Part shown: one piece after another, positions 1-64,000 of the stretch | How the letters are laid out: the number at the start of each line of letters is the position of its first letter | Position numbering within the stretch: position 1 is the first letter of the stretch | Assembly: GCA_015060205.1 (NCBI GenBank) | Contig: SUYY01000001.1 | Span: forward strand, 39,717-103,716 | Source: Bacteroidales bacterium | Lineage (GTDB): Bacteria > Bacteroidota > Bacteroidia > Bacteroidales > UBA932 | DNA: 64,000 bases | Direction: 5' to 3' | Position numbers and translations under genes: made by a program | The notes under the pieces: generated by a model | The model's database searches: none | Seen by the model: the letters and a program-made list of their open reading frames with translations, nothing else | What the model was told of the DNA's origin: nothing

Positions 1-1193
1 TGAGTTGCCAGATAATGGAAGGCGGAATATCAAGCAACATCAATTCTGCTGCACATGCATTTGTATATGCCGCCGACAATGGAGCACATATAGCACAATG
101 TTCATTCGGTTATCAGAATGCAGTCTATAAATCAGACTATGAATACTTCTCCTCATACGGCATAGAATATTTCGCAATACAGTATTTCCTCGATAAGGAA
201 AGGTTTGCAGAAATGGAGGAAAGACTCAACAAGAAACTCATAGAGTCCGGAAAACTTGCAAGGACCAGGATAATCGACGGTCCTCTGGTCATCTTTGCAG
301 CCGGCAATGACGGACTGCCCTACTCAAGTTATCCGGGAGCACTTATGGACTGCATATGCGTGACAGGAACAGGCCCTGACGGACTGCCGGCATATTACAC
401 AAACTTCGGTCCCGGCTGCAACATCTCGGCACCTGGAGGAGACTATTATCTTAACACCGAGACTGGTAAAAGTCAGATTCTCTCGACCTTCGTAAGCGAA
501 GCCACCGAGGCAGGTGGAAGTGACTATGCGTATATGGGAGGTACATCAATGGCATGTCCTCATGTCAGCGGTGTGGCTGCGCTCGGACTTGCCTATGCAA
601 AACGCCTTGGCAAGACATTCACAAGAGAGGAATTCATTGCCATGCTTCTTTCATCAGTCAACGATATCGACAGCAGGCTTAATTCCGGATACAAATATCT
701 CGGCCTTGACCCTTCAACGGGAGCGGAACTTCCTTCCAGACCTTACAGTTCATACCAGTACAACATGGGTACAGGATCCATCGACGCCTGGAAACTCATG
801 ATGAACATCGAGGGCACACCTACGCTCTGCGTCAAGGTGGGATCAGAGAGGAGGTACAGCCTTGACAGATATTTCGGAGAAGCATCTGAATACATGACAT
901 ATGAATCCGTCGAAATGGACAGAGAAACCATGCAGGCACTCGGCATCAAGAGAATGCCTAAGGTAGAGAACGGAATGCTGGTGATAAATCCGGGAAAGAC
1001 CGGTTCCGGTAAACTTACCATCAAAGCCATTGCCGGAGGAAACTCGGTAGCAGGAAGCATGCAGGGAGACTTCAGCGGCAACGGAGACATCGTCACAGTA
1101 CCTTCATACGACGGCATGGGAGGAATGTACATAACCCGCGAAATCTCCATAATATCAAGAGGTATCGCAAGCAATAACGGAGGATGGCTCTAA
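1..1193 (+). CDS. S8 (subtilisin-like) serine peptidase, C-terminal part (5' truncated by window)
   Basis: GTSMACPHVSGVAALGLAYAK catalytic Ser motif and IFAAGNDG motif; frame stays open to base 3 upstream of the first ATG. Confidence 0.88.
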   Translation, partial: SCQIMEGGISSNINSAAHAFVYAADNGAHIAQCSFGYQNAVYKSDYEYFSSYGIEYFAIQYFLDKERFAEMEERLNKKLIESGKLARTRIIDGPLVIFAAGNDGLPYSSYPGALMDCICVTGTGPDGLPAYYTNFGPGCNISAPGGDYYLNTETGKSQILSTFVSEATEAGGSDYAYMGGTSMACPHVSGVAALGLAYAKRLGKTFTREEFIAMLLSSVNDIDSRLNSGYKYLGLDPSTGAELPSRPYSSYQYNMGTGSIDAWKLMMNIEGTPTLCVKVGSERRYSLDRYFGEASEYMTYESVEMDRETMQALGIKRMPKVENGMLVINPGKTGSGKLTIKAIAGGNSVAGSMQGDFSGNGDIVTVPSYDGMGGMYITREISIISRGIASNNGGWL

Positions 1194-1204
1194 TCACAAA
1201 GGAC

Positions 1205-1684
1205 ATGAAAAGACTCTTATATATCATATTGACCGCATCTGCTGCTCTCATGGCGGCATCTTGCGAAAAGGCAGGCGAGAGCATCAGCACACCTGCGGCA
1301 CTGGATCCTTCGGTCATAGGCGAATGGCATCTGAGCAGAATGCTTGCTGAAGGCAACCTCATTGAAGACATGCCTGACGTATATCTTGCCATCAACCCGG
1401 ACGGCACATTCGAACTCTATCAGAAAAGCGGGACCCAGTCTCTGCGACATGACCGTTTCACAGGCACCTGCTACACTCAGGACGGTATTCTTTCCGGCGT
1501 ATACAGCAACGGAGATGCATGGGGAAGCAAATGGGAATACGTCATGACATTGGACGGACTTCTTCTCAAGTCATTCAACATGCTCGAAGAGAATCTGTAT
1601 GTAAAGACTGAGATACCTCGGGAAGTCAGGATCAATGCAAATGACGTAGTTGTCAAGTCTTACAGTACTGCTCCAATCCTTTAA
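1205..1684 (+). CDS. small lipoprotein, lipocalin-like hypothetical
   Basis: MKRLLYIILTASAALMAASC lipobox signal peptide; 'VIGEWHLSRM...' lipocalin-like start. Confidence 0.6.
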   Translation: MKRLLYIILTASAALMAASCEKAGESISTPAALDPSVIGEWHLSRMLAEGNLIEDMPDVYLAINPDGTFELYQKSGTQSLRHDRFTGTCYTQDGILSGVYSNGDAWGSKWEYVMTLDGLLLKSFNMLEENLYVKTEIPREVRINANDVVVKSYSTAPIL

Positions 1685-1696
1685 AGCACACAGACC

Positions 1697-3295
1697 ATGA
1701 AAATGAAAAAAATCATATACGGCGTCCTTTCTGCAGCGATGCTTGTACTTGCCGGATGCGAGGAAAAGGCAGATTCTTCCAAGAACGGGCAGGTGACCTT
1801 TACCGTAAGATACAGCGACCTGTCTTACAACTATGCCGTCATCAATGTAAAGCATGACGGTCCCGAAGACATCACATGGTACGGATTCCTCACAGAGGAT
1901 ATAACAAAGAATGACTTCGAACTGTTCTATACCGAGTATACCAGACTCATGACCGAAGGTGAAATCTCCGGGCTGAAAAAGGAGACTGAACGCAGCGTAC
2001 TGCTTGAAGACCTGAAGGAAGACACCGAATACAAATATGTGGTGTTCGGATTGACAGAAAATGGAGAACTTTATGATAACGTAGGCATAAGCAGCATCGA
2101 ATTCTCCACTCAGGTGAATGCTTACAGGATGACCCGTACAGAAGACTGGACCATCACTCATCTTGGACGAAATGAAGACAAGAGCAAGGAACTCATCGAA
2201 GTCAAGGCAAACAAAGGCGGACGCTTCGCATGGCAATATATAAAGAAGGAATCTGTAGAAGAGTTTGACAAAGAATATCCTGACGGTTATGAACTCTGGG
2301 AAGATGGAACTTATATGGCTACTGTGAATGCAATAGAACTGTTTGCACTCGAACAGATATCCACGATACAGTACTACATCTCCAACGGATACAAACTGGT
2401 AGACCTGACATATACCTACGAAGAGGATAAACCATTTGAACTCAGCAGACTCGGAAGCGGAGACTATTACATAATAGCATACGGATTCAAGGGTGACGGT
2501 TCACATACCCAGACATACTCTGTCCAGGAAATCACGATAGAAGAGGAGCCTTCGACTCCAGAATATGAAAAATGGATAGGAACTTACACTTTCTCAGGTG
2601 AAGCGCTTGTGACTCTGGACAACGGAGAGGAAGTCCTTCAGACAAGAAACTACAATATAAGGATCGAGCATTTCGACAACAACTACATGTACCGCGTGCA
2701 CGGATGGGAATGTGGAGAGGATGTGAAGTATGACTGGGAAGAGGACATCATGCAGTTAAACAAGGAAGATGGAGAGTTTCTGGCATTTCCGGCATACTAC
2801 AAGGATGGAGATCTTGAAGTGCGCGAAAGCCCGATGACCTATATAACATTTGACGGCTACCAGACACTTGTGCTCGGAATCTACGGATATGCCTACAACG
2901 AGGAAATGGATGAGGAGATCCCTGTAATTCTTGACGAAACTCCGATGGCCAGGGCAACCCCGGTTGCTGAAGGAGAGACCAGCACCACACTTAACGGACT
3001 GCCTGCGGAATATACAGATGCAAACAATAAAAAGACAGAATGGGAATACTGCAAGATGGGCTATATAGCATGGAGCGAGACCAATGGAGCATGGCAGACG
3101 ATCAACCCGCCTATGAGGTTCCCTATCACCATCACAAAGGTATCTGACGAGGTTCCTGCGGGAGGTTCGCTTGAAATGAATCAGAACGGCGGAATGAAAC
3201 TGTTCGGAACCAGGAAGATTTCGACTGACTTCCTGCAGAAGGATTTCAGCAGACTCGAAAAGATGAAGCCTGAAATATTCGAAAGACAACTATAA
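1697..3295 (+). CDS. lipoprotein, hypothetical surface protein
   Basis: MKMKKIIYGVLSAAMLVLAGCEEK lipobox; long ORF co-directional with neighbours. Confidence 0.7.
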   Translation: MKMKKIIYGVLSAAMLVLAGCEEKADSSKNGQVTFTVRYSDLSYNYAVINVKHDGPEDITWYGFLTEDITKNDFELFYTEYTRLMTEGEISGLKKETERSVLLEDLKEDTEYKYVVFGLTENGELYDNVGISSIEFSTQVNAYRMTRTEDWTITHLGRNEDKSKELIEVKANKGGRFAWQYIKKESVEEFDKEYPDGYELWEDGTYMATVNAIELFALEQISTIQYYISNGYKLVDLTYTYEEDKPFELSRLGSGDYYIIAYGFKGDGSHTQTYSVQEITIEEEPSTPEYEKWIGTYTFSGEALVTLDNGEEVLQTRNYNIRIEHFDNNYMYRVHGWECGEDVKYDWEEDIMQLNKEDGEFLAFPAYYKDGDLEVRESPMTYITFDGYQTLVLGIYGYAYNEEMDEEIPVILDETPMARATPVAEGETSTTLNGLPAEYTDANNKKTEWEYCKMGYIAWSETNGAWQTINPPMRFPITITKVSDEVPAGGSLEMNQNGGMKLFGTRKISTDFLQKDFSRLEKMKPEIFERQL

Positions 3296-3391
3296 CATAC
3301 ATCTTACAGCAAAAGGGGGGTGACTAAAAAGTCTTTTATGACTCATAGAAGTCTATCTCTTCATACCTGTTCGCAGTTGCATTTAGGAAGC

Positions 3392-3432
3392 GTTTTCTGC
3401 AATCTCCTCATAATCAAGTGGTTGCAGAAAAC
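3392..3432. terminator. inverted repeat / possible terminator
   Basis: GTTTTCTGCAA ... TTGCAGAAAAC, 11-bp perfect arms with 19-nt loop, followed by gattctttt. Confidence 0.45.
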
Positions 3433-3555
3433 GATTCTTTTGGGTGTTATTCCATGTTCTTAATTTTCATAGTTTTAAATGTATACTTATTTTGGTAATT
3501 TGTAAAATTTTTACGAAATTTGCAAAATTATTTCTAAAAATATTAATAATATATC

Positions 3556-3678
3556 ATGGCCTGTATGCAACTTTATATTTATGAGTCTCCGGAAATACAG
3601 ATTTTGGAGATAAATACGGAAGGTATTCTTTGTGGCAGTAACGAAATCGTTAATGAAAACGAGGGATATTGGGAGTAA
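3556..3678 (+). CDS. small ORF (40 aa) MACMQLYIYESPEIQILEINTEGILCGSNEIVNENEGYWE
   Basis: Complete ATG-TAA ORF; strongly similar to the small ORF at 5514-5630, both immediately upstream of paralogous fimbrillin-like genes. Confidence 0.7.
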   Translation: MACMQLYIYESPEIQILEINTEGILCGSNEIVNENEGYWE

Positions 3679-3695
3679 TCTATTATTTGGTCGAC

Positions 3696-5486
3696 ATGAA
3701 AAAGATAGTATTCGCACTTTTTGCTGCAGTATTCTTCTGCACCGCGTGTTTTGAGATCGAGCAGCCTTATGTATCTGATGAACATACCGGACCTATACTC
3801 TCTGCTACAATAGAGCAGGAAGACTTGACAAAAACCATGTTGGATAATGGGAAAGTACTATGGTCTGCAAATGACAAGATTGCTGTTTTCCTGAAGTCAG
3901 CCACACCGAGCCAGTATGGAGTTCAGTCCTCATTCGTCGGCAAGCCTTATGCAGACTTTTCGAGCATGTCAAGTATTGTTTCTGGAAATGAGTGGGAACA
4001 TGTTGTGGCTTTCTATCCGTTAAGCAGTTCTGTGACCGCTGAGCGAAATAATACTTACTACAAACTGAACATTACTTTACCTGCTGAACAACAGTATGTT
4101 GAAGGTAGTTTCGGAAACGGAGCATTTCCAATGGTGGCGTTAAGCGATGACTATAACCTGGAATTCAAGAATATATGTGGCGGTATAAAACTTCAGTTGA
4201 AGGGTACCATGAAAGTAGCCTCTATAACTGTTACCGGTAACCGTAATGAGAAACTTTCAGGTAAGGCTGTATTGATCGCTTTTATAAATGGTACGAATCC
4301 TTCTCTTACCATGGACGGTACCACTGCGTCTAACTCTGTAAGTCTGAATTGTGGTGCGGGTGTACAACTCAATGAAACCTCTGCGACAGAGTTCATCGTT
4401 GCCATACCTCCTATTACATTCTCGAATGGTTTTAGAGTGACCATAAAGGATACTGATGGAGCTGCTTATATCCTCAAAGCAACCAAGTCAAACACTATCA
4501 AGAGGTCTAGCATTCTCGTCATGCCGGAGAAGACGCTTGAGATATCAAGTATTGAAGACAACCTCAGCGGCTGGACAAATGTTTCGGGAAACTACGGTAC
4601 TCTTCCTAATCATATCAAGATATTCAAATCGCCATCGACTCTTCAGGGAAGGAGTGCAAATGCATATATAGCAGTATCTGATCTCAGAAAAGGCGGAAGA
4701 TGGGATGTATGGAGCGTAGAAGTTGACAGATCTGAAAACAACGGTGCTAACGGATGGCTTACATACAAGACAAACTTCAGTTTCTGCACACCAAGAACAA
4801 TATACGACAGCGACTACTGGCAGAACCCTCCTGTAATCGTGAACGGCGGTTTCTTCTACTATGGCGATGACGGATATCGTTATTCGCAAAGTCTGGCCAT
4901 CCGAAACGGAGATACTCAGAACCCACTGTCATACAACATCAATTACGAGAACAACGGTTCCACCCTTTGTTATCCGACACGCGGTGCATTCCTGGAGAAA
5001 GCAGACGGCACCTTTGACGCTTGCTGGACATACGTGAACTTCACATGGTATGAGCACTTCGTATATCCGGATCCAGCACCTGCAAACAACACCAAACAGC
5101 CAACTCTTAATTATCCTGCAGGCGGCAACTATTTCGCTGCAAAGACCGGTATCGGCGGAGGTCCGGTGCTGATCCGTAACGGCGAGGTCAAGAACACTTG
5201 GTCAGCCGAAATGCTATCAGGAATCAATCCTACAGGAACTGAGCCAAGAACTGCAGTTGGTGTAACCGCAAACAGAGAGGTTGTACTCTTCGTATGTCAG
5301 GGTCGCGGTACTTACGATGGTTACACAACTGGAGAGGTGGCAAACATCCTCCGTAACATAGGTTGCGTCGAGGCGATCAACCTTGACGGTGGAGGATCGA
5401 CATGCATGCTCGTGAACGGCTATCCGGTATTCACCCCATCAGACGGTTCGCAGAGAGCCGTTGCAAGTACTGTGATGGTTTATTAA
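3696..5486 (+). CDS. lipoprotein with fimbrillin-like N-terminus and phosphodiester glycosidase (NAGPA/DUF2233-type) C-terminal domain
   Basis: MKKIVFALFAAVFFCTAC lipobox; 'LTKTMLDNGKVLWSANDKIAVF' fimbrillin-like; 'NLDGGGSTCMLVNG' typical of phosphodiester glycosidases. Confidence 0.8.
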   Translation: MKKIVFALFAAVFFCTACFEIEQPYVSDEHTGPILSATIEQEDLTKTMLDNGKVLWSANDKIAVFLKSATPSQYGVQSSFVGKPYADFSSMSSIVSGNEWEHVVAFYPLSSSVTAERNNTYYKLNITLPAEQQYVEGSFGNGAFPMVALSDDYNLEFKNICGGIKLQLKGTMKVASITVTGNRNEKLSGKAVLIAFINGTNPSLTMDGTTASNSVSLNCGAGVQLNETSATEFIVAIPPITFSNGFRVTIKDTDGAAYILKATKSNTIKRSSILVMPEKTLEISSIEDNLSGWTNVSGNYGTLPNHIKIFKSPSTLQGRSANAYIAVSDLRKGGRWDVWSVEVDRSENNGANGWLTYKTNFSFCTPRTIYDSDYWQNPPVIVNGGFFYYGDDGYRYSQSLAIRNGDTQNPLSYNINYENNGSTLCYPTRGAFLEKADGTFDACWTYVNFTWYEHFVYPDPAPANNTKQPTLNYPAGGNYFAAKTGIGGGPVLIRNGEVKNTWSAEMLSGINPTGTEPRTAVGVTANREVVLFVCQGRGTYDGYTTGEVANILRNIGCVEAINLDGGGSTCMLVNGYPVFTPSDGSQRAVASTVMVY

Positions 5487-5513
5487 ACATATATATCTAA
5501 ATCTATTTCTATA

Positions 5514-5630
5514 ATGGGAACTATTCATTGTTATGAGACTCCGGAGACGACAATTCTGGAGATAGAGCCAGAAGGAATTTTTTGTGGCAGTAATGAAATC
5601 GTTGATGAAAACGAGGGATATTGGGAGTAA
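5514..5630 (+). CDS. small ORF (38 aa) MGTIHCYETPETTILEIEPEGIFCGSNEIVDENEGYWE
   Basis: Complete ORF paralogous to 3556-3678. Confidence 0.7.
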   Translation: MGTIHCYETPETTILEIEPEGIFCGSNEIVDENEGYWE

Positions 5631-5648
5631 TGTATTAATTTGAAAGTT

Positions 5649-7238
5649 ATGAAGAAGATTATATTCTCATCTTTACTTGCAGCATTGACATTTGCAGCAT
5701 GTCAGGAGATAGAACAGGCGGCTCCTGAAACATCGAAAACACCTGCTCCTGAGTATCTCATTCTTAAAGGTACTGTCGAGCAGAGCGATTTGACCAAGAC
5801 TACACTGAGTGAGGATAACGAAGTACTCTGGTATGCCGGGGACTGTATCGCTACCTTCCTGAAGTCAGCGACCTTGAATATGTATCAGACAACAGACAGG
5901 GATGCCGGCAAAAGTTACTCGGAGTTTGAGTATATCCTCTCAGGCGACAAGGTCCTCGGAGAGGATTGGGACCACATCGTGGCCTACTATCCATACAGCA
6001 AGGATGTAGAATGTGCCAAGGCTGACGGCTCATACGCCCTTGATGTCGAACTTCCCGCAACTCAATACCACCGCTCTAACAGTTTCGGATTAGGCGCATT
6101 CCCGATGGTAGCAGTCGGTGAGGATACTGACCTCAGATTCAGAAATGTATGCGGTGCCATCAAACTTGAGTTCAAGGGTGATGTGTCTATCAAGGATGTT
6201 ACGATAATAGGTAACAAGAACGAAAAACTCTCAGGTCCGGCTGTTGTGACTGCACTTCCTGACTATGGCATCCCTACCATCAAGATGGCGGAGAATGCAT
6301 CAACATCCGTTACCATGACATGCGACGAAGGCTGGGGAGAATTGCAGAGTGGCGATCTCGTTCTCAGCAATCAGAACATCTTCATCATCACTGTCCCTCC
6401 TGTAGAGTTCAAGGAAGGCTTCACTGTTACAGTGACCGATTCACAGGGCAAGACCTACACCATCACTACGAAAAGATCAAATACAGTATTAAGATCGAGT
6501 ATACTTGTAATGCCTGCTATCGAATTGCCAGAGAAATGTGATTATGTTGATGAGTGGGGAAACAACCTTGGCCAGGGAATCGAAATTGACGGAACCATCT
6601 GGGCTCCGGTCAACTGCGGCTATCACCCTACAGACTTCAAATACGGCAAACTCTATCAGTGGGGTAGAAAATATGGTCAGGGATATTCTTCCGATGGTGT
6701 GACTCCTTCTTTCCAGAATGGACCGGTATCATTGGCTCAAGGCCAGTCAACTGAGAATGAAAACTGCTTCTTTATAGTATCTTCGCCAACAACAGCCACT
6801 AAATACAGCTGGTTGAATGTAGATAACAGAACAGTATGGAACAGCGGTACAGATGCTGCACCTGTAAAGACACAATATGATCCTTGTCCTAAAGGATGGC
6901 GAGTTCCGACTAATGCAGAACTTACTTCATTGAACAGCAATAAGTCATCATGGTCAGAAGACAATACAGGTCTGTCCGGAATCTGGTTTAGTGGCAAAAC
7001 TGCTTATTCTGAAGAAGCCAACAGGATTTTCCTGCCTGCCGGAGGACGTCGAACCAGTCTTAAAGGAGATGCTGAAGAAAGGGAAGACAGAGGATATTAC
7101 TGGTCTTCTCAGGCATATGACAGCAAATATGTTATCGACGGCATGATGCTCCTTCTCGTAAATAGGGAAACCAACATTGCAGCAATCTCTCATGCCGGTC
7201 GTAGTGCTGCACACTCTGTCCGTTGTGTTCAGGAGTAG
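5649..7238 (+). CDS. lipoprotein with fimbrillin-like N-terminus and FISUMP-type (Fibrobacter major paralogous) C-terminal domain
   Basis: MKKIIFSSLLAALTFAAC lipobox; 'LTKTTLSEDNEVLWYAGDCIATF'; 'YDPCPKGWRVPTNAELTSL' and 'AHSVRCVQE' FISUMP signature. Confidence 0.82.
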   Translation: MKKIIFSSLLAALTFAACQEIEQAAPETSKTPAPEYLILKGTVEQSDLTKTTLSEDNEVLWYAGDCIATFLKSATLNMYQTTDRDAGKSYSEFEYILSGDKVLGEDWDHIVAYYPYSKDVECAKADGSYALDVELPATQYHRSNSFGLGAFPMVAVGEDTDLRFRNVCGAIKLEFKGDVSIKDVTIIGNKNEKLSGPAVVTALPDYGIPTIKMAENASTSVTMTCDEGWGELQSGDLVLSNQNIFIITVPPVEFKEGFTVTVTDSQGKTYTITTKRSNTVLRSSILVMPAIELPEKCDYVDEWGNNLGQGIEIDGTIWAPVNCGYHPTDFKYGKLYQWGRKYGQGYSSDGVTPSFQNGPVSLAQGQSTENENCFFIVSSPTTATKYSWLNVDNRTVWNSGTDAAPVKTQYDPCPKGWRVPTNAELTSLNSNKSSWSEDNTGLSGIWFSGKTAYSEEANRIFLPAGGRRTSLKGDAEEREDRGYYWSSQAYDSKYVIDGMMLLLVNRETNIAAISHAGRSAAHSVRCVQE

Positions 7239-7302
7239 ATTATTATTCGACCTATGACAGTGAAATTGTTTTCTATCCGTCACAGGAAGTGCAACTGATT
7301 TT

Positions 7303-7345
7303 AAAGGCTTTCAGGAAATTTGACCTGAGAGCCTTTAATTTTTAT
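7303..7345 (+). terminator. intrinsic terminator after fimbrillin-like/FISUMP gene
   Basis: AAAGGCTTTCAGG/CCTGAGAGCCTTT stem followed by aatttttatt. Confidence 0.75.
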
Positions 7346-7524
7346 TATATTCTCCTTGAAAATGGGACCACATTGGACGGTTTAGTTACCTTGCCAGGGT
7401 AAACACCACTACAGAGTGGATGAAGACGGCCTCCGCGACGAAGTCGTGGGAGGGATGGAGTCGGAACTTGTTCCGACGAACCAAGCCAAACTTATCCCAC
7501 CGTCACTGTCGTCATATATAAATG

Positions 7525-7557
7525 AAAAAGGAGATGACCAAGTAGTCACCCCCTTTT
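7525..7557 (-). terminator. intrinsic terminator of the ROK/MFS operon
   Basis: Minus strand AAAAGGGGGTGAC-tacttg-GTCATCTCCTTTTT (G.U pairs allowed), just downstream of the ROK stop. Confidence 0.65.
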
Positions 7558-7577
7558 ATTATGGTATCCGGTAACGG

Positions 7578-8534
7578 TTAGAGTTCCCAGGCAAGGGCAG
7601 ATGCGCCGAGGATGGCAGCATCAGACTCCTTGAGTTGTGAGAACACGATCTTCACCTTATCCTTCCACAATGAGAGGACATTCTCGTTCATGGCCTCTTC
7701 CATAGGTGCAAGGAGGAATTCCTTAGCCCTTGCAAGACCACCGAAGAGTACGATTGCCTCAGGGGCGCTGAATGCGATGAAGTCAGCGAATGAACGACCG
7801 AGGATTCTACCTGTGAAGTCAAATATCTTGAGAGCAAGTTTATCTCCATCCTTGGCAGCGTCATAGACGTCCTTGGAAGCGATTGAATCAAGGTTTCTGA
7901 GTACAGAAGGTTCATCTGAAAGTTCAAGCCATTCACGTGCCGTACGCGCTACACCCATTGCCGAGCAGTATGCCTCGAGACATCCTGTCTTTCCGCAGTT
8001 GCAGTAGCGTCCGTTGTTGCGCACAGCAGCAGTATGACCAAGTTCACCTGCGAAGCCGTCGTGACCGTAAACCACTTCACCGTTGATTACAATACCGGAA
8101 CCTACTCCTGTACCGAGAGTGATCATGATGAAGTTCTTCATGCCTCTTGCAGCACCATAGGTCATTTCACCTACTGCAGCAGCATTAGCATCGTTTGTAA
8201 GTGCGACAGGAAGACCTTCCATAGCCTCTGAAAGAAGTTTTGCAAACTCCACCTTGCAACGGCCCCAACGAAGATTCGGAGCGTTCTCGATTGTACCCGT
8301 ATAGTAGTTACCGTTAGGAGCACCTACTCCGATTCCTCTTACAAGTCCTTCTACGCCAGCCTCCTTGATGACCTTGCGTACAGCCTCAGCGAGTTCTGCG
8401 ATGAACAGAGCGATATCCTCATATGTATCCGTACGGATAACTGTCTGCGCCAGAACTGTTCCTCTGGCATCAACTACACCGATTTTCGAGGTCTGACCTC
8501 CTACGTCTATACCGACTACGTATGTTGAATCCAT
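7578..8534 (-). CDS. ROK family sugar kinase (glucokinase-like)
   Basis: VVGIDVGGQTSKIGVVD, GTGVGSGIVINGE, ROK Cys motif (CNCGKTGCLEAYCS). Confidence 0.92.
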   Translation of the reverse strand: MDSTYVVGIDVGGQTSKIGVVDARGTVLAQTVIRTDTYEDIALFIAELAEAVRKVIKEAGVEGLVRGIGVGAPNGNYYTGTIENAPNLRWGRCKVEFAKLLSEAMEGLPVALTNDANAAAVGEMTYGAARGMKNFIMITLGTGVGSGIVINGEVVYGHDGFAGELGHTAAVRNNGRYCNCGKTGCLEAYCSAMGVARTAREWLELSDEPSVLRNLDSIASKDVYDAAKDGDKLALKIFDFTGRILGRSFADFIAFSAPEAIVLFGGLARAKEFLLAPMEEAMNENVLSLWKDKVKIVFSQLKESDAAILGASALAWEL

Positions 8535-8546
8535 GATATATAAAGA

Positions 8547-9797
8547 TTATTTGTTAGTTTTTGAACCGATAAGTGCAAACCAGAGGATGTATGCAAGGGC
8601 AGCGATGAGCACCCAGTAACTGTTGATATAACCGGCAGCGTCAGCGACAGCACCCTGTACAAGCGGAACGATACCGCCACCCATCACCATCACCATGAAC
8701 AGGCCTGAAGCGATTGAAGTATATTTTCCGAGACCCTCTACTGCAAGATTGAAGATAGCGCCCCACATTACAGAAGTACAGAGACCGCAGACCACGAAGA
8801 AGAGGATCGCTACAGGAACTTCTGTTCCAAGAAGAGCGACCTTCCATGCTGAAGGGAGGAACATTCCAAGAAGAAGGAATATAATACCCGCTGAACTTAC
8901 GCTCACCATCATCGTACGGCTTGAAACCTTACCTCCGATAGCACCTGCTACCAGACGTCCGCAGAGCATGAGGAACCAGTAGGCACCTACGAGTGTACCT
9001 GCAACTCCGGCAGCGATTCCAAGACCGTCAGCAGATGTCATGTAAAGGTTTGCCACGTTAGGAATACCTACCTCGATACCCACATAAAGGAAGATTGCGA
9101 TTACACCGAACACGAGATTCTTGTGCGAAATAGCACCCTTGATGCTTTCCATCGTGCTTTCCTTCTTTACATTTCCTTCTGCTGCTGCAGCCTCAAGTTC
9201 AGGCTCCGGAATATGAGAGAAGAAAATGATGATGAAAGCAAGTGCAAAGATAGCCATTGCTATGAAGAGAGCAGGGTTTACGTCAGCAACCTGAGTCTTC
9301 TCTGTAACCTCACCGATAAGATAACCTGCAAGAACAGGAACGATTGTAGCGGCGAGAGAGTTGAGGGAGCCGCCAAGTTGGATAAGTTGGTTACCCTTGT
9401 TTCCACCACCACCGAGGGTGTTAAGCATAGGGTTCACGACTGTATTGAGCATACACATTGAGAATCCTGAAACGAATGCTCCGAGAAGGTAGATTGCAAA
9501 ACTGCTGAATACACCTGAAAGGTAAGAGATTCCGACACCTATGAATCCTACAGTCACCGCTGCAAGAGAAGTGAATTTGTAACCCTTGCCCTTGAGAAGG
9601 AATCCTGCAGGAAGTCCCATGAAGGCATATGCGATGAAGTTCGCTGCATTACCGAGTTGGGACATGAGGTTTGTGGCTCCGAACTGAGCCTTTGCGATAA
9701 TACCCATTGGGTTCTGAAGTCCTGTCACGAACGAAATCATTGCAAAAAGGAAGAACATGATTCCGATTGCCAGAACATTGCCTTTGTTTTTGTTCAT
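8547..9797 (-). CDS. MFS sugar transporter (FucP/GluP-like)
   Basis: 12-TM hydrophobic protein; FVTGLQNPMGIIAKAQF start; adjacent to ROK kinase. Confidence 0.88.
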   Translation of the reverse strand: MNKNKGNVLAIGIMFFLFAMISFVTGLQNPMGIIAKAQFGATNLMSQLGNAANFIAYAFMGLPAGFLLKGKGYKFTSLAAVTVGFIGVGISYLSGVFSSFAIYLLGAFVSGFSMCMLNTVVNPMLNTLGGGGNKGNQLIQLGGSLNSLAATIVPVLAGYLIGEVTEKTQVADVNPALFIAMAIFALAFIIIFFSHIPEPELEAAAAEGNVKKESTMESIKGAISHKNLVFGVIAIFLYVGIEVGIPNVANLYMTSADGLGIAAGVAGTLVGAYWFLMLCGRLVAGAIGGKVSSRTMMVSVSSAGIIFLLLGMFLPSAWKVALLGTEVPVAILFFVVCGLCTSVMWGAIFNLAVEGLGKYTSIASGLFMVMVMGGGIVPLVQGAVADAAGYINSYWVLIAALAYILWFALIGSKTNK

Positions 9798-9896
9798 TGC
9801 TTTTGTGTTTTATGTGTTAATAATTTCTGAAGTCAGTTCAAAAACGGGTCTAATATACGAATAATTTTCCATTCAGAGACCATATGACAAAAAAAT

Positions 9897-9926
9897 AGCA
9901 TGGTCCCCTCCCCAAGGGACCATGCT
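9897..9926 (-). terminator. hairpin + U-tract inside the leader of the MFS-ROK operon (candidate attenuator)
   Basis: Minus strand AGCATGGTCCC-ttggggag-GGGACCATGCT followed by ATTTTTTTG. Confidence 0.6.
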
Positions 9927-9978
9927 GTATATAAAACGAACTTAACAAATAGACACGAAAAAATTCTGATGTCTGGTA

Positions 9979-10009
9979 CAAAGGTAATGATTTAAAATTA
10001 ACTTCCAAA
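9979..10009 (-). promoter_or_regulatory. Bacteroidetes-type promoter for MFS-ROK operon
   Basis: Minus strand TTTG-N19-TACCTTTG (exact TTTG/TAnnTTTG consensus and spacing). Confidence 0.7.
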
Positions 10010-10113
10010 TTTTTGCTAAAGATTTTAAAACATTTTCTACAAATCCGTACAATTTGACGCCAAACACGCGAATAATGATTTCAAGTGACATTCGACTATA
10101 TAAATATATTGTA

Positions 10114-10121
10114 TATCTTTG
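10114..10121 (+). promoter_or_regulatory. -7 box TATCTTTG for outer-membrane protein gene
   Basis: TAnnTTTG consensus ending 6 nt before ATG at 10128; no clear -33 TTTG checked. Confidence 0.45.
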
Positions 10122-10127
10122 CAGCCT

Positions 10128-10736
10128 ATGAACTTACGAAGGATATTTTTGAGTCTGACCGCGATTTTTGCATGCACTGCGGCTATGGCATCGGATGGCG
10201 ACAAGGTCATCAAGGGATTTTCAGGAGGAATGATGGTACACACAGGATACCAGTTCGGAGGAGACAACCCATACGGATTGAATTTCAGCAATGCGACTTT
10301 CGGAATAGGAGGATGCGCGAAACTTCGGTTCACGGAGCACTTCCGGACAGGTTTTGAAGGATATTTCTCAATAGCCCCTACCAAAAGAGGCGTGGAGAGC
10401 GGCAGTCACAACAAATTGTTCTGGACAGGCGCTCTGGCTGACTGGATCTGGCAGACAGGAAAATTCTACCCCTATGTGGGTGCTACTGTCGGAGGAGGAA
10501 TGGAAACGGCTCTTTACATGTTCGAGGGAGACAAGCACGACTGGATTCCTGAAGGCAATGCAGTGCTCAACAAGAAACCGTTCTTCGCTTTCGATCCGTT
10601 CGTTGGAGTGGAATATGCCGTCGGAAAGGCCCTGCGACTCACACTCAAGGCCGACTGGATGATTGCAATCAACTCAGACGGACTCAACAGACCACAAGGT
10701 CCGCGTATCTATTTCGGATTCATTTTCGCCCACTGA
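10128..10736 (+). CDS. outer membrane beta-barrel protein
   Basis: Signal peptide MNLRRIFLSLTAIFACTAAMA; glycine/aromatic-rich beta-barrel pattern. Confidence 0.7.
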   Translation: MNLRRIFLSLTAIFACTAAMASDGDKVIKGFSGGMMVHTGYQFGGDNPYGLNFSNATFGIGGCAKLRFTEHFRTGFEGYFSIAPTKRGVESGSHNKLFWTGALADWIWQTGKFYPYVGATVGGGMETALYMFEGDKHDWIPEGNAVLNKKPFFAFDPFVGVEYAVGKALRLTLKADWMIAINSDGLNRPQGPRIYFGFIFAH

Positions 10737-10741
10737 CGGGA

Positions 10742-11692
10742 CTAGGAATTTCTGTACTCACTTGGAGTCATGCCGGTTCTGGCCTTGAAGAACTTATAGA
10801 ATACCGACTGGTTAGGGAAATTCAGCCTATAGACTATCTCCTTGATGGCAAGACCGGAATATTTCAAAAGGTTCTTGGCCTCGAGGATTACGTATGCATC
10901 AATCCACTCCGGAGCGGAACGTCCTGTGACACTCTTGATCACGCGTGAAAGATATTTAGGTGTAAGACACAGTTTGTCAGCATAAAAACCGACATTCCTG
11001 TACTCGGTATGATACTGTGAGACAAGTTTGAGGAACTGGTCTGCCAGCATCCTGCTTCTGCTTGATACCTTTTCTTCAATGCCATCGCCATTCTGAAGTC
11101 TTTCTGACCAGACTCCGGCCATGAAGTAGAATAAAGACGACAGGATAGACCTGATACATTCCATCTTGAATGGCGTCTCCTGCTGGATCACCTTTGCCAT
11201 CAACGATATATGCTCACGAAGCATGTTCTTCTGGTTCTCGTCCAGTTCAATGCTCGGTTTATCCACAAAGGAAAGATTCTTGGTGAATATCTTGTTGACA
11301 TCAAGCATGAGGTTGGCTACGAAATCCTTCGACATCATTACGCATACGTAGCGAAGATCTGTCTTCACCGAATCCACAAGTTCGTTGACTCTGACTATGT
11401 TTCCGGGAGGATTCAGAAAGAGCATGCCGCTCTTCAACTCATGCTCTTCAAGATTGACATTGAGAGTTATATGACCGCTGATACAATATATCACCATGAA
11501 ACCGTCAAAACGACATGGATGCGCCAGAGGCTGATGTGACTCGGAAATATTCACGTCCATTATGAAGAAATCGTCACCCATCCCAATACATGGAGAATCG
11601 GCAAAAATCTTCTTGAAACGGCTTATCGAGATGTCATGCATAGAGGTTGCTTCCATTATCTGTGTATAAAATTTAATCCTTAATATAACCAA
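10742..11692 (-). CDS. AraC family transcriptional regulator
   Basis: C-terminal HTH 'LCLTPKYLSRVIKSVTGRSAPEWI...RLNFPNQSVFYKFFKARTGMTPSEYR'. Confidence 0.93.
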   Translation of the reverse strand: MVILRIKFYTQIMEATSMHDISISRFKKIFADSPCIGMGDDFFIMDVNISESHQPLAHPCRFDGFMVIYCISGHITLNVNLEEHELKSGMLFLNPPGNIVRVNELVDSVKTDLRYVCVMMSKDFVANLMLDVNKIFTKNLSFVDKPSIELDENQKNMLREHISLMAKVIQQETPFKMECIRSILSSLFYFMAGVWSERLQNGDGIEEKVSSRSRMLADQFLKLVSQYHTEYRNVGFYADKLCLTPKYLSRVIKSVTGRSAPEWIDAYVILEAKNLLKYSGLAIKEIVYRLNFPNQSVFYKFFKARTGMTPSEYRNS

Positions 11693-11784
11693 AAAACACT
11701 CAGATTGGTAAAAGTACTATTCTTTTTCTACCTTTTGATATCATCTCTACCAATCGACAATAATTTCACCCTAACGACAAAACG

Positions 11785-11815
11785 AAAGCGAAGTGACGGC
11801 CCGCCACTTCGCTTT
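11785..11815 (-). terminator. intrinsic terminator
   Basis: AAAGCGAAGTG-acggcccgc-CACTTCGCTTT downstream of the AMP-ligase stop. Confidence 0.7.
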
Positions 11816-11848
11816 CATCTTATATTTAAATATGAATCAATGCATGTA

Positions 11849-13759
11849 CTACAATGAGGCCAGATTCATCTCATTGATAACATTCTTACCTTCAGGAGTA
11901 TAGGCAAAAGCCATATGTTCCTTATAAGCCTCCTCTACCCTTCCGCGCACAACCTTCATCGAACTGTTCAGGAAATGGTTCTGCTCGGTCCAAGGCTCAG
12001 GAAGGACACAGATTGCTGCAGGAAGCCATCTTTCAGGGAACTCTCCGTAAAGTCGACCACCCTTGCGGTATGCATTCACCTCATCCTGAATCTTCTCAAG
12101 CATCTTCTCCTTCGCCTCCTGAGACTTAGGGTCAAGTCCAAGTTCCTTTGCATATGCCTTGAGAGCCTCCTTGTTCGGTGTCACAAGCGCTATGGTATAA
12201 GGATCCTGACTGTTGTGAAGAATAGCACCGTCGATATACTTCGAATTTTCCACAAGATTCTCCTCGATTCCCTCCGGTGAATACTTTTCTCCGTCAGCGG
12301 CGATCAGAAGTGATTTGAATCTTCCCACGACGTAGAGCATCTCCTCATCACGCATATATCCCATATCTCCTGTATGAAGCCAGCCGTCAACCACCGTATC
12401 CGCAGTAGACTTAGGATTCTTCCAATAGCCCGCCATCACGTTCTCTCCCTTGATGCAGATCTCACCCTTCACTCCGAAAGGCTGCTCCACTCCGTCTGCA
12501 TCCAGAATCTTTATCTCCATAGGAGAAACCACCTTTCCGGACGAACCGAAGATATGCTTCGCAGGTGAATTGGCCGAGATGATAGGTGTAGCCTCTGAAA
12601 GACCGTAACCCTGATACATAGGGATTCCGATGGCATAATAATACCTCTGGAGGTCAATATCCAGAAGCGCGCCTCCTCCTACAAAGAACTTCATGTTTCC
12701 GCCAAGTCCTTCACGGACCTTCTTGAATATGATCTTGTCGAAAAGTAGCATCAGAGGCTTGCGGAAGATATCCACGAAGTCGGTACCCTTATTATAGCCT
12801 TCCTTATTATATGCTATTGCATTTTTCAAAGCGAAATTGTAAAGTCTTTCGACTGTCTTTCCGCTCTTTTTTATGGTAGTCTCGATGTTTTTCTTGAAAC
12901 TCTTTGCCAGAGTAGGGACGGAGAGCATCACAGAAGGCTTGAATTCCTTGATGCTCGAAGGAATGTTGCGCAAGGCTTCCTTTCCGGACCTGCCTGACGG
13001 CACGGTACCGATGGACGCGCCATATGACATCATCGTATAGAATCCAGCGACATGCGCAAAGCAATGGTCTAGAGGAAGGATGATAAGCATCTTGTCCTGA
13101 GGCTCCACGCCTATGACTGAATGAGCCTGCTCTACATTTGCCGTATAGTTCCTGTGGGTAAGAAGGATTCCCTTAGGGTCCGCAGTCGTACCTGAAGTGT
13201 AACTTATGTTTGCATAGTCATCCGGACCTATCGACTCATATCTCTTGACGAACATCTCTTCGTTTTCGGCAATGAACCTGTCACCTGCCTCCATGATGTC
13301 GTTGATATGGATTTCATTCTCCTGCATATCCTCAACATCATCAAAAAGGATGATTTTCTCGACAAGAGGACATTCAGGCAATATCTTTCTTATCTTCGGA
13401 AGTTGAAACTTCGAGGTCATCACGTACTTCGCATCCGAATGTCTGATACGGAAGACCAGGTCATTGGATTCCTCCAGTTTGATGGAAAGAGGAACATTCA
13501 CCGCTCCTGCATACAGGACGCCGAGTTCTCCTATTACCCACATATTGCGTCCCTCGCAGAGATAAGCCACCTTCTCTCCCTTCTGGACTCCGAGGTGCAT
13601 CAGACCGGCAGCAATACGTTTCGCCTGTCTGAGAGTCTCATTATACGACGTCGGTTCCCACTCGTTCGTATCCAGATTCTTTTCCCAGAGGAAAGGACTT
13701 TCAGAATAGAGTCTCACATACTTCTCGACGAAGTCAATGATAGTTGTTCTTTCAGTCAT
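11849..13759 (-). CDS. long-chain fatty acid--CoA ligase (AMP-binding enzyme)
   Basis: YTSGTTADPKGILLTH, GYGLSEATP, WLHTGDMG motifs. Confidence 0.93.
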   Translation of the reverse strand: MTERTTIIDFVEKYVRLYSESPFLWEKNLDTNEWEPTSYNETLRQAKRIAAGLMHLGVQKGEKVAYLCEGRNMWVIGELGVLYAGAVNVPLSIKLEESNDLVFRIRHSDAKYVMTSKFQLPKIRKILPECPLVEKIILFDDVEDMQENEIHINDIMEAGDRFIAENEEMFVKRYESIGPDDYANISYTSGTTADPKGILLTHRNYTANVEQAHSVIGVEPQDKMLIILPLDHCFAHVAGFYTMMSYGASIGTVPSGRSGKEALRNIPSSIKEFKPSVMLSVPTLAKSFKKNIETTIKKSGKTVERLYNFALKNAIAYNKEGYNKGTDFVDIFRKPLMLLFDKIIFKKVREGLGGNMKFFVGGGALLDIDLQRYYYAIGIPMYQGYGLSEATPIISANSPAKHIFGSSGKVVSPMEIKILDADGVEQPFGVKGEICIKGENVMAGYWKNPKSTADTVVDGWLHTGDMGYMRDEEMLYVVGRFKSLLIAADGEKYSPEGIEENLVENSKYIDGAILHNSQDPYTIALVTPNKEALKAYAKELGLDPKSQEAKEKMLEKIQDEVNAYRKGGRLYGEFPERWLPAAICVLPEPWTEQNHFLNSSMKVVRGRVEEAYKEHMAFAYTPEGKNVINEMNLASL

Positions 13760-13775
13760 AAATACAAGGTTTAGA

Positions 13776-14396
13776 TTAGTCGTTCTTGAAAAGACCGAAC
13801 AGTTCTGCGTCAATCTTGTCAATCACTTCCTGAAAATCTTCAGGACGGTTTTCAAATTTTATTCTGTCCACATCAAGGATGAGAAGACGGTGCTTGTAAT
13901 CCTTGATCCAGTTCTCATATCTCTCGTTCAGTCCGGTGATATAATCGATACGGATGCTCTTCTCATATTCGCGTCCCCTCTTCTGGATCTGACCGATGAG
14001 ATTCGGGATCGAACTTCTGAGATAAATCAGAAGGTCAGGCGGATTCACCAGTGACATCATCAGGTCAAAAAGGTCCGAATAGTTCTCGAAGTCTCTGGTG
14101 GTCATCAGACCCATGCCATGAAGGTTCGGAGCAAAGATACGGGCATCCTCGTATATGGTACGGTCCTGGATGATGACTTCGTCAAGTTTGGATATATCCA
14201 CCACATCCTTGAATCTCTTGTTCAGGAAATATACCTGAAGATTGAAGGACCACCTCTCCATATCTTCATAAAAATCAGCAAGATAAGGGTTATAGTCCAC
14301 CGATTCGAACTTTGGAGTCCATCCATAGTGGGCAGCGAGCATCTTTGTCAAAGTTGTCTTTCCGCTGCCGATGTTACCTGCAATCGCTATATGCAT
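13776..14396 (-). CDS. deoxynucleoside kinase
   Basis: MHIAIAGNIGSGKTTLTKMLA P-loop; DRTIYEDA, RSSIPNLIGQIQKRGREYE. Confidence 0.9.
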   Translation of the reverse strand: MHIAIAGNIGSGKTTLTKMLAAHYGWTPKFESVDYNPYLADFYEDMERWSFNLQVYFLNKRFKDVVDISKLDEVIIQDRTIYEDARIFAPNLHGMGLMTTRDFENYSDLFDLMMSLVNPPDLLIYLRSSIPNLIGQIQKRGREYEKSIRIDYITGLNERYENWIKDYKHRLLILDVDRIKFENRPEDFQEVIDKIDAELFGLFKND

Positions 14397-14486
14397 ACCG
14401 TTTAAGTTTTAACACATTTTCATTCTTATAATTTGGCAAAATTAACAACTTCTTTTGTATTTTTGTCAAAATAAAGAACCAAAAGG

Positions 14487-15155
14487 ATGACACACACAGA
14501 AAACTTCATATTCAACGCTCTGCAGACCCGATGTTCTCTGGTATGGGATGACAAGGGTGAATGCGCCATCATCGATCCAAGTTACAAAGATGCCGAAAGG
14601 GAGCAGATCGTTGCATTCATAAATTCAAAAAAACTCACCCCTGTCTGCATTCTGCTCACACACGGACATTTCGACCATATCTACGGTCTTTCTGACTTTG
14701 TCAGAACATACGATGTTCCGGTATATATGGACCTGAAGGAAACCTACTCTTTCGAGAAGACCAACCCATATGTCTGCGGCAACTTTGGCCTTGAGATTCC
14801 GGAACTGCCGCATGAGAGTGTATTCAAGGGCATATCGGACGGCGACATCATCAAGGTCGGAGACATCAGTCTCGAAGTACTTGAAACTCCGGGACATTCG
14901 GTGGGCGGTGTGTGCTTTTTTGACAAGGATTCCGGAACATTGTTCAGCGGTGACACGCTTTTTGCGGGAGCGATAGGGCGCACAGACCATCCCGGAGGAG
15001 ACTATGACCTGCTGATGAAAAGCATATGGGAGAAAATCATGTGCCTGGACGGAGACATCAGGGTGATTCCGGGCCACGGTCCGGAGACTGACATTGCTAC
15101 AGAGCGTATGACCAACCCGTTCCTCATGCCATTCAACGAGCCGTATGAAGAATAA
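14487..15155 (+). CDS. MBL-fold hydrolase (glyoxalase II-like)
   Basis: LLTHGHFDHIYG and ETPGHSVGGVCF ... SGDTLF ... PGHGPET. Confidence 0.93.
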   Translation: MTHTENFIFNALQTRCSLVWDDKGECAIIDPSYKDAEREQIVAFINSKKLTPVCILLTHGHFDHIYGLSDFVRTYDVPVYMDLKETYSFEKTNPYVCGNFGLEIPELPHESVFKGISDGDIIKVGDISLEVLETPGHSVGGVCFFDKDSGTLFSGDTLFAGAIGRTDHPGGDYDLLMKSIWEKIMCLDGDIRVIPGHGPETDIATERMTNPFLMPFNEPYEE

Positions 15156-17895
15156 TGACAAGATAGAAATAACAGGCGCAAAGGCGCACAACCTGAAGGA
15201 TGTTTCACTGACGATACCGCGAGGGAAGTTCGTCGTCCTGACAGGATTGAGCGGAAGCGGCAAGTCATCCCTGGCCTTCGACACCATCTATGCTGAAGGT
15301 CAGAGACGTTATATGGACACTCTGTCCACCTATGCCAAGCACTTCATGGGCATATTGGAAAAACCTGAGGTAGAGTCGATTACAGGATTGAGTCCCATCA
15401 TAGCCATCGAACAGAAGACCACCGGCAACAACCCTCGTTCGACCGTCGGTACGATCACCGAGATATATGATTTCCTGCGTCTGCTGTATGCCCGCGCGTC
15501 CATAGCATACTCCCCCGAGACCGGAAAGGAGATGGTAAGATACACCGACGAGCAGATAGTATCCCTGATAATGGAGAATTATCACGGACGCAAATGCTAC
15601 CTTCTGGCACCTCTGGTCAGGGGAAGAAAAGGTCATTACAAGGAACTCCTGGAGCAGATGCGCAAGAGGGGGTATACCCAGATCCGCATCGACGGAGAAC
15701 TGAAGGAACTTCATGAGATAACGGCACTTGACCGCTACAAGGCCCACTTCATAGAACTTGTGATAGACCGTCTGAAACCATCTGAAAAGGACGGGAAAAG
15801 AATACGTGATTCAGTACTGTCCGCATTGAATTTCGGCAAGGGTTCCATAGCGGTGATGGATATGGAGACAGGCGACCTGAACCACTATTCAAAACATCTG
15901 GTATGCCCGGACACAGGCATCTCGCTGGCTGAACCGGCACCGCACTCGTTCTCATTCAACTCCCCTCAGGGATACTGTCCTCATTGCAAGGGACTTGGAC
16001 AGATTGTGGACATCAACATGGACACCATCATTCCTGACCGGTCCGTATCTGTTGCAGACGGCGGAATCATACCTCTCGGAAAGATAAGGGAGACAAAAAA
16101 ATTCGACATAATAAGGTCGATAGCAAGAAAATACTCATTCTCGCTCTATGACCCGATAGACGAACTGCCTGAAGACATGATAGACCTGATGGTCTACGGT
16201 TCAGATGAACTTTTCAGGGTCGGCGAAGGCACTTCTTCCGAAATGGTCTCATATTCAGGACTTTCCGGAGATATAAGTGACAAGGTGATCTGCCCGGTCT
16301 GTCATGGCACAAGGCTCAACAGGGAGACCACATATTTCAAGATCGACGGCAAGACCATATCGGAGGTGGCGGCAATGGAGATATCCCACCTGAGCAAATG
16401 GCTCGAGTCGATCGAAAAGTCTTTCGGCAAAAGGGAAAGCCTCATCGCAAGGGATATTCTCAAGGAACTCAAGGACAGGGTCGGATTCCTTCTCGACGTA
16501 GGTCTGGACTATCTTTCACTTGACCGCGCAACAGCCTCATTATCAGGAGGAGAGAGTCAAAGAATCAGACTTGCCACACAGATAGGTTCCAAACTGGTGA
16601 ACGTACTCTATATATTGGACGAGCCTTCCATCGGACTGCATCAGAGGGACAACAGGAAACTTATCGCCTCACTGAAGAAATTGCGCGACGAAGGCAACTC
16701 CGTGATGGTGGTCGAGCATGATGCAGAGACAATGACCGCAGCCGACTGGCTTGTCGATGTGGGACCGGGAGCAGGCGAAGAAGGCGGAGAAATCTGTTTC
16801 AACGGCCCTCTGAGCGAGATATCGCGAACCAGAACCGCGACCCTCGACTACCTCACAGGACTTCGCTCGATCGAAGTTCCGAAGACGAGAAGACAGGGAA
16901 ATTCCCTGACCTTGGGAATCCGTGGCGCAAGGGGAAACAATCTAAGGAATGTGGACGTGGACTTCCCTCTGGGCATGCTTATCGGAGTAAGCGGCGTGAG
17001 CGGAAGCGGAAAATCCTCTCTGGTGAACGAGACCCTCATGCCCGTGCTGAAGAACAAGTTCTACAATGCCAAGATGCAGCCTCTGCCATATGACGAGATA
17101 ATCGGAGTAGAGAATATCGACAAACTTATCGAGATAGACCAAAGTCCGATAGGACGCACCCCTCGCAGCAATCCGGCCACATTCACAGGCGTATTCAACG
17201 ACATAAGGAACCTGTTTGAAGCGACGCCTGATGCCAAGGTCCGCGGATTCAAGGCCGGAAGATTCTCTTTCAATGTTCCCGGAGGACGCTGCGAAGAGTG
17301 CAAGGGAGCAGGAATAAAGGTGATAGAGATGAATTTTCTCCCTTCTGTAAACGTGGTGTGCGGTGAATGCAGAGGCAGACGATATAAGGATGACACCCTC
17401 GCGGTGAAATATAAAGGAAAGAACATAAACGATGTTCTCGAGATGCAGATCAGCGAGGCGTATGAGTTCTTCAGGAACATTCCTACCATCGCACTGAAAC
17501 TCAAGGCGATGGTGGATGTCGGCCTGGGATATGTGCGTCTGGGTCAATCCGCCGTCACGCTCTCGGGAGGCGAAAGCCAGAGAATGAAACTTGCCGCCGA
17601 ACTTGCAAGGAAAAGCACCGGAAACACACTGTATATATTGGACGAGCCTACCACCGGACTTCATTTCGAAGACATAAAGGTGCTTATGGGAGTACTCCAG
17701 AGACTTGTGGATCAAGGGAATACGGTGATAGTGATAGAGCATAACCTCGATGTGCTCAAATCGGTGGACTACCTGTTCGACATGGGTCCGGAAGGAGGAA
17801 AGGCAGGAGGAATGATTGTTGCTCAGGGGACGCCGGAACAGTTGGCGGACAATCCGGATTCGGTGACAGGTCCGTTCCTGAAGGAAGTATTGTAG
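15145..17895 (+). CDS. uvrA: excinuclease ABC subunit A
   Basis: TGLSGSGKSSLAFDTIYAEGQRRY, LSGGESQRIRLATQIGS, GVSGSGKSSLVNETL. Confidence 0.97.
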   Translation: MKNNDKIEITGAKAHNLKDVSLTIPRGKFVVLTGLSGSGKSSLAFDTIYAEGQRRYMDTLSTYAKHFMGILEKPEVESITGLSPIIAIEQKTTGNNPRSTVGTITEIYDFLRLLYARASIAYSPETGKEMVRYTDEQIVSLIMENYHGRKCYLLAPLVRGRKGHYKELLEQMRKRGYTQIRIDGELKELHEITALDRYKAHFIELVIDRLKPSEKDGKRIRDSVLSALNFGKGSIAVMDMETGDLNHYSKHLVCPDTGISLAEPAPHSFSFNSPQGYCPHCKGLGQIVDINMDTIIPDRSVSVADGGIIPLGKIRETKKFDIIRSIARKYSFSLYDPIDELPEDMIDLMVYGSDELFRVGEGTSSEMVSYSGLSGDISDKVICPVCHGTRLNRETTYFKIDGKTISEVAAMEISHLSKWLESIEKSFGKRESLIARDILKELKDRVGFLLDVGLDYLSLDRATASLSGGESQRIRLATQIGSKLVNVLYILDEPSIGLHQRDNRKLIASLKKLRDEGNSVMVVEHDAETMTAADWLVDVGPGAGEEGGEICFNGPLSEISRTRTATLDYLTGLRSIEVPKTRRQGNSLTLGIRGARGNNLRNVDVDFPLGMLIGVSGVSGSGKSSLVNETLMPVLKNKFYNAKMQPLPYDEIIGVENIDKLIEIDQSPIGRTPRSNPATFTGVFNDIRNLFEATPDAKVRGFKAGRFSFNVPGGRCEECKGAGIKVIEMNFLPSVNVVCGECRGRRYKDDTLAVKYKGKNINDVLEMQISEAYEFFRNIPTIALKLKAMVDVGLGYVRLGQSAVTLSGGESQRMKLAAELARKSTGNTLYILDEPTTGLHFEDIKVLMGVLQRLVDQGNTVIVIEHNLDVLKSVDYLFDMGPEGGKAGGMIVAQGTPEQLADNPDSVTGPFLKEVL

Positions 17896-17913
17896 CCAAA
17901 GACATATCAGACT

Positions 17914-19620
17914 ATGGAAGAAATCAGAATCTATTGTGAAAACACAGAAAGTTATGTAAAGGTTGCCATGGGCTGCACATTGAAGGAACTGTCATCCGAA
18001 ATATGCCCTGAGGCGGGTTCCGGATGCAGTCTTCCGGTTTTGGCAGCACTTGTGGACAACAAACTCAAATCCCTTGACTATAAGATAATCAATCCGCACA
18101 ACGTCAGGTTCATCGGCTATGACCACCCTGACGGCAGGAGGACATATATCCGTTCCCTCTGCTTCGTGCTGCAGCATGTGGTGCGCGAGACATATCCCGA
18201 CAAGGTACTTTCCATAGATTATTCCCTTCCGAGCGGACTATACTGCGACATACGTGAAACAGAGCATTCCGAAGATGGAAGGCCCAGGCGTATATTCCTT
18301 ACGGACAGTGAAATAGAAGCGATAGAAAACAAGATGCGCCGACTCGTGGAAGCGGACCTTCCTTTCGGGAAAAAGATGCTCTCCATGGAGGAGTGCTGCA
18401 CCCTCTTCGAAAGAAATGGTCAGAAGGAGAAGGTGAACCTGCTCAAGAGTATCGGAAGATTCAACTACAACGTCTATTTCCTCGACGGCCAGGCAGACAC
18501 TTTCTACGGCCCGCTTGTTCCGTCCACGGGTCTTCTGACGACCTTCAACCTGATGGGATTCAATGACGGTTTCTGCCTCCAGTATCCGATGGACGGCGAG
18601 CCGGGAAAGGTTCTTCCGATGAAGAGGCAGTCCAAGATAGCAAGCGCGCTGAACGAGTACTCCGACTGGTGTGCCGTAATGGGAGTCCGCGGAGTCGGCA
18701 CTCTCAACGATTATGTAAGATCGGGAAAGATTGTGGACCTGATCAATATTTCAGAAGCGCTTCATGAGAGGAAATATGCGGAAATCGCAAACCAGATATA
18801 CGAAAGGCGAGGTTCCGTAAAGATTGTCTTCATAGCGGGACCGTCAAGCAGCGGCAAGACTTCCACATCCAAAAGACTCGCCCTCCAGTGCCGTATCCTG
18901 GGTCTGAACCCGAAAGTAATAGAACTTGACAACTACTTTGTAGACAGGCACCTCACACCTCTCGACAGCAATGGGGAATATGACTTTGAAGCACTTGGAG
19001 CCATGGACCTTGAGTTCCTCGGAAAGCAACTCAACGAACTTCTTGACGGAAAGGAAGTGGAGATTCCCCGTTTCGACTTCAAGGAAGGCAAGAGGTATTT
19101 CAACGGAAGCATGATGCAACTTCACGAGAAGGACATCCTGATAATGGAAGGCATTCATGCGCTCAATCCGGCCATGATTCCAGGCGTCGACAGCACAAAG
19201 GTGTTCCGCGTATATGCGTCCGCACTGACTTCCCTGTCAATTGACGAGAACAACAACATCTCCACGTCAGACAACCGCATGCTCAGACGAATGATACGTG
19301 ACAACAGAACACGTGGCGTGATTCCGGAAGAAACCATCATGAGATGGCAGAGCGTGCGCAGAGGTGAGAACAGGAACATATTTCCTTACCAGGAATATGC
19401 GGACGCCGTCTTCAATTCCGCCCATATCTTTGAACTCCCTGTGCTGAAATATTATGCAGAGCCGCTTCTAAGGCGCATTTCACCGTCATCACCTGCATAC
19501 AGCGAGGCTTCCAGAATGCTTAAATTCCTGGACTACATAGTCGCATTGTCGCCGGCGGAGATAGCGGCAATCCCTCCGACATCGATTCTTCGCGAGTTCA
19601 TAGCGGGGCAGACCTTATAG
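17914..19620 (+). CDS. nucleoside (uridine) kinase-like protein with TGS-like N-terminus
   Basis: IFIAGPSSSGKTSTSKRLALQ P-loop, DNYFVDR, LIMEGIHALNP phosphoribulokinase/uridine kinase motifs. Confidence 0.85.
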   Translation: MEEIRIYCENTESYVKVAMGCTLKELSSEICPEAGSGCSLPVLAALVDNKLKSLDYKIINPHNVRFIGYDHPDGRRTYIRSLCFVLQHVVRETYPDKVLSIDYSLPSGLYCDIRETEHSEDGRPRRIFLTDSEIEAIENKMRRLVEADLPFGKKMLSMEECCTLFERNGQKEKVNLLKSIGRFNYNVYFLDGQADTFYGPLVPSTGLLTTFNLMGFNDGFCLQYPMDGEPGKVLPMKRQSKIASALNEYSDWCAVMGVRGVGTLNDYVRSGKIVDLINISEALHERKYAEIANQIYERRGSVKIVFIAGPSSSGKTSTSKRLALQCRILGLNPKVIELDNYFVDRHLTPLDSNGEYDFEALGAMDLEFLGKQLNELLDGKEVEIPRFDFKEGKRYFNGSMMQLHEKDILIMEGIHALNPAMIPGVDSTKVFRVYASALTSLSIDENNNISTSDNRMLRRMIRDNRTRGVIPEETIMRWQSVRRGENRNIFPYQEYADAVFNSAHIFELPVLKYYAEPLLRRISPSSPAYSEASRMLKFLDYIVALSPAEIAAIPPTSILREFIAGQTL

Positions 19621-19688
19621 GATTTCCCGAAGTTTTTTTATACCTTTGCGTGATTTTTTGCGCTTGACAACAAAAACTACACAATACA

Positions 19689-20384
19689 ATGCTTTTCAAT
19701 CTTTTACAGGCAGTCGCAGATACTGCAGCAATAGCACAGGTTCCTGTGCAGCAGGAGATGAAACTCTCGCTAATCGACATGGCATCAAAGGGAGGATGGC
19801 TCATGATAGTCCTCCTGATTCTTTCGGTCATGGCCATCTATATCTTCGGTAACAAATGGTGGCTCATCCGCAAGGCCGGTCAGATAGACAGGAACTTCAT
19901 GAAGGATATACGCGATTATATCCATGACGGAAAGATCAAGTCTGCAATCGAACTGTGCCAGAGGTACGACTCTCCGGTCGCACGTCTTGTCGAGAAAGGC
20001 ATTGAAAGAATCGGAAGACCTCTCCAGGACATACAGACAGCGGTGGAAAACACCGGCAGTGTGGAAGTGGCAAGGCTCGAAAAGGGACTTCCTATGCTTG
20101 CCACAATCGCAGGTGGAGCACCTATGATCGGATTCCTCGGTACAGTGACAGGTATGATCGAGGCATTCTTCAGAATGTCCACTGCAGGCAACAACATCGA
20201 CATCACACTTCTTTCAGGAGGTATATATGAGGCGATGGTGACGACCGTAGGCGGTCTTTTCGTAGGTATCATCGCATATTTCGGATACAACTTCCTCACA
20301 TCACAGATATCGAATCTCGTGTTCAAGATGGAAAGGACCACCATCGAGTTCATAGACATGCTTCACGAACCATCAGACAAATAG
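19689..20384 (+). CDS. exbB: MotA/TolQ/ExbB proton channel protein
   Basis: LATIAGGAPMIGFLGTVTGMIEAF; followed by ExbD and TonB-like genes. Confidence 0.92.
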   Translation: MLFNLLQAVADTAAIAQVPVQQEMKLSLIDMASKGGWLMIVLLILSVMAIYIFGNKWWLIRKAGQIDRNFMKDIRDYIHDGKIKSAIELCQRYDSPVARLVEKGIERIGRPLQDIQTAVENTGSVEVARLEKGLPMLATIAGGAPMIGFLGTVTGMIEAFFRMSTAGNNIDITLLSGGIYEAMVTTVGGLFVGIIAYFGYNFLTSQISNLVFKMERTTIEFIDMLHEPSDK

Positions 20385-20387
20385 GAA

Positions 20388-20801
20388 ATGGCAATCAAGA
20401 GAACAACGAAGGTAGACTCAAGTTTCTCGATGTCGTCAATGACCGACATCGTGTTCCTGCTGCTCATCTTCTTTCTGGTGACATCGACACTCATCAATCC
20501 CAACGCCCTGAAACTCCTGCTTCCAAAAAGTACAGGTCAGGTGTCGGCCAAGGCTACAGTGAGCGTATCCATAAAGCATTGGCAGAAGACTGACGACTTC
20601 TCCTTCCATATCAACGGTGACGAGACTCCGGTCAGATTCGACCAGGTGGAAGACGAACTCATCAATCTGCTCCAGACTGAAGAAGACCCGACATTCTCGA
20701 TCTATGCTGACGAGACTGTTCCCATCAGGGAAGTGGTGAAGGTGATGAACATTGCAAAACGCAATCATTACAAGGTTATTATGGCGACTTCTCCGGAATA
20801 G
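20388..20801 (+). CDS. exbD: biopolymer transport protein ExbD/TolR
   Basis: SMTDIVFLLLIFFLVTSTL. Confidence 0.92.
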   Translation: MAIKRTTKVDSSFSMSSMTDIVFLLLIFFLVTSTLINPNALKLLLPKSTGQVSAKATVSVSIKHWQKTDDFSFHINGDETPVRFDQVEDELINLLQTEEDPTFSIYADETVPIREVVKVMNIAKRNHYKVIMATSPE

Positions 20802-20819
20802 GATGACCGGATTCTGAAT

Positions 20820-21605
20820 ATGGCAGACGACAGATACATATTTGAAAGGGAAAGACAGGAAAAGCGTTCCGTAATGACGGGAGGCTTTTTGACCGTATTT
20901 GTCCATGCTGCACTGATAGGCTGCTTCTTTGTAAGCGGCTTCACATATCTCGACCCTCCTCCACCTGAAAAGGAACAGATTCTGATAGAATTCGAGGATG
21001 TGGAGATCCAGAAGCCAAAGCAGAGAAGAGACGGCACAAGACCTCGCGCAGAGACTCCGAGCAAGGAGATAAATCTGGTACAGCAATCGGAGGCGCAGCA
21101 TATAGGTTCCAAGACCAATGAAGCACCTGAGTCCACGGTTGGAGACCAGGGAGACGTAGAGGTTCCGGAACCTCCACGCAAGAAGGAGATAAACCGCAGG
21201 GCGCTTTTTTCGGCAGCGGACAACAAGACCCAGAAGGACACCCTCGCAGCACAGACTGCCAGAGAGGTGACGGACGCACTTAAGGCCGGACATGCACTGG
21301 GCAACACAAAGACAGGAGAGACAAGCGGAGAGCCGAAGGCACTGCTTGCAGGCAGGACCCAGAACGGTTCACTTCCAAGACCTTCATACTCGGTACAGAA
21401 GGACGGAAAGGTAGTAGTGGAGATATGGGTCGACAACTATGGCACTGTTCAGAAGGCCGTACCTGGAGCAGAAGGTACCACCGTGACTGACAGGGATCTT
21501 TGGAACGAGGCCAGAAAGGCTGCAATGAAGGCAAGTTTCAACATGAGTGCAGATGCCCCCGCAATGCAGCATGGAACTATAACCTATATATTCAAACTGA
21601 AATAA
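20820..21605 (+). CDS. TonB-like energy transducer
   Basis: Single N-terminal TM, Pro-rich region, C-terminal 'GKVVVEIWVDNYGTVQKAVPG...ATFNM' TonB-C-like; operon context. Confidence 0.8.
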   Translation: MADDRYIFERERQEKRSVMTGGFLTVFVHAALIGCFFVSGFTYLDPPPPEKEQILIEFEDVEIQKPKQRRDGTRPRAETPSKEINLVQQSEAQHIGSKTNEAPESTVGDQGDVEVPEPPRKKEINRRALFSAADNKTQKDTLAAQTAREVTDALKAGHALGNTKTGETSGEPKALLAGRTQNGSLPRPSYSVQKDGKVVVEIWVDNYGTVQKAVPGAEGTTVTDRDLWNEARKAAMKASFNMSADAPAMQHGTITYIFKLK

Positions 21606-21675
21606 TCGGCGTGAGCCGTAACAATATTGACTTATGCCGTGAGGCACATCTGATAAAATTTAAACAGTTTCATAA

Positions 21676-23031
21676 ATGGAAAACAACAAGAAAGGCGGTT
21701 TCGGCCGCAGAACAGAAGGCCGTAGAGAGTACGGCAGCAACACAGGAAAACGACCAAGAATATCCAGAACAGGCACAAGAGGTGCAGAAAGGGTATCCGG
21801 ATCTGATTTTTCGGAAAGAAGGTCATTTGGCGAAGGCAGACCATCAGGTGAAAGAAGGACTTTCGGAAACGACAGACCACGCAGGTCATTCGGAGAAGGT
21901 TCGGACAGACCACGCAGGTCGTTCGGAGAGAGCAGCGAGCGTTCAGGAAGACCATTCTCAGGCAATTCGGAAAGACGTTCGTTCGGTGAGGGCAGGTCAT
22001 TCGGAAGCGACAGACCACGCAGACAGTTCGGAGAAGGCTCGGACAGACCTCGCAGATCGTTCGGAGAGAACGGAGAGCGTTCAGGAAGGTCTTTCTCAGG
22101 CAATTCGGAAAGACGCCCATTCGGTGAAGGCAGGTCATTCGGAGGCGAAAGGAAAAGCGGAGGTTTCCGTAATTCTGCCAAGAAGAGTTTCAACAAGAAG
22201 GACTTCAACTATTTCCGCGACGAGAACGAGAGCGGAATCAACAAGATGATAAGCAGACGCCCTCAACTTGACGGAGACTACTCTGACAACGACATGGTGA
22301 TGGTACCTGTAAAGGAAGAGATCAGACTCAACAAGTTCATAGCAAATTCCGGAGTATGTTCAAGAAGAGAGGCTGACAACTTCATCCTCGCAGGTGTTGT
22401 TACCGTCAACGGAGAGGTGGTGACGGAACTCGGAACAAAGGTAAACATCAACACTGACGACATCCGTTTCAACGGAGAAAGACTCAAGGGAGAAAACAAG
22501 GTATATATCGTAATGAACAAGCCTAAGGGCTATGTCACGACAGCAAGCGATCCTCACGCAGACAAGACCGTGATGGACCTTCTGAAGACCTGCCCGACAA
22601 GAGTTTTCCCTGTAGGACGTCTCGACAAGAACACCACAGGAGTGCTCATGTTCACCAACGACGGTGAGATTGCTGAGAAACTCACTCACCCTTCATATGA
22701 CAAGAAGAAGATATATCAGGTATCTCTTGACGCAAAGTTGAGACAGGAGGATTTCGAGAGGATCCTCAGCGGTGTGGAACTTAACGACGGAGTGATCGCT
22801 GCCGACGAACTTGAATATATCGAGGCTGACGACCATCGCAAACTCGGCATCGAGATCCATTCAGGAAAGAACCGTATCGTCAGAAGGATATTCGAATCTC
22901 TCGGATACGAGGTGAAGGCTCTTGACAGGGTTTACTTCGCAGGACTCACAAAGAAGGGCATCAAGAGAGGAGACTGGAGATATCTTACAGAAGGTGAAAT
23001 CAACCTGCTCAGAATGGGAGCATATCTATAG
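21676..23031 (+). CDS. pseudouridine synthase (RluB/RsuA type) with repetitive Arg/Ser/Gly-rich N-terminal extension
   Basis: S4 domain 'IRLNKFIANSGVCSRREAD', 'VGRLDKNTTGVLMFTNDG' motif; N-terminal SFGEG/RPRRSFG repeats. Confidence 0.92.
   Translation: MENNKKGGFGRRTEGRREYGSNTGKRPRISRTGTRGAERVSGSDFSERRSFGEGRPSGERRTFGNDRPRRSFGEGSDRPRRSFGESSERSGRPFSGNSERRSFGEGRSFGSDRPRRQFGEGSDRPRRSFGENGERSGRSFSGNSERRPFGEGRSFGGERKSGGFRNSAKKSFNKKDFNYFRDENESGINKMISRRPQLDGDYSDNDMVMVPVKEEIRLNKFIANSGVCSRREADNFILAGVVTVNGEVVTELGTKVNINTDDIRFNGERLKGENKVYIVMNKPKGYVTTASDPHADKTVMDLLKTCPTRVFPVGRLDKNTTGVLMFTNDGEIAEKLTHPSYDKKKIYQVSLDAKLRQEDFERILSGVELNDGVIAADELEYIEADDHRKLGIEIHSGKNRIVRRIFESLGYEVKALDRVYFAGLTKKGIKRGDWRYLTEGEINLLRMGAYL
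21871..22146 (+). repeat. two tandem 138-bp (46-aa) coding repeats
   Basis: gacagaccacgcag... at 21871 and again at 22009; aa units DRPRRSFGEGSDRPRRSFGESSERSGRPFSGNSERRSFGEGRSFGS / DRPRRQFGEGSDRPRRSFGENGERSGRSFSGNSERRPFGEGRSFGG. Confidence 0.9.
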
Positions 23032-23050
23032 TATTTTCGCATAGGCTCAA

Positions 23051-23950
23051 ATGGCAAAAGAGACAACCAAAAGACATCGCGCAGGATTTGTCAACATCAT
23101 CGGTAATCCGAATGTGGGCAAATCCACGCTTATGAATGCCCTTGTGGGTGAGAAACTGTCCATCGTGACTGCAAAGGCCCAGACCACCCGGCACAGGATC
23201 ATGGGTATTGTGAACGGAGAGGACTACCAGATAGTCTATTCCGACACACCGGGAATACTGAAGCCGAACTACCGCCTTCAGCAGAGCATGATGAACTTCG
23301 TTGATACCGCCATCGGTGACGCAGACATCATACTCTACGTGACCGATACGGTGGAAAAGGGTGACAAGAACGATGAATATATCGCCAAACTCAAGAACAT
23401 TCACTGTCCGGTAGTGCTGGTAATCAACAAGATAGACATCAGCAGCCAGGAGCAGGTGATGGAACTCATGGCATGGTGGAAGGAGCAGATTCCCAACGCC
23501 CTGATATTCCCGGCATCGGCACAGGAAAAGTTCAACCTCGACAATATCTTCGATGCAATCGTGTCAAACCTTCCGGAAGCACCGGCATGGTACGACAAGG
23601 ATGTGTTTACAGACAAGAATCTTCGTTTCTTCGCATCGGAGATAGTACGCGAGAAGATATTCCTTAATTATAAGGAAGAGATTCCATACAGTTGCGAGGT
23701 CGTGGTGGAAGAGTTCAAGGAAGGTGCGGAAAGATATGACATAAGTGCTGTGATATATGTCATGAGGGACTCTCAGAAAGGCATAATCATAGGAAAAGGC
23801 GGTCAGTCACTGAAGAAGACCGGAACCCAGGCCAGGATAGAGATGGAGGATTTCTTCCAGAAAAAGGTCTTCCTGAGTCTTTTTGTAAAAGTAGACCCGG
23901 ACTGGAGGGAAAGCAAGAAGGAACTCCGCAAATTCGGATATGAATATTAA
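23051..23950 (+). CDS. era: GTPase Era
   Basis: GNPNVGKSTLMNALVGEKLSIVTAKAQTTRHR, DTPGI, KH domain GKGGQSLKKTGTQAR. Confidence 0.97.
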   Translation: MAKETTKRHRAGFVNIIGNPNVGKSTLMNALVGEKLSIVTAKAQTTRHRIMGIVNGEDYQIVYSDTPGILKPNYRLQQSMMNFVDTAIGDADIILYVTDTVEKGDKNDEYIAKLKNIHCPVVLVINKIDISSQEQVMELMAWWKEQIPNALIFPASAQEKFNLDNIFDAIVSNLPEAPAWYDKDVFTDKNLRFFASEIVREKIFLNYKEEIPYSCEVVVEEFKEGAERYDISAVIYVMRDSQKGIIIGKGGQSLKKTGTQARIEMEDFFQKKVFLSLFVKVDPDWRESKKELRKFGYEY

Positions 23951-23972
23951 ACAATAAAACTGATAAGGCATA

Positions 23973-26684
23973 ATGAGTATTGATGAGATCGAACTCCCTG
24001 AGGAAGGCATGATCGAGGAAGAGGAAAATCAGGATTTGTCGGAAGATGGTCAGGCAACTGCGCCGACAGGCAAGTTTGACAAACTGCTGGGAGACAACAG
24101 CAAGAAATACAGGTTGTCAGGGATGTTCAAGGAGTGGTTCCTTGACTATTCCTCATACACCATCCTGTACAGAGCCGTTCCGCATATAGTGGACGGAATG
24201 AAGCCTGTGCAGAGGCGTGTGCTGCACGCGATGTGGCGTATGGATGACGGCAGGTATACAAAGGTTGCAAACATCGTAGGACAGGCCATGCAGTTCCATC
24301 CTCATGGTGACCAGTCCATATTGGGTGCCCTCGTCCAACTGGGTCAGAAGAACTACCTTATCGACTGCCAGGGTAACTGGGGTAATATCCTTACAGGTGA
24401 CAGCAACGCGGCTCCGCGATATATCGAGGCCCGCCTGACCAAATTCGCCAAGGAGGTTGTATTCAACCCTAAGACAACAAACTGGATGACCTCATATGAC
24501 GGTCGTAATCAGGAACCTGTGGAACTGCCTATCAAGTTCCCGCTCCTTCTTGCACAGGGTGCTGAAGGTATCGCCGTAGGTCTGGCATCCAAGATTCTTC
24601 CCCACAACTTCAACGAGATCATCGATGCATCGGTGGCTCATCTTCAAGGAAAGGATTTTGAACTTTATCCTGACTTCCCTACCGGCGGATATGCTGACTG
24701 CACCAAATATCTGCAGGGACAGAGAGGTGGAGTGGTGAAGGTACGTGCAAAAATCGAGAAGATAGACAAGAATACCTTGTCCATCAATGAGATACCTTTC
24801 GGAAAAACCACTCATGGAGTAATCGAATCCATTCTCAAGGCAAAGGAAAAGGGCAAGATCAAGATCAAGAAGATCGATGACCTGACCACGGACAAGGCAA
24901 ACATACTGATACATCTTCCTAACGATGTTTCGCCGGACAAGACCATCGATGCACTTTACGCATTCACCGACTGCGAAGTGTCGATATCTCCTAACGCCTG
25001 CGTGATCGTGGACCATAAGCCTCAGTTCCTGAGCGTACATGACATACTCAGATACAGTACAGACCACGCGATGGACCTTCTCCGTCAGGAACTCCAGATC
25101 AGGCTCGACGAACTGGAGAACGACTGGCACTACAGTTCGCTTGAGAAGATATTCTTTGAAAACAGGATATACAAGATTCTCGAGGGAGATGCAAGGAGTT
25201 GGGAGGACCAGTTGCAGGAGGTTTTGGAGAAAATGCTTGAGTACCAGCACCTTCTGGCCAGACCGATCATCATGGAAGACATCAACCGTCTCGTGGAGAA
25301 GCCGGTAAGGAAGATTTCCAAGTTCGACGTGAAGGCTGTCGAGGAGAAACTTCGCGGACTCGAGGCAGAGATGGAAGAGGTCAAGAATCATCTGGAGCAT
25401 ATTGTGGAGTTTACCATCAACTACTTCAAGAACCTCAAGAAGAAGTATGGAAAGGATTATCCTAGACTCACGGAACTCACCGGATTCGAGTCGATTGCCG
25501 TGACCAAGGTGGTGAGCAACAACGCGAAACTCTATGCCAACAAGGAAGAGGGATTCGTCGGCATAGCCTTGAAGAAGGAAGATAATGCCGAATACATATG
25601 CGACTGCTCCGACCTGTCTGAAATCATTGTCATCCACAAGGACGGCAAATACAAGGTGACCAAGGTAAGCGAGAAGGCATTCCTCGGCAAGGACATCCTT
25701 TACGTAGGCGTGTTTGACAGAAACGATCAGAGAACCATATATAATGTGATCTACAGGGAAGGCAAGACAGCCTTGAGTTATGCCAAGAGATTTGCTGTGA
25801 CAAGCATCACCCGCGACAAGGAATATGATATAACCCAGGGAACTCCGGGTTCACAGATACTATGGTTCACGGTCAACCACAACGGTGAGGCCGAAACCGT
25901 GAGGATACATTACAGGCAGCGTCCTAAACTCAAGAAACTCACAGAAGACTACGATTTCTCAGAACTTCTCATCAAGGGACGTGCAGCGAGGGGTAACCTC
26001 GTTTCCAAGAACCCGATCAACAAGATTGTTCTCAGAGCAAAGGGAATCTCGACCATCGGTGGAAAGGACATCTGGTTCGACGAAGATATCCAGAGGCTCA
26101 ATGAGGATGGACGCGGAACACATCTGGGTCAGTTCAATACCGGTGACCATATACTCGCTATATTCAAGGACGGAACCTATTACACCACCACATTCGACTT
26201 GAGCAACAGATATCAGGGAGACCTCCTGAGGATTGAGAAACTTGATGTGGGCAAGGTATATACTGTGCTTTACTATGACAAGACGGTGGGTGCGTTCTAT
26301 GTAAAGAGGTTCTCTTTCGAAGTGAGCGACAACACTCCTGTCACATTCATCTCAGAAGGCAAGGGATCATATCTTGTGGAAATAAGCGACGACAAGCACC
26401 CTCAGTTCGAAATCACATTCGGAGGAAAGCATGAACACCGGGAGATGGAAACCGTGAATGCAGAGGAATTCATAGCGAAGAAGGGTCTGCAGGCGAAAGG
26501 CAAGAAGGTGAGCGCGATGGATGTAAAATCCGTAAGATTCGGTGAGCCTCTCCATATGCCGGAGGACGAAGTGATGCCGGAAGAATCAGAGGCTGAGAAT
26601 CAGGCCGGTGAAATAGACAACTCGGATGTAGAGGACCCTATAGACATTTCGCTTGACGACGACATACAGTTGTCTCTGTTCTAA
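23973..26684 (+). CDS. parC: DNA topoisomerase IV subunit A (GyrA/ParC family)
   Basis: YTILYRAVPHIVDGMKPVQRRVLHAM, NWGNILTGDSNAAPRYIEARLTKF. Confidence 0.93.
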   Translation: MSIDEIELPEEGMIEEEENQDLSEDGQATAPTGKFDKLLGDNSKKYRLSGMFKEWFLDYSSYTILYRAVPHIVDGMKPVQRRVLHAMWRMDDGRYTKVANIVGQAMQFHPHGDQSILGALVQLGQKNYLIDCQGNWGNILTGDSNAAPRYIEARLTKFAKEVVFNPKTTNWMTSYDGRNQEPVELPIKFPLLLAQGAEGIAVGLASKILPHNFNEIIDASVAHLQGKDFELYPDFPTGGYADCTKYLQGQRGGVVKVRAKIEKIDKNTLSINEIPFGKTTHGVIESILKAKEKGKIKIKKIDDLTTDKANILIHLPNDVSPDKTIDALYAFTDCEVSISPNACVIVDHKPQFLSVHDILRYSTDHAMDLLRQELQIRLDELENDWHYSSLEKIFFENRIYKILEGDARSWEDQLQEVLEKMLEYQHLLARPIIMEDINRLVEKPVRKISKFDVKAVEEKLRGLEAEMEEVKNHLEHIVEFTINYFKNLKKKYGKDYPRLTELTGFESIAVTKVVSNNAKLYANKEEGFVGIALKKEDNAEYICDCSDLSEIIVIHKDGKYKVTKVSEKAFLGKDILYVGVFDRNDQRTIYNVIYREGKTALSYAKRFAVTSITRDKEYDITQGTPGSQILWFTVNHNGEAETVRIHYRQRPKLKKLTEDYDFSELLIKGRAARGNLVSKNPINKIVLRAKGISTIGGKDIWFDEDIQRLNEDGRGTHLGQFNTGDHILAIFKDGTYYTTTFDLSNRYQGDLLRIEKLDVGKVYTVLYYDKTVGAFYVKRFSFEVSDNTPVTFISEGKGSYLVEISDDKHPQFEITFGGKHEHREMETVNAEEFIAKKGLQAKGKKVSAMDVKSVRFGEPLHMPEDEVMPEESEAENQAGEIDNSDVEDPIDISLDDDIQLSLF

Positions 26685-26689
26685 ATGTC

Positions 26690-27271
26690 ATGACAATATC
26701 ACTTACAGGATTCATGGGATGCGGCAAGAGCAGTGTCGGAAAAAGACTTTCCGAACTGCTCTGCTGTTCTTTTGCCGACCTCGATACGATGATTGAAGAA
26801 CGGGAAGGATGCACTGTGGCCGAGATATTCGAGAGGTCTTCAGAGGCTGAGTTCAGAAGGATCGAGAAGGAGGTCCTGACCGATATACTATGTGCTCCCG
26901 GGGCCGGAACTGAATTGGTACTGGCACTTGGAGGCGGTGCTGTCATGACGGAAGGGAGTGACCGTCTGGTACATGAAAAGAGCCTCTGCATATATCTTCG
27001 CACCTCAGTCGACGAACTGGTCAGAAGGCTTTCATCCGAAACCTCAGGCAGACCACTGCTCAAATCAGATACCTCCACACAGGTTCCGACATCCGTCATA
27101 TCGGCCGAGACAACAGCCCTTCGGAAGCGCATACTCGACCTGATGTCCCTTCGCGAGCATACCTATAGCAGTACAGCGCACCTGATCCTCGACACAGACA
27201 GCAAAAGCATCGACGACATCGCCAAGGAGATCATCTCAGCGATCCGGGTAATCACGACTGATTCATACTGA
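26690..27271 (+). CDS. aroK: shikimate kinase
   Basis: GFMGCGKSSVGKRLSELL, ADLDTMIEEREG, GRPLL. Confidence 0.93.
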   Translation: MTISLTGFMGCGKSSVGKRLSELLCCSFADLDTMIEEREGCTVAEIFERSSEAEFRRIEKEVLTDILCAPGAGTELVLALGGGAVMTEGSDRLVHEKSLCIYLRTSVDELVRRLSSETSGRPLLKSDTSTQVPTSVISAETTALRKRILDLMSLREHTYSSTAHLILDTDSKSIDDIAKEIISAIRVITTDSY

Positions 27272-27742
27272 CTCCTTCCTAAGTCTTTCTCTTCGTTCCT
27301 CTCTGTACTGCCGGATTTCCTCATCGATTTCCTCCATCGTCATATCGGAGATTCCGTTAGCGACAGCGGACGCGTGTATACGCTCGAATGCCTCCCATGC
27401 ATGCAGTATCGATGACTGCACATCTTCCGAATCATACAAGGAAACAGATTCGCTTAACACCTTGCCTTCACATTCCTCTGACAGAGCAATCACTTGCAGC
27501 ATATCTGCAGGCGGCAGGATTCGCTGCTCTGATGGAAAATGACGCATATTCCCGGTAATAAGATAGGCGTCATCCCTCATAAGATATGTTTCATAGAAGA
27601 TAATATCATTTACATCCACGAAATCCCGTTTTAAGCAATTGGGAGTATATTTAAGTCCTCTGGCAAGAAAAACCGTCAGTATTTCCTCAATATCGTCATG
27701 GCGAATGTTGAATTTGCTCCTTGAAAGAACTTCACTATATAT
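27263..27742 (-). pseudogene. C-terminal half of a disrupted PIN-domain toxin, fused to an antitoxin-like tail
   Basis: Open minus frame IYSEVLSRSKFNIRHDDIEEILTVFLARGLKYTPNCLKRDFVDVNDIIFYETYLMRDDAYLITGNMRHFPSEQRILPPADMLQVI... then AWEAFERIHASAVANGISDMTMEEIDEEIRQYREERRE. Confidence 0.75.
27285..27401. repeat. left copy of 117-bp direct repeat (antitoxin 3' region)
   Basis: Near-identical (about five mismatches by eye) to 33112-33228. Confidence 0.88.
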
Positions 27743-27835
27743 GCAAAGATTACAGCCGAGAAGGTAAGCAACGACATTGAGAACCTATCCAAGCAGATAG
27801 AATCAATGGAGAGTTACATTTGTCAAGCCATTTGA
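27743..27835 (+). pseudogene. 3' remnant of an unknown gene at the left island junction (AKITAEKVSNDIENLSKQIESMESYICQAI*)
   Basis: Open frame from the junction to TGA at 27833, no start codon context. Confidence 0.45.
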
Positions 27836-27857
27836 TAACCACTAAAACCAAGAAATG

Positions 27858-28256
27858 ATGAAACAAGAAAGAAACATAATAACAATGGATGAATACGGAA
27901 GAATCCACTTCCCGAGCACCACGAGCAATGACTTTGGGATGAGTACAAACGAACTGATAGACTTGTTTGGAGTTATATACACGACATTGAGGGCAAACAT
28001 CACAGCCATATACAAAAGCGGTGTCCTTAACGAGCACGAGGTGCAAAGGTGTATAAATATATCCAATGGAATAAGCATAGATGATTATACACTCTCGATG
28101 ATTGTTGCTCTATCCTTTCGACTGAATACATTTGGAGCATACAAGGTTAGAGAGTGTGTAATGAACAAACTCACAACCAATCCCAAAAACAGTATATTGT
28201 TTTTGAATGTGCGTACGCACGAATGTATGAATGAAAGCAAGTATAGTTTAAATTGA
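27858..28256 (+). CDS. hypothetical protein of the type found on Bacteroidales mobile elements
   Basis: MKQERNIITMDEYGRIHFPS...LIDLFGVIYTTLRANITAIYKSGVLNEHEVQRCINISNG; ORF length and AT-rich island context. Confidence 0.6.
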   Translation: MKQERNIITMDEYGRIHFPSTTSNDFGMSTNELIDLFGVIYTTLRANITAIYKSGVLNEHEVQRCINISNGISIDDYTLSMIVALSFRLNTFGAYKVRECVMNKLTTNPKNSILFLNVRTHECMNESKYSLN

Positions 28257-28714
28257 GAATTTCATTCATACGCACTTTTTTGTCAATTCCCATCATACGT
28301 TCATTCCTCTATGTGTACAAAGTTATGTGCAAACCGACTTTGAAATCTGCAAGTTCAAGCGGCAAACCGTTTTCTGAACAATCTTCCTCTCATTCTTCGA
28401 GAGTATTGATCCGGAAAAAACTTGCATCTTTCAAGTCGCACATATAAAGTACCCATAGAGGAGATGACCGACCGATGGGAAACAGAATATTCAGATGGAT
28501 AGTAGAGCATGTATTGCTTCGCTATTCGTTCTTTCCTTTGGAGGAAGAATCCCTCCCTCAAAGAAACAAACTGATTAATCAATCGACATACCGATTAACC
28601 GATATATCAGTTAATTACTCAGTGAGTTAACAAACGATATGGTGAATGAATTGATGGAACATTTTAAAGAGCAATCAGTTGTAAATTTCATTTCTCTCTT
28701 AGGTGAATCTCAGT

Positions 28715-28885
28715 ACACAGCAAGATGTCTTTTGAGCCGCTCGAAATATTTTCGGATGCTCAAAAGACTTGTGTTCTTCCAAACACAGCAAGGTCTGTTT
28801 TCAGCCGCTCCTAATGAATTGAGCCGCTTCAAACTTAATGTTCGCAGGAACATGGCAAGGTATGTTTTGAGTAACTCAAAACCTT
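28715..28885. repeat. three degenerate tandem repeats with 67-68 bp period, each with an inverted repeat
   Basis: ACACAGCAAGATGTCTTTTGAGCCGCTC (28715), ACACAGCAAGGTCTGTTTTCAGCCGCTC (28783), ACATGGCAAGGTATGTTTTGAGTAACTC (28850). Confidence 0.75.
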
Positions 28886-29019
28886 TCGGGTTACTCCGGA
28901 ATGCCGCATTCCACGAACTTATCCCTCCGAAGTCGGAATAATTGAATGTTTCACGATAAAATAACAATGCTTTTTTATGTTTGTCTGCAAAGCAGGTCCT
29001 CAATTTCAAATTAAATAAG

Positions 29020-29027
29020 TACTTTTG
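29020..29027 (+). promoter_or_regulatory. -7 box TACTTTTG upstream of the R-M operon
   Basis: TAnnTTTG match; expected -33 TTTG not found at exact spacing. Confidence 0.4.
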
Positions 29028-29034
29028 TATCTCT

Positions 29035-29054
29035 GATGCGGTATATACCGCATC
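29035..29054. promoter_or_regulatory. perfect 20-bp palindrome GATGCGGTATATACCGCATC, candidate operator
   Basis: Perfect dyad between -7 box and ATG of the Vsr-methyltransferase gene. Confidence 0.6.
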
Positions 29055-29069
29055 AAAACAAGAAAGATA

Positions 29070-30812
29070 ATGGATCACTTGACAAAAGAACAACGATATA
29101 AGAATATGTCGGCAAACAAAGGGAAGTGTACCAGGCTTGAACTTTTGTTTGGAAAATTGTTGTGGAATGCCGGTATCAGATATCGAAAGAATGATAAAAC
29201 GGTCTTTGGAAAACCGGACTTTGTTATTCGAAAAATGAAAATTGCGATATTTTGTGATGGTGAGTTTTGGCATGGCAGAAATTGGGATGAACGTAAAAAC
29301 GACCATAAAAGTAATTGTGATTTTTGGCATTCCAAGATTGAGCGGAACATCAGGAGAGACAAAGAAGTAAATAAACAATTAAAAGCACAAGGTTGGACAG
29401 TCTTTCGGTTTTGGGAAACTGAAATAACCAAAGAATCCGATAAATGCTTAAATAGAATTTTGCACTATATGAACGCTAAAACAAAAGCGACCGATAAAAT
29501 CGCCATTACACAAATGTGTGGCGGTAGCAAAGTATCGATGCAGATGTATGGTCCCCATTCATTGAATGATGATGGAACGATTATACCGTTTGAGGAACAA
29601 ATGGCGATAGTATCTCATTATCTCCATAATCAAGGATATAAATCTGCCAAGCCCTATGAGAACAAAGCCGAAGGATTGATAGAGGATATATACAATGTTC
29701 ATCATAAGACCATTGAAACCAATTGCGTGTCGGATGTTAGTGTTCAATATTCATTGTTCTCGGATATATTCTCTGTTCCTTTTTTGCCAACAGACAATCC
29801 TAAATTTACATTTATAGATTTATTTGCCGGCATTGGTGGTTTCAGAATGGCAATGCAGAATCTTGGAGGTAAATGCGTGTTTTCTTCAGAATGGGATGCA
29901 CAAGCACAAAAGACATATCTTTTGAATTATGGTGAAGTTCCTTTCGGTGATATTACCAAAGAAACTACTAAAGCATTTATACCGGACGATTTTGATATCT
30001 TGTGTGCAGGATTCCCTTGCCAAGCTTTTTCTTTAGCCGGCAAAAGATTGGGATTTGAGGAAACGCGAGGTACATTGTTCTTTGATGTGGCTGAAATCAT
30101 CCGTCGTAAGCGTCCTAAAGCATTCTTCTTGGAAAATGTCAAAGGATTACTCATGCATGATAAAGGGAAGACCATTCAGACTATATTAAAGGTTTTAAGG
30201 GAAGACTTGGATTACTATGTTCCTGACCCGCAAATAGTGAATGCAATGAATTTCGGCGTACCGCAACATCGAGAAAGAGTTTATATTGTTGGTTTCAGAA
30301 AAGACCAAAATGTAAACGAGTTCACATATCCGTCACCGACAGATAAGACCAAGACATTCGCTGATATTAAGGAAGAGCATACCGTTTCTGCCAAATACTA
30401 TCTATCCACTCAATATGTGAAAACCCTTGTGGCACATAAGGAGAGACACGCAGCCAAAGGCAATGGATTCGGTTATGAAATAATTCCGGATGACGGAGTG
30501 GCAAATGCTATTGTTGTCGGAGGTATGGGAAGGGAGCGTAATCTCGTTATTGATACACGTCTTGAAGATTTCACACCTGTTACCAATATTAAGGGTGAAA
30601 TAAATCGAGACGGCTTACGCAGAATGACTCCGAGAGAATGGGCTCGTTTGCAAGGTTTCCCGGATAATTTTATAATCGGGGTTGCTGATGCATCTGCATA
30701 TAAACAGTTCGGGAATTCGGTTGCTGTTCCTGCAATTCAAGCAACAGCCGAGGAAATCATTAAAAGAATTAACCTATCAAAATCTATTCAATATGGCACT
30801 AAAAGGAAATAA
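29070..30812 (+). CDS. fusion of Vsr-type mismatch endonuclease and DNA (cytosine-5) methyltransferase
   Basis: Vsr: RYKNMSANKGKCTRLELLFGKLLW...GKPDFV...IFCDGEFWHGRNW...GWTVFRFWETEI. C5-MTase: FIDLFAGIGGFRMAM, AGFPCQAFSLAG, ENVKGL, QHRERVYIVG, RLQGFPDNF...QFGNSVAVP. Confidence 0.95.
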   Translation: MDHLTKEQRYKNMSANKGKCTRLELLFGKLLWNAGIRYRKNDKTVFGKPDFVIRKMKIAIFCDGEFWHGRNWDERKNDHKSNCDFWHSKIERNIRRDKEVNKQLKAQGWTVFRFWETEITKESDKCLNRILHYMNAKTKATDKIAITQMCGGSKVSMQMYGPHSLNDDGTIIPFEEQMAIVSHYLHNQGYKSAKPYENKAEGLIEDIYNVHHKTIETNCVSDVSVQYSLFSDIFSVPFLPTDNPKFTFIDLFAGIGGFRMAMQNLGGKCVFSSEWDAQAQKTYLLNYGEVPFGDITKETTKAFIPDDFDILCAGFPCQAFSLAGKRLGFEETRGTLFFDVAEIIRRKRPKAFFLENVKGLLMHDKGKTIQTILKVLREDLDYYVPDPQIVNAMNFGVPQHRERVYIVGFRKDQNVNEFTYPSPTDKTKTFADIKEEHTVSAKYYLSTQYVKTLVAHKERHAAKGNGFGYEIIPDDGVANAIVVGGMGRERNLVIDTRLEDFTPVTNIKGEINRDGLRRMTPREWARLQGFPDNFIIGVADASAYKQFGNSVAVPAIQATAEEIIKRINLSKSIQYGTKRK

Positions 30813-31863
30813 AGGAGAGTGGAGTGAATTATATACTTTCTTTAAGTTACTTGCGGATGGTCGTCTATATTGTGGAGACGGTCAACTCAACCGTTATGAT
30901 GACAAGTTTTATCCAATTCTTGAAATATTTAGGGACGATTCTCCAAACAGAAACACCTACAAAGTACAAGTTGCCAAAAATAACATATTGGTAGCAGGAG
31001 AGACTGTAAATATAGAAATCTCACAAGAACGTTTCAAACAAGAAGCAGGCTTCTTGCTTGAACGTATTAAGAATATGGATAGCAACACTGACTTTTCATA
31101 CATCCAGCCATTCATGGAATTGATAGATAGCCATACCGTTAAAGCAAAATCCTCAGATAAAGCAGACATTCGTATTGTTATTCATAATCTACAAACTGGT
31201 TCTAAACCAGAACTTGGATACAGTATAAAATCCAAACTCGGTGCTGATTCCACATTAATAAATTCTAATAAAGACGGAACAAATTTTATTTATAGAGTTC
31301 AGGGTATTTCCGCTGAACAGGTTATAGAATTTAACTCTTTTGATAGTTTTAAAAAGAAATTTGATTATCTCAAATCTATTGGTGCTACAGTTTCTTATTA
31401 CAAAACTGCTAATGATGTATTGCATAAAAATCTTACGCTATTAGACTTAGGCATAGAAAGAATCGTTGCAGATAGTCTTATTGACTATTATAGTGGAAAT
31501 GGACGTACCATTGCAGAAATCACAGAACATATTTCTACAGCCGACCCACTTGATATAGCAAGTGATACAGACCAGCCGATGTATGCCTACAAGGTTAAAC
31601 AATTCTTACTTGCTTTTGCATTAGGATTAACTAGTTCCACACCTTGGTACGGAAACTTTCATGCTAACGGAGGATATATTGTAGTAAAAGAAGATGGTGA
31701 TATTATTTGTTACCATTTCTTTGACCGCAATGACCTTGAAGATTATTTATTCTTTAATACCCGTTTTGAAACTCCGAGTACTTCACGGCATCTTTTCGGG
31801 AATATCTATCAAGAAAATGACGAATATCTTTTGAAATTGAATTTACAAGTAAGATTTAAATAA
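30793..31863 (+). CDS. HpaII-like type II restriction endonuclease
   Basis: MALKGNKGEWSELYTFFKLLADGRLYCGDGQLN and overall layout recalled as the HpaII endonuclease family; overlaps end of C5-MTase gene. Confidence 0.8.
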   Translation: MALKGNKGEWSELYTFFKLLADGRLYCGDGQLNRYDDKFYPILEIFRDDSPNRNTYKVQVAKNNILVAGETVNIEISQERFKQEAGFLLERIKNMDSNTDFSYIQPFMELIDSHTVKAKSSDKADIRIVIHNLQTGSKPELGYSIKSKLGADSTLINSNKDGTNFIYRVQGISAEQVIEFNSFDSFKKKFDYLKSIGATVSYYKTANDVLHKNLTLLDLGIERIVADSLIDYYSGNGRTIAEITEHISTADPLDIASDTDQPMYAYKVKQFLLAFALGLTSSTPWYGNFHANGGYIVVKEDGDIICYHFFDRNDLEDYLFFNTRFETPSTSRHLFGNIYQENDEYLLKLNLQVRFK

Positions 31864-31873
31864 CTTACGAATT

Positions 31874-32755
31874 ATGGGAGCACTTATAGAAATAAATACT
31901 GATGGATTAGCAAAACTTGCAGAAACCGTTTGCCATGGATTAGGAATTACTGCATTCGGTAATAAAAAAATGGCAGATGCTGAAGCATATACTGCTATCA
32001 AACAGGCAGAGACAGAAACTCAAGTCGCTATTTTAAATCTTAAACGTGAGGAAGAGATTGCTAGTTATTTACTAGCCAAGGAAACAAGAAAATTGAATAA
32101 TACCAAAGCTGTCATATCTAAGGCTCAAAATAATTTTATGGAAGGAGAACAGGTTTCAGTTAATCCAGTTAATAAAGATTGGATTAATAGATTCCTAAAT
32201 ATAGTAGAAGATATTTCAGATGAAACTCTTCATGAGATATGGGGGCATATCTTAGCAGGTGAAGTTAAGACCCCCAATTCATACTCTTTGAGAACTTTGG
32301 AGTTGCTACGTAATATTACAAAAGATGAAGCTTCTTTATTTACAAAAGCAATTTCTTTTTATATTGAAAAGAATTTTATATGCACAGAAAGTTTTGTCCT
32401 TTCTTTACATGAGACATTGTTATTAGGAGAAATAGGATTATTAAACAATGAAGAATTGACGATGCAATGGACTGTGCCACCTCATAATAACTTGGAAATA
32501 ATATTGGACGATAAAACATTATTAATTCTTTTTAATGATACAGATAAAGCAATTAGTTGCTCAACTTCTGTGAAAAAACTTTCAAAAGCAGGAATAGAAA
32601 TTAGTTCAATAATTCAAAAGGATAGCAGAGATGAATTCTATTCTTCTATTGCAAACTTCTTTAAATCCAAAGGAATAACTCATGTTTATAAACATGAAAT
32701 TATAGAATATGGTGAATCTTGTCGGTATAAAACAAAAGGAATAGAACTTCTTTGA
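31874..32755 (+). CDS. DUF2806-like protein of unknown function
   Basis: 'DWINRFLNIVEDISDETLHEIWGHILAGEVKTPNSYSLRTLELLRNITKDEASLF' resembles DUF2806; 10 nt after the endonuclease stop. Confidence 0.7.
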   Translation: MGALIEINTDGLAKLAETVCHGLGITAFGNKKMADAEAYTAIKQAETETQVAILNLKREEEIASYLLAKETRKLNNTKAVISKAQNNFMEGEQVSVNPVNKDWINRFLNIVEDISDETLHEIWGHILAGEVKTPNSYSLRTLELLRNITKDEASLFTKAISFYIEKNFICTESFVLSLHETLLLGEIGLLNNEELTMQWTVPPHNNLEIILDDKTLLILFNDTDKAISCSTSVKKLSKAGIEISSIIQKDSRDEFYSSIANFFKSKGITHVYKHEIIEYGESCRYKTKGIELL

Positions 32756-32784
32756 GTAAACTATCAATAAAAGTAGTCAAACTC

Positions 32785-32815
32785 TTTGCTCAATCAAGGA
32801 ATTTGGCTACTTTTG
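32785..32815 (+). promoter_or_regulatory. orphan Bacteroidetes-type promoter TTTG-N19-TACTTTTG
   Basis: Exact consensus and 19-nt spacing; no ORF downstream on the same strand before the PIN remnant. Confidence 0.6.
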
Positions 32816-32819
32816 TATT

Positions 32820-32912
32820 AGAGTTGTTTGACAAAGCACAACACAGAAGATTGGTGCAATCCCGAAGTCTCCAAATCGTCACCAACAACTTTCTAATATA
32901 GCATTCGCTATA
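32820..32912 (+). ncRNA. candidate structured RNA at right end of island
   Basis: Downstream of orphan promoter; outer arms AGAGTTGTT...AACAACTTTCT, inner GGTG...CACC, then TATAGC-attc-GCTATA hairpin. Confidence 0.3.
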
Positions 32913-32922
32913 TGTGTATCAA

Positions 32923-33090
32923 TCAGATACGGATTAATTGATTATCCTTTGCAAGGATATCATCGTTTATCATAGGAATGACACCACCGTCACGAACCAT
33001 GGTCATAATCAATCTTGTCGGCGAAAACTGATTACGAGTCAACATTGAAGACACTATTACATTAGTATCCAATACAGCATAGATTTTCAT
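32923..33090 (-). pseudogene. N-terminal half of disrupted PIN-domain toxin (MKIYAVLDTNVIVSSMLTRNQFSPTRLIMTMVRDGGVIPMINDDILA...)
   Basis: LDTNV PIN start; ATG overlaps antitoxin stop (ATGA); continuation found at 27742-27263. Confidence 0.8.
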
Positions 33091-33407
33091 TTCTGCAACT
33101 CCTTAATTCTCCTTTCTCTTCGCTCCTCTCTGTACTGCCGGATTTCCTCATCGATTTCCTCCATCGTCATATCTGATATTCCGTTAGCGACAGCGGTTGC
33201 GTGTATACGCTCGAATGCCTCCCATGCACGTTGAATCGATGCCTGTTTCTCGGATTCAACAGAGAAAGGCAGTCTCTCCTGCTTTACAACTGCTCGTGCA
33301 AACATATTGAATGCGGTATTCGCACTCATTCCGAAATCCTTACACAGTTCATCAAATCTTTCTTTAATATCCGAATCAATACGGACGGTAAATGCAGTCT
33401 GTCCCAT
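33087..33407 (-). CDS. RelB/DinJ family antitoxin
   Basis: MGQTAFTVRIDSDIKERFDELCKDFGMSANTAFNMFARAVVKQERLPF typical RelB/DinJ RHH. Confidence 0.9.
   Translation of the reverse strand: MGQTAFTVRIDSDIKERFDELCKDFGMSANTAFNMFARAVVKQERLPFSVESEKQASIQRAWEAFERIHATAVANGISDMTMEEIDEEIRQYREERRERRIKELQK
33112..33228. repeat. right copy of 117-bp direct repeat
   Basis: Near-identical to 27285-27401. Confidence 0.88.
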
Positions 33408-33472
33408 AACCGTTTTTTGTACAAATATAGGAAAATATTTAAAATCCGCACCATTATGATACCATAAAGGCA

Positions 33473-35650
33473 TCAATCAGACTCCAAAGAGGCGATGACC
33501 ATGATGATATCTTCGTAGGTGACATCGTCGGGGCAGGCCTGCTTGATGGCGGCAAGTCCCTTGAGAGTACCCGTTTCTTCTATGACACTTGTGATGACGT
33601 CACATTTTTCCGAAGACACAAAATCCGAGACAGGAAGCATACCCTTTGCGACAAAATGCGCCAGATGGCCATGGATGGTACGTTTATGAAGATCTCTCTC
33701 CCTGGATATTTCCTTTATGGAAAGACCTTGTCTGTACATTTTGAAGGTAGTGAGTTTTGTATCCTCCTTCTTGGGCTTTTCCGGTTTTGCCACTTTCTGT
33801 CTCTTTGCAGACCTTGTCTTCAGTTCCTCCGGGACGAATCCCGAAGCCTCATAGACAGCCTTCTGACGCTCACGCAGGAAAGTCTCCGTCGAAAATCTTA
33901 CAGAAGCCATCGCCTTAAGAAGACGGACCTGAGTGCCATACTCCATATGAAGGTCTGACCATATGTTATTGTAGCGCTTCAGAAGTTCCTTGTTTTCTGC
34001 CTTGAGATCCTTCATCTTATCGAGAAAATCCCCATATGCAGATTCCAGTTCTGAAAGAAAGTACTCACATCCGCTCTGCACCCTCTTGGCAAACTCATCA
34101 GACGAAAGGTCCTCATAGGTCTTACCCGCAATCACCCTCTTCCATTTCAGACCCACAGGAACTACCTTTTCCCCTAATATATTCAGAATGTCATTATGCT
34201 TCTGTGTCAGACCCACAAATGTCCCCGAAGGAAACTCGGAACACACTCCAAGCATCCTCTTCTGCAGATATGACAGATTTCGAAAATCGAACATATCCCC
34301 AAGAAGTTCGCTGAAATATTCCATCTTGATGGTCTCAAGACGCTCCATGCTCTCATGCGCTGCCTTTTCCTGCTGTTCAATATAATCCTCAACCCTCAGA
34401 TCCGTCATCACCGCACTCTGACGAAGAGGCGTTGCCAACACCATACCTTCCAGAGTGCGGCAACGGCTAAGCGCGACATACACCTGCCCCGAAGCGAATG
34501 AGGCCGCTGCATCTATGATCGCCTTGTCGAAAGTAAGTCCCTGACTTTTATGGATCGTGATAGCCCAAGCCAGACGTAGCGGGTATTGCCGGAATATTCC
34601 CTGCACCTGCGTTTCCATCTCCTGAGTCTGCTCATTAATCACATATTTGGAATTTTCCCACTCCAACTGCTCCACAGCCACAGGTTCTTCATCACCGGGA
34701 CACTGGACAAGGATGATATCATCCACTATTTCCACCACATGACCTATACGTCCGTTATAATATCTCTTTTCCGAAGAAGGATCGTTCTTCACGAACATTA
34801 CCTGCGCTCCTTTCTTGAGTTCAAGAGACACTTCGGTAGGATAGGAATATTCAGGGAAATTGCCTGAAATCTCGGCTTCAAACCGTTGCACCGGCTCATC
34901 TATCCGCTCAAGTTGCTGCTCGTTGTATGTATTCGCTGTACTGTTATGGGTCGTAAGCCTTATATAGCCTTCTTGAGGATCAGGAGTGAACTGAGGCATA
35001 TATCTGGCGTTCAGGGCATCGATTACTTGCTGGGACGGACGGCCGGAACGCACTTCATTGAGCATTGAAAGAAACACCTCATCCTGCTGACGATACACCT
35101 GATGAAGTTCTATGGTGACATAATCCACCTTTCCAAGCGCATGACTTCCGAAGAAATATGGGGTAGTATAATAATGCGACAGCAGTTCCGCTTCCTCATC
35201 AGTCACGACCGGAGTAAGTTGCTGCAGGTCACCTATCATCAGCAACTGGACACCTCCGAAAGGCTTGTTGCGGTCCCTGAAACGTCTGAGGACAGAATCC
35301 ACAGCATCCAGAAGATCACTGCGAACCATACTGATCTCATCGATCACGAGGACATCTATTGTCTTGATTATACTCCTCTTCTCCTTGCTGAAGGCAAACT
35401 TCGACTCAACCTTCATTCCGGGAATATAAGGATGCAGAGGCAATTGGAAGAAAGAATGTATCGTTACACCGGATGCATTGACAGCAGCGATACCGGTAGG
35501 GGCCACCACTACCACCCTTTTGCCGGAAGTCTCCACCACCTTGCGCAGGAATGTCGTCTTTCCAGTTCCCGCCTTGCCTGTAAGGAACACGCTCTTGCCG
35601 GTCTTCTCCACAAATTCCCAGGCCGTATTAAGTTCGTTATTAGTCTTCAT
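33473..35650 (-). CDS. PIF1-like helicase / AAA ATPase with C-terminal helix-turn-helix
   Basis: GKAGTGKTTFLRKVVE, VLVIDEISMVRSDLLD, AITIHKSQGLTFDKAIID, YVALSRCRTLEGM. Confidence 0.92.
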   Translation of the reverse strand: MKTNNELNTAWEFVEKTGKSVFLTGKAGTGKTTFLRKVVETSGKRVVVVAPTGIAAVNASGVTIHSFFQLPLHPYIPGMKVESKFAFSKEKRSIIKTIDVLVIDEISMVRSDLLDAVDSVLRRFRDRNKPFGGVQLLMIGDLQQLTPVVTDEEAELLSHYYTTPYFFGSHALGKVDYVTIELHQVYRQQDEVFLSMLNEVRSGRPSQQVIDALNARYMPQFTPDPQEGYIRLTTHNSTANTYNEQQLERIDEPVQRFEAEISGNFPEYSYPTEVSLELKKGAQVMFVKNDPSSEKRYYNGRIGHVVEIVDDIILVQCPGDEEPVAVEQLEWENSKYVINEQTQEMETQVQGIFRQYPLRLAWAITIHKSQGLTFDKAIIDAAASFASGQVYVALSRCRTLEGMVLATPLRQSAVMTDLRVEDYIEQQEKAAHESMERLETIKMEYFSELLGDMFDFRNLSYLQKRMLGVCSEFPSGTFVGLTQKHNDILNILGEKVVPVGLKWKRVIAGKTYEDLSSDEFAKRVQSGCEYFLSELESAYGDFLDKMKDLKAENKELLKRYNNIWSDLHMEYGTQVRLLKAMASVRFSTETFLRERQKAVYEASGFVPEELKTRSAKRQKVAKPEKPKKEDTKLTTFKMYRQGLSIKEISRERDLHKRTIHGHLAHFVAKGMLPVSDFVSSEKCDVITSVIEETGTLKGLAAIKQACPDDVTYEDIIMVIASLESD

Positions 35651-35823
35651 GCCCGATGTTTTCGTCCTCGCAAAATTACGGACAATTCCCTAATGCCCCA
35701 AAACATTCGTCCCCATATTCCCTACGCTTGTCCCTACCGGACATAAAAAAAAGAAAAAGGCATAAAAAAGAGAAAAATGTCTGACTTTGGGGATAAATGC
35801 GTCTGCAATGATGGGATTGCAGG

Positions 35824-37560
35824 TTACACCAGTTCGTCCCTTTCACGGAGGTCCTTGACACGGAGTTGCGTATTGGATGTGCCGCGATAGTAGTTCTCCA
35901 CGATGGAATAGCAGACATCTATAGGGTTGCCGGTCTTGATATGGTCGAAATAATCCGCCATATTGAAGGCAATCGCTGAAATATGATGGTATGGATGTGA
36001 CTCCTGGATGAGTTCAAGTTTGAGATGACCGCCCTCGGCACCTACTTTACGTCCCATTCCGTTGTCATATACATTGTCCGTACGGAACACAGGCGCAGCA
36101 TTTCCGGGACCGAAAGGCTGGAACTGCTTCAATATACGGAGGAACTTAGGGGTGATCTGAGAAAAATTCAGCATGGCATCGATATCAACCACCGGCGTCT
36201 GCATTTCAGGAATTATCTTTCCAGAAATATGTTTCTCGATCCTTTCACAAAAGGCCTGAAGATTCTCCTCCCTGAGGGTGAGTCCTGCGGCATAGAGATG
36301 ACCTCCGAAGTTTTCAAGAAGGTCCGCGCAACTTTCAATCGCGTCATAAAGGTCGAAGCCATGGACACTTCTGGCTGAACCCGTCACAAGTCCTCCCTGA
36401 GACATGGTAAAAACAATTGTAGGCTTGTAATATGCCTCCACAAGACGAGAAGCCACGATTCCCACCACACCTTTATGCCACTGCGGGTTATAGACTATGG
36501 TAGCCTTGCCGCTTGAAAGACACTTGCCGGACTCCACCATTTCCAGTGCCTCCTGAGTGATGCGTCTGTCAATGTTCTTCCTCTCGTTATTATGCTCGTT
36601 GATTTCATTTCCGATGCGGATAGCCTCATCTACATTTATCGCAGTGAGCAGTTCCACCGCAATGCGTCCGCTTTCCATTCGGCCTGCCGCATTGATTCTC
36701 GGTCCGATCTTGAAGACTATGTCATCTATGGTGAGATGACCCGGCTCGAGTCCGGAAAGTTGTATCATGGCAAGAAGACCTTCACGCGGACCGCTGTTCA
36801 ACTGCTTCAATCCGTAATGGGCCAATATCCTGTTCTCACCAACCACAGACACAAGATCTGAAGCGATGCTCACCACAAGAAGGTCCATCAGAGGGATGAG
36901 TGACTCGAACGGCATTCCATATTTCTGAGAATATGCCTGAACAAGTTTGAAACCCACTCCACAGCCTGAAAGGTCATCGAAAGGATAGAAGCAGTCCTCA
37001 CGCTTAGGGTCAAGGACGGCGACAGCCTTCGGAAGGTCGTTTTCCGGGAGGTGATGGTCACATATTATCATGTCGATACCTCTTTCCCTGGCATATTCAA
37101 CCTTTTCGTTTGCCTTGATGCCGCAGTCAAGCGTGATGATAAGACCGAAACCGTTTTCATAAGCCCAGTCTATTCCTTTGTAGGACACTCCATAGCCCTC
37201 GTCATATCTTTCCGGAATATAGAAATCCAATCGGTCTGTGAGGCGACGCAGGAAAGTGTATACAAGCGATACCGCCGTAGTTCCGTCGACATCATAGTCT
37301 CCGTACACAAGTATCTTTTCCCCGGAAGACACTGCCCTATGTACCCTTTCGACCGCCTTGTCCATATCGGTCATCAGGAACGGGTCATGCAGATTGTCCA
37401 GACTCGGACGGAAGAAGGAACGGGCCTGCTCAAAGGTACTGACACCCCTCTGGACAAGGAGTTCCGCAAGAACAGGGTCGACTCCAAGTTCAGAAGAAAG
37501 TTGCCTCACATTATCTGCTTCGGCGCCTTCACGCAATTTCCATATCTTTTCTACCGCCAT
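35824..37560 (-). CDS. recJ: single-stranded-DNA-specific exonuclease RecJ
   Basis: VYGDYDVDGTTAVSLVYTFL, CDHHLPENDLP, GPRINAAGRM. Confidence 0.95.
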   Translation of the reverse strand: MAVEKIWKLREGAEADNVRQLSSELGVDPVLAELLVQRGVSTFEQARSFFRPSLDNLHDPFLMTDMDKAVERVHRAVSSGEKILVYGDYDVDGTTAVSLVYTFLRRLTDRLDFYIPERYDEGYGVSYKGIDWAYENGFGLIITLDCGIKANEKVEYARERGIDMIICDHHLPENDLPKAVAVLDPKREDCFYPFDDLSGCGVGFKLVQAYSQKYGMPFESLIPLMDLLVVSIASDLVSVVGENRILAHYGLKQLNSGPREGLLAMIQLSGLEPGHLTIDDIVFKIGPRINAAGRMESGRIAVELLTAINVDEAIRIGNEINEHNNERKNIDRRITQEALEMVESGKCLSSGKATIVYNPQWHKGVVGIVASRLVEAYYKPTIVFTMSQGGLVTGSARSVHGFDLYDAIESCADLLENFGGHLYAAGLTLREENLQAFCERIEKHISGKIIPEMQTPVVDIDAMLNFSQITPKFLRILKQFQPFGPGNAAPVFRTDNVYDNGMGRKVGAEGGHLKLELIQESHPYHHISAIAFNMADYFDHIKTGNPIDVCYSIVENYYRGTSNTQLRVKDLRERDELV

Positions 37561-37679
37561 ATCCCACAAAGATATGGATTTTTTTGTTATTTTTGCACGA
37601 TTTGTAACAATTAATGGCCACGCGTCTACGACAGACCGGCCGGAACAACGACATTTGATATAACTAAACACGAGATATT

Positions 37680-39194
37680 ATGAGCATTATGGACCTCAAC
37701 GAGCAGGAGCAATTCAGAAGAGATTCGCTTGCAAAACTCAGAGAACTTGGAATCGAGCCATACCCGGCAGCACTTTACCCTATCAACACATCTGCTGCGC
37801 AGGTGAAGGCTGAGTACGACGAGGCTACCGGCAATTTCCAGGATGTAGTGATTGCCGGACGCATCATGTCAAGGCGTATCATGGGTGCCGCTTCATTCGG
37901 CGAACTCCAGGACGAGACAGGACGTATCCAGATATATGTAAACCGCGATGAGATCTGCCCTGGCGAAGACAAGACCATGTACAACACAGTATGGAAGAAA
38001 CTCCTCGACATCGGAGACATCGTGGGAATCAAAGGTTTTGCCTTCATCACCAAGACAGGCCAACTTTCAATCCACGCAAAGGAACTTACCCTTCTGAGCA
38101 AGTCTCTCCGCGTCCTCCCTATCGTGAAGGAAAAGGACGGCGAGGTATTCGATGCTTTCTCGGATCCTGAATTGAAATATCGTCAAAGATATGTCGACCT
38201 GATCGTAAACCCTCAGGTACGCGACACCTTCATCAAGAGAAGCCAGATTGTGGCTACAATGCGTGAGTATTTCAACGAGGCAGGATGCCTTGAAGTGGAG
38301 ACACCTATCCTCCAGAGCATCCCTGGCGGTGCTACGGCACGTCCGTTCATCACTCACCACAATGCTCTCGACATTCCTCTCTATCTGCGTATCGCAAACG
38401 AGTTGTACCTCAAGAGACTCATCGTCGGCGGATACCATGGAGTTTACGAGTTCGCAAAGGACTTCCGCAACGAGGGTATGGACAAGACTCACAATCCTGA
38501 GTTCACCTGCATGGAGATCTACGTGGCTTACAAGGACTATATATGGATGATGGAATTTGTGGAGAAACTTCTCGAAAAGATCGCACTTAAACTTCACGGC
38601 AAGACCGAAGTGACAATCGGCGAGAACCAGGTGGACTTCAAGCCGCCGTTCCGTCGTCTGCCTATCCTCGAGGCCATCAAGGAATACGCAGGTGTAGATG
38701 TGGCAGGAATGTCCGAGGACGAACTCCGCGAGACCTGCAAGAAACTTCACGTCGAGACAGACCCTTCATTCGGAAAAGGTAAACTCATCGACGCCATCTT
38801 CGGAGAATACTGCGAGAAGCACCTTGTACAGCCTACATTCATCACAGACTATCCTGTGGAGATGTCTCCTCTTACAAAACGTCACCGCACTAGCCCTGAA
38901 CTCACAGAGCGTTTCGAACTCTTCGTATGCGGAAAGGAACTTGCAAATGCATACAGCGAGTTGAACGACCCTATCGACCAGTATGAGCGTTTCCAGGATC
39001 AGTTGAAGTTGAAGGACAAGGGAGACGACGAGGCAATGTTCATCGACATGGACTTCGTCCGCGCCCTCGAGTACGGTATGCCTCCTACATCAGGACTCGG
39101 AATGGGAATCGACCGTCTGACCATGTTCATGACCAACTCCCCTACCATCCAGGATGTACTCTTCTTCCCTCAGATGAGACCGAAGAGCCTGTAA
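37680..39194 (+). CDS. lysS: lysyl-tRNA synthetase (class II)
   Basis: [78 protein letters not shown]. Confidence 0.97.
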
Positions 39195-39199
39195 TACAG

Positions 39200-39230
39200 A
39201 AAAAGCGAAGTGCCAGTCACTTCGCTTTTT
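39200..39230 (+). terminator. intrinsic terminator of lysS
   Basis: AAAAAGCGAAGTG-ccagt-CACTTCGCTTTTT. Confidence 0.85.
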
Positions 39231-39271
39231 CTATATCTGTCACGGTTTTACAGTCATACCGTTGCTAAACC

Positions 39272-39934
39272 CTAGAACCGGAACGGACGCAGACTGGTGA
39301 TTCGATATGGAGTGGACCTGACGAAGAGGAGCCATTGGGCGAGGAAGTAGGTCACCAGGACGAGATAGTCGCGACCAGGAACCGGTTCGACAAATCTGTT
39401 CCATGCCAGGATGAAGTCCGAGAACACGAACAGGACGGCTCCGAGAGCGTAAAGCGAACTGCGCTGAAGCATTCCTGCCAGAAGCATCGTGGAGATGATG
39501 ACGGCATATACGGAAACCCCGATACGTTCCACACCTGCAGGAACCGACGGCACTATCTTGGTGAACACCACCGTGAGCAGACCGGCCAGACAGACTCCGA
39601 GCATGGCAAGATAGCCCTTCGCTCTGGCAGTGAGTTTCCTGTCATGTTCCACTTTCGTGAAATAGCGCTTCACAAAGAACCAGATATAGAACACATGTCC
39701 TGCAGCAAACGCACCCATCTGTGCAAGAAAGTTTCCGCATGTTCCGAACCAGTCTCCCAGGGCTGAAAAAAAGAGGGCGGCACATATCTGCCAAGGTGTC
39801 AGAAAAAGAGATGCGACGAAAATGCTTGCAACCGGGAACACAAGTTTGTGAGGGATGGTTACAGGGATGAAAAACAGGACTGCAAAGACAAAGAATACGG
39901 CAGTCGCTATGAGGGTTTTTGTCTTAGGTGTCAT
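39272..39934 (-). CDS. lysoplasmalogenase (YhhN) family membrane protein
   Basis: Multi-TM; 'KLVFPVASIFVASLF...ALFFSALGDWF...FVFSDFILAWNRF'. Confidence 0.8.
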   Translation of the reverse strand: MTPKTKTLIATAVFFVFAVLFFIPVTIPHKLVFPVASIFVASLFLTPWQICAALFFSALGDWFGTCGNFLAQMGAFAAGHVFYIWFFVKRYFTKVEHDRKLTARAKGYLAMLGVCLAGLLTVVFTKIVPSVPAGVERIGVSVYAVIISTMLLAGMLQRSSLYALGAVLFVFSDFILAWNRFVEPVPGRDYLVLVTYFLAQWLLFVRSTPYRITSLRPFRF

Positions 39935-39937
39935 ATA

Positions 39938-40603
39938 TTATTTCTTACGTATTATATTCAATCCGTCTCTTACCGGCATTATCACGGACTCCACGCGGGA
40001 ATCTGCAGAGACCTTGTCGTTGAATGCAGCGATACCGAGGGTCTGCTTATCCTGAGGAAGAGGATCCTGGCAGACCTTGCCGTCCCATATCACATTGTCG
40101 GCGAGGATGAGTCCTCCGGGACGGACCAGATCGAAGACCAGATCATAATATTCACAGTATTCCCTCTTGTTTGCGTCAATATATACTATATCATACAGGT
40201 CCTGAGGATCCGGTGCGGCATCGGCCCCCATCTCCTGACGGAAACGTTGAAGAGTCTGCTTGCAGTCTCCTATATGAAGTGCAATCCTGTCAGAAAGACC
40301 AGCCCTGGCAAATCCTTCGAGTATGAGATCCTCAAGTTCATCGTTGAGTTCCAATGTATCCAGATGGCCGTCTTGAGGCAGAGCGGAAGCAAGACATATC
40401 GCAGAATAGCCTGTGAATGTACCCAGTTCGAGTATGCGGCGGGCACCTGTCATCTGGACGAACATCCTGAGAAGTTGACCCTGTGCCGCTCCTGAAAGCA
40501 TTCTGGCATGATTTGTACGTATATGAGTCTGCCTGACCACCCACTGAAGAGCGTCACTTGGAACCGAAGCATGGTCCTCGATGTATTTGTATATATTTTC
40601 CAT
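39938..40603 (-). CDS. class I SAM-dependent O-methyltransferase
   Basis: ILELGTFTGYSAICLASALP, YDIVYIDANKREYCEYYDLVFDLVRPGGLILADNVIWDG. Confidence 0.93.
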   Translation of the reverse strand: MENIYKYIEDHASVPSDALQWVVRQTHIRTNHARMLSGAAQGQLLRMFVQMTGARRILELGTFTGYSAICLASALPQDGHLDTLELNDELEDLILEGFARAGLSDRIALHIGDCKQTLQRFRQEMGADAAPDPQDLYDIVYIDANKREYCEYYDLVFDLVRPGGLILADNVIWDGKVCQDPLPQDKQTLGIAAFNDKVSADSRVESVIMPVRDGLNIIRKK

Positions 40604-40667
40604 ATATTTTATAAATATATTCCAGATATATGGTAATTGCTTCCGACGATTCTGACCCTGAGCGTCA

Positions 40668-41963
40668 TCAAATATACACCAATCTGGACAATTTATCAAA
40701 ATCAAAGACAGTGCGGGCCATCTCACGTATATCCTCGGCAGTGACAGCCTCCACCAATGCACGGTTTTCCTTTCCTGAACTTACCTTTCCATACGCCATA
40801 AGTCCCTTACCCATTGAAAGGCATTGGGTCTCACCGTTGTCACCGCTTATGGCCAACTGACCGAGAAGTTGCTTCTTCGCCGCCTTGAGCCTCCTGTCGG
40901 AAAGCAGTTCCTCGTGAAGTCTTGAGATTTCCTTATATATGGTACGTATGCATTTCTCAAGATTGGCCTTGTCGCATCCGAGACTTACCGTTACCATCCC
41001 TGTGTCGGCAAACTGGACATATCCGCATTCCACGCTATATACCCATCCGTTCTTTTCTCGAAGCACCGAATTGAGTATGGAATTATTTGCCGGACCGCCT
41101 AATATATTGCATAACAAGACTGTAGCAATCCGCTCCCTCTCCTGATAGAGCGACGGCGCAAGGCCACCGATGATGCAGTTCGCCTGATGATTCCTCTTGT
41201 TCATCGTCTTGTCGAAAGGCAATGCCGCAGGAAGTCCGTAATTTCCACAAGGTTTCTGCCCCGTCTTGAAATCCTGACCACAGATTCCCTCTGAAAAGGT
41301 ATGGCACTCCGAAGTGAAGGTACAGTCAGAAGAAGATTGCGGAAAATATCTGTCGATCAGTTTGAGGACCGCCTTCTCCATCTTTGCCTCATCATAGTCC
41401 GCCACGATGGTAAAAGCCATTCTGCACGGCACGAAATGCTCCTTGACGAACCTCAGAAGTTCATCCCTGCTTATTTTTCTGACTGATAAAGGAGTCCCGA
41501 GAATATTTCCGCTCAAGGGATGGCCGTCGAAGAGCAGTTCCTCGAACTTGTCGTATATATCTTCCGATGGAGAGTCCTTATAGGAATGGATCTCGTCAAT
41601 AACGACCCCTTTCTCCACCTCGATTTCATGTTCCGGAAAAACCGCAGATGTAGCCAGTTCAAACAACAGTGAAGCAGCCTTCTGCAGATCTTCCTTCAGG
41701 ACTGTAGCATGAAAGACTATTTCCTCCTTCGTGGTGAAGGCATTCAGTTCGCCGCCCAGACGGTCCAGATATCCGTTGATCACGGATGCGCTCTTCGTGG
41801 CTGTACCCTTGAATATGGTATGTTCCACAAAATGGGCTATACCGCTGTGATAGCCAGCCTCATCCCTTGTGCCGCACCTTACGCTGAGTGCGCAATAGCC
41901 CACAGCCGAGGAACTTTTCCTGACTGCATATTGAAGTCCGTTGGAAGTCCTTCCGCTTATCAT
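40668..41963 (-). CDS. M16 family zinc peptidase (processing peptidase-like)
   Basis: GIAHFVEHTIFKGT HxxEH motif (H-F-V-E-H). Confidence 0.93.
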   Translation of the reverse strand: MISGRTSNGLQYAVRKSSSAVGYCALSVRCGTRDEAGYHSGIAHFVEHTIFKGTATKSASVINGYLDRLGGELNAFTTKEEIVFHATVLKEDLQKAASLLFELATSAVFPEHEIEVEKGVVIDEIHSYKDSPSEDIYDKFEELLFDGHPLSGNILGTPLSVRKISRDELLRFVKEHFVPCRMAFTIVADYDEAKMEKAVLKLIDRYFPQSSSDCTFTSECHTFSEGICGQDFKTGQKPCGNYGLPAALPFDKTMNKRNHQANCIIGGLAPSLYQERERIATVLLCNILGGPANNSILNSVLREKNGWVYSVECGYVQFADTGMVTVSLGCDKANLEKCIRTIYKEISRLHEELLSDRRLKAAKKQLLGQLAISGDNGETQCLSMGKGLMAYGKVSSGKENRALVEAVTAEDIREMARTVFDFDKLSRLVYI

Positions 41964-42814
41964 TATTTCTTTCTTGGCGCTGTGATCCTCCTGATGTCCT
42001 CAGCAAGAAATCCCGGACCGAACTTCTTGGTGATCTTATGCTTACGGAAGTAGTACAAGGTATTGTCCTGCGGATCTATGAGCATCTTGTAGCAGAACGA
42101 ACCCGGCTTTCCCTCGGAAGGAACAGCCACATAACTCACCAGAGTGTTGGACTTCTCAGGCGAGAGATATTCCTCAGCGTCCTCTTCCTCAAGAACCAGC
42201 ACATCCTCATCAAAGCACGCATTTCTTACAGACGGGTTCACATCAGCGGCAAGGTCTGCCTCAGAGAAGACAAGTGTCATGTTTCCCGACCTGCTGATAT
42301 TCATCGTATAGTTAGGAAGTCCTGTATATCCGTCGAAATCGTTCTCCATGGAATCCAACGTATATTTCTGAATGATATCTATGAAGGACGGAAGGAATAC
42401 ATATTCACGGCCTGAAGGATCTTCCACCGATGCAAACGGAAACGAAACAACCTCGAGCATCTGGTCAAGTCCTTTGGAAGCATCTCCGCCACCTTTCACA
42501 AGACTCAGGAAAGTCAGACCCGGCTCAGCCTCCTTCTTGAACTGTCCCTTTGTGGTCAGAAGAAAATAATATGAATCATTGGATTTGAGAGATTCGTATT
42601 CGCTCAAAGTGCAGAACTCGAAAGGAGATACATTCCACTTTGAGGACACTGCCTTCTTCAAGTATGCGTCATGGATCGGATTTCCCGTAAGAACCACTTT
42701 TGTGACCTTACTCGTAAAATCGCTGATCTTCATCTTCTTCGTGTCTATCTGAGCCTGTGCCCATGTCATCAAAGGGAGCAGCACTGCCGCCGCAAGTACA
42801 ATAAATTTCTTCAT
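41963..42814 (-). CDS. secreted hypothetical protein
   Basis: Signal peptide MKKFIVLAAAVLLPLMTWAQA; long ORF, stop overlapping peptidase start. Confidence 0.6.
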   Translation of the reverse strand: MKKFIVLAAAVLLPLMTWAQAQIDTKKMKISDFTSKVTKVVLTGNPIHDAYLKKAVSSKWNVSPFEFCTLSEYESLKSNDSYYFLLTTKGQFKKEAEPGLTFLSLVKGGGDASKGLDQMLEVVSFPFASVEDPSGREYVFLPSFIDIIQKYTLDSMENDFDGYTGLPNYTMNISRSGNMTLVFSEADLAADVNPSVRNACFDEDVLVLEEEDAEEYLSPEKSNTLVSYVAVPSEGKPGSFCYKMLIDPQDNTLYYFRKHKITKKFGPGFLAEDIRRITAPRKK

Positions 42815-42893
42815 ATAAAACAGTCGATATGGTTAATCCGGCACAAAGTTACAAAATAAATACCTATCTTTGTGAGTTGACGAAAGAACAATT

Positions 42894-44606
42894 ATGAGTC
42901 AGTATATAGTATCGGCACGAAAATACAGACCGGACTCCTTCGGGACACTTATAGGTCAGGACAATATAGCGCAGACGCTCAAGAATTCCATTCTACGCGG
43001 ACAACTTGCGCACGCATATCTTTTCTGCGGTCCTCGAGGCGTGGGAAAGACGACCACAGCGCGTATATTCGCGAAAATGATCAACTGTTCCAACCCTTCC
43101 GAGGGTATGGAGCCATGCGGGACATGCGAATCCTGCCTCTCGTTTGCAGAAGGCCGTTCATACTGCATTCATGAACTCGACGCTGCGTCCAACAACGGTG
43201 TGGATGACATAAAGGCCCTCATGGACCAGGTGCGCGTACCTCCTCAGGTGGGAAAATACAGTGTATATATCATCGATGAGGTGCATATGCTGTCACAATC
43301 GGCCTTCAATGCATTCCTGAAGACTCTTGAAGAACCGCCTGCTCACGCGATCTTCATTCTGGCCACAACGGAGAAGCACAAGATTCTTCCGACAATTCTC
43401 TCGCGTTGCCAGACATATGACTTCAACCGTATCACAGTGGACAATATCGTCAGAAATCTCCGGATGGTGGCATCGAACGAAGGCATTTCCATTGACGACG
43501 AGTCCCTGCACGTGATTGCACACAAGGCGGATGGAGCGATGCGCGATGCACTGACCATCTTTGACCAGACCGTGGCATTCTGCGGAACAGACGTGAAGTA
43601 TCAGGATGTGCTGAGGAACCTTAATGTGCTTGACTATGAATATAGTTTCTCGCTTGTCGAGGCATTCCTCCGGGGCGATTACCCTTCCGCTCTCACAACA
43701 TTCGACGAGATATTGACAAAAGGATTCAATGCACTGCATTTTGTGGCAGCATTGTCCTCGCATCTTCGTGACCTTGCCGTGAGCAAGACCGGAGGGCTGG
43801 ACTCTCTTCTCGAACTTCCGGACTCATTGAAGAAAAGATACAAGGAGCAGGCGGAAAGATGCCCGATGCAGTTCATATATGAAGCACTCGGCATCACCAC
43901 AGCATGCGAATCGGGATACAGGGCGAGCGTGAATCCTCGTCTGCACATCGAATTTGCGCTCATGAGGCTGGCGTTTCTGATGAAGAAGCCGGAAGCACAG
44001 ACAGTTGCCCCGGTATCTGCGGCTCCTCAGACTTCGGTCACTTCTGTTGCGGCACCTGCAGAAGTTCAGCAGGGACCGGTTTCCGCAGTTCCGGCACAAC
44101 AGGACGAGTCTCCTTCCGCGCAGCAGCGTGAACGTCGTACCCGTGGCACACGTACAACTGCAGGACTGTCCATGAAGGCAATTCTGAGCGACGAAAAACC
44201 AAAGGAAGCCAACGTATCCAAGGAGGCCCCGGCACCGTCGGAAGAGGAGATCAGAGAAAAATGGCCGGAACTGGCACTCAGATACAAACACCTTGACAGG
44301 CTCTGCAGCATGCTCAACACCACGACTCTGAGCATAAGCGACACCGGAGACTTCAAGACTGTAGTGTTCCGCGTCGTGAACGAGGCCCAGAAGACATGGG
44401 TCGAAACCAAGATGCTGCACGATCTGGAAGGTAACCTGAGAGCCATAATGAAATCCATGAAGATATATCTCCGGGTGGAAGTGACTCCGGACGATGAGCC
44501 TCAGGAAAAGAAGATATACATGCCTGGAGAGCAGGCAGGAGTGCTGATGAAGGAAAACTCGGAAGTCAACAGTCTCATTACCGACCTGGGACTTGATATA
44601 AAATAA
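42894..44606 (+). CDS. dnaX: DNA polymerase III subunit gamma/tau
   Basis: ARKYRPDSFGTLIGQDNIAQTLKNSI, HAYLFCGPRGVGKTTTARIFAK, YIIDEVHMLSQSAFNAFLKTLEEPP. Confidence 0.97.
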   Translation: MSQYIVSARKYRPDSFGTLIGQDNIAQTLKNSILRGQLAHAYLFCGPRGVGKTTTARIFAKMINCSNPSEGMEPCGTCESCLSFAEGRSYCIHELDAASNNGVDDIKALMDQVRVPPQVGKYSVYIIDEVHMLSQSAFNAFLKTLEEPPAHAIFILATTEKHKILPTILSRCQTYDFNRITVDNIVRNLRMVASNEGISIDDESLHVIAHKADGAMRDALTIFDQTVAFCGTDVKYQDVLRNLNVLDYEYSFSLVEAFLRGDYPSALTTFDEILTKGFNALHFVAALSSHLRDLAVSKTGGLDSLLELPDSLKKRYKEQAERCPMQFIYEALGITTACESGYRASVNPRLHIEFALMRLAFLMKKPEAQTVAPVSAAPQTSVTSVAAPAEVQQGPVSAVPAQQDESPSAQQRERRTRGTRTTAGLSMKAILSDEKPKEANVSKEAPAPSEEEIREKWPELALRYKHLDRLCSMLNTTTLSISDTGDFKTVVFRVVNEAQKTWVETKMLHDLEGNLRAIMKSMKIYLRVEVTPDDEPQEKKIYMPGEQAGVLMKENSEVNSLITDLGLDIK

Positions 44607-44622
44607 AGAAAACACCAGACAA

Positions 44623-45462
44623 ATGAAATTACGCTGCGAAAACCTTGTTAAGAAATATGGTCAGAGAACCGTCGTGAAGGGCGTTTCCATGGAAGTCAAT
44701 CAGGGCGAGATTGTGGGATTCCTCGGTCCGAACGGTGCCGGCAAGACCACAAGTTTCTACATGATCACCGGACTTATCGTTCCAAATGACGGCAAGATAT
44801 TCCTTGACGACGAGGATATCACAAAACTTCCTATGTTCAAGCGTTCCCAGAAAGGTGTGGGATACCTTGCACAGGAAGCATCAGTATTCCGCCATATGAG
44901 CGTGGAGGACAATATCATGTCAGTGATGGAGATGTCCAAACAGTTCACAAAGGAACAACGCAAGCAGCGTCTGGAAGACCTTCTGGACGAGTTCAACCTT
45001 CACAAGGTACGTAAAAGCAAAGGTATACAGTTGTCCGGAGGTGAACGACGCCGCTGTGAAATTGCACGCGCACTTGCCATCGACCCGAAATTCATCCTTC
45101 TTGACGAGCCGTTCGCCGGAGTGGACCCTATCGCAGTGGAGGACATCCAGTACATCATCGCAAAACTCAAATACAAGAACATCGGAGTCATCATCACCGA
45201 CCACAATGTAGGAGAAACCCTGGCCATCATCGATCGCGCATACCTGCTCTATGAAGGATCGATTCTCCAGAGCGGAACCCCTGAAGCGCTTGCAGAAGAT
45301 GACGAAGTACGAACCAAGTATCTCGGTTCAAACTTCACACTGAAACGTTCGGCAGCCTTCCTGCGCGCCGAGGCTGGTGGTCCTCAGCGAGTAAACAACG
45401 CAGCGGAACACGCAGAAGCCGTTGCCAAAGGCCATCTGGACGGTCCTGCTAACAAACAGTAA
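44623..45462 (+). CDS. lptB: LPS export ABC transporter ATP-binding protein
   Basis: GFLGPNGAGKTTSFYMITGLI, LSGGERRRCEIARALAIDPKFILLDEPFAGVDPIAVEDIQ. Confidence 0.95.
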   Translation: MKLRCENLVKKYGQRTVVKGVSMEVNQGEIVGFLGPNGAGKTTSFYMITGLIVPNDGKIFLDDEDITKLPMFKRSQKGVGYLAQEASVFRHMSVEDNIMSVMEMSKQFTKEQRKQRLEDLLDEFNLHKVRKSKGIQLSGGERRRCEIARALAIDPKFILLDEPFAGVDPIAVEDIQYIIAKLKYKNIGVIITDHNVGETLAIIDRAYLLYEGSILQSGTPEALAEDDEVRTKYLGSNFTLKRSAAFLRAEAGGPQRVNNAAEHAEAVAKGHLDGPANKQ

Positions 45463-45484
45463 ACCGATAACGGTCCGATATATA

Positions 45485-45524
45485 GCGTGCCCGAAGGTGT
45501 CCAGATTTGCACCCTCCGGCACGC
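45485..45524 (+). terminator. hairpin 1 of a related pair, followed by T-tract
   Basis: GCGTGCCCGAAGGTGTCCAGATTTGCACCCTCCGGCACGC then atgtttttt. Confidence 0.7.
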
Positions 45525-45567
45525 ATGTTTTTTATAACACACTGATAATCCAATAATTACAAATACA

Positions 45568-45611
45568 CAACGTGCCCGATGGTGCTTAATTTGACACCTT
45601 CGGGCACGTTG
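45568..45611. repeat. hairpin 2, sequence-related to hairpin 1
   Basis: CAACGTGCCCGATGGTGCTTAATTTGACACCTTCGGGCACGTTG. Confidence 0.7.
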
Positions 45612-45639
45612 TATATAAGGCGCGTCGAGTAGGAATGTA

Positions 45640-46704
45640 TCAGAATCCGATTCCGACAGAGAGGAGAACACCCGGCTCTTTCTTCAGAGGAATCTTGAGA
45701 CCGACCCTGATACAGGAGAAGATATTGAAATTGATATCCCACAATACAGAGAATTTCTTTATTCTCTCCTTTTCCTCTTCTGTCATTTTCTGCACCTTGC
45801 CATCCACCTTTGACCGACTTCCTAAATATATGTCGAAAGTAGGACCTGTGCTCAACTCTATGGTCCTGTCAACAAAACTGATTCCCACATTACATGGAAT
45901 AATAAGGTTGTATTGAGAACCTTTCAACTTGTACTTTTTGCCCTCGATATCTTCAAGTTCCGTACTGGTAAAGAACATTCTTGTTCCCAAACCCACCCAG
46001 GTAAAGACATTCTTATGAAAATATTCCTTCCAGCCCAGACCCACAGATAATCCGCCAGACTTATCAGATAACTCTGAAGCCTCACTGTCGTAATCATAAG
46101 TGACAAAGACTCCAAGACAACGGTTTCTAAGTTCCGTTTCCCCATTCTGAGCAGACACAGATGTGTTTTGCTGCGGCACAGTCACTGCCGGTACACCTGT
46201 CGCAAAATTCTGAGAATAACCGGCATTACCTGTCGGACCGGTCTGGGTCATGACATTTGTCGGTGCATTCGGACTGGTCTGAGGAACCGAAAAAGGATTC
46301 ACATATCCGTTTTTCGCATATTCGTTGGCGACAGACTCACTGTAATGGGTCTTTCCATCCTTTGTCAGATAGTAGAACGAACCTCCCTCCATAAACTGAA
46401 CTTTAGCCACACCGTTCTTGAAACCGACAGAAGTAAGGTCCTTGGAATAGAAAGACAAATTGAAACATTTCTTGCCCGACCTGTCGATAAAGTAATACAT
46501 TGAGGAATTGCTGTTATCCGAAACCACGGCATAGCCTTCACTGAAAGGAGAAGCATACCACCACTGCGGCATGATCACCCATTTGCCGGAAGCATCGGCA
46601 TATCCCCATATCTGACCATACTGTTTGAGTATCGGATCCTGATTCTGAGAGAAACAAAAAATTGACACCAACAGTGTCGCAAAAGATAGAATAACACGTT
46701 TCAT
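45640..46704 (-). CDS. WG-repeat-like secreted/outer membrane protein
   Basis: Signal peptide MKRVILSFATLLVSIFCFSQ; IWGYADASGKWVIMPQWWYASPFSEGYAVV WG-repeat pattern. Confidence 0.65.
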   Translation of the reverse strand: MKRVILSFATLLVSIFCFSQNQDPILKQYGQIWGYADASGKWVIMPQWWYASPFSEGYAVVSDNSNSSMYYFIDRSGKKCFNLSFYSKDLTSVGFKNGVAKVQFMEGGSFYYLTKDGKTHYSESVANEYAKNGYVNPFSVPQTSPNAPTNVMTQTGPTGNAGYSQNFATGVPAVTVPQQNTSVSAQNGETELRNRCLGVFVTYDYDSEASELSDKSGGLSVGLGWKEYFHKNVFTWVGLGTRMFFTSTELEDIEGKKYKLKGSQYNLIIPCNVGISFVDRTIELSTGPTFDIYLGSRSKVDGKVQKMTEEEKERIKKFSVLWDINFNIFSCIRVGLKIPLKKEPGVLLSVGIGF

Positions 46705-46832
46705 AAGATATAAGTAAGGTACACAAAAGTACATATTTTTTATAAACAGTTATTGAATATCAGGAATTTTCTTGCGTAATTTGTAGTGATGGTTCTCATC
46801 ATGATTCTCTAAAAATTTAAAACATTACAGAT

Positions 46833-47552
46833 ATGAAACGCAAACTTTTCATTTTCATCTCAATGATTCTCCTGTCTTCCGCTCTTTCAGCAAAACCGGC
46901 AAACGTAGTATACTACATTCTGAGCCAGACAGCCGAGTCGATATGTGACAACAGCATACTTTCAGTCGAATTCAACATTGAAAGCCCGCTCATATATACT
47001 CAGGAAGCGGGATATGTACACCCTCAGCCACACATATCACTGATACTGACCAACAAGTCAGACAAAGCCATCACGCTGAACCTCAATGCATCAAAACTGA
47101 TAAGAAACTCTCATGTCGAATCATTTGACAGTTTCTCTCAACAGAAGGACATCGTCATCGCACCGCATGCGTCGATAAGTTTTGACCAGATGAAACTGTT
47201 CACAGAGGAAGCACGCGCAGCATTCTACAACATGTATCATTTCAAACATCTCAAGGTTCTGAACAATGACTACGGAATGCTTTGCTTCGGTCAGTTGGAC
47301 AAGACTCTGGAACCAGGAGCAGTGATTTCCTATGCTCAGAGCAACACGCCTATATACATAGCCACTGCGGTCATATATTCAGTTGACGGAGCACAATATG
47401 AGATGCGTACCGAGTATTTTGCTGAGAAAAAAATCGGATCAGCACTGAACGGAATGGCAACCGAAAAAGAAGAAATCATAAACAACGCATACCCGGACTG
47501 GGTAAATCCGAAACATGAAGTTATCAAACTCTGGTGCTTAAAAGAAAGGTAG
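46833..47552 (+). CDS. secreted hypothetical protein
   Basis: Signal peptide MKRKLFIFISMILLSSALSAKP. Confidence 0.55.
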   Translation: MKRKLFIFISMILLSSALSAKPANVVYYILSQTAESICDNSILSVEFNIESPLIYTQEAGYVHPQPHISLILTNKSDKAITLNLNASKLIRNSHVESFDSFSQQKDIVIAPHASISFDQMKLFTEEARAAFYNMYHFKHLKVLNNDYGMLCFGQLDKTLEPGAVISYAQSNTPIYIATAVIYSVDGAQYEMRTEYFAEKKIGSALNGMATEKEEIINNAYPDWVNPKHEVIKLWCLKER

Positions 47553-47557
47553 TCCTT

Positions 47558-48697
47558 ATGAAGAAAATTCTACTTGCTATCTTGATTCTGACATATGCAG
47601 GATGCCTGTCCGCACAGACTCCAAGCCTCGGAAACAACGGTAAATACGGATTCGTGCAGAACGGTAATGTCGTCATACCTTATATATATGAATACGCGTC
47701 TGACTTCAATGACGGTCTGGCGGTAGTCTGCAAATCATCAAAGTTCGGATTCATTGACCGCACCGGACAGACCGTAATACCTTTCGAGTACAAAAATTCA
47801 CACGCGATCGGTTTCAGCGAAGGAGTCTGCGGAGTCACCAGAAATGGAAAGAAATGGTTTTTCATAGACAAGTCCGGCAATCGGATCAGCGACAAGGAAT
47901 ACTCATGCATAATGCCATATAAAAGCGGGATGGCAGCGGTATATATTGACGACAATACAGCGGTATTCGTGGACAAGTCAGGTCGTCAGGTGATCGACGC
48001 GGAGTTTGCATATGCAGAAACATTCCACGACGGTATTGCAGTAGCCGGAAAACTTGACAGCAGCAGAAGCAGACTGATATACGGATTCATAGACACCAAA
48101 GGCAACTGGCTGTCAAATTCATTCTATGACGAGATACATAGCGAAATAGGCAAATCGCCATTTGAGACCAGCGGTATTGTAATGGTCAGGAAGGGCAACA
48201 GGACTGGATATGTTAACAGGCAGATGCAGTTCTTCGAGTCACTCGACAGAGCAGTAGCATCCAGTCTGCAGTCAGAAAGCAATGCCTACAAAAAGATCTT
48301 TGATTTTGAATGTGGAAAATTCTACCGGATCACTCACACGGACTGGCGGACAGAGAAGAACAGGAATCCGGAACTGATCGTGGAACTATCCATCGAATTG
48401 GCCTGGGTATCAGTCGGAGAATCAATATGGGGATGTGTCATGACATGGGGAGACGAAAACGGTGCCGACCAGATTGATGTCTATTCATTCTCGAAACGAG
48501 AAGTAGTCGGTGACGGTATAATTCAGTACTCCAATGACGAGGGGGACTTCATCAGTGTCACAACAAAGGAAGATGGGCAAGGAGTATGTCTGGTCAAACC
48601 TAAAGACAATACATACATGATATACCTGTTCGATACTGCACCACTGTCAGAACCTTTCGTCAAGAGGGAGTTCAGAGAGACGGCTATTGTCTTGTGA
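47558..48697 (+). CDS. WG repeat-containing protein
   Basis: KYGFVQNGNVVIPYIYEYASDFNDGLAVVCKSSKFGFIDRTGQTVIPFEYKN repeats. Confidence 0.85.
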   Translation: MKKILLAILILTYAGCLSAQTPSLGNNGKYGFVQNGNVVIPYIYEYASDFNDGLAVVCKSSKFGFIDRTGQTVIPFEYKNSHAIGFSEGVCGVTRNGKKWFFIDKSGNRISDKEYSCIMPYKSGMAAVYIDDNTAVFVDKSGRQVIDAEFAYAETFHDGIAVAGKLDSSRSRLIYGFIDTKGNWLSNSFYDEIHSEIGKSPFETSGIVMVRKGNRTGYVNRQMQFFESLDRAVASSLQSESNAYKKIFDFECGKFYRITHTDWRTEKNRNPELIVELSIELAWVSVGESIWGCVMTWGDENGADQIDVYSFSKREVVGDGIIQYSNDEGDFISVTTKEDGQGVCLVKPKDNTYMIYLFDTAPLSEPFVKREFRETAIVL

Positions 48698-49997
48698 TCC
48701 TGGCACCGAGGGCGTTGAGGCGGGTGTCTATGTCCTCGTAACCTCGGTCAATCTGGTCGATGTTGCTGATCACGCTCGTTCCGTTGGCCGACATGGCTGC
48801 AATCAGGAGGGCGATACCTGCACGGATATCCGGTGAGGACATTCTGCCGGCACGGAGTCTGTAGCGGTGGTCATGTCCGACAACCACGGCCCTGTGAGGA
48901 TCGCAGAGAATGATCTGAGCACCCATATCTATGAGTTTGTCCACGAAGAAAAGCCGGCTCTCGAACATCTTCTGATGTATCAGGACACTTCCCTTGCACT
49001 GTGTGGCCATAACCAGGATCACACTCAGAAGGTCTGGGGAAAGTCCGGGCCAAGGTGCATCTGCAATATTCAGGATCGAACCGTCGAGGAAGGAATCGAT
49101 GACATAACTCTCCTGCGCCGGTATATATATATCGTCGCCTCGTCTTTCAAGATTTACTCCAAGTTTCCTGAATACATCCGGAATCATTCCAAGTTCGTCA
49201 TATGCGACATCCTTGATTGTCATCTCACTCTGGTTCATCGCAGCGAGGGCTATGAATGAACCTATTTCGATCATGTCCGGAAGAATCCTGTGCTCCGTGC
49301 CACCGAGTCTCTTCACGCCGGTGATAGTCAGCAGATTGCTGCCAACGCCCTCAATCTTCGCTCCCATGCGGTTGAGCATACGGCATAACTGCTGCAGATA
49401 AGGCTCGCATGCTGCATTGTATATGGTAGTCACACCCTCTGCAAGCACTGCTGCCATTACAATGTTTGCAGTACCTGTCACAGACGCCTCATCAAGAAGC
49501 ATATATCTGCCTTTCAATGATTTTCCTTCTGGAACAGACAGATAAAAGGCCTTCCTGTCCGCATCATATTCCTGATCGGCACCCAGGTTCATGAATCCGA
49601 GGATATGCGTATCCACACGGCGTCTTCCTATCTGATCCCCGCCAGGTTTCGGGAAATACGCTCTGCCGAAACGGGCAAGAAGAGGTCCGACCACCATGAC
49701 CGAGCCACGCAACTTGGCACATCTTGCCACAAAATCCTGGCTCATGACATAGTCCGTATCAATATTCTCCGCCTTGAAAGTATATTTTCCCTTTTCATGA
49801 CGTGTCACCTTGACTCCCATTCCTTCAAGCAGGAGTATCAGATTCTTTATGTCAAGAATTTCAGGAATATTTGAAACCGTCACCTCCTGATCGGTCAGAA
49901 GCACTGCACTGATTATCTGCAACGCCTCATTCTTCGCACCCTGAGGAGTGATTTCTCCACTCAGCGGATGTCCACCTTCTACTACAAACGAACCCAT
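48684..49997 (-). CDS. murA: UDP-N-acetylglucosamine 1-carboxyvinyltransferase
   Basis: GGHPLSGEITPQGAKNEALQIISAVLLTDQEVTVSNIP; SPDIRAGIALLIAAMSANG. Confidence 0.96.
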   Translation of the reverse strand: MGSFVVEGGHPLSGEITPQGAKNEALQIISAVLLTDQEVTVSNIPEILDIKNLILLLEGMGVKVTRHEKGKYTFKAENIDTDYVMSQDFVARCAKLRGSVMVVGPLLARFGRAYFPKPGGDQIGRRRVDTHILGFMNLGADQEYDADRKAFYLSVPEGKSLKGRYMLLDEASVTGTANIVMAAVLAEGVTTIYNAACEPYLQQLCRMLNRMGAKIEGVGSNLLTITGVKRLGGTEHRILPDMIEIGSFIALAAMNQSEMTIKDVAYDELGMIPDVFRKLGVNLERRGDDIYIPAQESYVIDSFLDGSILNIADAPWPGLSPDLLSVILVMATQCKGSVLIHQKMFESRLFFVDKLIDMGAQIILCDPHRAVVVGHDHRYRLRAGRMSSPDIRAGIALLIAAMSANGTSVISNIDQIDRGYEDIDTRLNALGARITRQ

Positions 49998-50076
49998 ATC
50001 TATAATTTCCTAAATATCAACAGATTATACTATTCATTCCACAAGTATGCAGGAGCCACTCATGGCATACCGGTAT

Positions 50077-51327
50077 TTAAGGTGTTACGTGTTCCACCTC
50101 CGGATGCAGTTCCACACCGAAACGGGACTTCACAGAATCGATGATACGACGCTCCAGTCCGATTATTTCTTCCGGATAGGCTTCCCCGGTGTAATTCACG
50201 ATGACGAGCGGCTGCTTGTCCCACACTGCAGCACCGCCGCTCCGACGTCCCTTCCATCCGCATTGCTCAATCATCCACGCAGCAGGCACCTTGACTGTTC
50301 CGTCTGGCAGATCATAATGCGGAACATTATAATCCGCCCCATGTTCTGCCTTGGCAGAGGTCTCTATCTTCCTGAAATGCTCCGCGCTTATGATCGGATT
50401 TTTGAAGAAACTTCCTGCACTTCCCATCACAGAGGGTTCAGGCAGTTTTTCCTTGCGGATTCCGATAATGACCTTGCGGATTAATGATGGGGTTAGAGAT
50501 TTCTCCACTCGCTTCTCTCGGTCGAAATGACAGTCTGAAGTCTCGTCGACATGACTGTTCGAAGTCTTGCTTACATGACTTTCAACCGCCGCTTTCAGAT
50601 GACCATAGTCAAGCACCGGTCTCGGTTCCCTGCTCAATGCAAATACCACGTGGGTGACAACATACCGTCCCTTCACCTGAGGATCCTTGAATATGGAATC
50701 CCGGTAGCCGTAACGGCATTCCGCCACTGGAAAACTCACAAATTCCTCCTCCACGGTATCATAACAATATACCGTATGGATGACATCCTTCACCTCAACG
50801 CCATAAGCACCGATATTCTGGACGGCAGATGCTCCTACCTCTCCAGGAATATAAGAGAGGTTCTCCACTCCCCAGAGTCCTTCTTTGGCTGCCCATGCGC
50901 AGAAGTCGTCGAAAATGACACCGGCACCGACGGACACCATTACCGACGGGGAGGTTGCCACGTCGCGAGGCTCCTCGCAATGACAGCGGGGGGAGATTGC
51001 CACGTCGCGAGGCTCCTCGCAATGACAGTGAGGGGAGGTCTCGTCGCTATGACAGCGGGAAGTGGTCTCATCGCAATTTGGATCGACACAATCTCTATCC
51101 AGGATTTCAATGAAATCAATCTTCGAATGCAGAATCGTCCCCTTGAAATCGTCCGTAAAAAGCAGATTGCTTCCGCCACCGATGTGAAGCACAGGACGGG
51201 CCAGTTCAGAGAACTCTATATCCACAAGATCTGCAACGGAATCATATTCAATGAAACACCTTGCCTTCACCTTCATTCCGAAGGTGTTCATCTTTGTGAG
51301 ATCCTGGTAGTAATTGGTCTTGATCAT
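50077..51327 (-). CDS. murB: UDP-N-acetylmuramate dehydrogenase with in-frame repeat insertions
   Basis: NTFGMKVKARCFIEYDS, LHIGGGSNLLFTDDFKGTI, IPGEVGASAVQNIGAYGVE, GSAGSFFKNP; inserts ...CHCEEPRDVA... and ...CHFDREKRVEKSLT... Confidence 0.93.
   Translation of the reverse strand: MIKTNYYQDLTKMNTFGMKVKARCFIEYDSVADLVDIEFSELARPVLHIGGGSNLLFTDDFKGTILHSKIDFIEILDRDCVDPNCDETTSRCHSDETSPHCHCEEPRDVAISPRCHCEEPRDVATSPSVMVSVGAGVIFDDFCAWAAKEGLWGVENLSYIPGEVGASAVQNIGAYGVEVKDVIHTVYCYDTVEEEFVSFPVAECRYGYRDSIFKDPQVKGRYVVTHVVFALSREPRPVLDYGHLKAAVESHVSKTSNSHVDETSDCHFDREKRVEKSLTPSLIRKVIIGIRKEKLPEPSVMGSAGSFFKNPIISAEHFRKIETSAKAEHGADYNVPHYDLPDGTVKVPAAWMIEQCGWKGRRSGGAAVWDKQPLVIVNYTGEAYPEEIIGLERRIIDSVKSRFGVELHPEVEHVTP
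50497..50533. repeat. dispersed repeat inside murB (family 2)
   Basis: AGATTTCTCCACTCGCTTCTCTCGGTCGAAATGACAG; encodes CHFDREKRVEKSL. Confidence 0.75.
50951..51056. repeat. two near-identical 36-bp repeats plus degenerate third copy inside murB (family 1)
   Basis: GAGGTTGCCACGTCGCGAGGCTCCTCGCAATGACAG (50951-50986), GAGATTGCCACGTCGCGAGGCTCCTCGCAATGACAG (50993-51028), shorter gaggtctcgtcgctatgacag. Confidence 0.85.
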
Positions 51328-51365
51328 AGTTCAGATATCCCCGAAGCGGGGGGATGACTTTAATA

Positions 51366-53543
51366 TTATCCTATTTCGGCACCGTTTGCAAGTGTCTCCT
51401 GAGGAGTCACGAAACGCATCTTTCCATCGTTCTGACGAGCCATCAGGATCATACCCTTGGACTCGATGCCACGTATCTTGCGAGGTGCGAGATTGGCAAG
51501 GATACATATCTGCTTGCCCACCATTTCCTCAGGTGAATACTGCTCGGCGATTCCGGAAACTATCACACGCTTGTCAATTCCCGTATCTATGGTGAGTTTC
51601 AGAAGTTTATCAGTCTTAGGAACACGCTCTGCCTCAAGAACCGTTGCAGTACGTATATCCATCTTTTCGAAATCATCGAATGTGCACTCTTCCTTCTGCG
51701 GAGTAACGACAGCGGCTTCCGCAGCCTTCGCCTCTGCCTCCTTTGCAGCGCGGATTGCCTCGAGACGTGCGATCTGAGCGTCTACCACCTCATCCTCGAT
51801 CTTGGAGAACAGGAGGGTTGCAGGATTGAGTTGGTGGCCTGCAGGGAGGAGGGTAGAGTTGCCGAGGTCGGACCATGAGAGGGAGAGAGATTCCTCGGCT
51901 TCGCTCGGAATGACAGAAGATGTGTGGAGTGCCGCTCCCTCACCTGGAGTGTAGCGGTTCACAGTAGCCTCTCCTTCGCCCGCACGATGGTCAGCACCGG
52001 CATATATTCCTATATTCAGTATATTGCGGAGTTTCTCAGAAGAGAACGGCAGGAACGGCTCGAATGCGACAGCGAGAGAAGCACATATCTGGAGAGACAC
52101 ATTCAGGATGGATGCAGTCCTGTCCATATCGGTCTTTGCCACCTTCCACGGTTCTGTATCGGTAAGATACTTGTTTCCAAGACGTGCAATATTCATAGCC
52201 TCCTTGAGGGCCTCACGGAACTTGTATCCGTCGAGATATCTTTCCATTTCCTCTTTCAGAGGACGTATCTGAGAGAGAGTCTCCGCATCGATTGCCTCAG
52301 GCTTGAGGTCGGCAGGAACCTTGCCGTCGAAATACTTATGGGTAAGCACCACCGCACGGTTCACGAAATTGCCGAGAATCGCCACAAGTTCGCTGTTGTT
52401 GCGTGCCTGGAAATCTTTCCATGAGAAGTCATTGTCCTTTGTCTCGGGAGCATTGGCTGTAAGCACATAACGCAGGACGTCCTCCTGACCCGGGAACTGC
52501 TCGAGATACTCATGAAGCCAGACAGCCCATCCGCGGGATGTCGAAATCTTGTCACCCTCGAGGTTGAGGAACTCGTTTGCCGGAACATTGTCCGGAAGGA
52601 TATAACTTCCATCCGCCTTCAGCATTGAAGGGAAGACGATGCAGTGGAATACGATATTGTCCTTTCCGATGAAGTGTACGAGTTTGGTGTCCTCGCTCTT
52701 CCACCACTTCTCCCAAGTTTCAGGAAGAAGTTCCTGGGTGTTGGAGATATAGCCGATAGGAGCGTCAAACCACACATAGAGCACCTTGCCTTCAGAGCCT
52801 TCCACAGGCACAGGCACACCCCAGTTAAGGTCTCGGCTCACCGCACGTGGCTGCAGTCCGCCGTCGATCCAACTCTTGCACTGACCGTACACATTGCTTC
52901 TCCACTCCTTATGTCCGTCAAGAATCCATTCTGAGAGCCACTTCTCATACTGGTCGAGAGGCAGATACCAATGTTTTGTCTCCTTCTTGACAAGTTCGCC
53001 TCCGCTCAGAGCCGACTTCGGATCGATCAGTTCATCAGGGCTGAGAGTAGCACCACATTTCTCGCACTGGTCACCATAAGCACCTTCTGCGCCGCAACGT
53101 GGACATGTTCCCGTGATATAACGGTCGGCAAGGAAGGTCTTGGCCTCCTCGTCATAATACTGCTCGCTCACCTTCTCGATGAACTTGCCATCGTCGTAGA
53201 GTCTCCTGAAGAAATCAGCCGCATTCTTATGATGAACAGCGGAAGATGTGCGGGAATATATGTCGAAATTGATTCCCAATCCGGTGAAGGAATCCTTTAT
53301 TATCTTATGATAACGGTCAACGATATCCTGAGGAGTGCATCCTTCCTTCTGGGCCTTGATGGTGATTGGCACACCATGCTCATCCGAGCCACAGACATAA
53401 AGCACATCCTCCCCTTTCATTCTCAGATACCTCACATAAATATCTGCAGGCACATACACACCGGCAAGATGTCCGATGTGGACAGGACCGTTCGCATACG
53501 GAAGCGCACAGGTCACAAGAGTTCTGTTGTGATTTTTACTCAT
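51366..53543 (-). CDS. metG: methionyl-tRNA synthetase
   Basis: [28 protein letters not shown] motif, [16 protein letters not shown] equivalent, C-terminal tRNA-binding domain. Confidence 0.97.
51886..51916. repeat. dispersed repeat inside metG (family 3)
   Basis: AGAGATTCCTCGGCTTCGCTCGGAATGACAG; encodes [10 protein letters not shown]. Confidence 0.7.
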
Positions 53544-53567
53544 ATATATCAGTTTTTATTATCAATA

Positions 53568-54353
53568 TTACTTTACCTTTACTGTCAGGACCACCGGAAG
53601 ATGGTCGGATGCGGTAGCAAGGTCTGCAGTCTGCAGAGTCTGAGGGATCTGAGCGGAAACCACAGTAACCTCCTTACCGTTAGGTCTTACGAAAATATAG
53701 TCGATGCATCTGCGCGGAGCATGCGAAGGGAAGGATGGTGTCTCCGGAGTAAGGAGAGTCCATGTCGCTTTCAGCAAGGTCACCGGTTCGCTGTCCGGAG
53801 TACTGTTGAAGTCTCCACCCAGAAAAACCGGCTTACCATAATCCGCATACACACTGTCCACGTAATGATTTATGGTCCTTATCTGCTCCAACTGCGACTC
53901 GAGTGTAAGGTCAAGATGGGTCGAACAGAGGACAAAGTCCTCAAATTCCACCACTGCCACCGCCCTCGGCTCACGACCGTCAACGCGAGGAAGTGCCACC
54001 TTGTCCGAACGCAAGGCCTTCAACTTGGGAGAATATGCCACTCCGACACCATAGGCACCGCCCTGAAACGGCATGGCTGAAGCATAATGATACCCCCAGT
54101 CTCCCATAGTCCAGGCAAATTCAGACATCTGGTCTATAGCGCCGGTACGTACCGCACAACTGTCCACCTCATTCAGTGTCACAACATCTGCATTGACTTC
54201 CTTGAGAGCGGATGCCACGGCATCAAAACCGCTTTCCGCATATTTGTCAAACACACCGACATTGTACTGCACAATGGTCAGGATATTCTTCTGACATCCT
54301 GAAAATCCTGCCACGAGACAGAAAACCATCAATATTCCCGTAAACTTCTTCAT
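53568..54353 (-). CDS. endonuclease/exonuclease/phosphatase family lipoprotein
   Basis: MKKFTGILMVFCLVAGFSGC lipobox; TIVQYNVG, DVVTLNEVD, FLGGDFNSTPDSEP, ASDHLPVV. Confidence 0.92.
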   Translation of the reverse strand: MKKFTGILMVFCLVAGFSGCQKNILTIVQYNVGVFDKYAESGFDAVASALKEVNADVVTLNEVDSCAVRTGAIDQMSEFAWTMGDWGYHYASAMPFQGGAYGVGVAYSPKLKALRSDKVALPRVDGREPRAVAVVEFEDFVLCSTHLDLTLESQLEQIRTINHYVDSVYADYGKPVFLGGDFNSTPDSEPVTLLKATWTLLTPETPSFPSHAPRRCIDYIFVRPNGKEVTVVSAQIPQTLQTADLATASDHLPVVLTVKVK

Positions 54354-54363
54354 TGCTCCATAT

Positions 54364-55758
54364 CTATCTGTAAAGGTCAGTAGGATACTCGTGGTTGAAG
54401 CATGCAAGACAAAGGTCAGTGCGTCGGCCCGCTGCAAGCATTCCCTCATGTGAGAGGAAAGCAAGCGAGTCGGCACCGATAAGTTCGCAGACCCTCTCCA
54501 CGCTGTTGCTGTTGCTTATGAGTTCCTCCGGCGTATGCACATCCACCCCATAGAAACATGTATATTTCAGAGGGGCGCTGGCAATACGGACATGGACCTC
54601 TGCCGCACCGGCCTCGCGAAGCATCTTGACGATCTTCAGAGAAGTGGTTCCTCGGACGATGGAGTCATCCACAAGTACGATCTTCCTGCCTTTGACGATA
54701 CTTCTGACCGGTGATAGTTTCATCTTCACACCCTTCTCGCGCAGAGACTGGGTAGGAAGAATAAAGGTTCGTCCTATATATTTGTTCTTGATAAGACCCA
54801 TCTCATATGGAAGTCCGCTTGCCTCCGCATATCCCTGAGCGGCTGAAAGGCTTGAATCAGGAACTCCGATCACGATATCTGCATCCACCGGAGCCTCATG
54901 GAAGAGGATTTTGCCTGACTCCTTCCTGTAATTATGTACATTGCATCCCTCGATGTCACTGTCCGGGCGGGCAAAGTACACATACTCCATAGCGCACATC
55001 GCATGTCTGCGAGGCTCGGAATAGAAGGTACTGCGGATCCCATGATGGTCGATGGTCACGATCTCTCCGGGTTCGATATCACGGATATACTCGGCACCCA
55101 TCACATCAAAGGCGCAAGTCTCGCTTGCAACCACATAACCATCCCCGATCTTACCGAGAGCAAGAGGGTGGAAGCCGTATTTGTCACGGCATGCATAGAT
55201 ACGACGACCTGTCATCACCACAAAGGCAAACGCACCGTCGAGCATTTCGAGTGCGTTCTTGAGAGAGTTTATACGAGGCTGATCCTTGTCGATTCCCTGC
55301 TTCTTTATAAGATGAGCGAGAATTTCGGCATCTGAAGATGACTGGAAAAGGCTTCCCTTGTCCTCCAGATCTTCACGGAGCCTCCGGTAGTTCACTATCT
55401 GACCGTTGTGGGCAAGAGCAAAGTCACCTGAACTATGGTGAAAAAGGAAAGGCTGCAGGTTTTCTGTTCCCTTACATCCCGCATTGCTGTATCTTACATG
55501 CCCGATGGCCATACGGCCGGGAAGTTGGGATATTCTGGATTCGTTGAAAACCTCTGTCACAAGTCCTTCTCCCTTGACCCTGTGAAAATCACCGTCCTCA
55601 TCGACTGTAACTATACCACATCCCTGTTGACCTCTATGCTGAAGGGCATGGAGACCATAGTATGCCAGACCTGCGGAATCCGGCACACCATAGACACCCA
55701 GCACACCGCATTCATGGTGCAACTTGTCATCCCTGTAAATATTCTTACACTTACACAT
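54364..55758 (-). CDS. purF: amidophosphoribosyltransferase
   Basis: CGVLGVYG, YGLHALQHRGQQGCGI, KIVLVDDSIVRGTTSLKIVKMLREAGA. Confidence 0.97.
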   Translation of the reverse strand: MCKCKNIYRDDKLHHECGVLGVYGVPDSAGLAYYGLHALQHRGQQGCGIVTVDEDGDFHRVKGEGLVTEVFNESRISQLPGRMAIGHVRYSNAGCKGTENLQPFLFHHSSGDFALAHNGQIVNYRRLREDLEDKGSLFQSSSDAEILAHLIKKQGIDKDQPRINSLKNALEMLDGAFAFVVMTGRRIYACRDKYGFHPLALGKIGDGYVVASETCAFDVMGAEYIRDIEPGEIVTIDHHGIRSTFYSEPRRHAMCAMEYVYFARPDSDIEGCNVHNYRKESGKILFHEAPVDADIVIGVPDSSLSAAQGYAEASGLPYEMGLIKNKYIGRTFILPTQSLREKGVKMKLSPVRSIVKGRKIVLVDDSIVRGTTSLKIVKMLREAGAAEVHVRIASAPLKYTCFYGVDVHTPEELISNSNSVERVCELIGADSLAFLSHEGMLAAGRRTDLCLACFNHEYPTDLYR

Positions 55759-55795
55759 TTTAGTTCTATTATGCAGATTTACTTCCCAGCAACAA

Positions 55796-55910
55796 GGCGC
55801 TTCAGCGCCGCGACATTCGCGTCAGCGAGATGTTGAAAACATCGAAGCAGCGAGGTCGCCCGTCGAAAGAATTGAGACGGCATGCCCCTCGGGGCTGTCG
55901 CGTCAGCGAC
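55796..55910. repeat. hairpin-dense purL-purF spacer
   Basis: GGCGC-ttca-GCGCC, GATGTT-gaa-AACATC, GCCCC-tc-GGGGC, GTCGC-gtca-GCGAC within 115 bp. Confidence 0.7.
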
Positions 55911-55930
55911 TGGGGGTTAAAGGCCACATA

Positions 55931-55967
55931 GTGGCATATTTTAGAGGTCTCCTCTAAAATATGCCAC
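55931..55967. repeat. 17-bp perfect inverted repeat overlapping the purL stop codon
   Basis: GTGGCATATTTTAGAGG-tct-CCTCTAAAATATGCCAC. Confidence 0.85.
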
Positions 55968-58900
55968 AGCATTGTCGAAGAGAGGCTGCTCAAGGCCTTC
56001 ATCCATGATGTTCTTGAACAGATTACCTTCGTAACGCTCTGTATGTCCCATCTTTCCGAGTATCTGACCGTTCCTGCTTATGATACCCTCGATAGCGTAG
56101 TATGAACCGTTAGGATTGTATGGAGATTCCATTGTAGGTTCCTCTTCGAGAGGGTCGACATACTGGAACGCCACCTGTCCGTTTGCAAAGAGTTCCTTTG
56201 CGAGTTCCTCGTTCACAACGAACTTGCCTTCACCGTGGCTCACTGCGATAGTATGGAGGTCGCCGATTGCGAAGTCCTTGAGCCAAGGAGAGTTGGCGGT
56301 AGCGACACGGGTAGTGACAATCTGTGAGATATGGCGGTTGATATCGTTGCGGAAGAGGGTCGGGCTGTCCTTTGTCACCTGACCGAGGCGGCCATAAGGA
56401 AGCAGACCTGATTTCACCAGAGCCTGGAAACCGTTACATATACCGAGTATAAGTCCGCCACGGTCGAGAAGTGCGTGGATAGCATCTGCTATCACCTTGT
56501 TGTTCAGTACATTTGCAATGAACTTGCCGCTTCCGTCCGGCTCGTCACCGGCTGAGAATCCACCGCAGATCATAAATATATGACACTCGTCGATATTCTT
56601 CTTCATCTCGGCAATAGAACGGAATATGTCATCCTCTGTAAGGTTGCAGAACACGCTCATGCGCACCTCGGCACCGGCATTGCGCCATGCCTTTGCAGAA
56701 TCGTAGTCGCAGTTTGTTCCCGGGAATACAGGAAGATATGCAATCGGCGTCTGCACCGGCTCACCCTTGTACTTGAGTTCCGCCTTCTTGGCCTTGTAAG
56801 GCTTGAAGCCATCCATGCCTGCAGGAACAAGTTCCTTGTGATATGCCTCCGCTGTGTCAGGATATACCTGCGCGAACTTGGCACCGTTCGCTTCTATGAG
56901 TTCGAAGATATCGAACTTGACTCCATTGATTGTGAGTTCGCTGTCCTCTCCGTCTGTAACCTCTCCGATGAGGACCGCATTCGGATAGTCAAGTTCTCCC
57001 TCAGCCTCGACAAGGATGGAACCGTAACCATAGTTGAAGAGTTCCTTCTCGTCGCACTTGATCCTGGCGTCGAGACCGTTACCGAAGGACATCTTGCAGA
57101 CTGCCTCGGCGAGACCTCCGAATCCGAGAGCATAGGCAGAGACTATATTGTCGGCCTGAACCTGCTCGTGGATATATTTCCAGTTAGCCTTAAGTTGTTC
57201 TACATCAGGCATATAGTTAGCAAGAGGAGTATGCTTTACGAGATAGAGCCTGTTGCCTTCGTACTTGAGTTCCGGTGAAATCACCTGCTCGGCGTCCACT
57301 GTGGTGATACCGAACGCCATGAGCATAGGTGGAACGTTGATGTTCTCGAAAGTTCCGCTCATGGAGTCCTTTCCTCCGATTGAAGGAAGACCGAATTCAA
57401 CCTGCATCTTGAGCGCTCCGAGAAGAGCGGAAAGCGGCTTGCCCCAAGACTTGCGGTCTGTCATCCTCTCGAAATATTCCTGATAAGAAAAACGCATCTT
57501 CTCATATGAAGCACCTGCTGCAACGACCTTCGAACAAGCCTCCACCACGGCATATGCGGCTCCATGATATGGACTCCAACTTGCGATGAAAGGATTGTAT
57601 CCGAATGCCATCACGGATGCTGTGTCTGTATATCCGTCGGTCGGAAGTTTCTGGACAGAAACCTGGGTCTCAGTGGTCTGAAGCATACCTCCGAACGGCA
57701 TGAGGACTGTCGAGCGGCCGATAGTCGAGTCGAACATCTCGATAAGTCCCTTCTGTGAGGTCACATTAGGATCCTGAAGGTTGTTGAACACCTTTTCCTT
57801 GAGGTCGGCACCTTCCACATTACGCTCGAACGGATTCTTCTGCTCGACCGCACCTACTGTAGCCTTGGCATAATGCTTCGCTCCGGCACTGTCGATGAAC
57901 TCGCGTGAAAGGTCCACAACGACCTTGTCACCGTTGAACATACGCATGCGACGCCTGTCTGTCACGTCTGCTACATGTGTCACCTCGACGTTCTCGCTTG
58001 CGCAATATGCCATCATCGCCTCCTTGTCCTTTGCCTCGATCACGACAGACATACGCTCCTGAGACTCACTGATTGCAAGTTCAGTGGAGTTAAGTCCGCT
58101 GTATTTTACAGGAACCCTGTCGAGATATATGTCAAGGCCGTCTGTAAGTTCACCGATAGCCACGCTGACACCACCGGCACCGAAGTCGTTTGATTTCTTG
58201 ATGAGCCTTGTAACCTCAGGACGGCGGAAAAGCCTCTGGAGTTTTCTTTCCTCAGGCGCATTTCCCTTCTGAACCTCGCTGCCGCAAGTCTCGAGAGACT
58301 CTTCGGTGTGTTCTTTTGAAGAACCTGTCGCTCCACCTACTCCGTCACGTCCGGTGCGACCGCCAAGGAGAAGAACCACATCTCCCGGTGCAGGACTTTC
58401 GCGACGGACGCTGTCTGCCTTCACCGCACCGACCACAGCACCTACCTCAAGACGCTTCGCAACATATCCCTCGTGATACACCTCACGCACATGGGTCGTT
58501 GCAAGACCGATCTGGTTACCGTAACTTGAATATCCGTGTGCAGCCTTGCGTGAGATGATGCTCTGCGGGAGTTTACCGGCCATTGTGTCCGCTACAGGAA
58601 GGTAGATGTCGCCTGCTCCTGTGACACGCATTGCCTGGTAGACATATGCACGGCCTGAAAGCGGGTCACGGATGGCACCGCCAAGACATGTTGCGGCTCC
58701 ACCGAAAGGCTCGATCTCAGTAGGATGGTTGTGGGTCTCGTTCTTGAACTGAAGAAGCCATTTCTCTGTAGTCATCTCACCGTTGTCATCCACGACATCC
58801 ACGTCCACATATATGCTGCATGCATTATTCTCCTCGCTCACTTCCATATCGTCAAGAAGTCCCTTGCTCTTGAGGTAGCGCGCACCGATGCATGCCATAT

Positions 58901-59702
58901 CCATGAGGTTCAGGCCCTTGTTCTCCCTTCCGAGTTCCTTGCGGATCTTCATGTAGAGGTTGAGGGTTCCGTCAATCTCATCCTTCAGGAAGGACTCTTC
59001 GATATTGATATCCTCAAGTTCCGTGGTGAATGTGGTGTGACGGCAATGGTCACTCCAATATGTATCGAGAATACGGAGTTCAGTCTCGAACGGATCACGT
59101 CCCTCAGCCTTGAAATAATTCACCACCTCACGAAGGTCATCTGCATTCATTGCAAGTCCCATCTTCTTGCAATATGGCGCAAGTTCTTCTTCCGCAAGCG
59201 CTGTCAGTCCTTCGAGAACAGGGACAGGAGCGACCTTAGGCTGCTCCATTTCCGTAAGTCTGGCAAGATCCTTCTCGCGGGACTCCACGGCATTGATATA
59301 ATATTTCTTGATCTTGGCGATAACCTCGTCAGATGTGTCTGAAGGGAGGATGATGAGTTTAGAACTCTTTATGCTCACCTGTGCAGAAGGGTCGATAAGG
59401 CGCACACAGTCTACCGCCGAAGCGGCACGCTGGTCAAACTGACCCGGAAGATATTCCACGGCAATATATTTTGCCCCTTCGAGATCACACTCGTCTGTCA
59501 CACTGTCTGTCACGATCTCTCCGAACACGCTGTAGCGGCTCTTCTCCAGAAGATCCTTGGAGAATCCGAAGAGGTCATACACATTAAGCAGACGCAGCGA
59601 TGCAAGGTCAAGTTGAAGGTTCTCGTTCAACTCACCCAGAAGGCTGCGCGCCTCCACCTGAAATTCAGGATACTTTTCTACGTAAATGCGATAATTGCTC
59701 AT
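55941..59702 (-). CDS. purL: phosphoribosylformylglycinamidine synthase
   Basis: YWSDHCRHTTF, FKNETHNHPTEIEPFGGAATCLGGAIRD, C-terminal glutaminase 'FPGTNCDYDSAKAW...ICNGFQALVKSGLLP'. Confidence 0.97.
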   Translation of the reverse strand: MSNYRIYVEKYPEFQVEARSLLGELNENLQLDLASLRLLNVYDLFGFSKDLLEKSRYSVFGEIVTDSVTDECDLEGAKYIAVEYLPGQFDQRAASAVDCVRLIDPSAQVSIKSSKLIILPSDTSDEVIAKIKKYYINAVESREKDLARLTEMEQPKVAPVPVLEGLTALAEEELAPYCKKMGLAMNADDLREVVNYFKAEGRDPFETELRILDTYWSDHCRHTTFTTELEDINIEESFLKDEIDGTLNLYMKIRKELGRENKGLNLMDMACIGARYLKSKGLLDDMEVSEENNACSIYVDVDVVDDNGEMTTEKWLLQFKNETHNHPTEIEPFGGAATCLGGAIRDPLSGRAYVYQAMRVTGAGDIYLPVADTMAGKLPQSIISRKAAHGYSSYGNQIGLATTHVREVYHEGYVAKRLEVGAVVGAVKADSVRRESPAPGDVVLLLGGRTGRDGVGGATGSSKEHTEESLETCGSEVQKGNAPEERKLQRLFRRPEVTRLIKKSNDFGAGGVSVAIGELTDGLDIYLDRVPVKYSGLNSTELAISESQERMSVVIEAKDKEAMMAYCASENVEVTHVADVTDRRRMRMFNGDKVVVDLSREFIDSAGAKHYAKATVGAVEQKNPFERNVEGADLKEKVFNNLQDPNVTSQKGLIEMFDSTIGRSTVLMPFGGMLQTTETQVSVQKLPTDGYTDTASVMAFGYNPFIASWSPYHGAAYAVVEACSKVVAAGASYEKMRFSYQEYFERMTDRKSWGKPLSALLGALKMQVEFGLPSIGGKDSMSGTFENINVPPMLMAFGITTVDAEQVISPELKYEGNRLYLVKHTPLANYMPDVEQLKANWKYIHEQVQADNIVSAYALGFGGLAEAVCKMSFGNGLDARIKCDEKELFNYGYGSILVEAEGELDYPNAVLIGEVTDGEDSELTINGVKFDIFELIEANGAKFAQVYPDTAEAYHKELVPAGMDGFKPYKAKKAELKYKGEPVQTPIAYLPVFPGTNCDYDSAKAWRNAGAEVRMSVFCNLTEDDIFRSIAEMKKNIDECHIFMICGGFSAGDEPDGSGKFIANVLNNKVIADAIHALLDRGGLILGICNGFQALVKSGLLPYGRLGQVTKDSPTLFRNDINRHISQIVTTRVATANSPWLKDFAIGDLHTIAVSHGEGKFVVNEELAKELFANGQVAFQYVDPLEEEPTMESPYNPNGSYYAIEGIISRNGQILGKMGHTERYEGNLFKNIMDEGLEQPLFDNAVAYFRGDL

Positions 59703-59784
59703 ATTATGTAAAGTCAAAAGGCGATATGCGGAGACACTGTCACCACACACCACCCATATCTGTTTATATTATTTCTTCATTTTT

Positions 59785-60252
59785 TCAGATCACAGCATCC
59801 AGCACCTTCTGTGTCTGTGCCTTCCTGAACTGACAGAGACGCTCCGAGAGACCTTCGTCAGCGAGGGCAAGGATCTGAGCCGCGAACAGGCCTGCATTCT
59901 TTGCGCCGTTGATTGCCATTGTCGCAACCGGAATACCTGCAGGCATCTGCACTATCGACAGAAGCGAATCCATTCCACCGAGAGCCTTGGTCTGGATAGG
60001 GACTCCGATCACCGGCACAGTGGTCATACCAGCCACAACTCCTGCCACATGAGCCGCTCCACCGGCTCCGGCGATGATGACACCTATTCCATTATCCTTT
60101 GCCGACTTGGCAAATTCGCACATAAGGTCCGGTGTACGGTGTGCGCTTATAACTTTCTTTACGACTTCCACCCCTAGATCTTCGAGGACGTTGATTGCCT
60201 GCGACATTATGTCAAGGTCGCTGGTCGAACCCATGATAACTGCTACTTTCAT
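59785..60252 (-). CDS. purE: N5-carboxyaminoimidazole ribonucleotide mutase
   Basis: [64 protein letters not shown]. Confidence 0.97.
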
Positions 60253-60352
60253 ATACTGGTTTTTTACGGCGGCAAAGATAGTCAATTTTCCAACATTTCC
60301 CACACGCGCAACGCGCATACGCACGAGAAAGGCCGAAAAGTTATCAACACAT

Positions 60353-61207
60353 CTATCTGTCGAATGTGCGGGAAAGGAAAGGAAGACAGATATACAGGGC
60401 CGAATGCCAGTATTCCCAGACATGCGCCCCCTCCCGGACACGGAACTCCAAAGGAATCCGGGCACTGTGCATCTCCCTGACAAAATCAAGATTGACACCG
60501 AGAAGATGGTCGTCATCTCCGCAGTCAACAAACCACTTCACTGTGCGTAACTGCTGCCTCACCTGATCATCTGCATTCCTGACATATGCCACGCAACTGT
60601 TCTCCTTCACCGACTCTCGCATGGCGTTCACAAGCGCATCCTTCGACGGCTCCCGTCCCGGAGCGATATCCACCAAGGCACTCATCGCATAGGCGGCACA
60701 GAAAAGTTCCGGATGCTTCTGCGCATAGGCTGTGGCACCACCTCCACCCATTGAAAGTCCCGCTATCGCACGATGCCCTTTGTCTGCGATGATGCGGTAT
60801 CTTCCTTCGACATGAGGCAGGAACTCCTGAAAGAAGAAATCCTCATATTTCCAGTCCTGATAATTGAAATATCCGTGCTTCGCCTTCGGGATATCTGCAT
60901 CGGCATCAGGAAAGACGACTATCATCTCTCGGATTTCCCCCGAAGCAGCAAGATAGTCCAGGACCTCCTTTACGCGACCCCTGCTGTTCCAGTTTTCATG
61001 ATCGCCGTTCAAACCGTGAAGAAGATACAGGACAGGATATGACTTGTCCTGATTTTCCTGATAGTTCTTCGGGAGATAGACATTGTAAGGCCTGTGACCT
61101 TTCAAGACATCGCTGTACAGACTGTCGGTCAGCATACTGCTTTTCTTCTGGGCTGACACGGCTATCGCCATGCAGGCAAAGATGAAGACAAGAACACTTC
61201 TTTTCAT
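60353..61207 (-). CDS. secreted esterase / alpha-beta hydrolase (esterase D-like)
   Basis: Signal peptide; [32 protein letters not shown]. Confidence 0.9.
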
Positions 61208-61260
61208 AAATGATTCCTTTTCAGACAAAGATAAAATTAATATTCGTATATTTGCGGATT

Positions 61261-62823
61261 ATGCATGAAATTACACTTAAAATGAGAGAATTATATATAA
61301 CAAACTCGCTTTCGAGGAAGAAGGAAATCTTCAAGCCTATCAACGAGGGACATGTCGGACTGTATGTCTGCGGTCCTACGGTCTACGGTGACGCACATCT
61401 TGGACATGCACGTCCCGGCGTAACCTATGACGTATTCGTGAAACTGCTCAAGCATCTTGGATACAAGGTGCGTTATGTGCGCAACATCACCGATGTAGGC
61501 CATCTGGAGCACGACGCCGACGAAGGAGAGGACAAGATTGCAAAGAAGGCACGTCTGGAGCAGTTGGAGCCTATGGAGGTGGTTCAGAGGTGCACTCTCG
61601 CCTATCACGAGGCAATGCGAATGCTCAATGTCGCACCGCCATCAATCGAGCCACGCGCTTCCGGACACATCATCGAGCAGATCGACCTTGTGAAGAAGAT
61701 CCTGGATGCGGGATATGCATATGAAAGCAACGGTTCGATATATTTCGACGTACTGAAATATGACGCAGACCATAAGTACGGAGTCCTTTCCGGACGCACT
61801 CTTGACGAAGTGAAGGAAGGCACACGCGACCTTGACGGACAGCAGGACAAGAGGGCTTCATATGATTTCGCATTGTGGAAGAAGGCTTCTCCGGAGCATA
61901 TCATGCGCTGGCCTTCCCCTTGGAGCGACGGATTCCCGGGATGGCATCTGGAGTGCTCGGCGATGAGCGAGAAATACCTTGGAAAGGAATTTGACATACA
62001 TGGCGGCGGAATGGACCTTCTGTTCCCGCATCATGAGTGCGAGATAGCACAGAACACAGCCTCACGCGGCTGCAGCGGAGTGAAGTACTGGATGCACAAC
62101 AACATGATCACCATCGAAGGAAAGAAGATGGGCAAATCCCTCGGAAACTTCATCACTCTTCCGGAACTGTTTGCCGGACGTCATGAGAAACTGGAGCAGG
62201 CATACAGCCCTATGACCGTGAGATTCTTCATTCTTCAGGCACACTACAGAGGCACTCTGGACTTCAGCAATGAGGCTCTTCAGGCTGCAGAAAAGGGATT
62301 GAAGAGAATCATGCAGGCCGGTAAGGACCTTCGCGCCCTCGCTTCCGCATGCGGAGTCCAGGCAGCACCGGCGCTTGCTTACGGAGAGTTCGTTTCCGCT
62401 GTCGCACCGGACACAGTTTCCGCATCGAACGCAGAGGTCCGCGCTCTGATCGAAGGCGTCTACGAGGCTCTCTGCGATGACCTCAACACGCCTATAGCAC
62501 TGTCACTTGTCTTTGACGCAGTACGCATCATAAACACTGCAAAGGACAAGAAGATCAGCCTTGATACTTCTGATTACCAAGCACTTGTATCACTTTTCGA
62601 CAATATCGTATACGGCGTTCTGGGCCTGCGTGACGAGGAGGCATCCGATGGCGGAAAGACAGTCAAGACCATTGACGGACTCGTAGGCATGGTTCTGGAA
62701 CAGCGCAAGGCTGCAAAGGCTGCCAAAGACTGGGCGACTTCAGACCGCATCCGAGATGAACTCAAGGCTCTTGGCATCCAGATCAAGGACACAAAGGACG
62801 GAACAGAATGGACATTGGAATAG
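61261..62823 (+). CDS. cysS: cysteinyl-tRNA synthetase
   Basis: [72 protein letters not shown]; start could also be 61282. Confidence 0.96.
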
Positions 62824-62910
62824 TCCTGACGATAACCGGCAGAACAAACTTGGAGAATTGATTTCAGAACATCACAGACTTACAATTTTCAAAATTCCAG
62901 TCAGAATCAC

Positions 62911-63279
62911 ATGAAATTCATCGGAAACATATTATGGCTTATTCTCGGCGGCATCATAATAAGCCTCTACTACGCTCTGGTCGGACTTCTCTTCTGCATC
63001 ACCATCATCGGCATTCCGTTCGGTGTGCAGTTGTTCAAGATGGCCGGGCTTGCTCTCTGGCCTTTCGGACGTGAGGTGACAGCAGGTCCCAATGACACAG
63101 GATGCCTTGCCGTGATAATGAACATCATCTGGATAGTTTTCGGAGGCGTCGAAATCGCCCTCCTTCATCTGGGATTCGGAATATTCTGCTGCCTCACCAT
63201 CGTAGGCATCCCGTTCGGACTCCAGCACTTCAAGATGATGCTTCTTTCGTTCGTTCCTTTCGGGAAGCAGATATCTTAA
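62911..63279 (+). CDS. YccF domain-containing inner membrane protein
   Basis: Duplicated 'LLFCITIIGIPFGVQLFKMAGLALWPFGREV' / 'IFCCLTIVGIPFGLQHFKMMLLSFVPFGKQI'. Confidence 0.88.
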   Translation: MKFIGNILWLILGGIIISLYYALVGLLFCITIIGIPFGVQLFKMAGLALWPFGREVTAGPNDTGCLAVIMNIIWIVFGGVEIALLHLGFGIFCCLTIVGIPFGLQHFKMMLLSFVPFGKQIS

Positions 63280-63283
63280 ATGA

Positions 63284-63373
63284 CACCTGTTACGGTTTAG
63301 TTGGGAAAGCGTAACAGGTGCCATGAAATTTTACCCCACCTGTTACGGTTTCATTGCGAAAGCGTAGCAGGTG
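63284..63373. repeat. two tandem REP-like palindromes
   Basis: CACCTGTTACG-gtttagttgggaaag-CGTAACAGGTG (63284-63320) and CACCTGTTACG-gtttcattgcgaaag-CGTAGCAGGTG (63337-63373). Confidence 0.85.
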
Positions 63374-63376
63374 GTT

Positions 63377-64000
63377 TTACACTACCCTATCTACTATTTC
63401 CGGGCTTAGTCTCGTAACCCTTGCAATCTGCTTGGCACCCGCCCCGAAATTACGTTTCATTAAGGTGCACAGTTTCACCCTGTCTTTCATCGGCAACTGA
63501 TATAGGGAACTGCACCCGAACTCCAGTCTGATAAGTTCACTCATCTGGGTCAGCAGTTCCTGGTCTGTCAATGTCACACTCTCCGTAATACCGAGACGCA
63601 CTTCGACATCATTCTCAACTTTTCTGGCAATAGACATCATCAGCCTCGCAGGATGACGGAATATATCCTCCACCACCTTTACGTTTACATAACATGAAGG
63701 GAGAATCATACCATTGTCATCCATCACATATGCAGTAGGCACGACCCTATGTGAACGAAGAACGCTAAGACGTTTCCTTACGCTCAAATCATTCAGCCTT
63801 ATCCCAGAGGGTTGATATGGTCCTCTGAAATACAGCGATATCGAGGACCATTCATAATGATAGGGCATCATGAACACACCTGCTGCAAGCGGATTGCGGA
63901 GGACATATGCTATCGCATTTTCCAGATATTCCCGACTGTCTATCATATCGATCTGAACATTCACATCTTTCAGTCCCTTACTTCCCCACAACCAAGTCTC
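63377..64000 (-). CDS. REP-associated tyrosine transposase (RAYT)-like protein, truncated at window edge
   Basis: YLENAIAYVLRNPLAAGVFMMPYHYEWSSISLYFRG (RAYT/Y1 C-terminal pattern); frame open through window end; adjacent REP-like palindromes. Confidence 0.78.
   Translation of the reverse strand, partial: ETWLWGSKGLKDVNVQIDMIDSREYLENAIAYVLRNPLAAGVFMMPYHYEWSSISLYFRGPYQPSGIRLNDLSVRKRLSVLRSHRVVPTAYVMDDNGMILPSCYVNVKVVEDIFRHPARLMMSIARKVENDVEVRLGITESVTLTDQELLTQMSELIRLEFGCSSLYQLPMKDRVKLCTLMKRNFGAGAKQIARVTRLSPEIVDRVV

Follow-up and report, generated by a model that had tools for sequence, protein, structure and literature searches.

Small ORFs upstream of two fimbrillin-like lipoprotein genes

The window, a 64,000-nucleotide stretch of a Bacteroidales genome, contains two small ORFs, each located directly upstream of a lipoprotein gene (Table 1). 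The initial annotation had described two ORFs of ~40 amino acids here, each ending 17–18 nucleotides before the lipoprotein ATG, and both were confirmed in position and sequence. ORF-1 encodes MACMQLYIYESPEIQILEINTEGILCGSNEIVNENEGYWE and ends 17 nucleotides before the ATG at 3696, while ORF-2 encodes MGTIHCYETPETTILEIEPEGIFCGSNEIVDENEGYWE and ends 18 nucleotides before the ATG at 5649. No Pfam or NCBIfam model matches either peptide. The possibility that the small ORFs are themselves lipoproteins or signal-peptide proteins was rejected, as their sequence has no hydrophobic segment.

Table 1. Features of the ORF-1/ORF-2 locus (positions in the window; LPP, Linear Polyphosphorylated Peptides).
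Feature	Position	Strand	Basis
ORF-1, 40-aa putative LPP-like RiPP precursor (leader and core)	3556..3678	+	Family alignment
YxxP motif of ORF-1 (YESP), putative RRE-binding site of leader	3580..3591	+	Alignment
Ser28 codon of ORF-1, candidate phosphorylation site (Cys-x-Ser)	3637..3639	+	Ser conservation in family; analogy to LppA S3
Fimbrillin-like lipoprotein with C-terminal NAGPA (phosphodiester glycosidase) domain; putative cognate partner of ORF-1	3696..5486	+	Pfam PF09992, 5e-28
ORF-2, 38-aa putative LPP-like RiPP precursor	5514..5630	+	Family alignment
YxxP motif of ORF-2 (YETP), putative RRE-binding site	5532..5543	+	Alignment
Ser26 codon of ORF-2, candidate phosphorylation site	5589..5591	+	Ser conservation in family
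Fimbrillin-like lipoprotein with C-terminal FISUMP domain; putative cognate partner of ORF-2	5649..7238	+	Fib_succ_major, 3e-9; fimbrillin-like profile match
Intrinsic-terminator-like hairpin after the ORF-1/gene/ORF-2/gene run	7301..7338	+	Consensus scan only

The two peptides are 71% identical over 35 amino acids. Among the 307 small ORFs of 30–80 amino acids in the window, just one other pair is similar, and less strongly so. This second pair (at ~62933 and 63101, + strand) is 41% identical over 41 amino acids. Comparison of ORF-1 with ORF-2 gave a dN of 0.13, a dS of 0.49, and a dN/dS of 0.27, calculated from only 18 synonymous sites. As a baseline for the window, 250 small ATG ORFs include only two that are followed by a recognised lipoprotein, ORF-2 being one of them.

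The lipoprotein genes downstream had been described as paralogous and fimbrillin-like, and they do belong to one family. An AF2 model of the N-domain of the protein encoded downstream of ORF-1 (pLDDT 87) was matched by Foldseek to the fimbrillins 3t2l, 3ufi, and 4k4k and to Mfa3 (5nf4) and Mfa4 (5dhm), with TM-scores up to ~0.5; these structures are Bacteroides FimA-type and P. gingivalis Mfa proteins. The N-domain of the partner family is accordingly modelled, and predicted, to have a fimbrillin fold, as in the FimA/Mfa/Fim superfamily of Bacteroidota fimbriae. The pairing differs from what is known of those fimbriae, in that a search of open-access full text turned up no description of fimbrillins accompanied by a gene for a small peptide. 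Sequence models rarely recognise the partners (Mfa_like_1 in 1 of 43), and 40 of the 54 partners of small ORFs fall in one homology cluster. The combination of a fimbrillin-like N-domain with a NAGPA domain in the 3696–5486 protein is an unusual, tip-like fusion. The N-domains of the two lipoproteins are 44% identical, with synonymous sites saturated, whereas the DNA of the 3' halves of ORF-1 (3631–3678) and ORF-2 (5583–5630) is 96% identical, which suggests local exchange or unequal constraint.

A family of peptides with a conserved block and a variable tail

At least 15 further copies of the family occur in the same genome, nearly all of them 10–30 nucleotides upstream of a fimbrillin-like lipoprotein. 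Small ORFs lie just upstream of 17 of the 29 fimbrillin-like lipoproteins in this genome (two recognised by eye), and several of the lipoproteins lacking one follow another lipoprotein in the same run. A profile search of 24 other genomes of the genus located copies in 17, and such recurrence far exceeds what chance would give. The earlier proposal of a peptide family conserved at the protein level and tied to fimbrillin-like genes is borne out. The family extends to several further families of the order and to one genus outside it, where members are again upstream of lipoproteins; the pairing with fimbrillin-like lipoproteins recurs in several families and two orders. The gap in 48 precursor–lipoprotein pairs has a median of 18 nucleotides (interquartile range 12–23). 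A small-ORF query against named genomes returned two loci, the query being too short or the scope too narrow.

We collected 83 members and aligned 38. Members share a Y-x-x-P motif, an alternating hydrophobic run, a [Cys/Ala]-x-Ser segment at constant distance, and a variable acidic tail; the residues conserved among them are Tyr, Pro, Ser, and a Trp near the C-terminus, which occurs within the final eight residues in 61 of 83 members. The block from YxxP to Ser has a fixed length of 20–21 residues in the 83 members, and Ser is located at +19 or +20 from Tyr in all 50 members of a set chosen without requiring Ser. Strict conservation of a Cys had been claimed, but this position is Cys in 49 of the 83 members and Ala in 34, and a catalytic or disulfide-forming Cys was ruled out because Ala often takes its place. 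AF2 predicted no globular fold for the small peptide. Membership in a known family was ruled out as well, with no Pfam or NCBIfam match among 16 diverse members.

In a Prevotella-like lineage, related peptides are encoded directly downstream of large secreted proteins, and comparison of the profile of this set with that of the main set gave a homology probability of 97.6%. One locus of this lineage (L059) has the usual order, with the small ORF upstream of a lipoprotein. The preceding secreted proteins at nine other loci (L088, L092, L095, L096, L099, and L102–L105) share a C-terminus resembling NLAGQRV..GLYIVNGKKVIVK. It resembles a T9SS tail; the curated models, with a single sub-threshold match, do not support this assignment, and the resemblance is simply noted. 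Two further arrangements depart from the usual one. At L064:1501-2610 (genome G270), a 370-amino acid frame runs from small-ORF sequence into a lipoprotein-type signal region and a fimbrillin-like protein; this is one case, and either a genuine fusion or the recent loss of a stop could account for it. At L011 and L086, a repeat-like intergenic sequence, CATTCCCGACCTGATCGGGAATCT, lies between the small ORF and the lipoprotein, ~110 nucleotides before the latter, where the usual gap is short.

Shine-Dalgarno signals are generally absent from Bacteroidota mRNAs, which makes translational coupling plausible, and the constant position ~18 nucleotides before the lipoprotein start would suit small ORFs that act as uORFs (leader or arrest peptides, or translational couplers) controlling translation of the next fimbrillin. 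We consider this very improbable. It is the amino acids rather than the RNA that are conserved: RNA structure is ordinary (fold z-scores of -0.65 and -0.57), and no terminator was found in the 17–18 nucleotide gap, on which grounds a uORF, arrest peptide, or RNA element was set aside. The conserved block is also distant from the stop, being followed by 3–37 tail residues, and the Prevotella-like copies are downstream of secreted proteins rather than upstream.

A putative maturation gene set that co-occurs with the small ORFs

A search for PqqD gave matches in nine of 11 family-bearing genomes. In most of the ORF-positive genomes examined, the genes around PqqD comprise an HprK-like kinase, an S24/S26-type peptidase, PqqD itself, an MsbA-like ABC exporter, and often an NTP_transf_5 protein (PF14907). 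The last is present in many clusters and was not found in five genomes of the genus that have the other four genes (G005, G006, G008, G009, and G022). A control genome, that of Bacteroides ihuae, carries both PqqD and NTP_transf_5. In several genomes, a small ORF, its fimbrillin, and the maturation genes form a single co-directional run; at L157 the order on one strand is small ORF, fimbrillin, HprK, S24, PqqD, NTase, and ABC. Precursor, fimbrillin, and maturation genes are also combined at L159, L160, L193, and L196, and precursor and maturation genes are within 10 kb of each other at L257. At L263, a small ORF leads an HprK-S24-PqqD-NTase-ABC run that has no fimbrillin, an arrangement that also speaks against translational control of a fimbrillin. 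Two Sphingobacteriales-like maturation clusters (L158 and L161) adjoin glycosyltransferase and polysaccharide-export-like genes, as the Bacillota LPP clusters do. In the genome of the window, which is ~81% complete, HprK and ABC genes are adjacent (contig C73, L261) and overlapped by an S24 gene on the opposite strand, and PqqD and NTase are on contigs C51 (L151) and C8 (L205), so that PqqD, NTase, and HprK are on three contigs; at that completeness, the arrangement could be more fragmented here than in related genomes.

Co-occurrence was evaluated in a sample of 394 genomes of the order. Credibility of the small ORFs was judged by reading the hits, dropping those inside long frames or with stops, before the search for HprK, for which a threshold of E<1e-60 yielded 29 genomes. 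HprK was present in 19 of 21 ORF-positive genomes as compared with 10 of 373 others (Fisher p 3.7e-23, a value that overstates independence, as the genomes share ancestry). One genome counted as ORF-negative (G283) has a precursor in its cluster, that at L257. Two ORF-positive genomes, G318 (89% complete) and G191 (99% complete), had neither HprK nor PqqD detected. PqqD alone is common in the order (246 of 394 genomes), and its association with small ORFs is modest (p 0.005). The phylum and class samples added just two ORF-positive genomes, G419 and G775, each with HprK; in the class-level sample HprK occurs in six of 293 genomes, including both family-bearing genomes from outside the order. 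Five of 54 profile-reported small ORFs are within 10 kb of PqqD or HprK, with 0.43 expected (p 8.5e-5). The sole standing negative-example PqqD locus is L200 (G190); G352, the genome of L199, has an LPP-like cluster elsewhere (L255).

The association with HprK is left unexplained by uORFs, and it also bears on the idea that the small ORFs are cytoplasmic chaperones or export adaptors of fimbrillins with no RiPP chemistry. That idea fits one copy per lead fimbrillin and the lack of a signal peptide. It is hard to reconcile with the HprK co-occurrence and the shared operons, with the lack of a globular fold in AF2, and with the copies that have no fimbrillin, and we regard it as highly unlikely. 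The initial annotation had offered a chaperone, leader, regulator, or processed peptide; the last of these stands, and the other three do not, as far as the evidence goes, given L263, the position of the Prevotella-like copies, the ordinary RNA structure, and the co-occurrence with an RRE, kinase, peptidase, and exporter.

Residues expected of active enzymes are conserved in the maturation proteins. The kinase P-loop (SGTGKST) and NDD are conserved, being intact in 43 of 44 kinases. HprK-related kinases A and B and the SynChlorMet protein ScmC (TIGR04352, TIGR04355, and TIGR04249) are distant relatives of the cluster kinase (E 5e-7 to 4e-4), and the cluster kinases are not members of these families, scoring 29 bits against curated cut-offs of 200 or 125. 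The peptidases, which correspond to Pfam Peptidase_S24 and have as best NCBIfam match sigpep_I_arch (1e-10, below its cut-off), carry the full Ser/His/Asp pattern in 39 of 43 cases, and the remaining four also have SM, HR, and GD. Among 20 PqqD sequences, N35 is conserved in at least 90% and D73 is invariant. The PqqD profile matches the solved lasso RREs TfuB1, PbaB1, and TbiB1 and, weakly, LppB 9x8z (E 0.39, below TfuB1).

Several of these features recall lasso peptides of the paeninodin/pseudomycoidin type, which share an HprK-like kinase, an NTP_transf_5-type transferase, a PqqD RRE, an ABC exporter, and a [Y/W]xxP leader. Small ORFs that are lasso precursors would account for the YxxP leader, for a discrete PqqD that scores lasso RRE models, and for the kinase and NTP transferase found together as in paeninodin-like clusters. 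Unlike in lasso clusters, no macrolactam cyclase or transglutaminase-type B2 protease was found among the cluster genes scanned (L157 and L158), nor was one of matching size in the other maturation runs listed, and an S24/S26-type peptidase occurs in place of B2. The peptides also have neither a penultimate Thr nor a conserved ring acid. Lasso precursors were set aside on the lack of a cyclase or B2 in these scanned clusters and listed runs, and we give the idea next to no weight.

Comparison with LPPs and a possible link to fimbriae

The gene set corresponds more fully to that of LPPs, a RiPP class of Bacillota published in May 2026 (Popov et al. 2026, PMC13381572), which was stated to be restricted to Bacillota and to have no known role. 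LPP precursors have the consensus YxxPxVLxHQxIxFETxxS, in which YxxP is the RRE-binding motif, as in lasso leaders, and is contacted by N33 and D70 of the RRE LppB (PMC13381572). The further LPP genes encode the HprK-like kinase LppK, the SpI-like peptidase LppS (S29, H68, and D93), the exporter LppD, and the transferase LppN; the leader is cleaved after T-1, and one to four phosphates are placed on S3 of the core AQS, S3 of LppA being the phosphosite (PMC13381572).

Common to the two systems is a gene set of HprK-like kinase, discrete RRE, SpI-like peptidase of archaeal type, and MsbA-like exporter, joined in many of the Bacteroidota clusters by the fifth LPP gene, an NTP transferase, along with a cluster-linked precursor that has a conserved N-terminal YxxP block and a variable C-terminus. 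No cyclase was seen among the Bacteroidota cluster genes scanned. The [A/C]-x-Ser of the Bacteroidota precursors falls at the place of the phosphorylated S3 in the LPP core (Ala-x-Ser3). The peptidase Ser/His/Asp matches S29/H68/D93 of LppS, and N35 and D73 of PqqD match N33 and D70 of LppB, aligning with the N and D of both LppB 9x8z and TfuB1. The systems differ in phylum and in that the Bacteroidota precursors are many per genome, dispersed, and mostly paired with fimbrillins. By column counts, the HQ and FET leader positions of LPPs are not conserved in Bacteroidota; the Tyr–Ser distance is 19–20 as compared with 18, making the leader one to two residues longer; the NTase is absent from some genomes; and similarity of the RRE to LppB is weak. 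As the leader consensus is only partly shared and the RRE was compared with one LPP PDB chain only, we call the system an LPP-like variant rather than a member of the LPP class.

These observations lead to a reading that is absent from the initial annotation. We think it likely that the small ORFs are RiPP precursors of an LPP-like system, with a core that acts with the adjacent fimbria, for which we infer the chemistry, cleavage site, and fimbrial role. The sequences themselves show the existence of the family and its tie to fimbrillins, the set of partner genes with its co-occurrence and shared operons, and the conservation of active-site and RRE-contact residues. Judged by these, the peptides probably undergo trimming, phosphorylation, and export through machinery that had been reported from Bacillota alone. 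A single maturation set in each genome would handle many precursors encoded at scattered chromosomal sites. The PqqD-type RRE would bind the YxxP leader, the HprK-like kinase would phosphorylate the Ser conserved in [Cys/Ala]-x-Ser, the S24/S26-type, signal-peptidase-like peptidase would remove the leader, and the MsbA-like exporter would carry the acidic core with its Trp into the periplasm, where the core may act with the fimbrillin encoded beside its precursor, for example as a fimbria component, modifier, or regulator.

RRE-guided phosphorylation, leader removal, and export are suggested by gene content and conserved residues, whereas the fimbrial role is suggested by adjacency and by correlated divergence: distances among precursors correlate with those among their cargo (Mantel rho 0.34, p 0.0005), a pattern that common descent alone could also yield. 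The peptides might instead be LPP-like precursors whose mature products are signals, antimicrobials, or envelope factors, with adjacency to the fimbria reflecting co-regulation rather than the target. Consistent with this, Bacillota LPPs have no known role and sit in polysaccharide loci (PMC13381572), the two Sphingobacteriales-like clusters lie beside glycosyltransferase and export genes, the L263 precursor has no fimbrillin, and the Prevotella-like copies follow other secreted proteins. The recurrence of the fimbrillin-like pairing across families and orders argues against such a separate target, as does the distance correlation with the caveat above, and we consider a target other than the adjacent fimbria rather unlikely, though well worth keeping in mind. 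More tentatively, the LPP-like precursors may belong to a fimbria-dedicated variant found throughout Bacteroidota, in which dozens of dispersed precursors share one maturation set and every phosphopeptide belongs to the adjacent fimbria as a cognate part or modifier; we see this as an attractive possibility, with the balance somewhat against it. Open-access literature contained nothing specific on HprK or PqqD in Bacteroidetes or on a RiPP with fimbrillin.

The LPP-like reading would explain a large set of unannotated small ORFs unnamed by Pfam and NCBIfam gene models, and LPP-like machinery in Bacteroidota would extend the class to another phylum. The pairing with fimbriae offers a concrete candidate function for LPP-type peptides; if it holds, fimbriae would be the first known target of the LPP class of RiPPs. 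For the Bacteroidota themselves, the LPP-like gene set points to a modification step of fimbriae that has so far gone undescribed.
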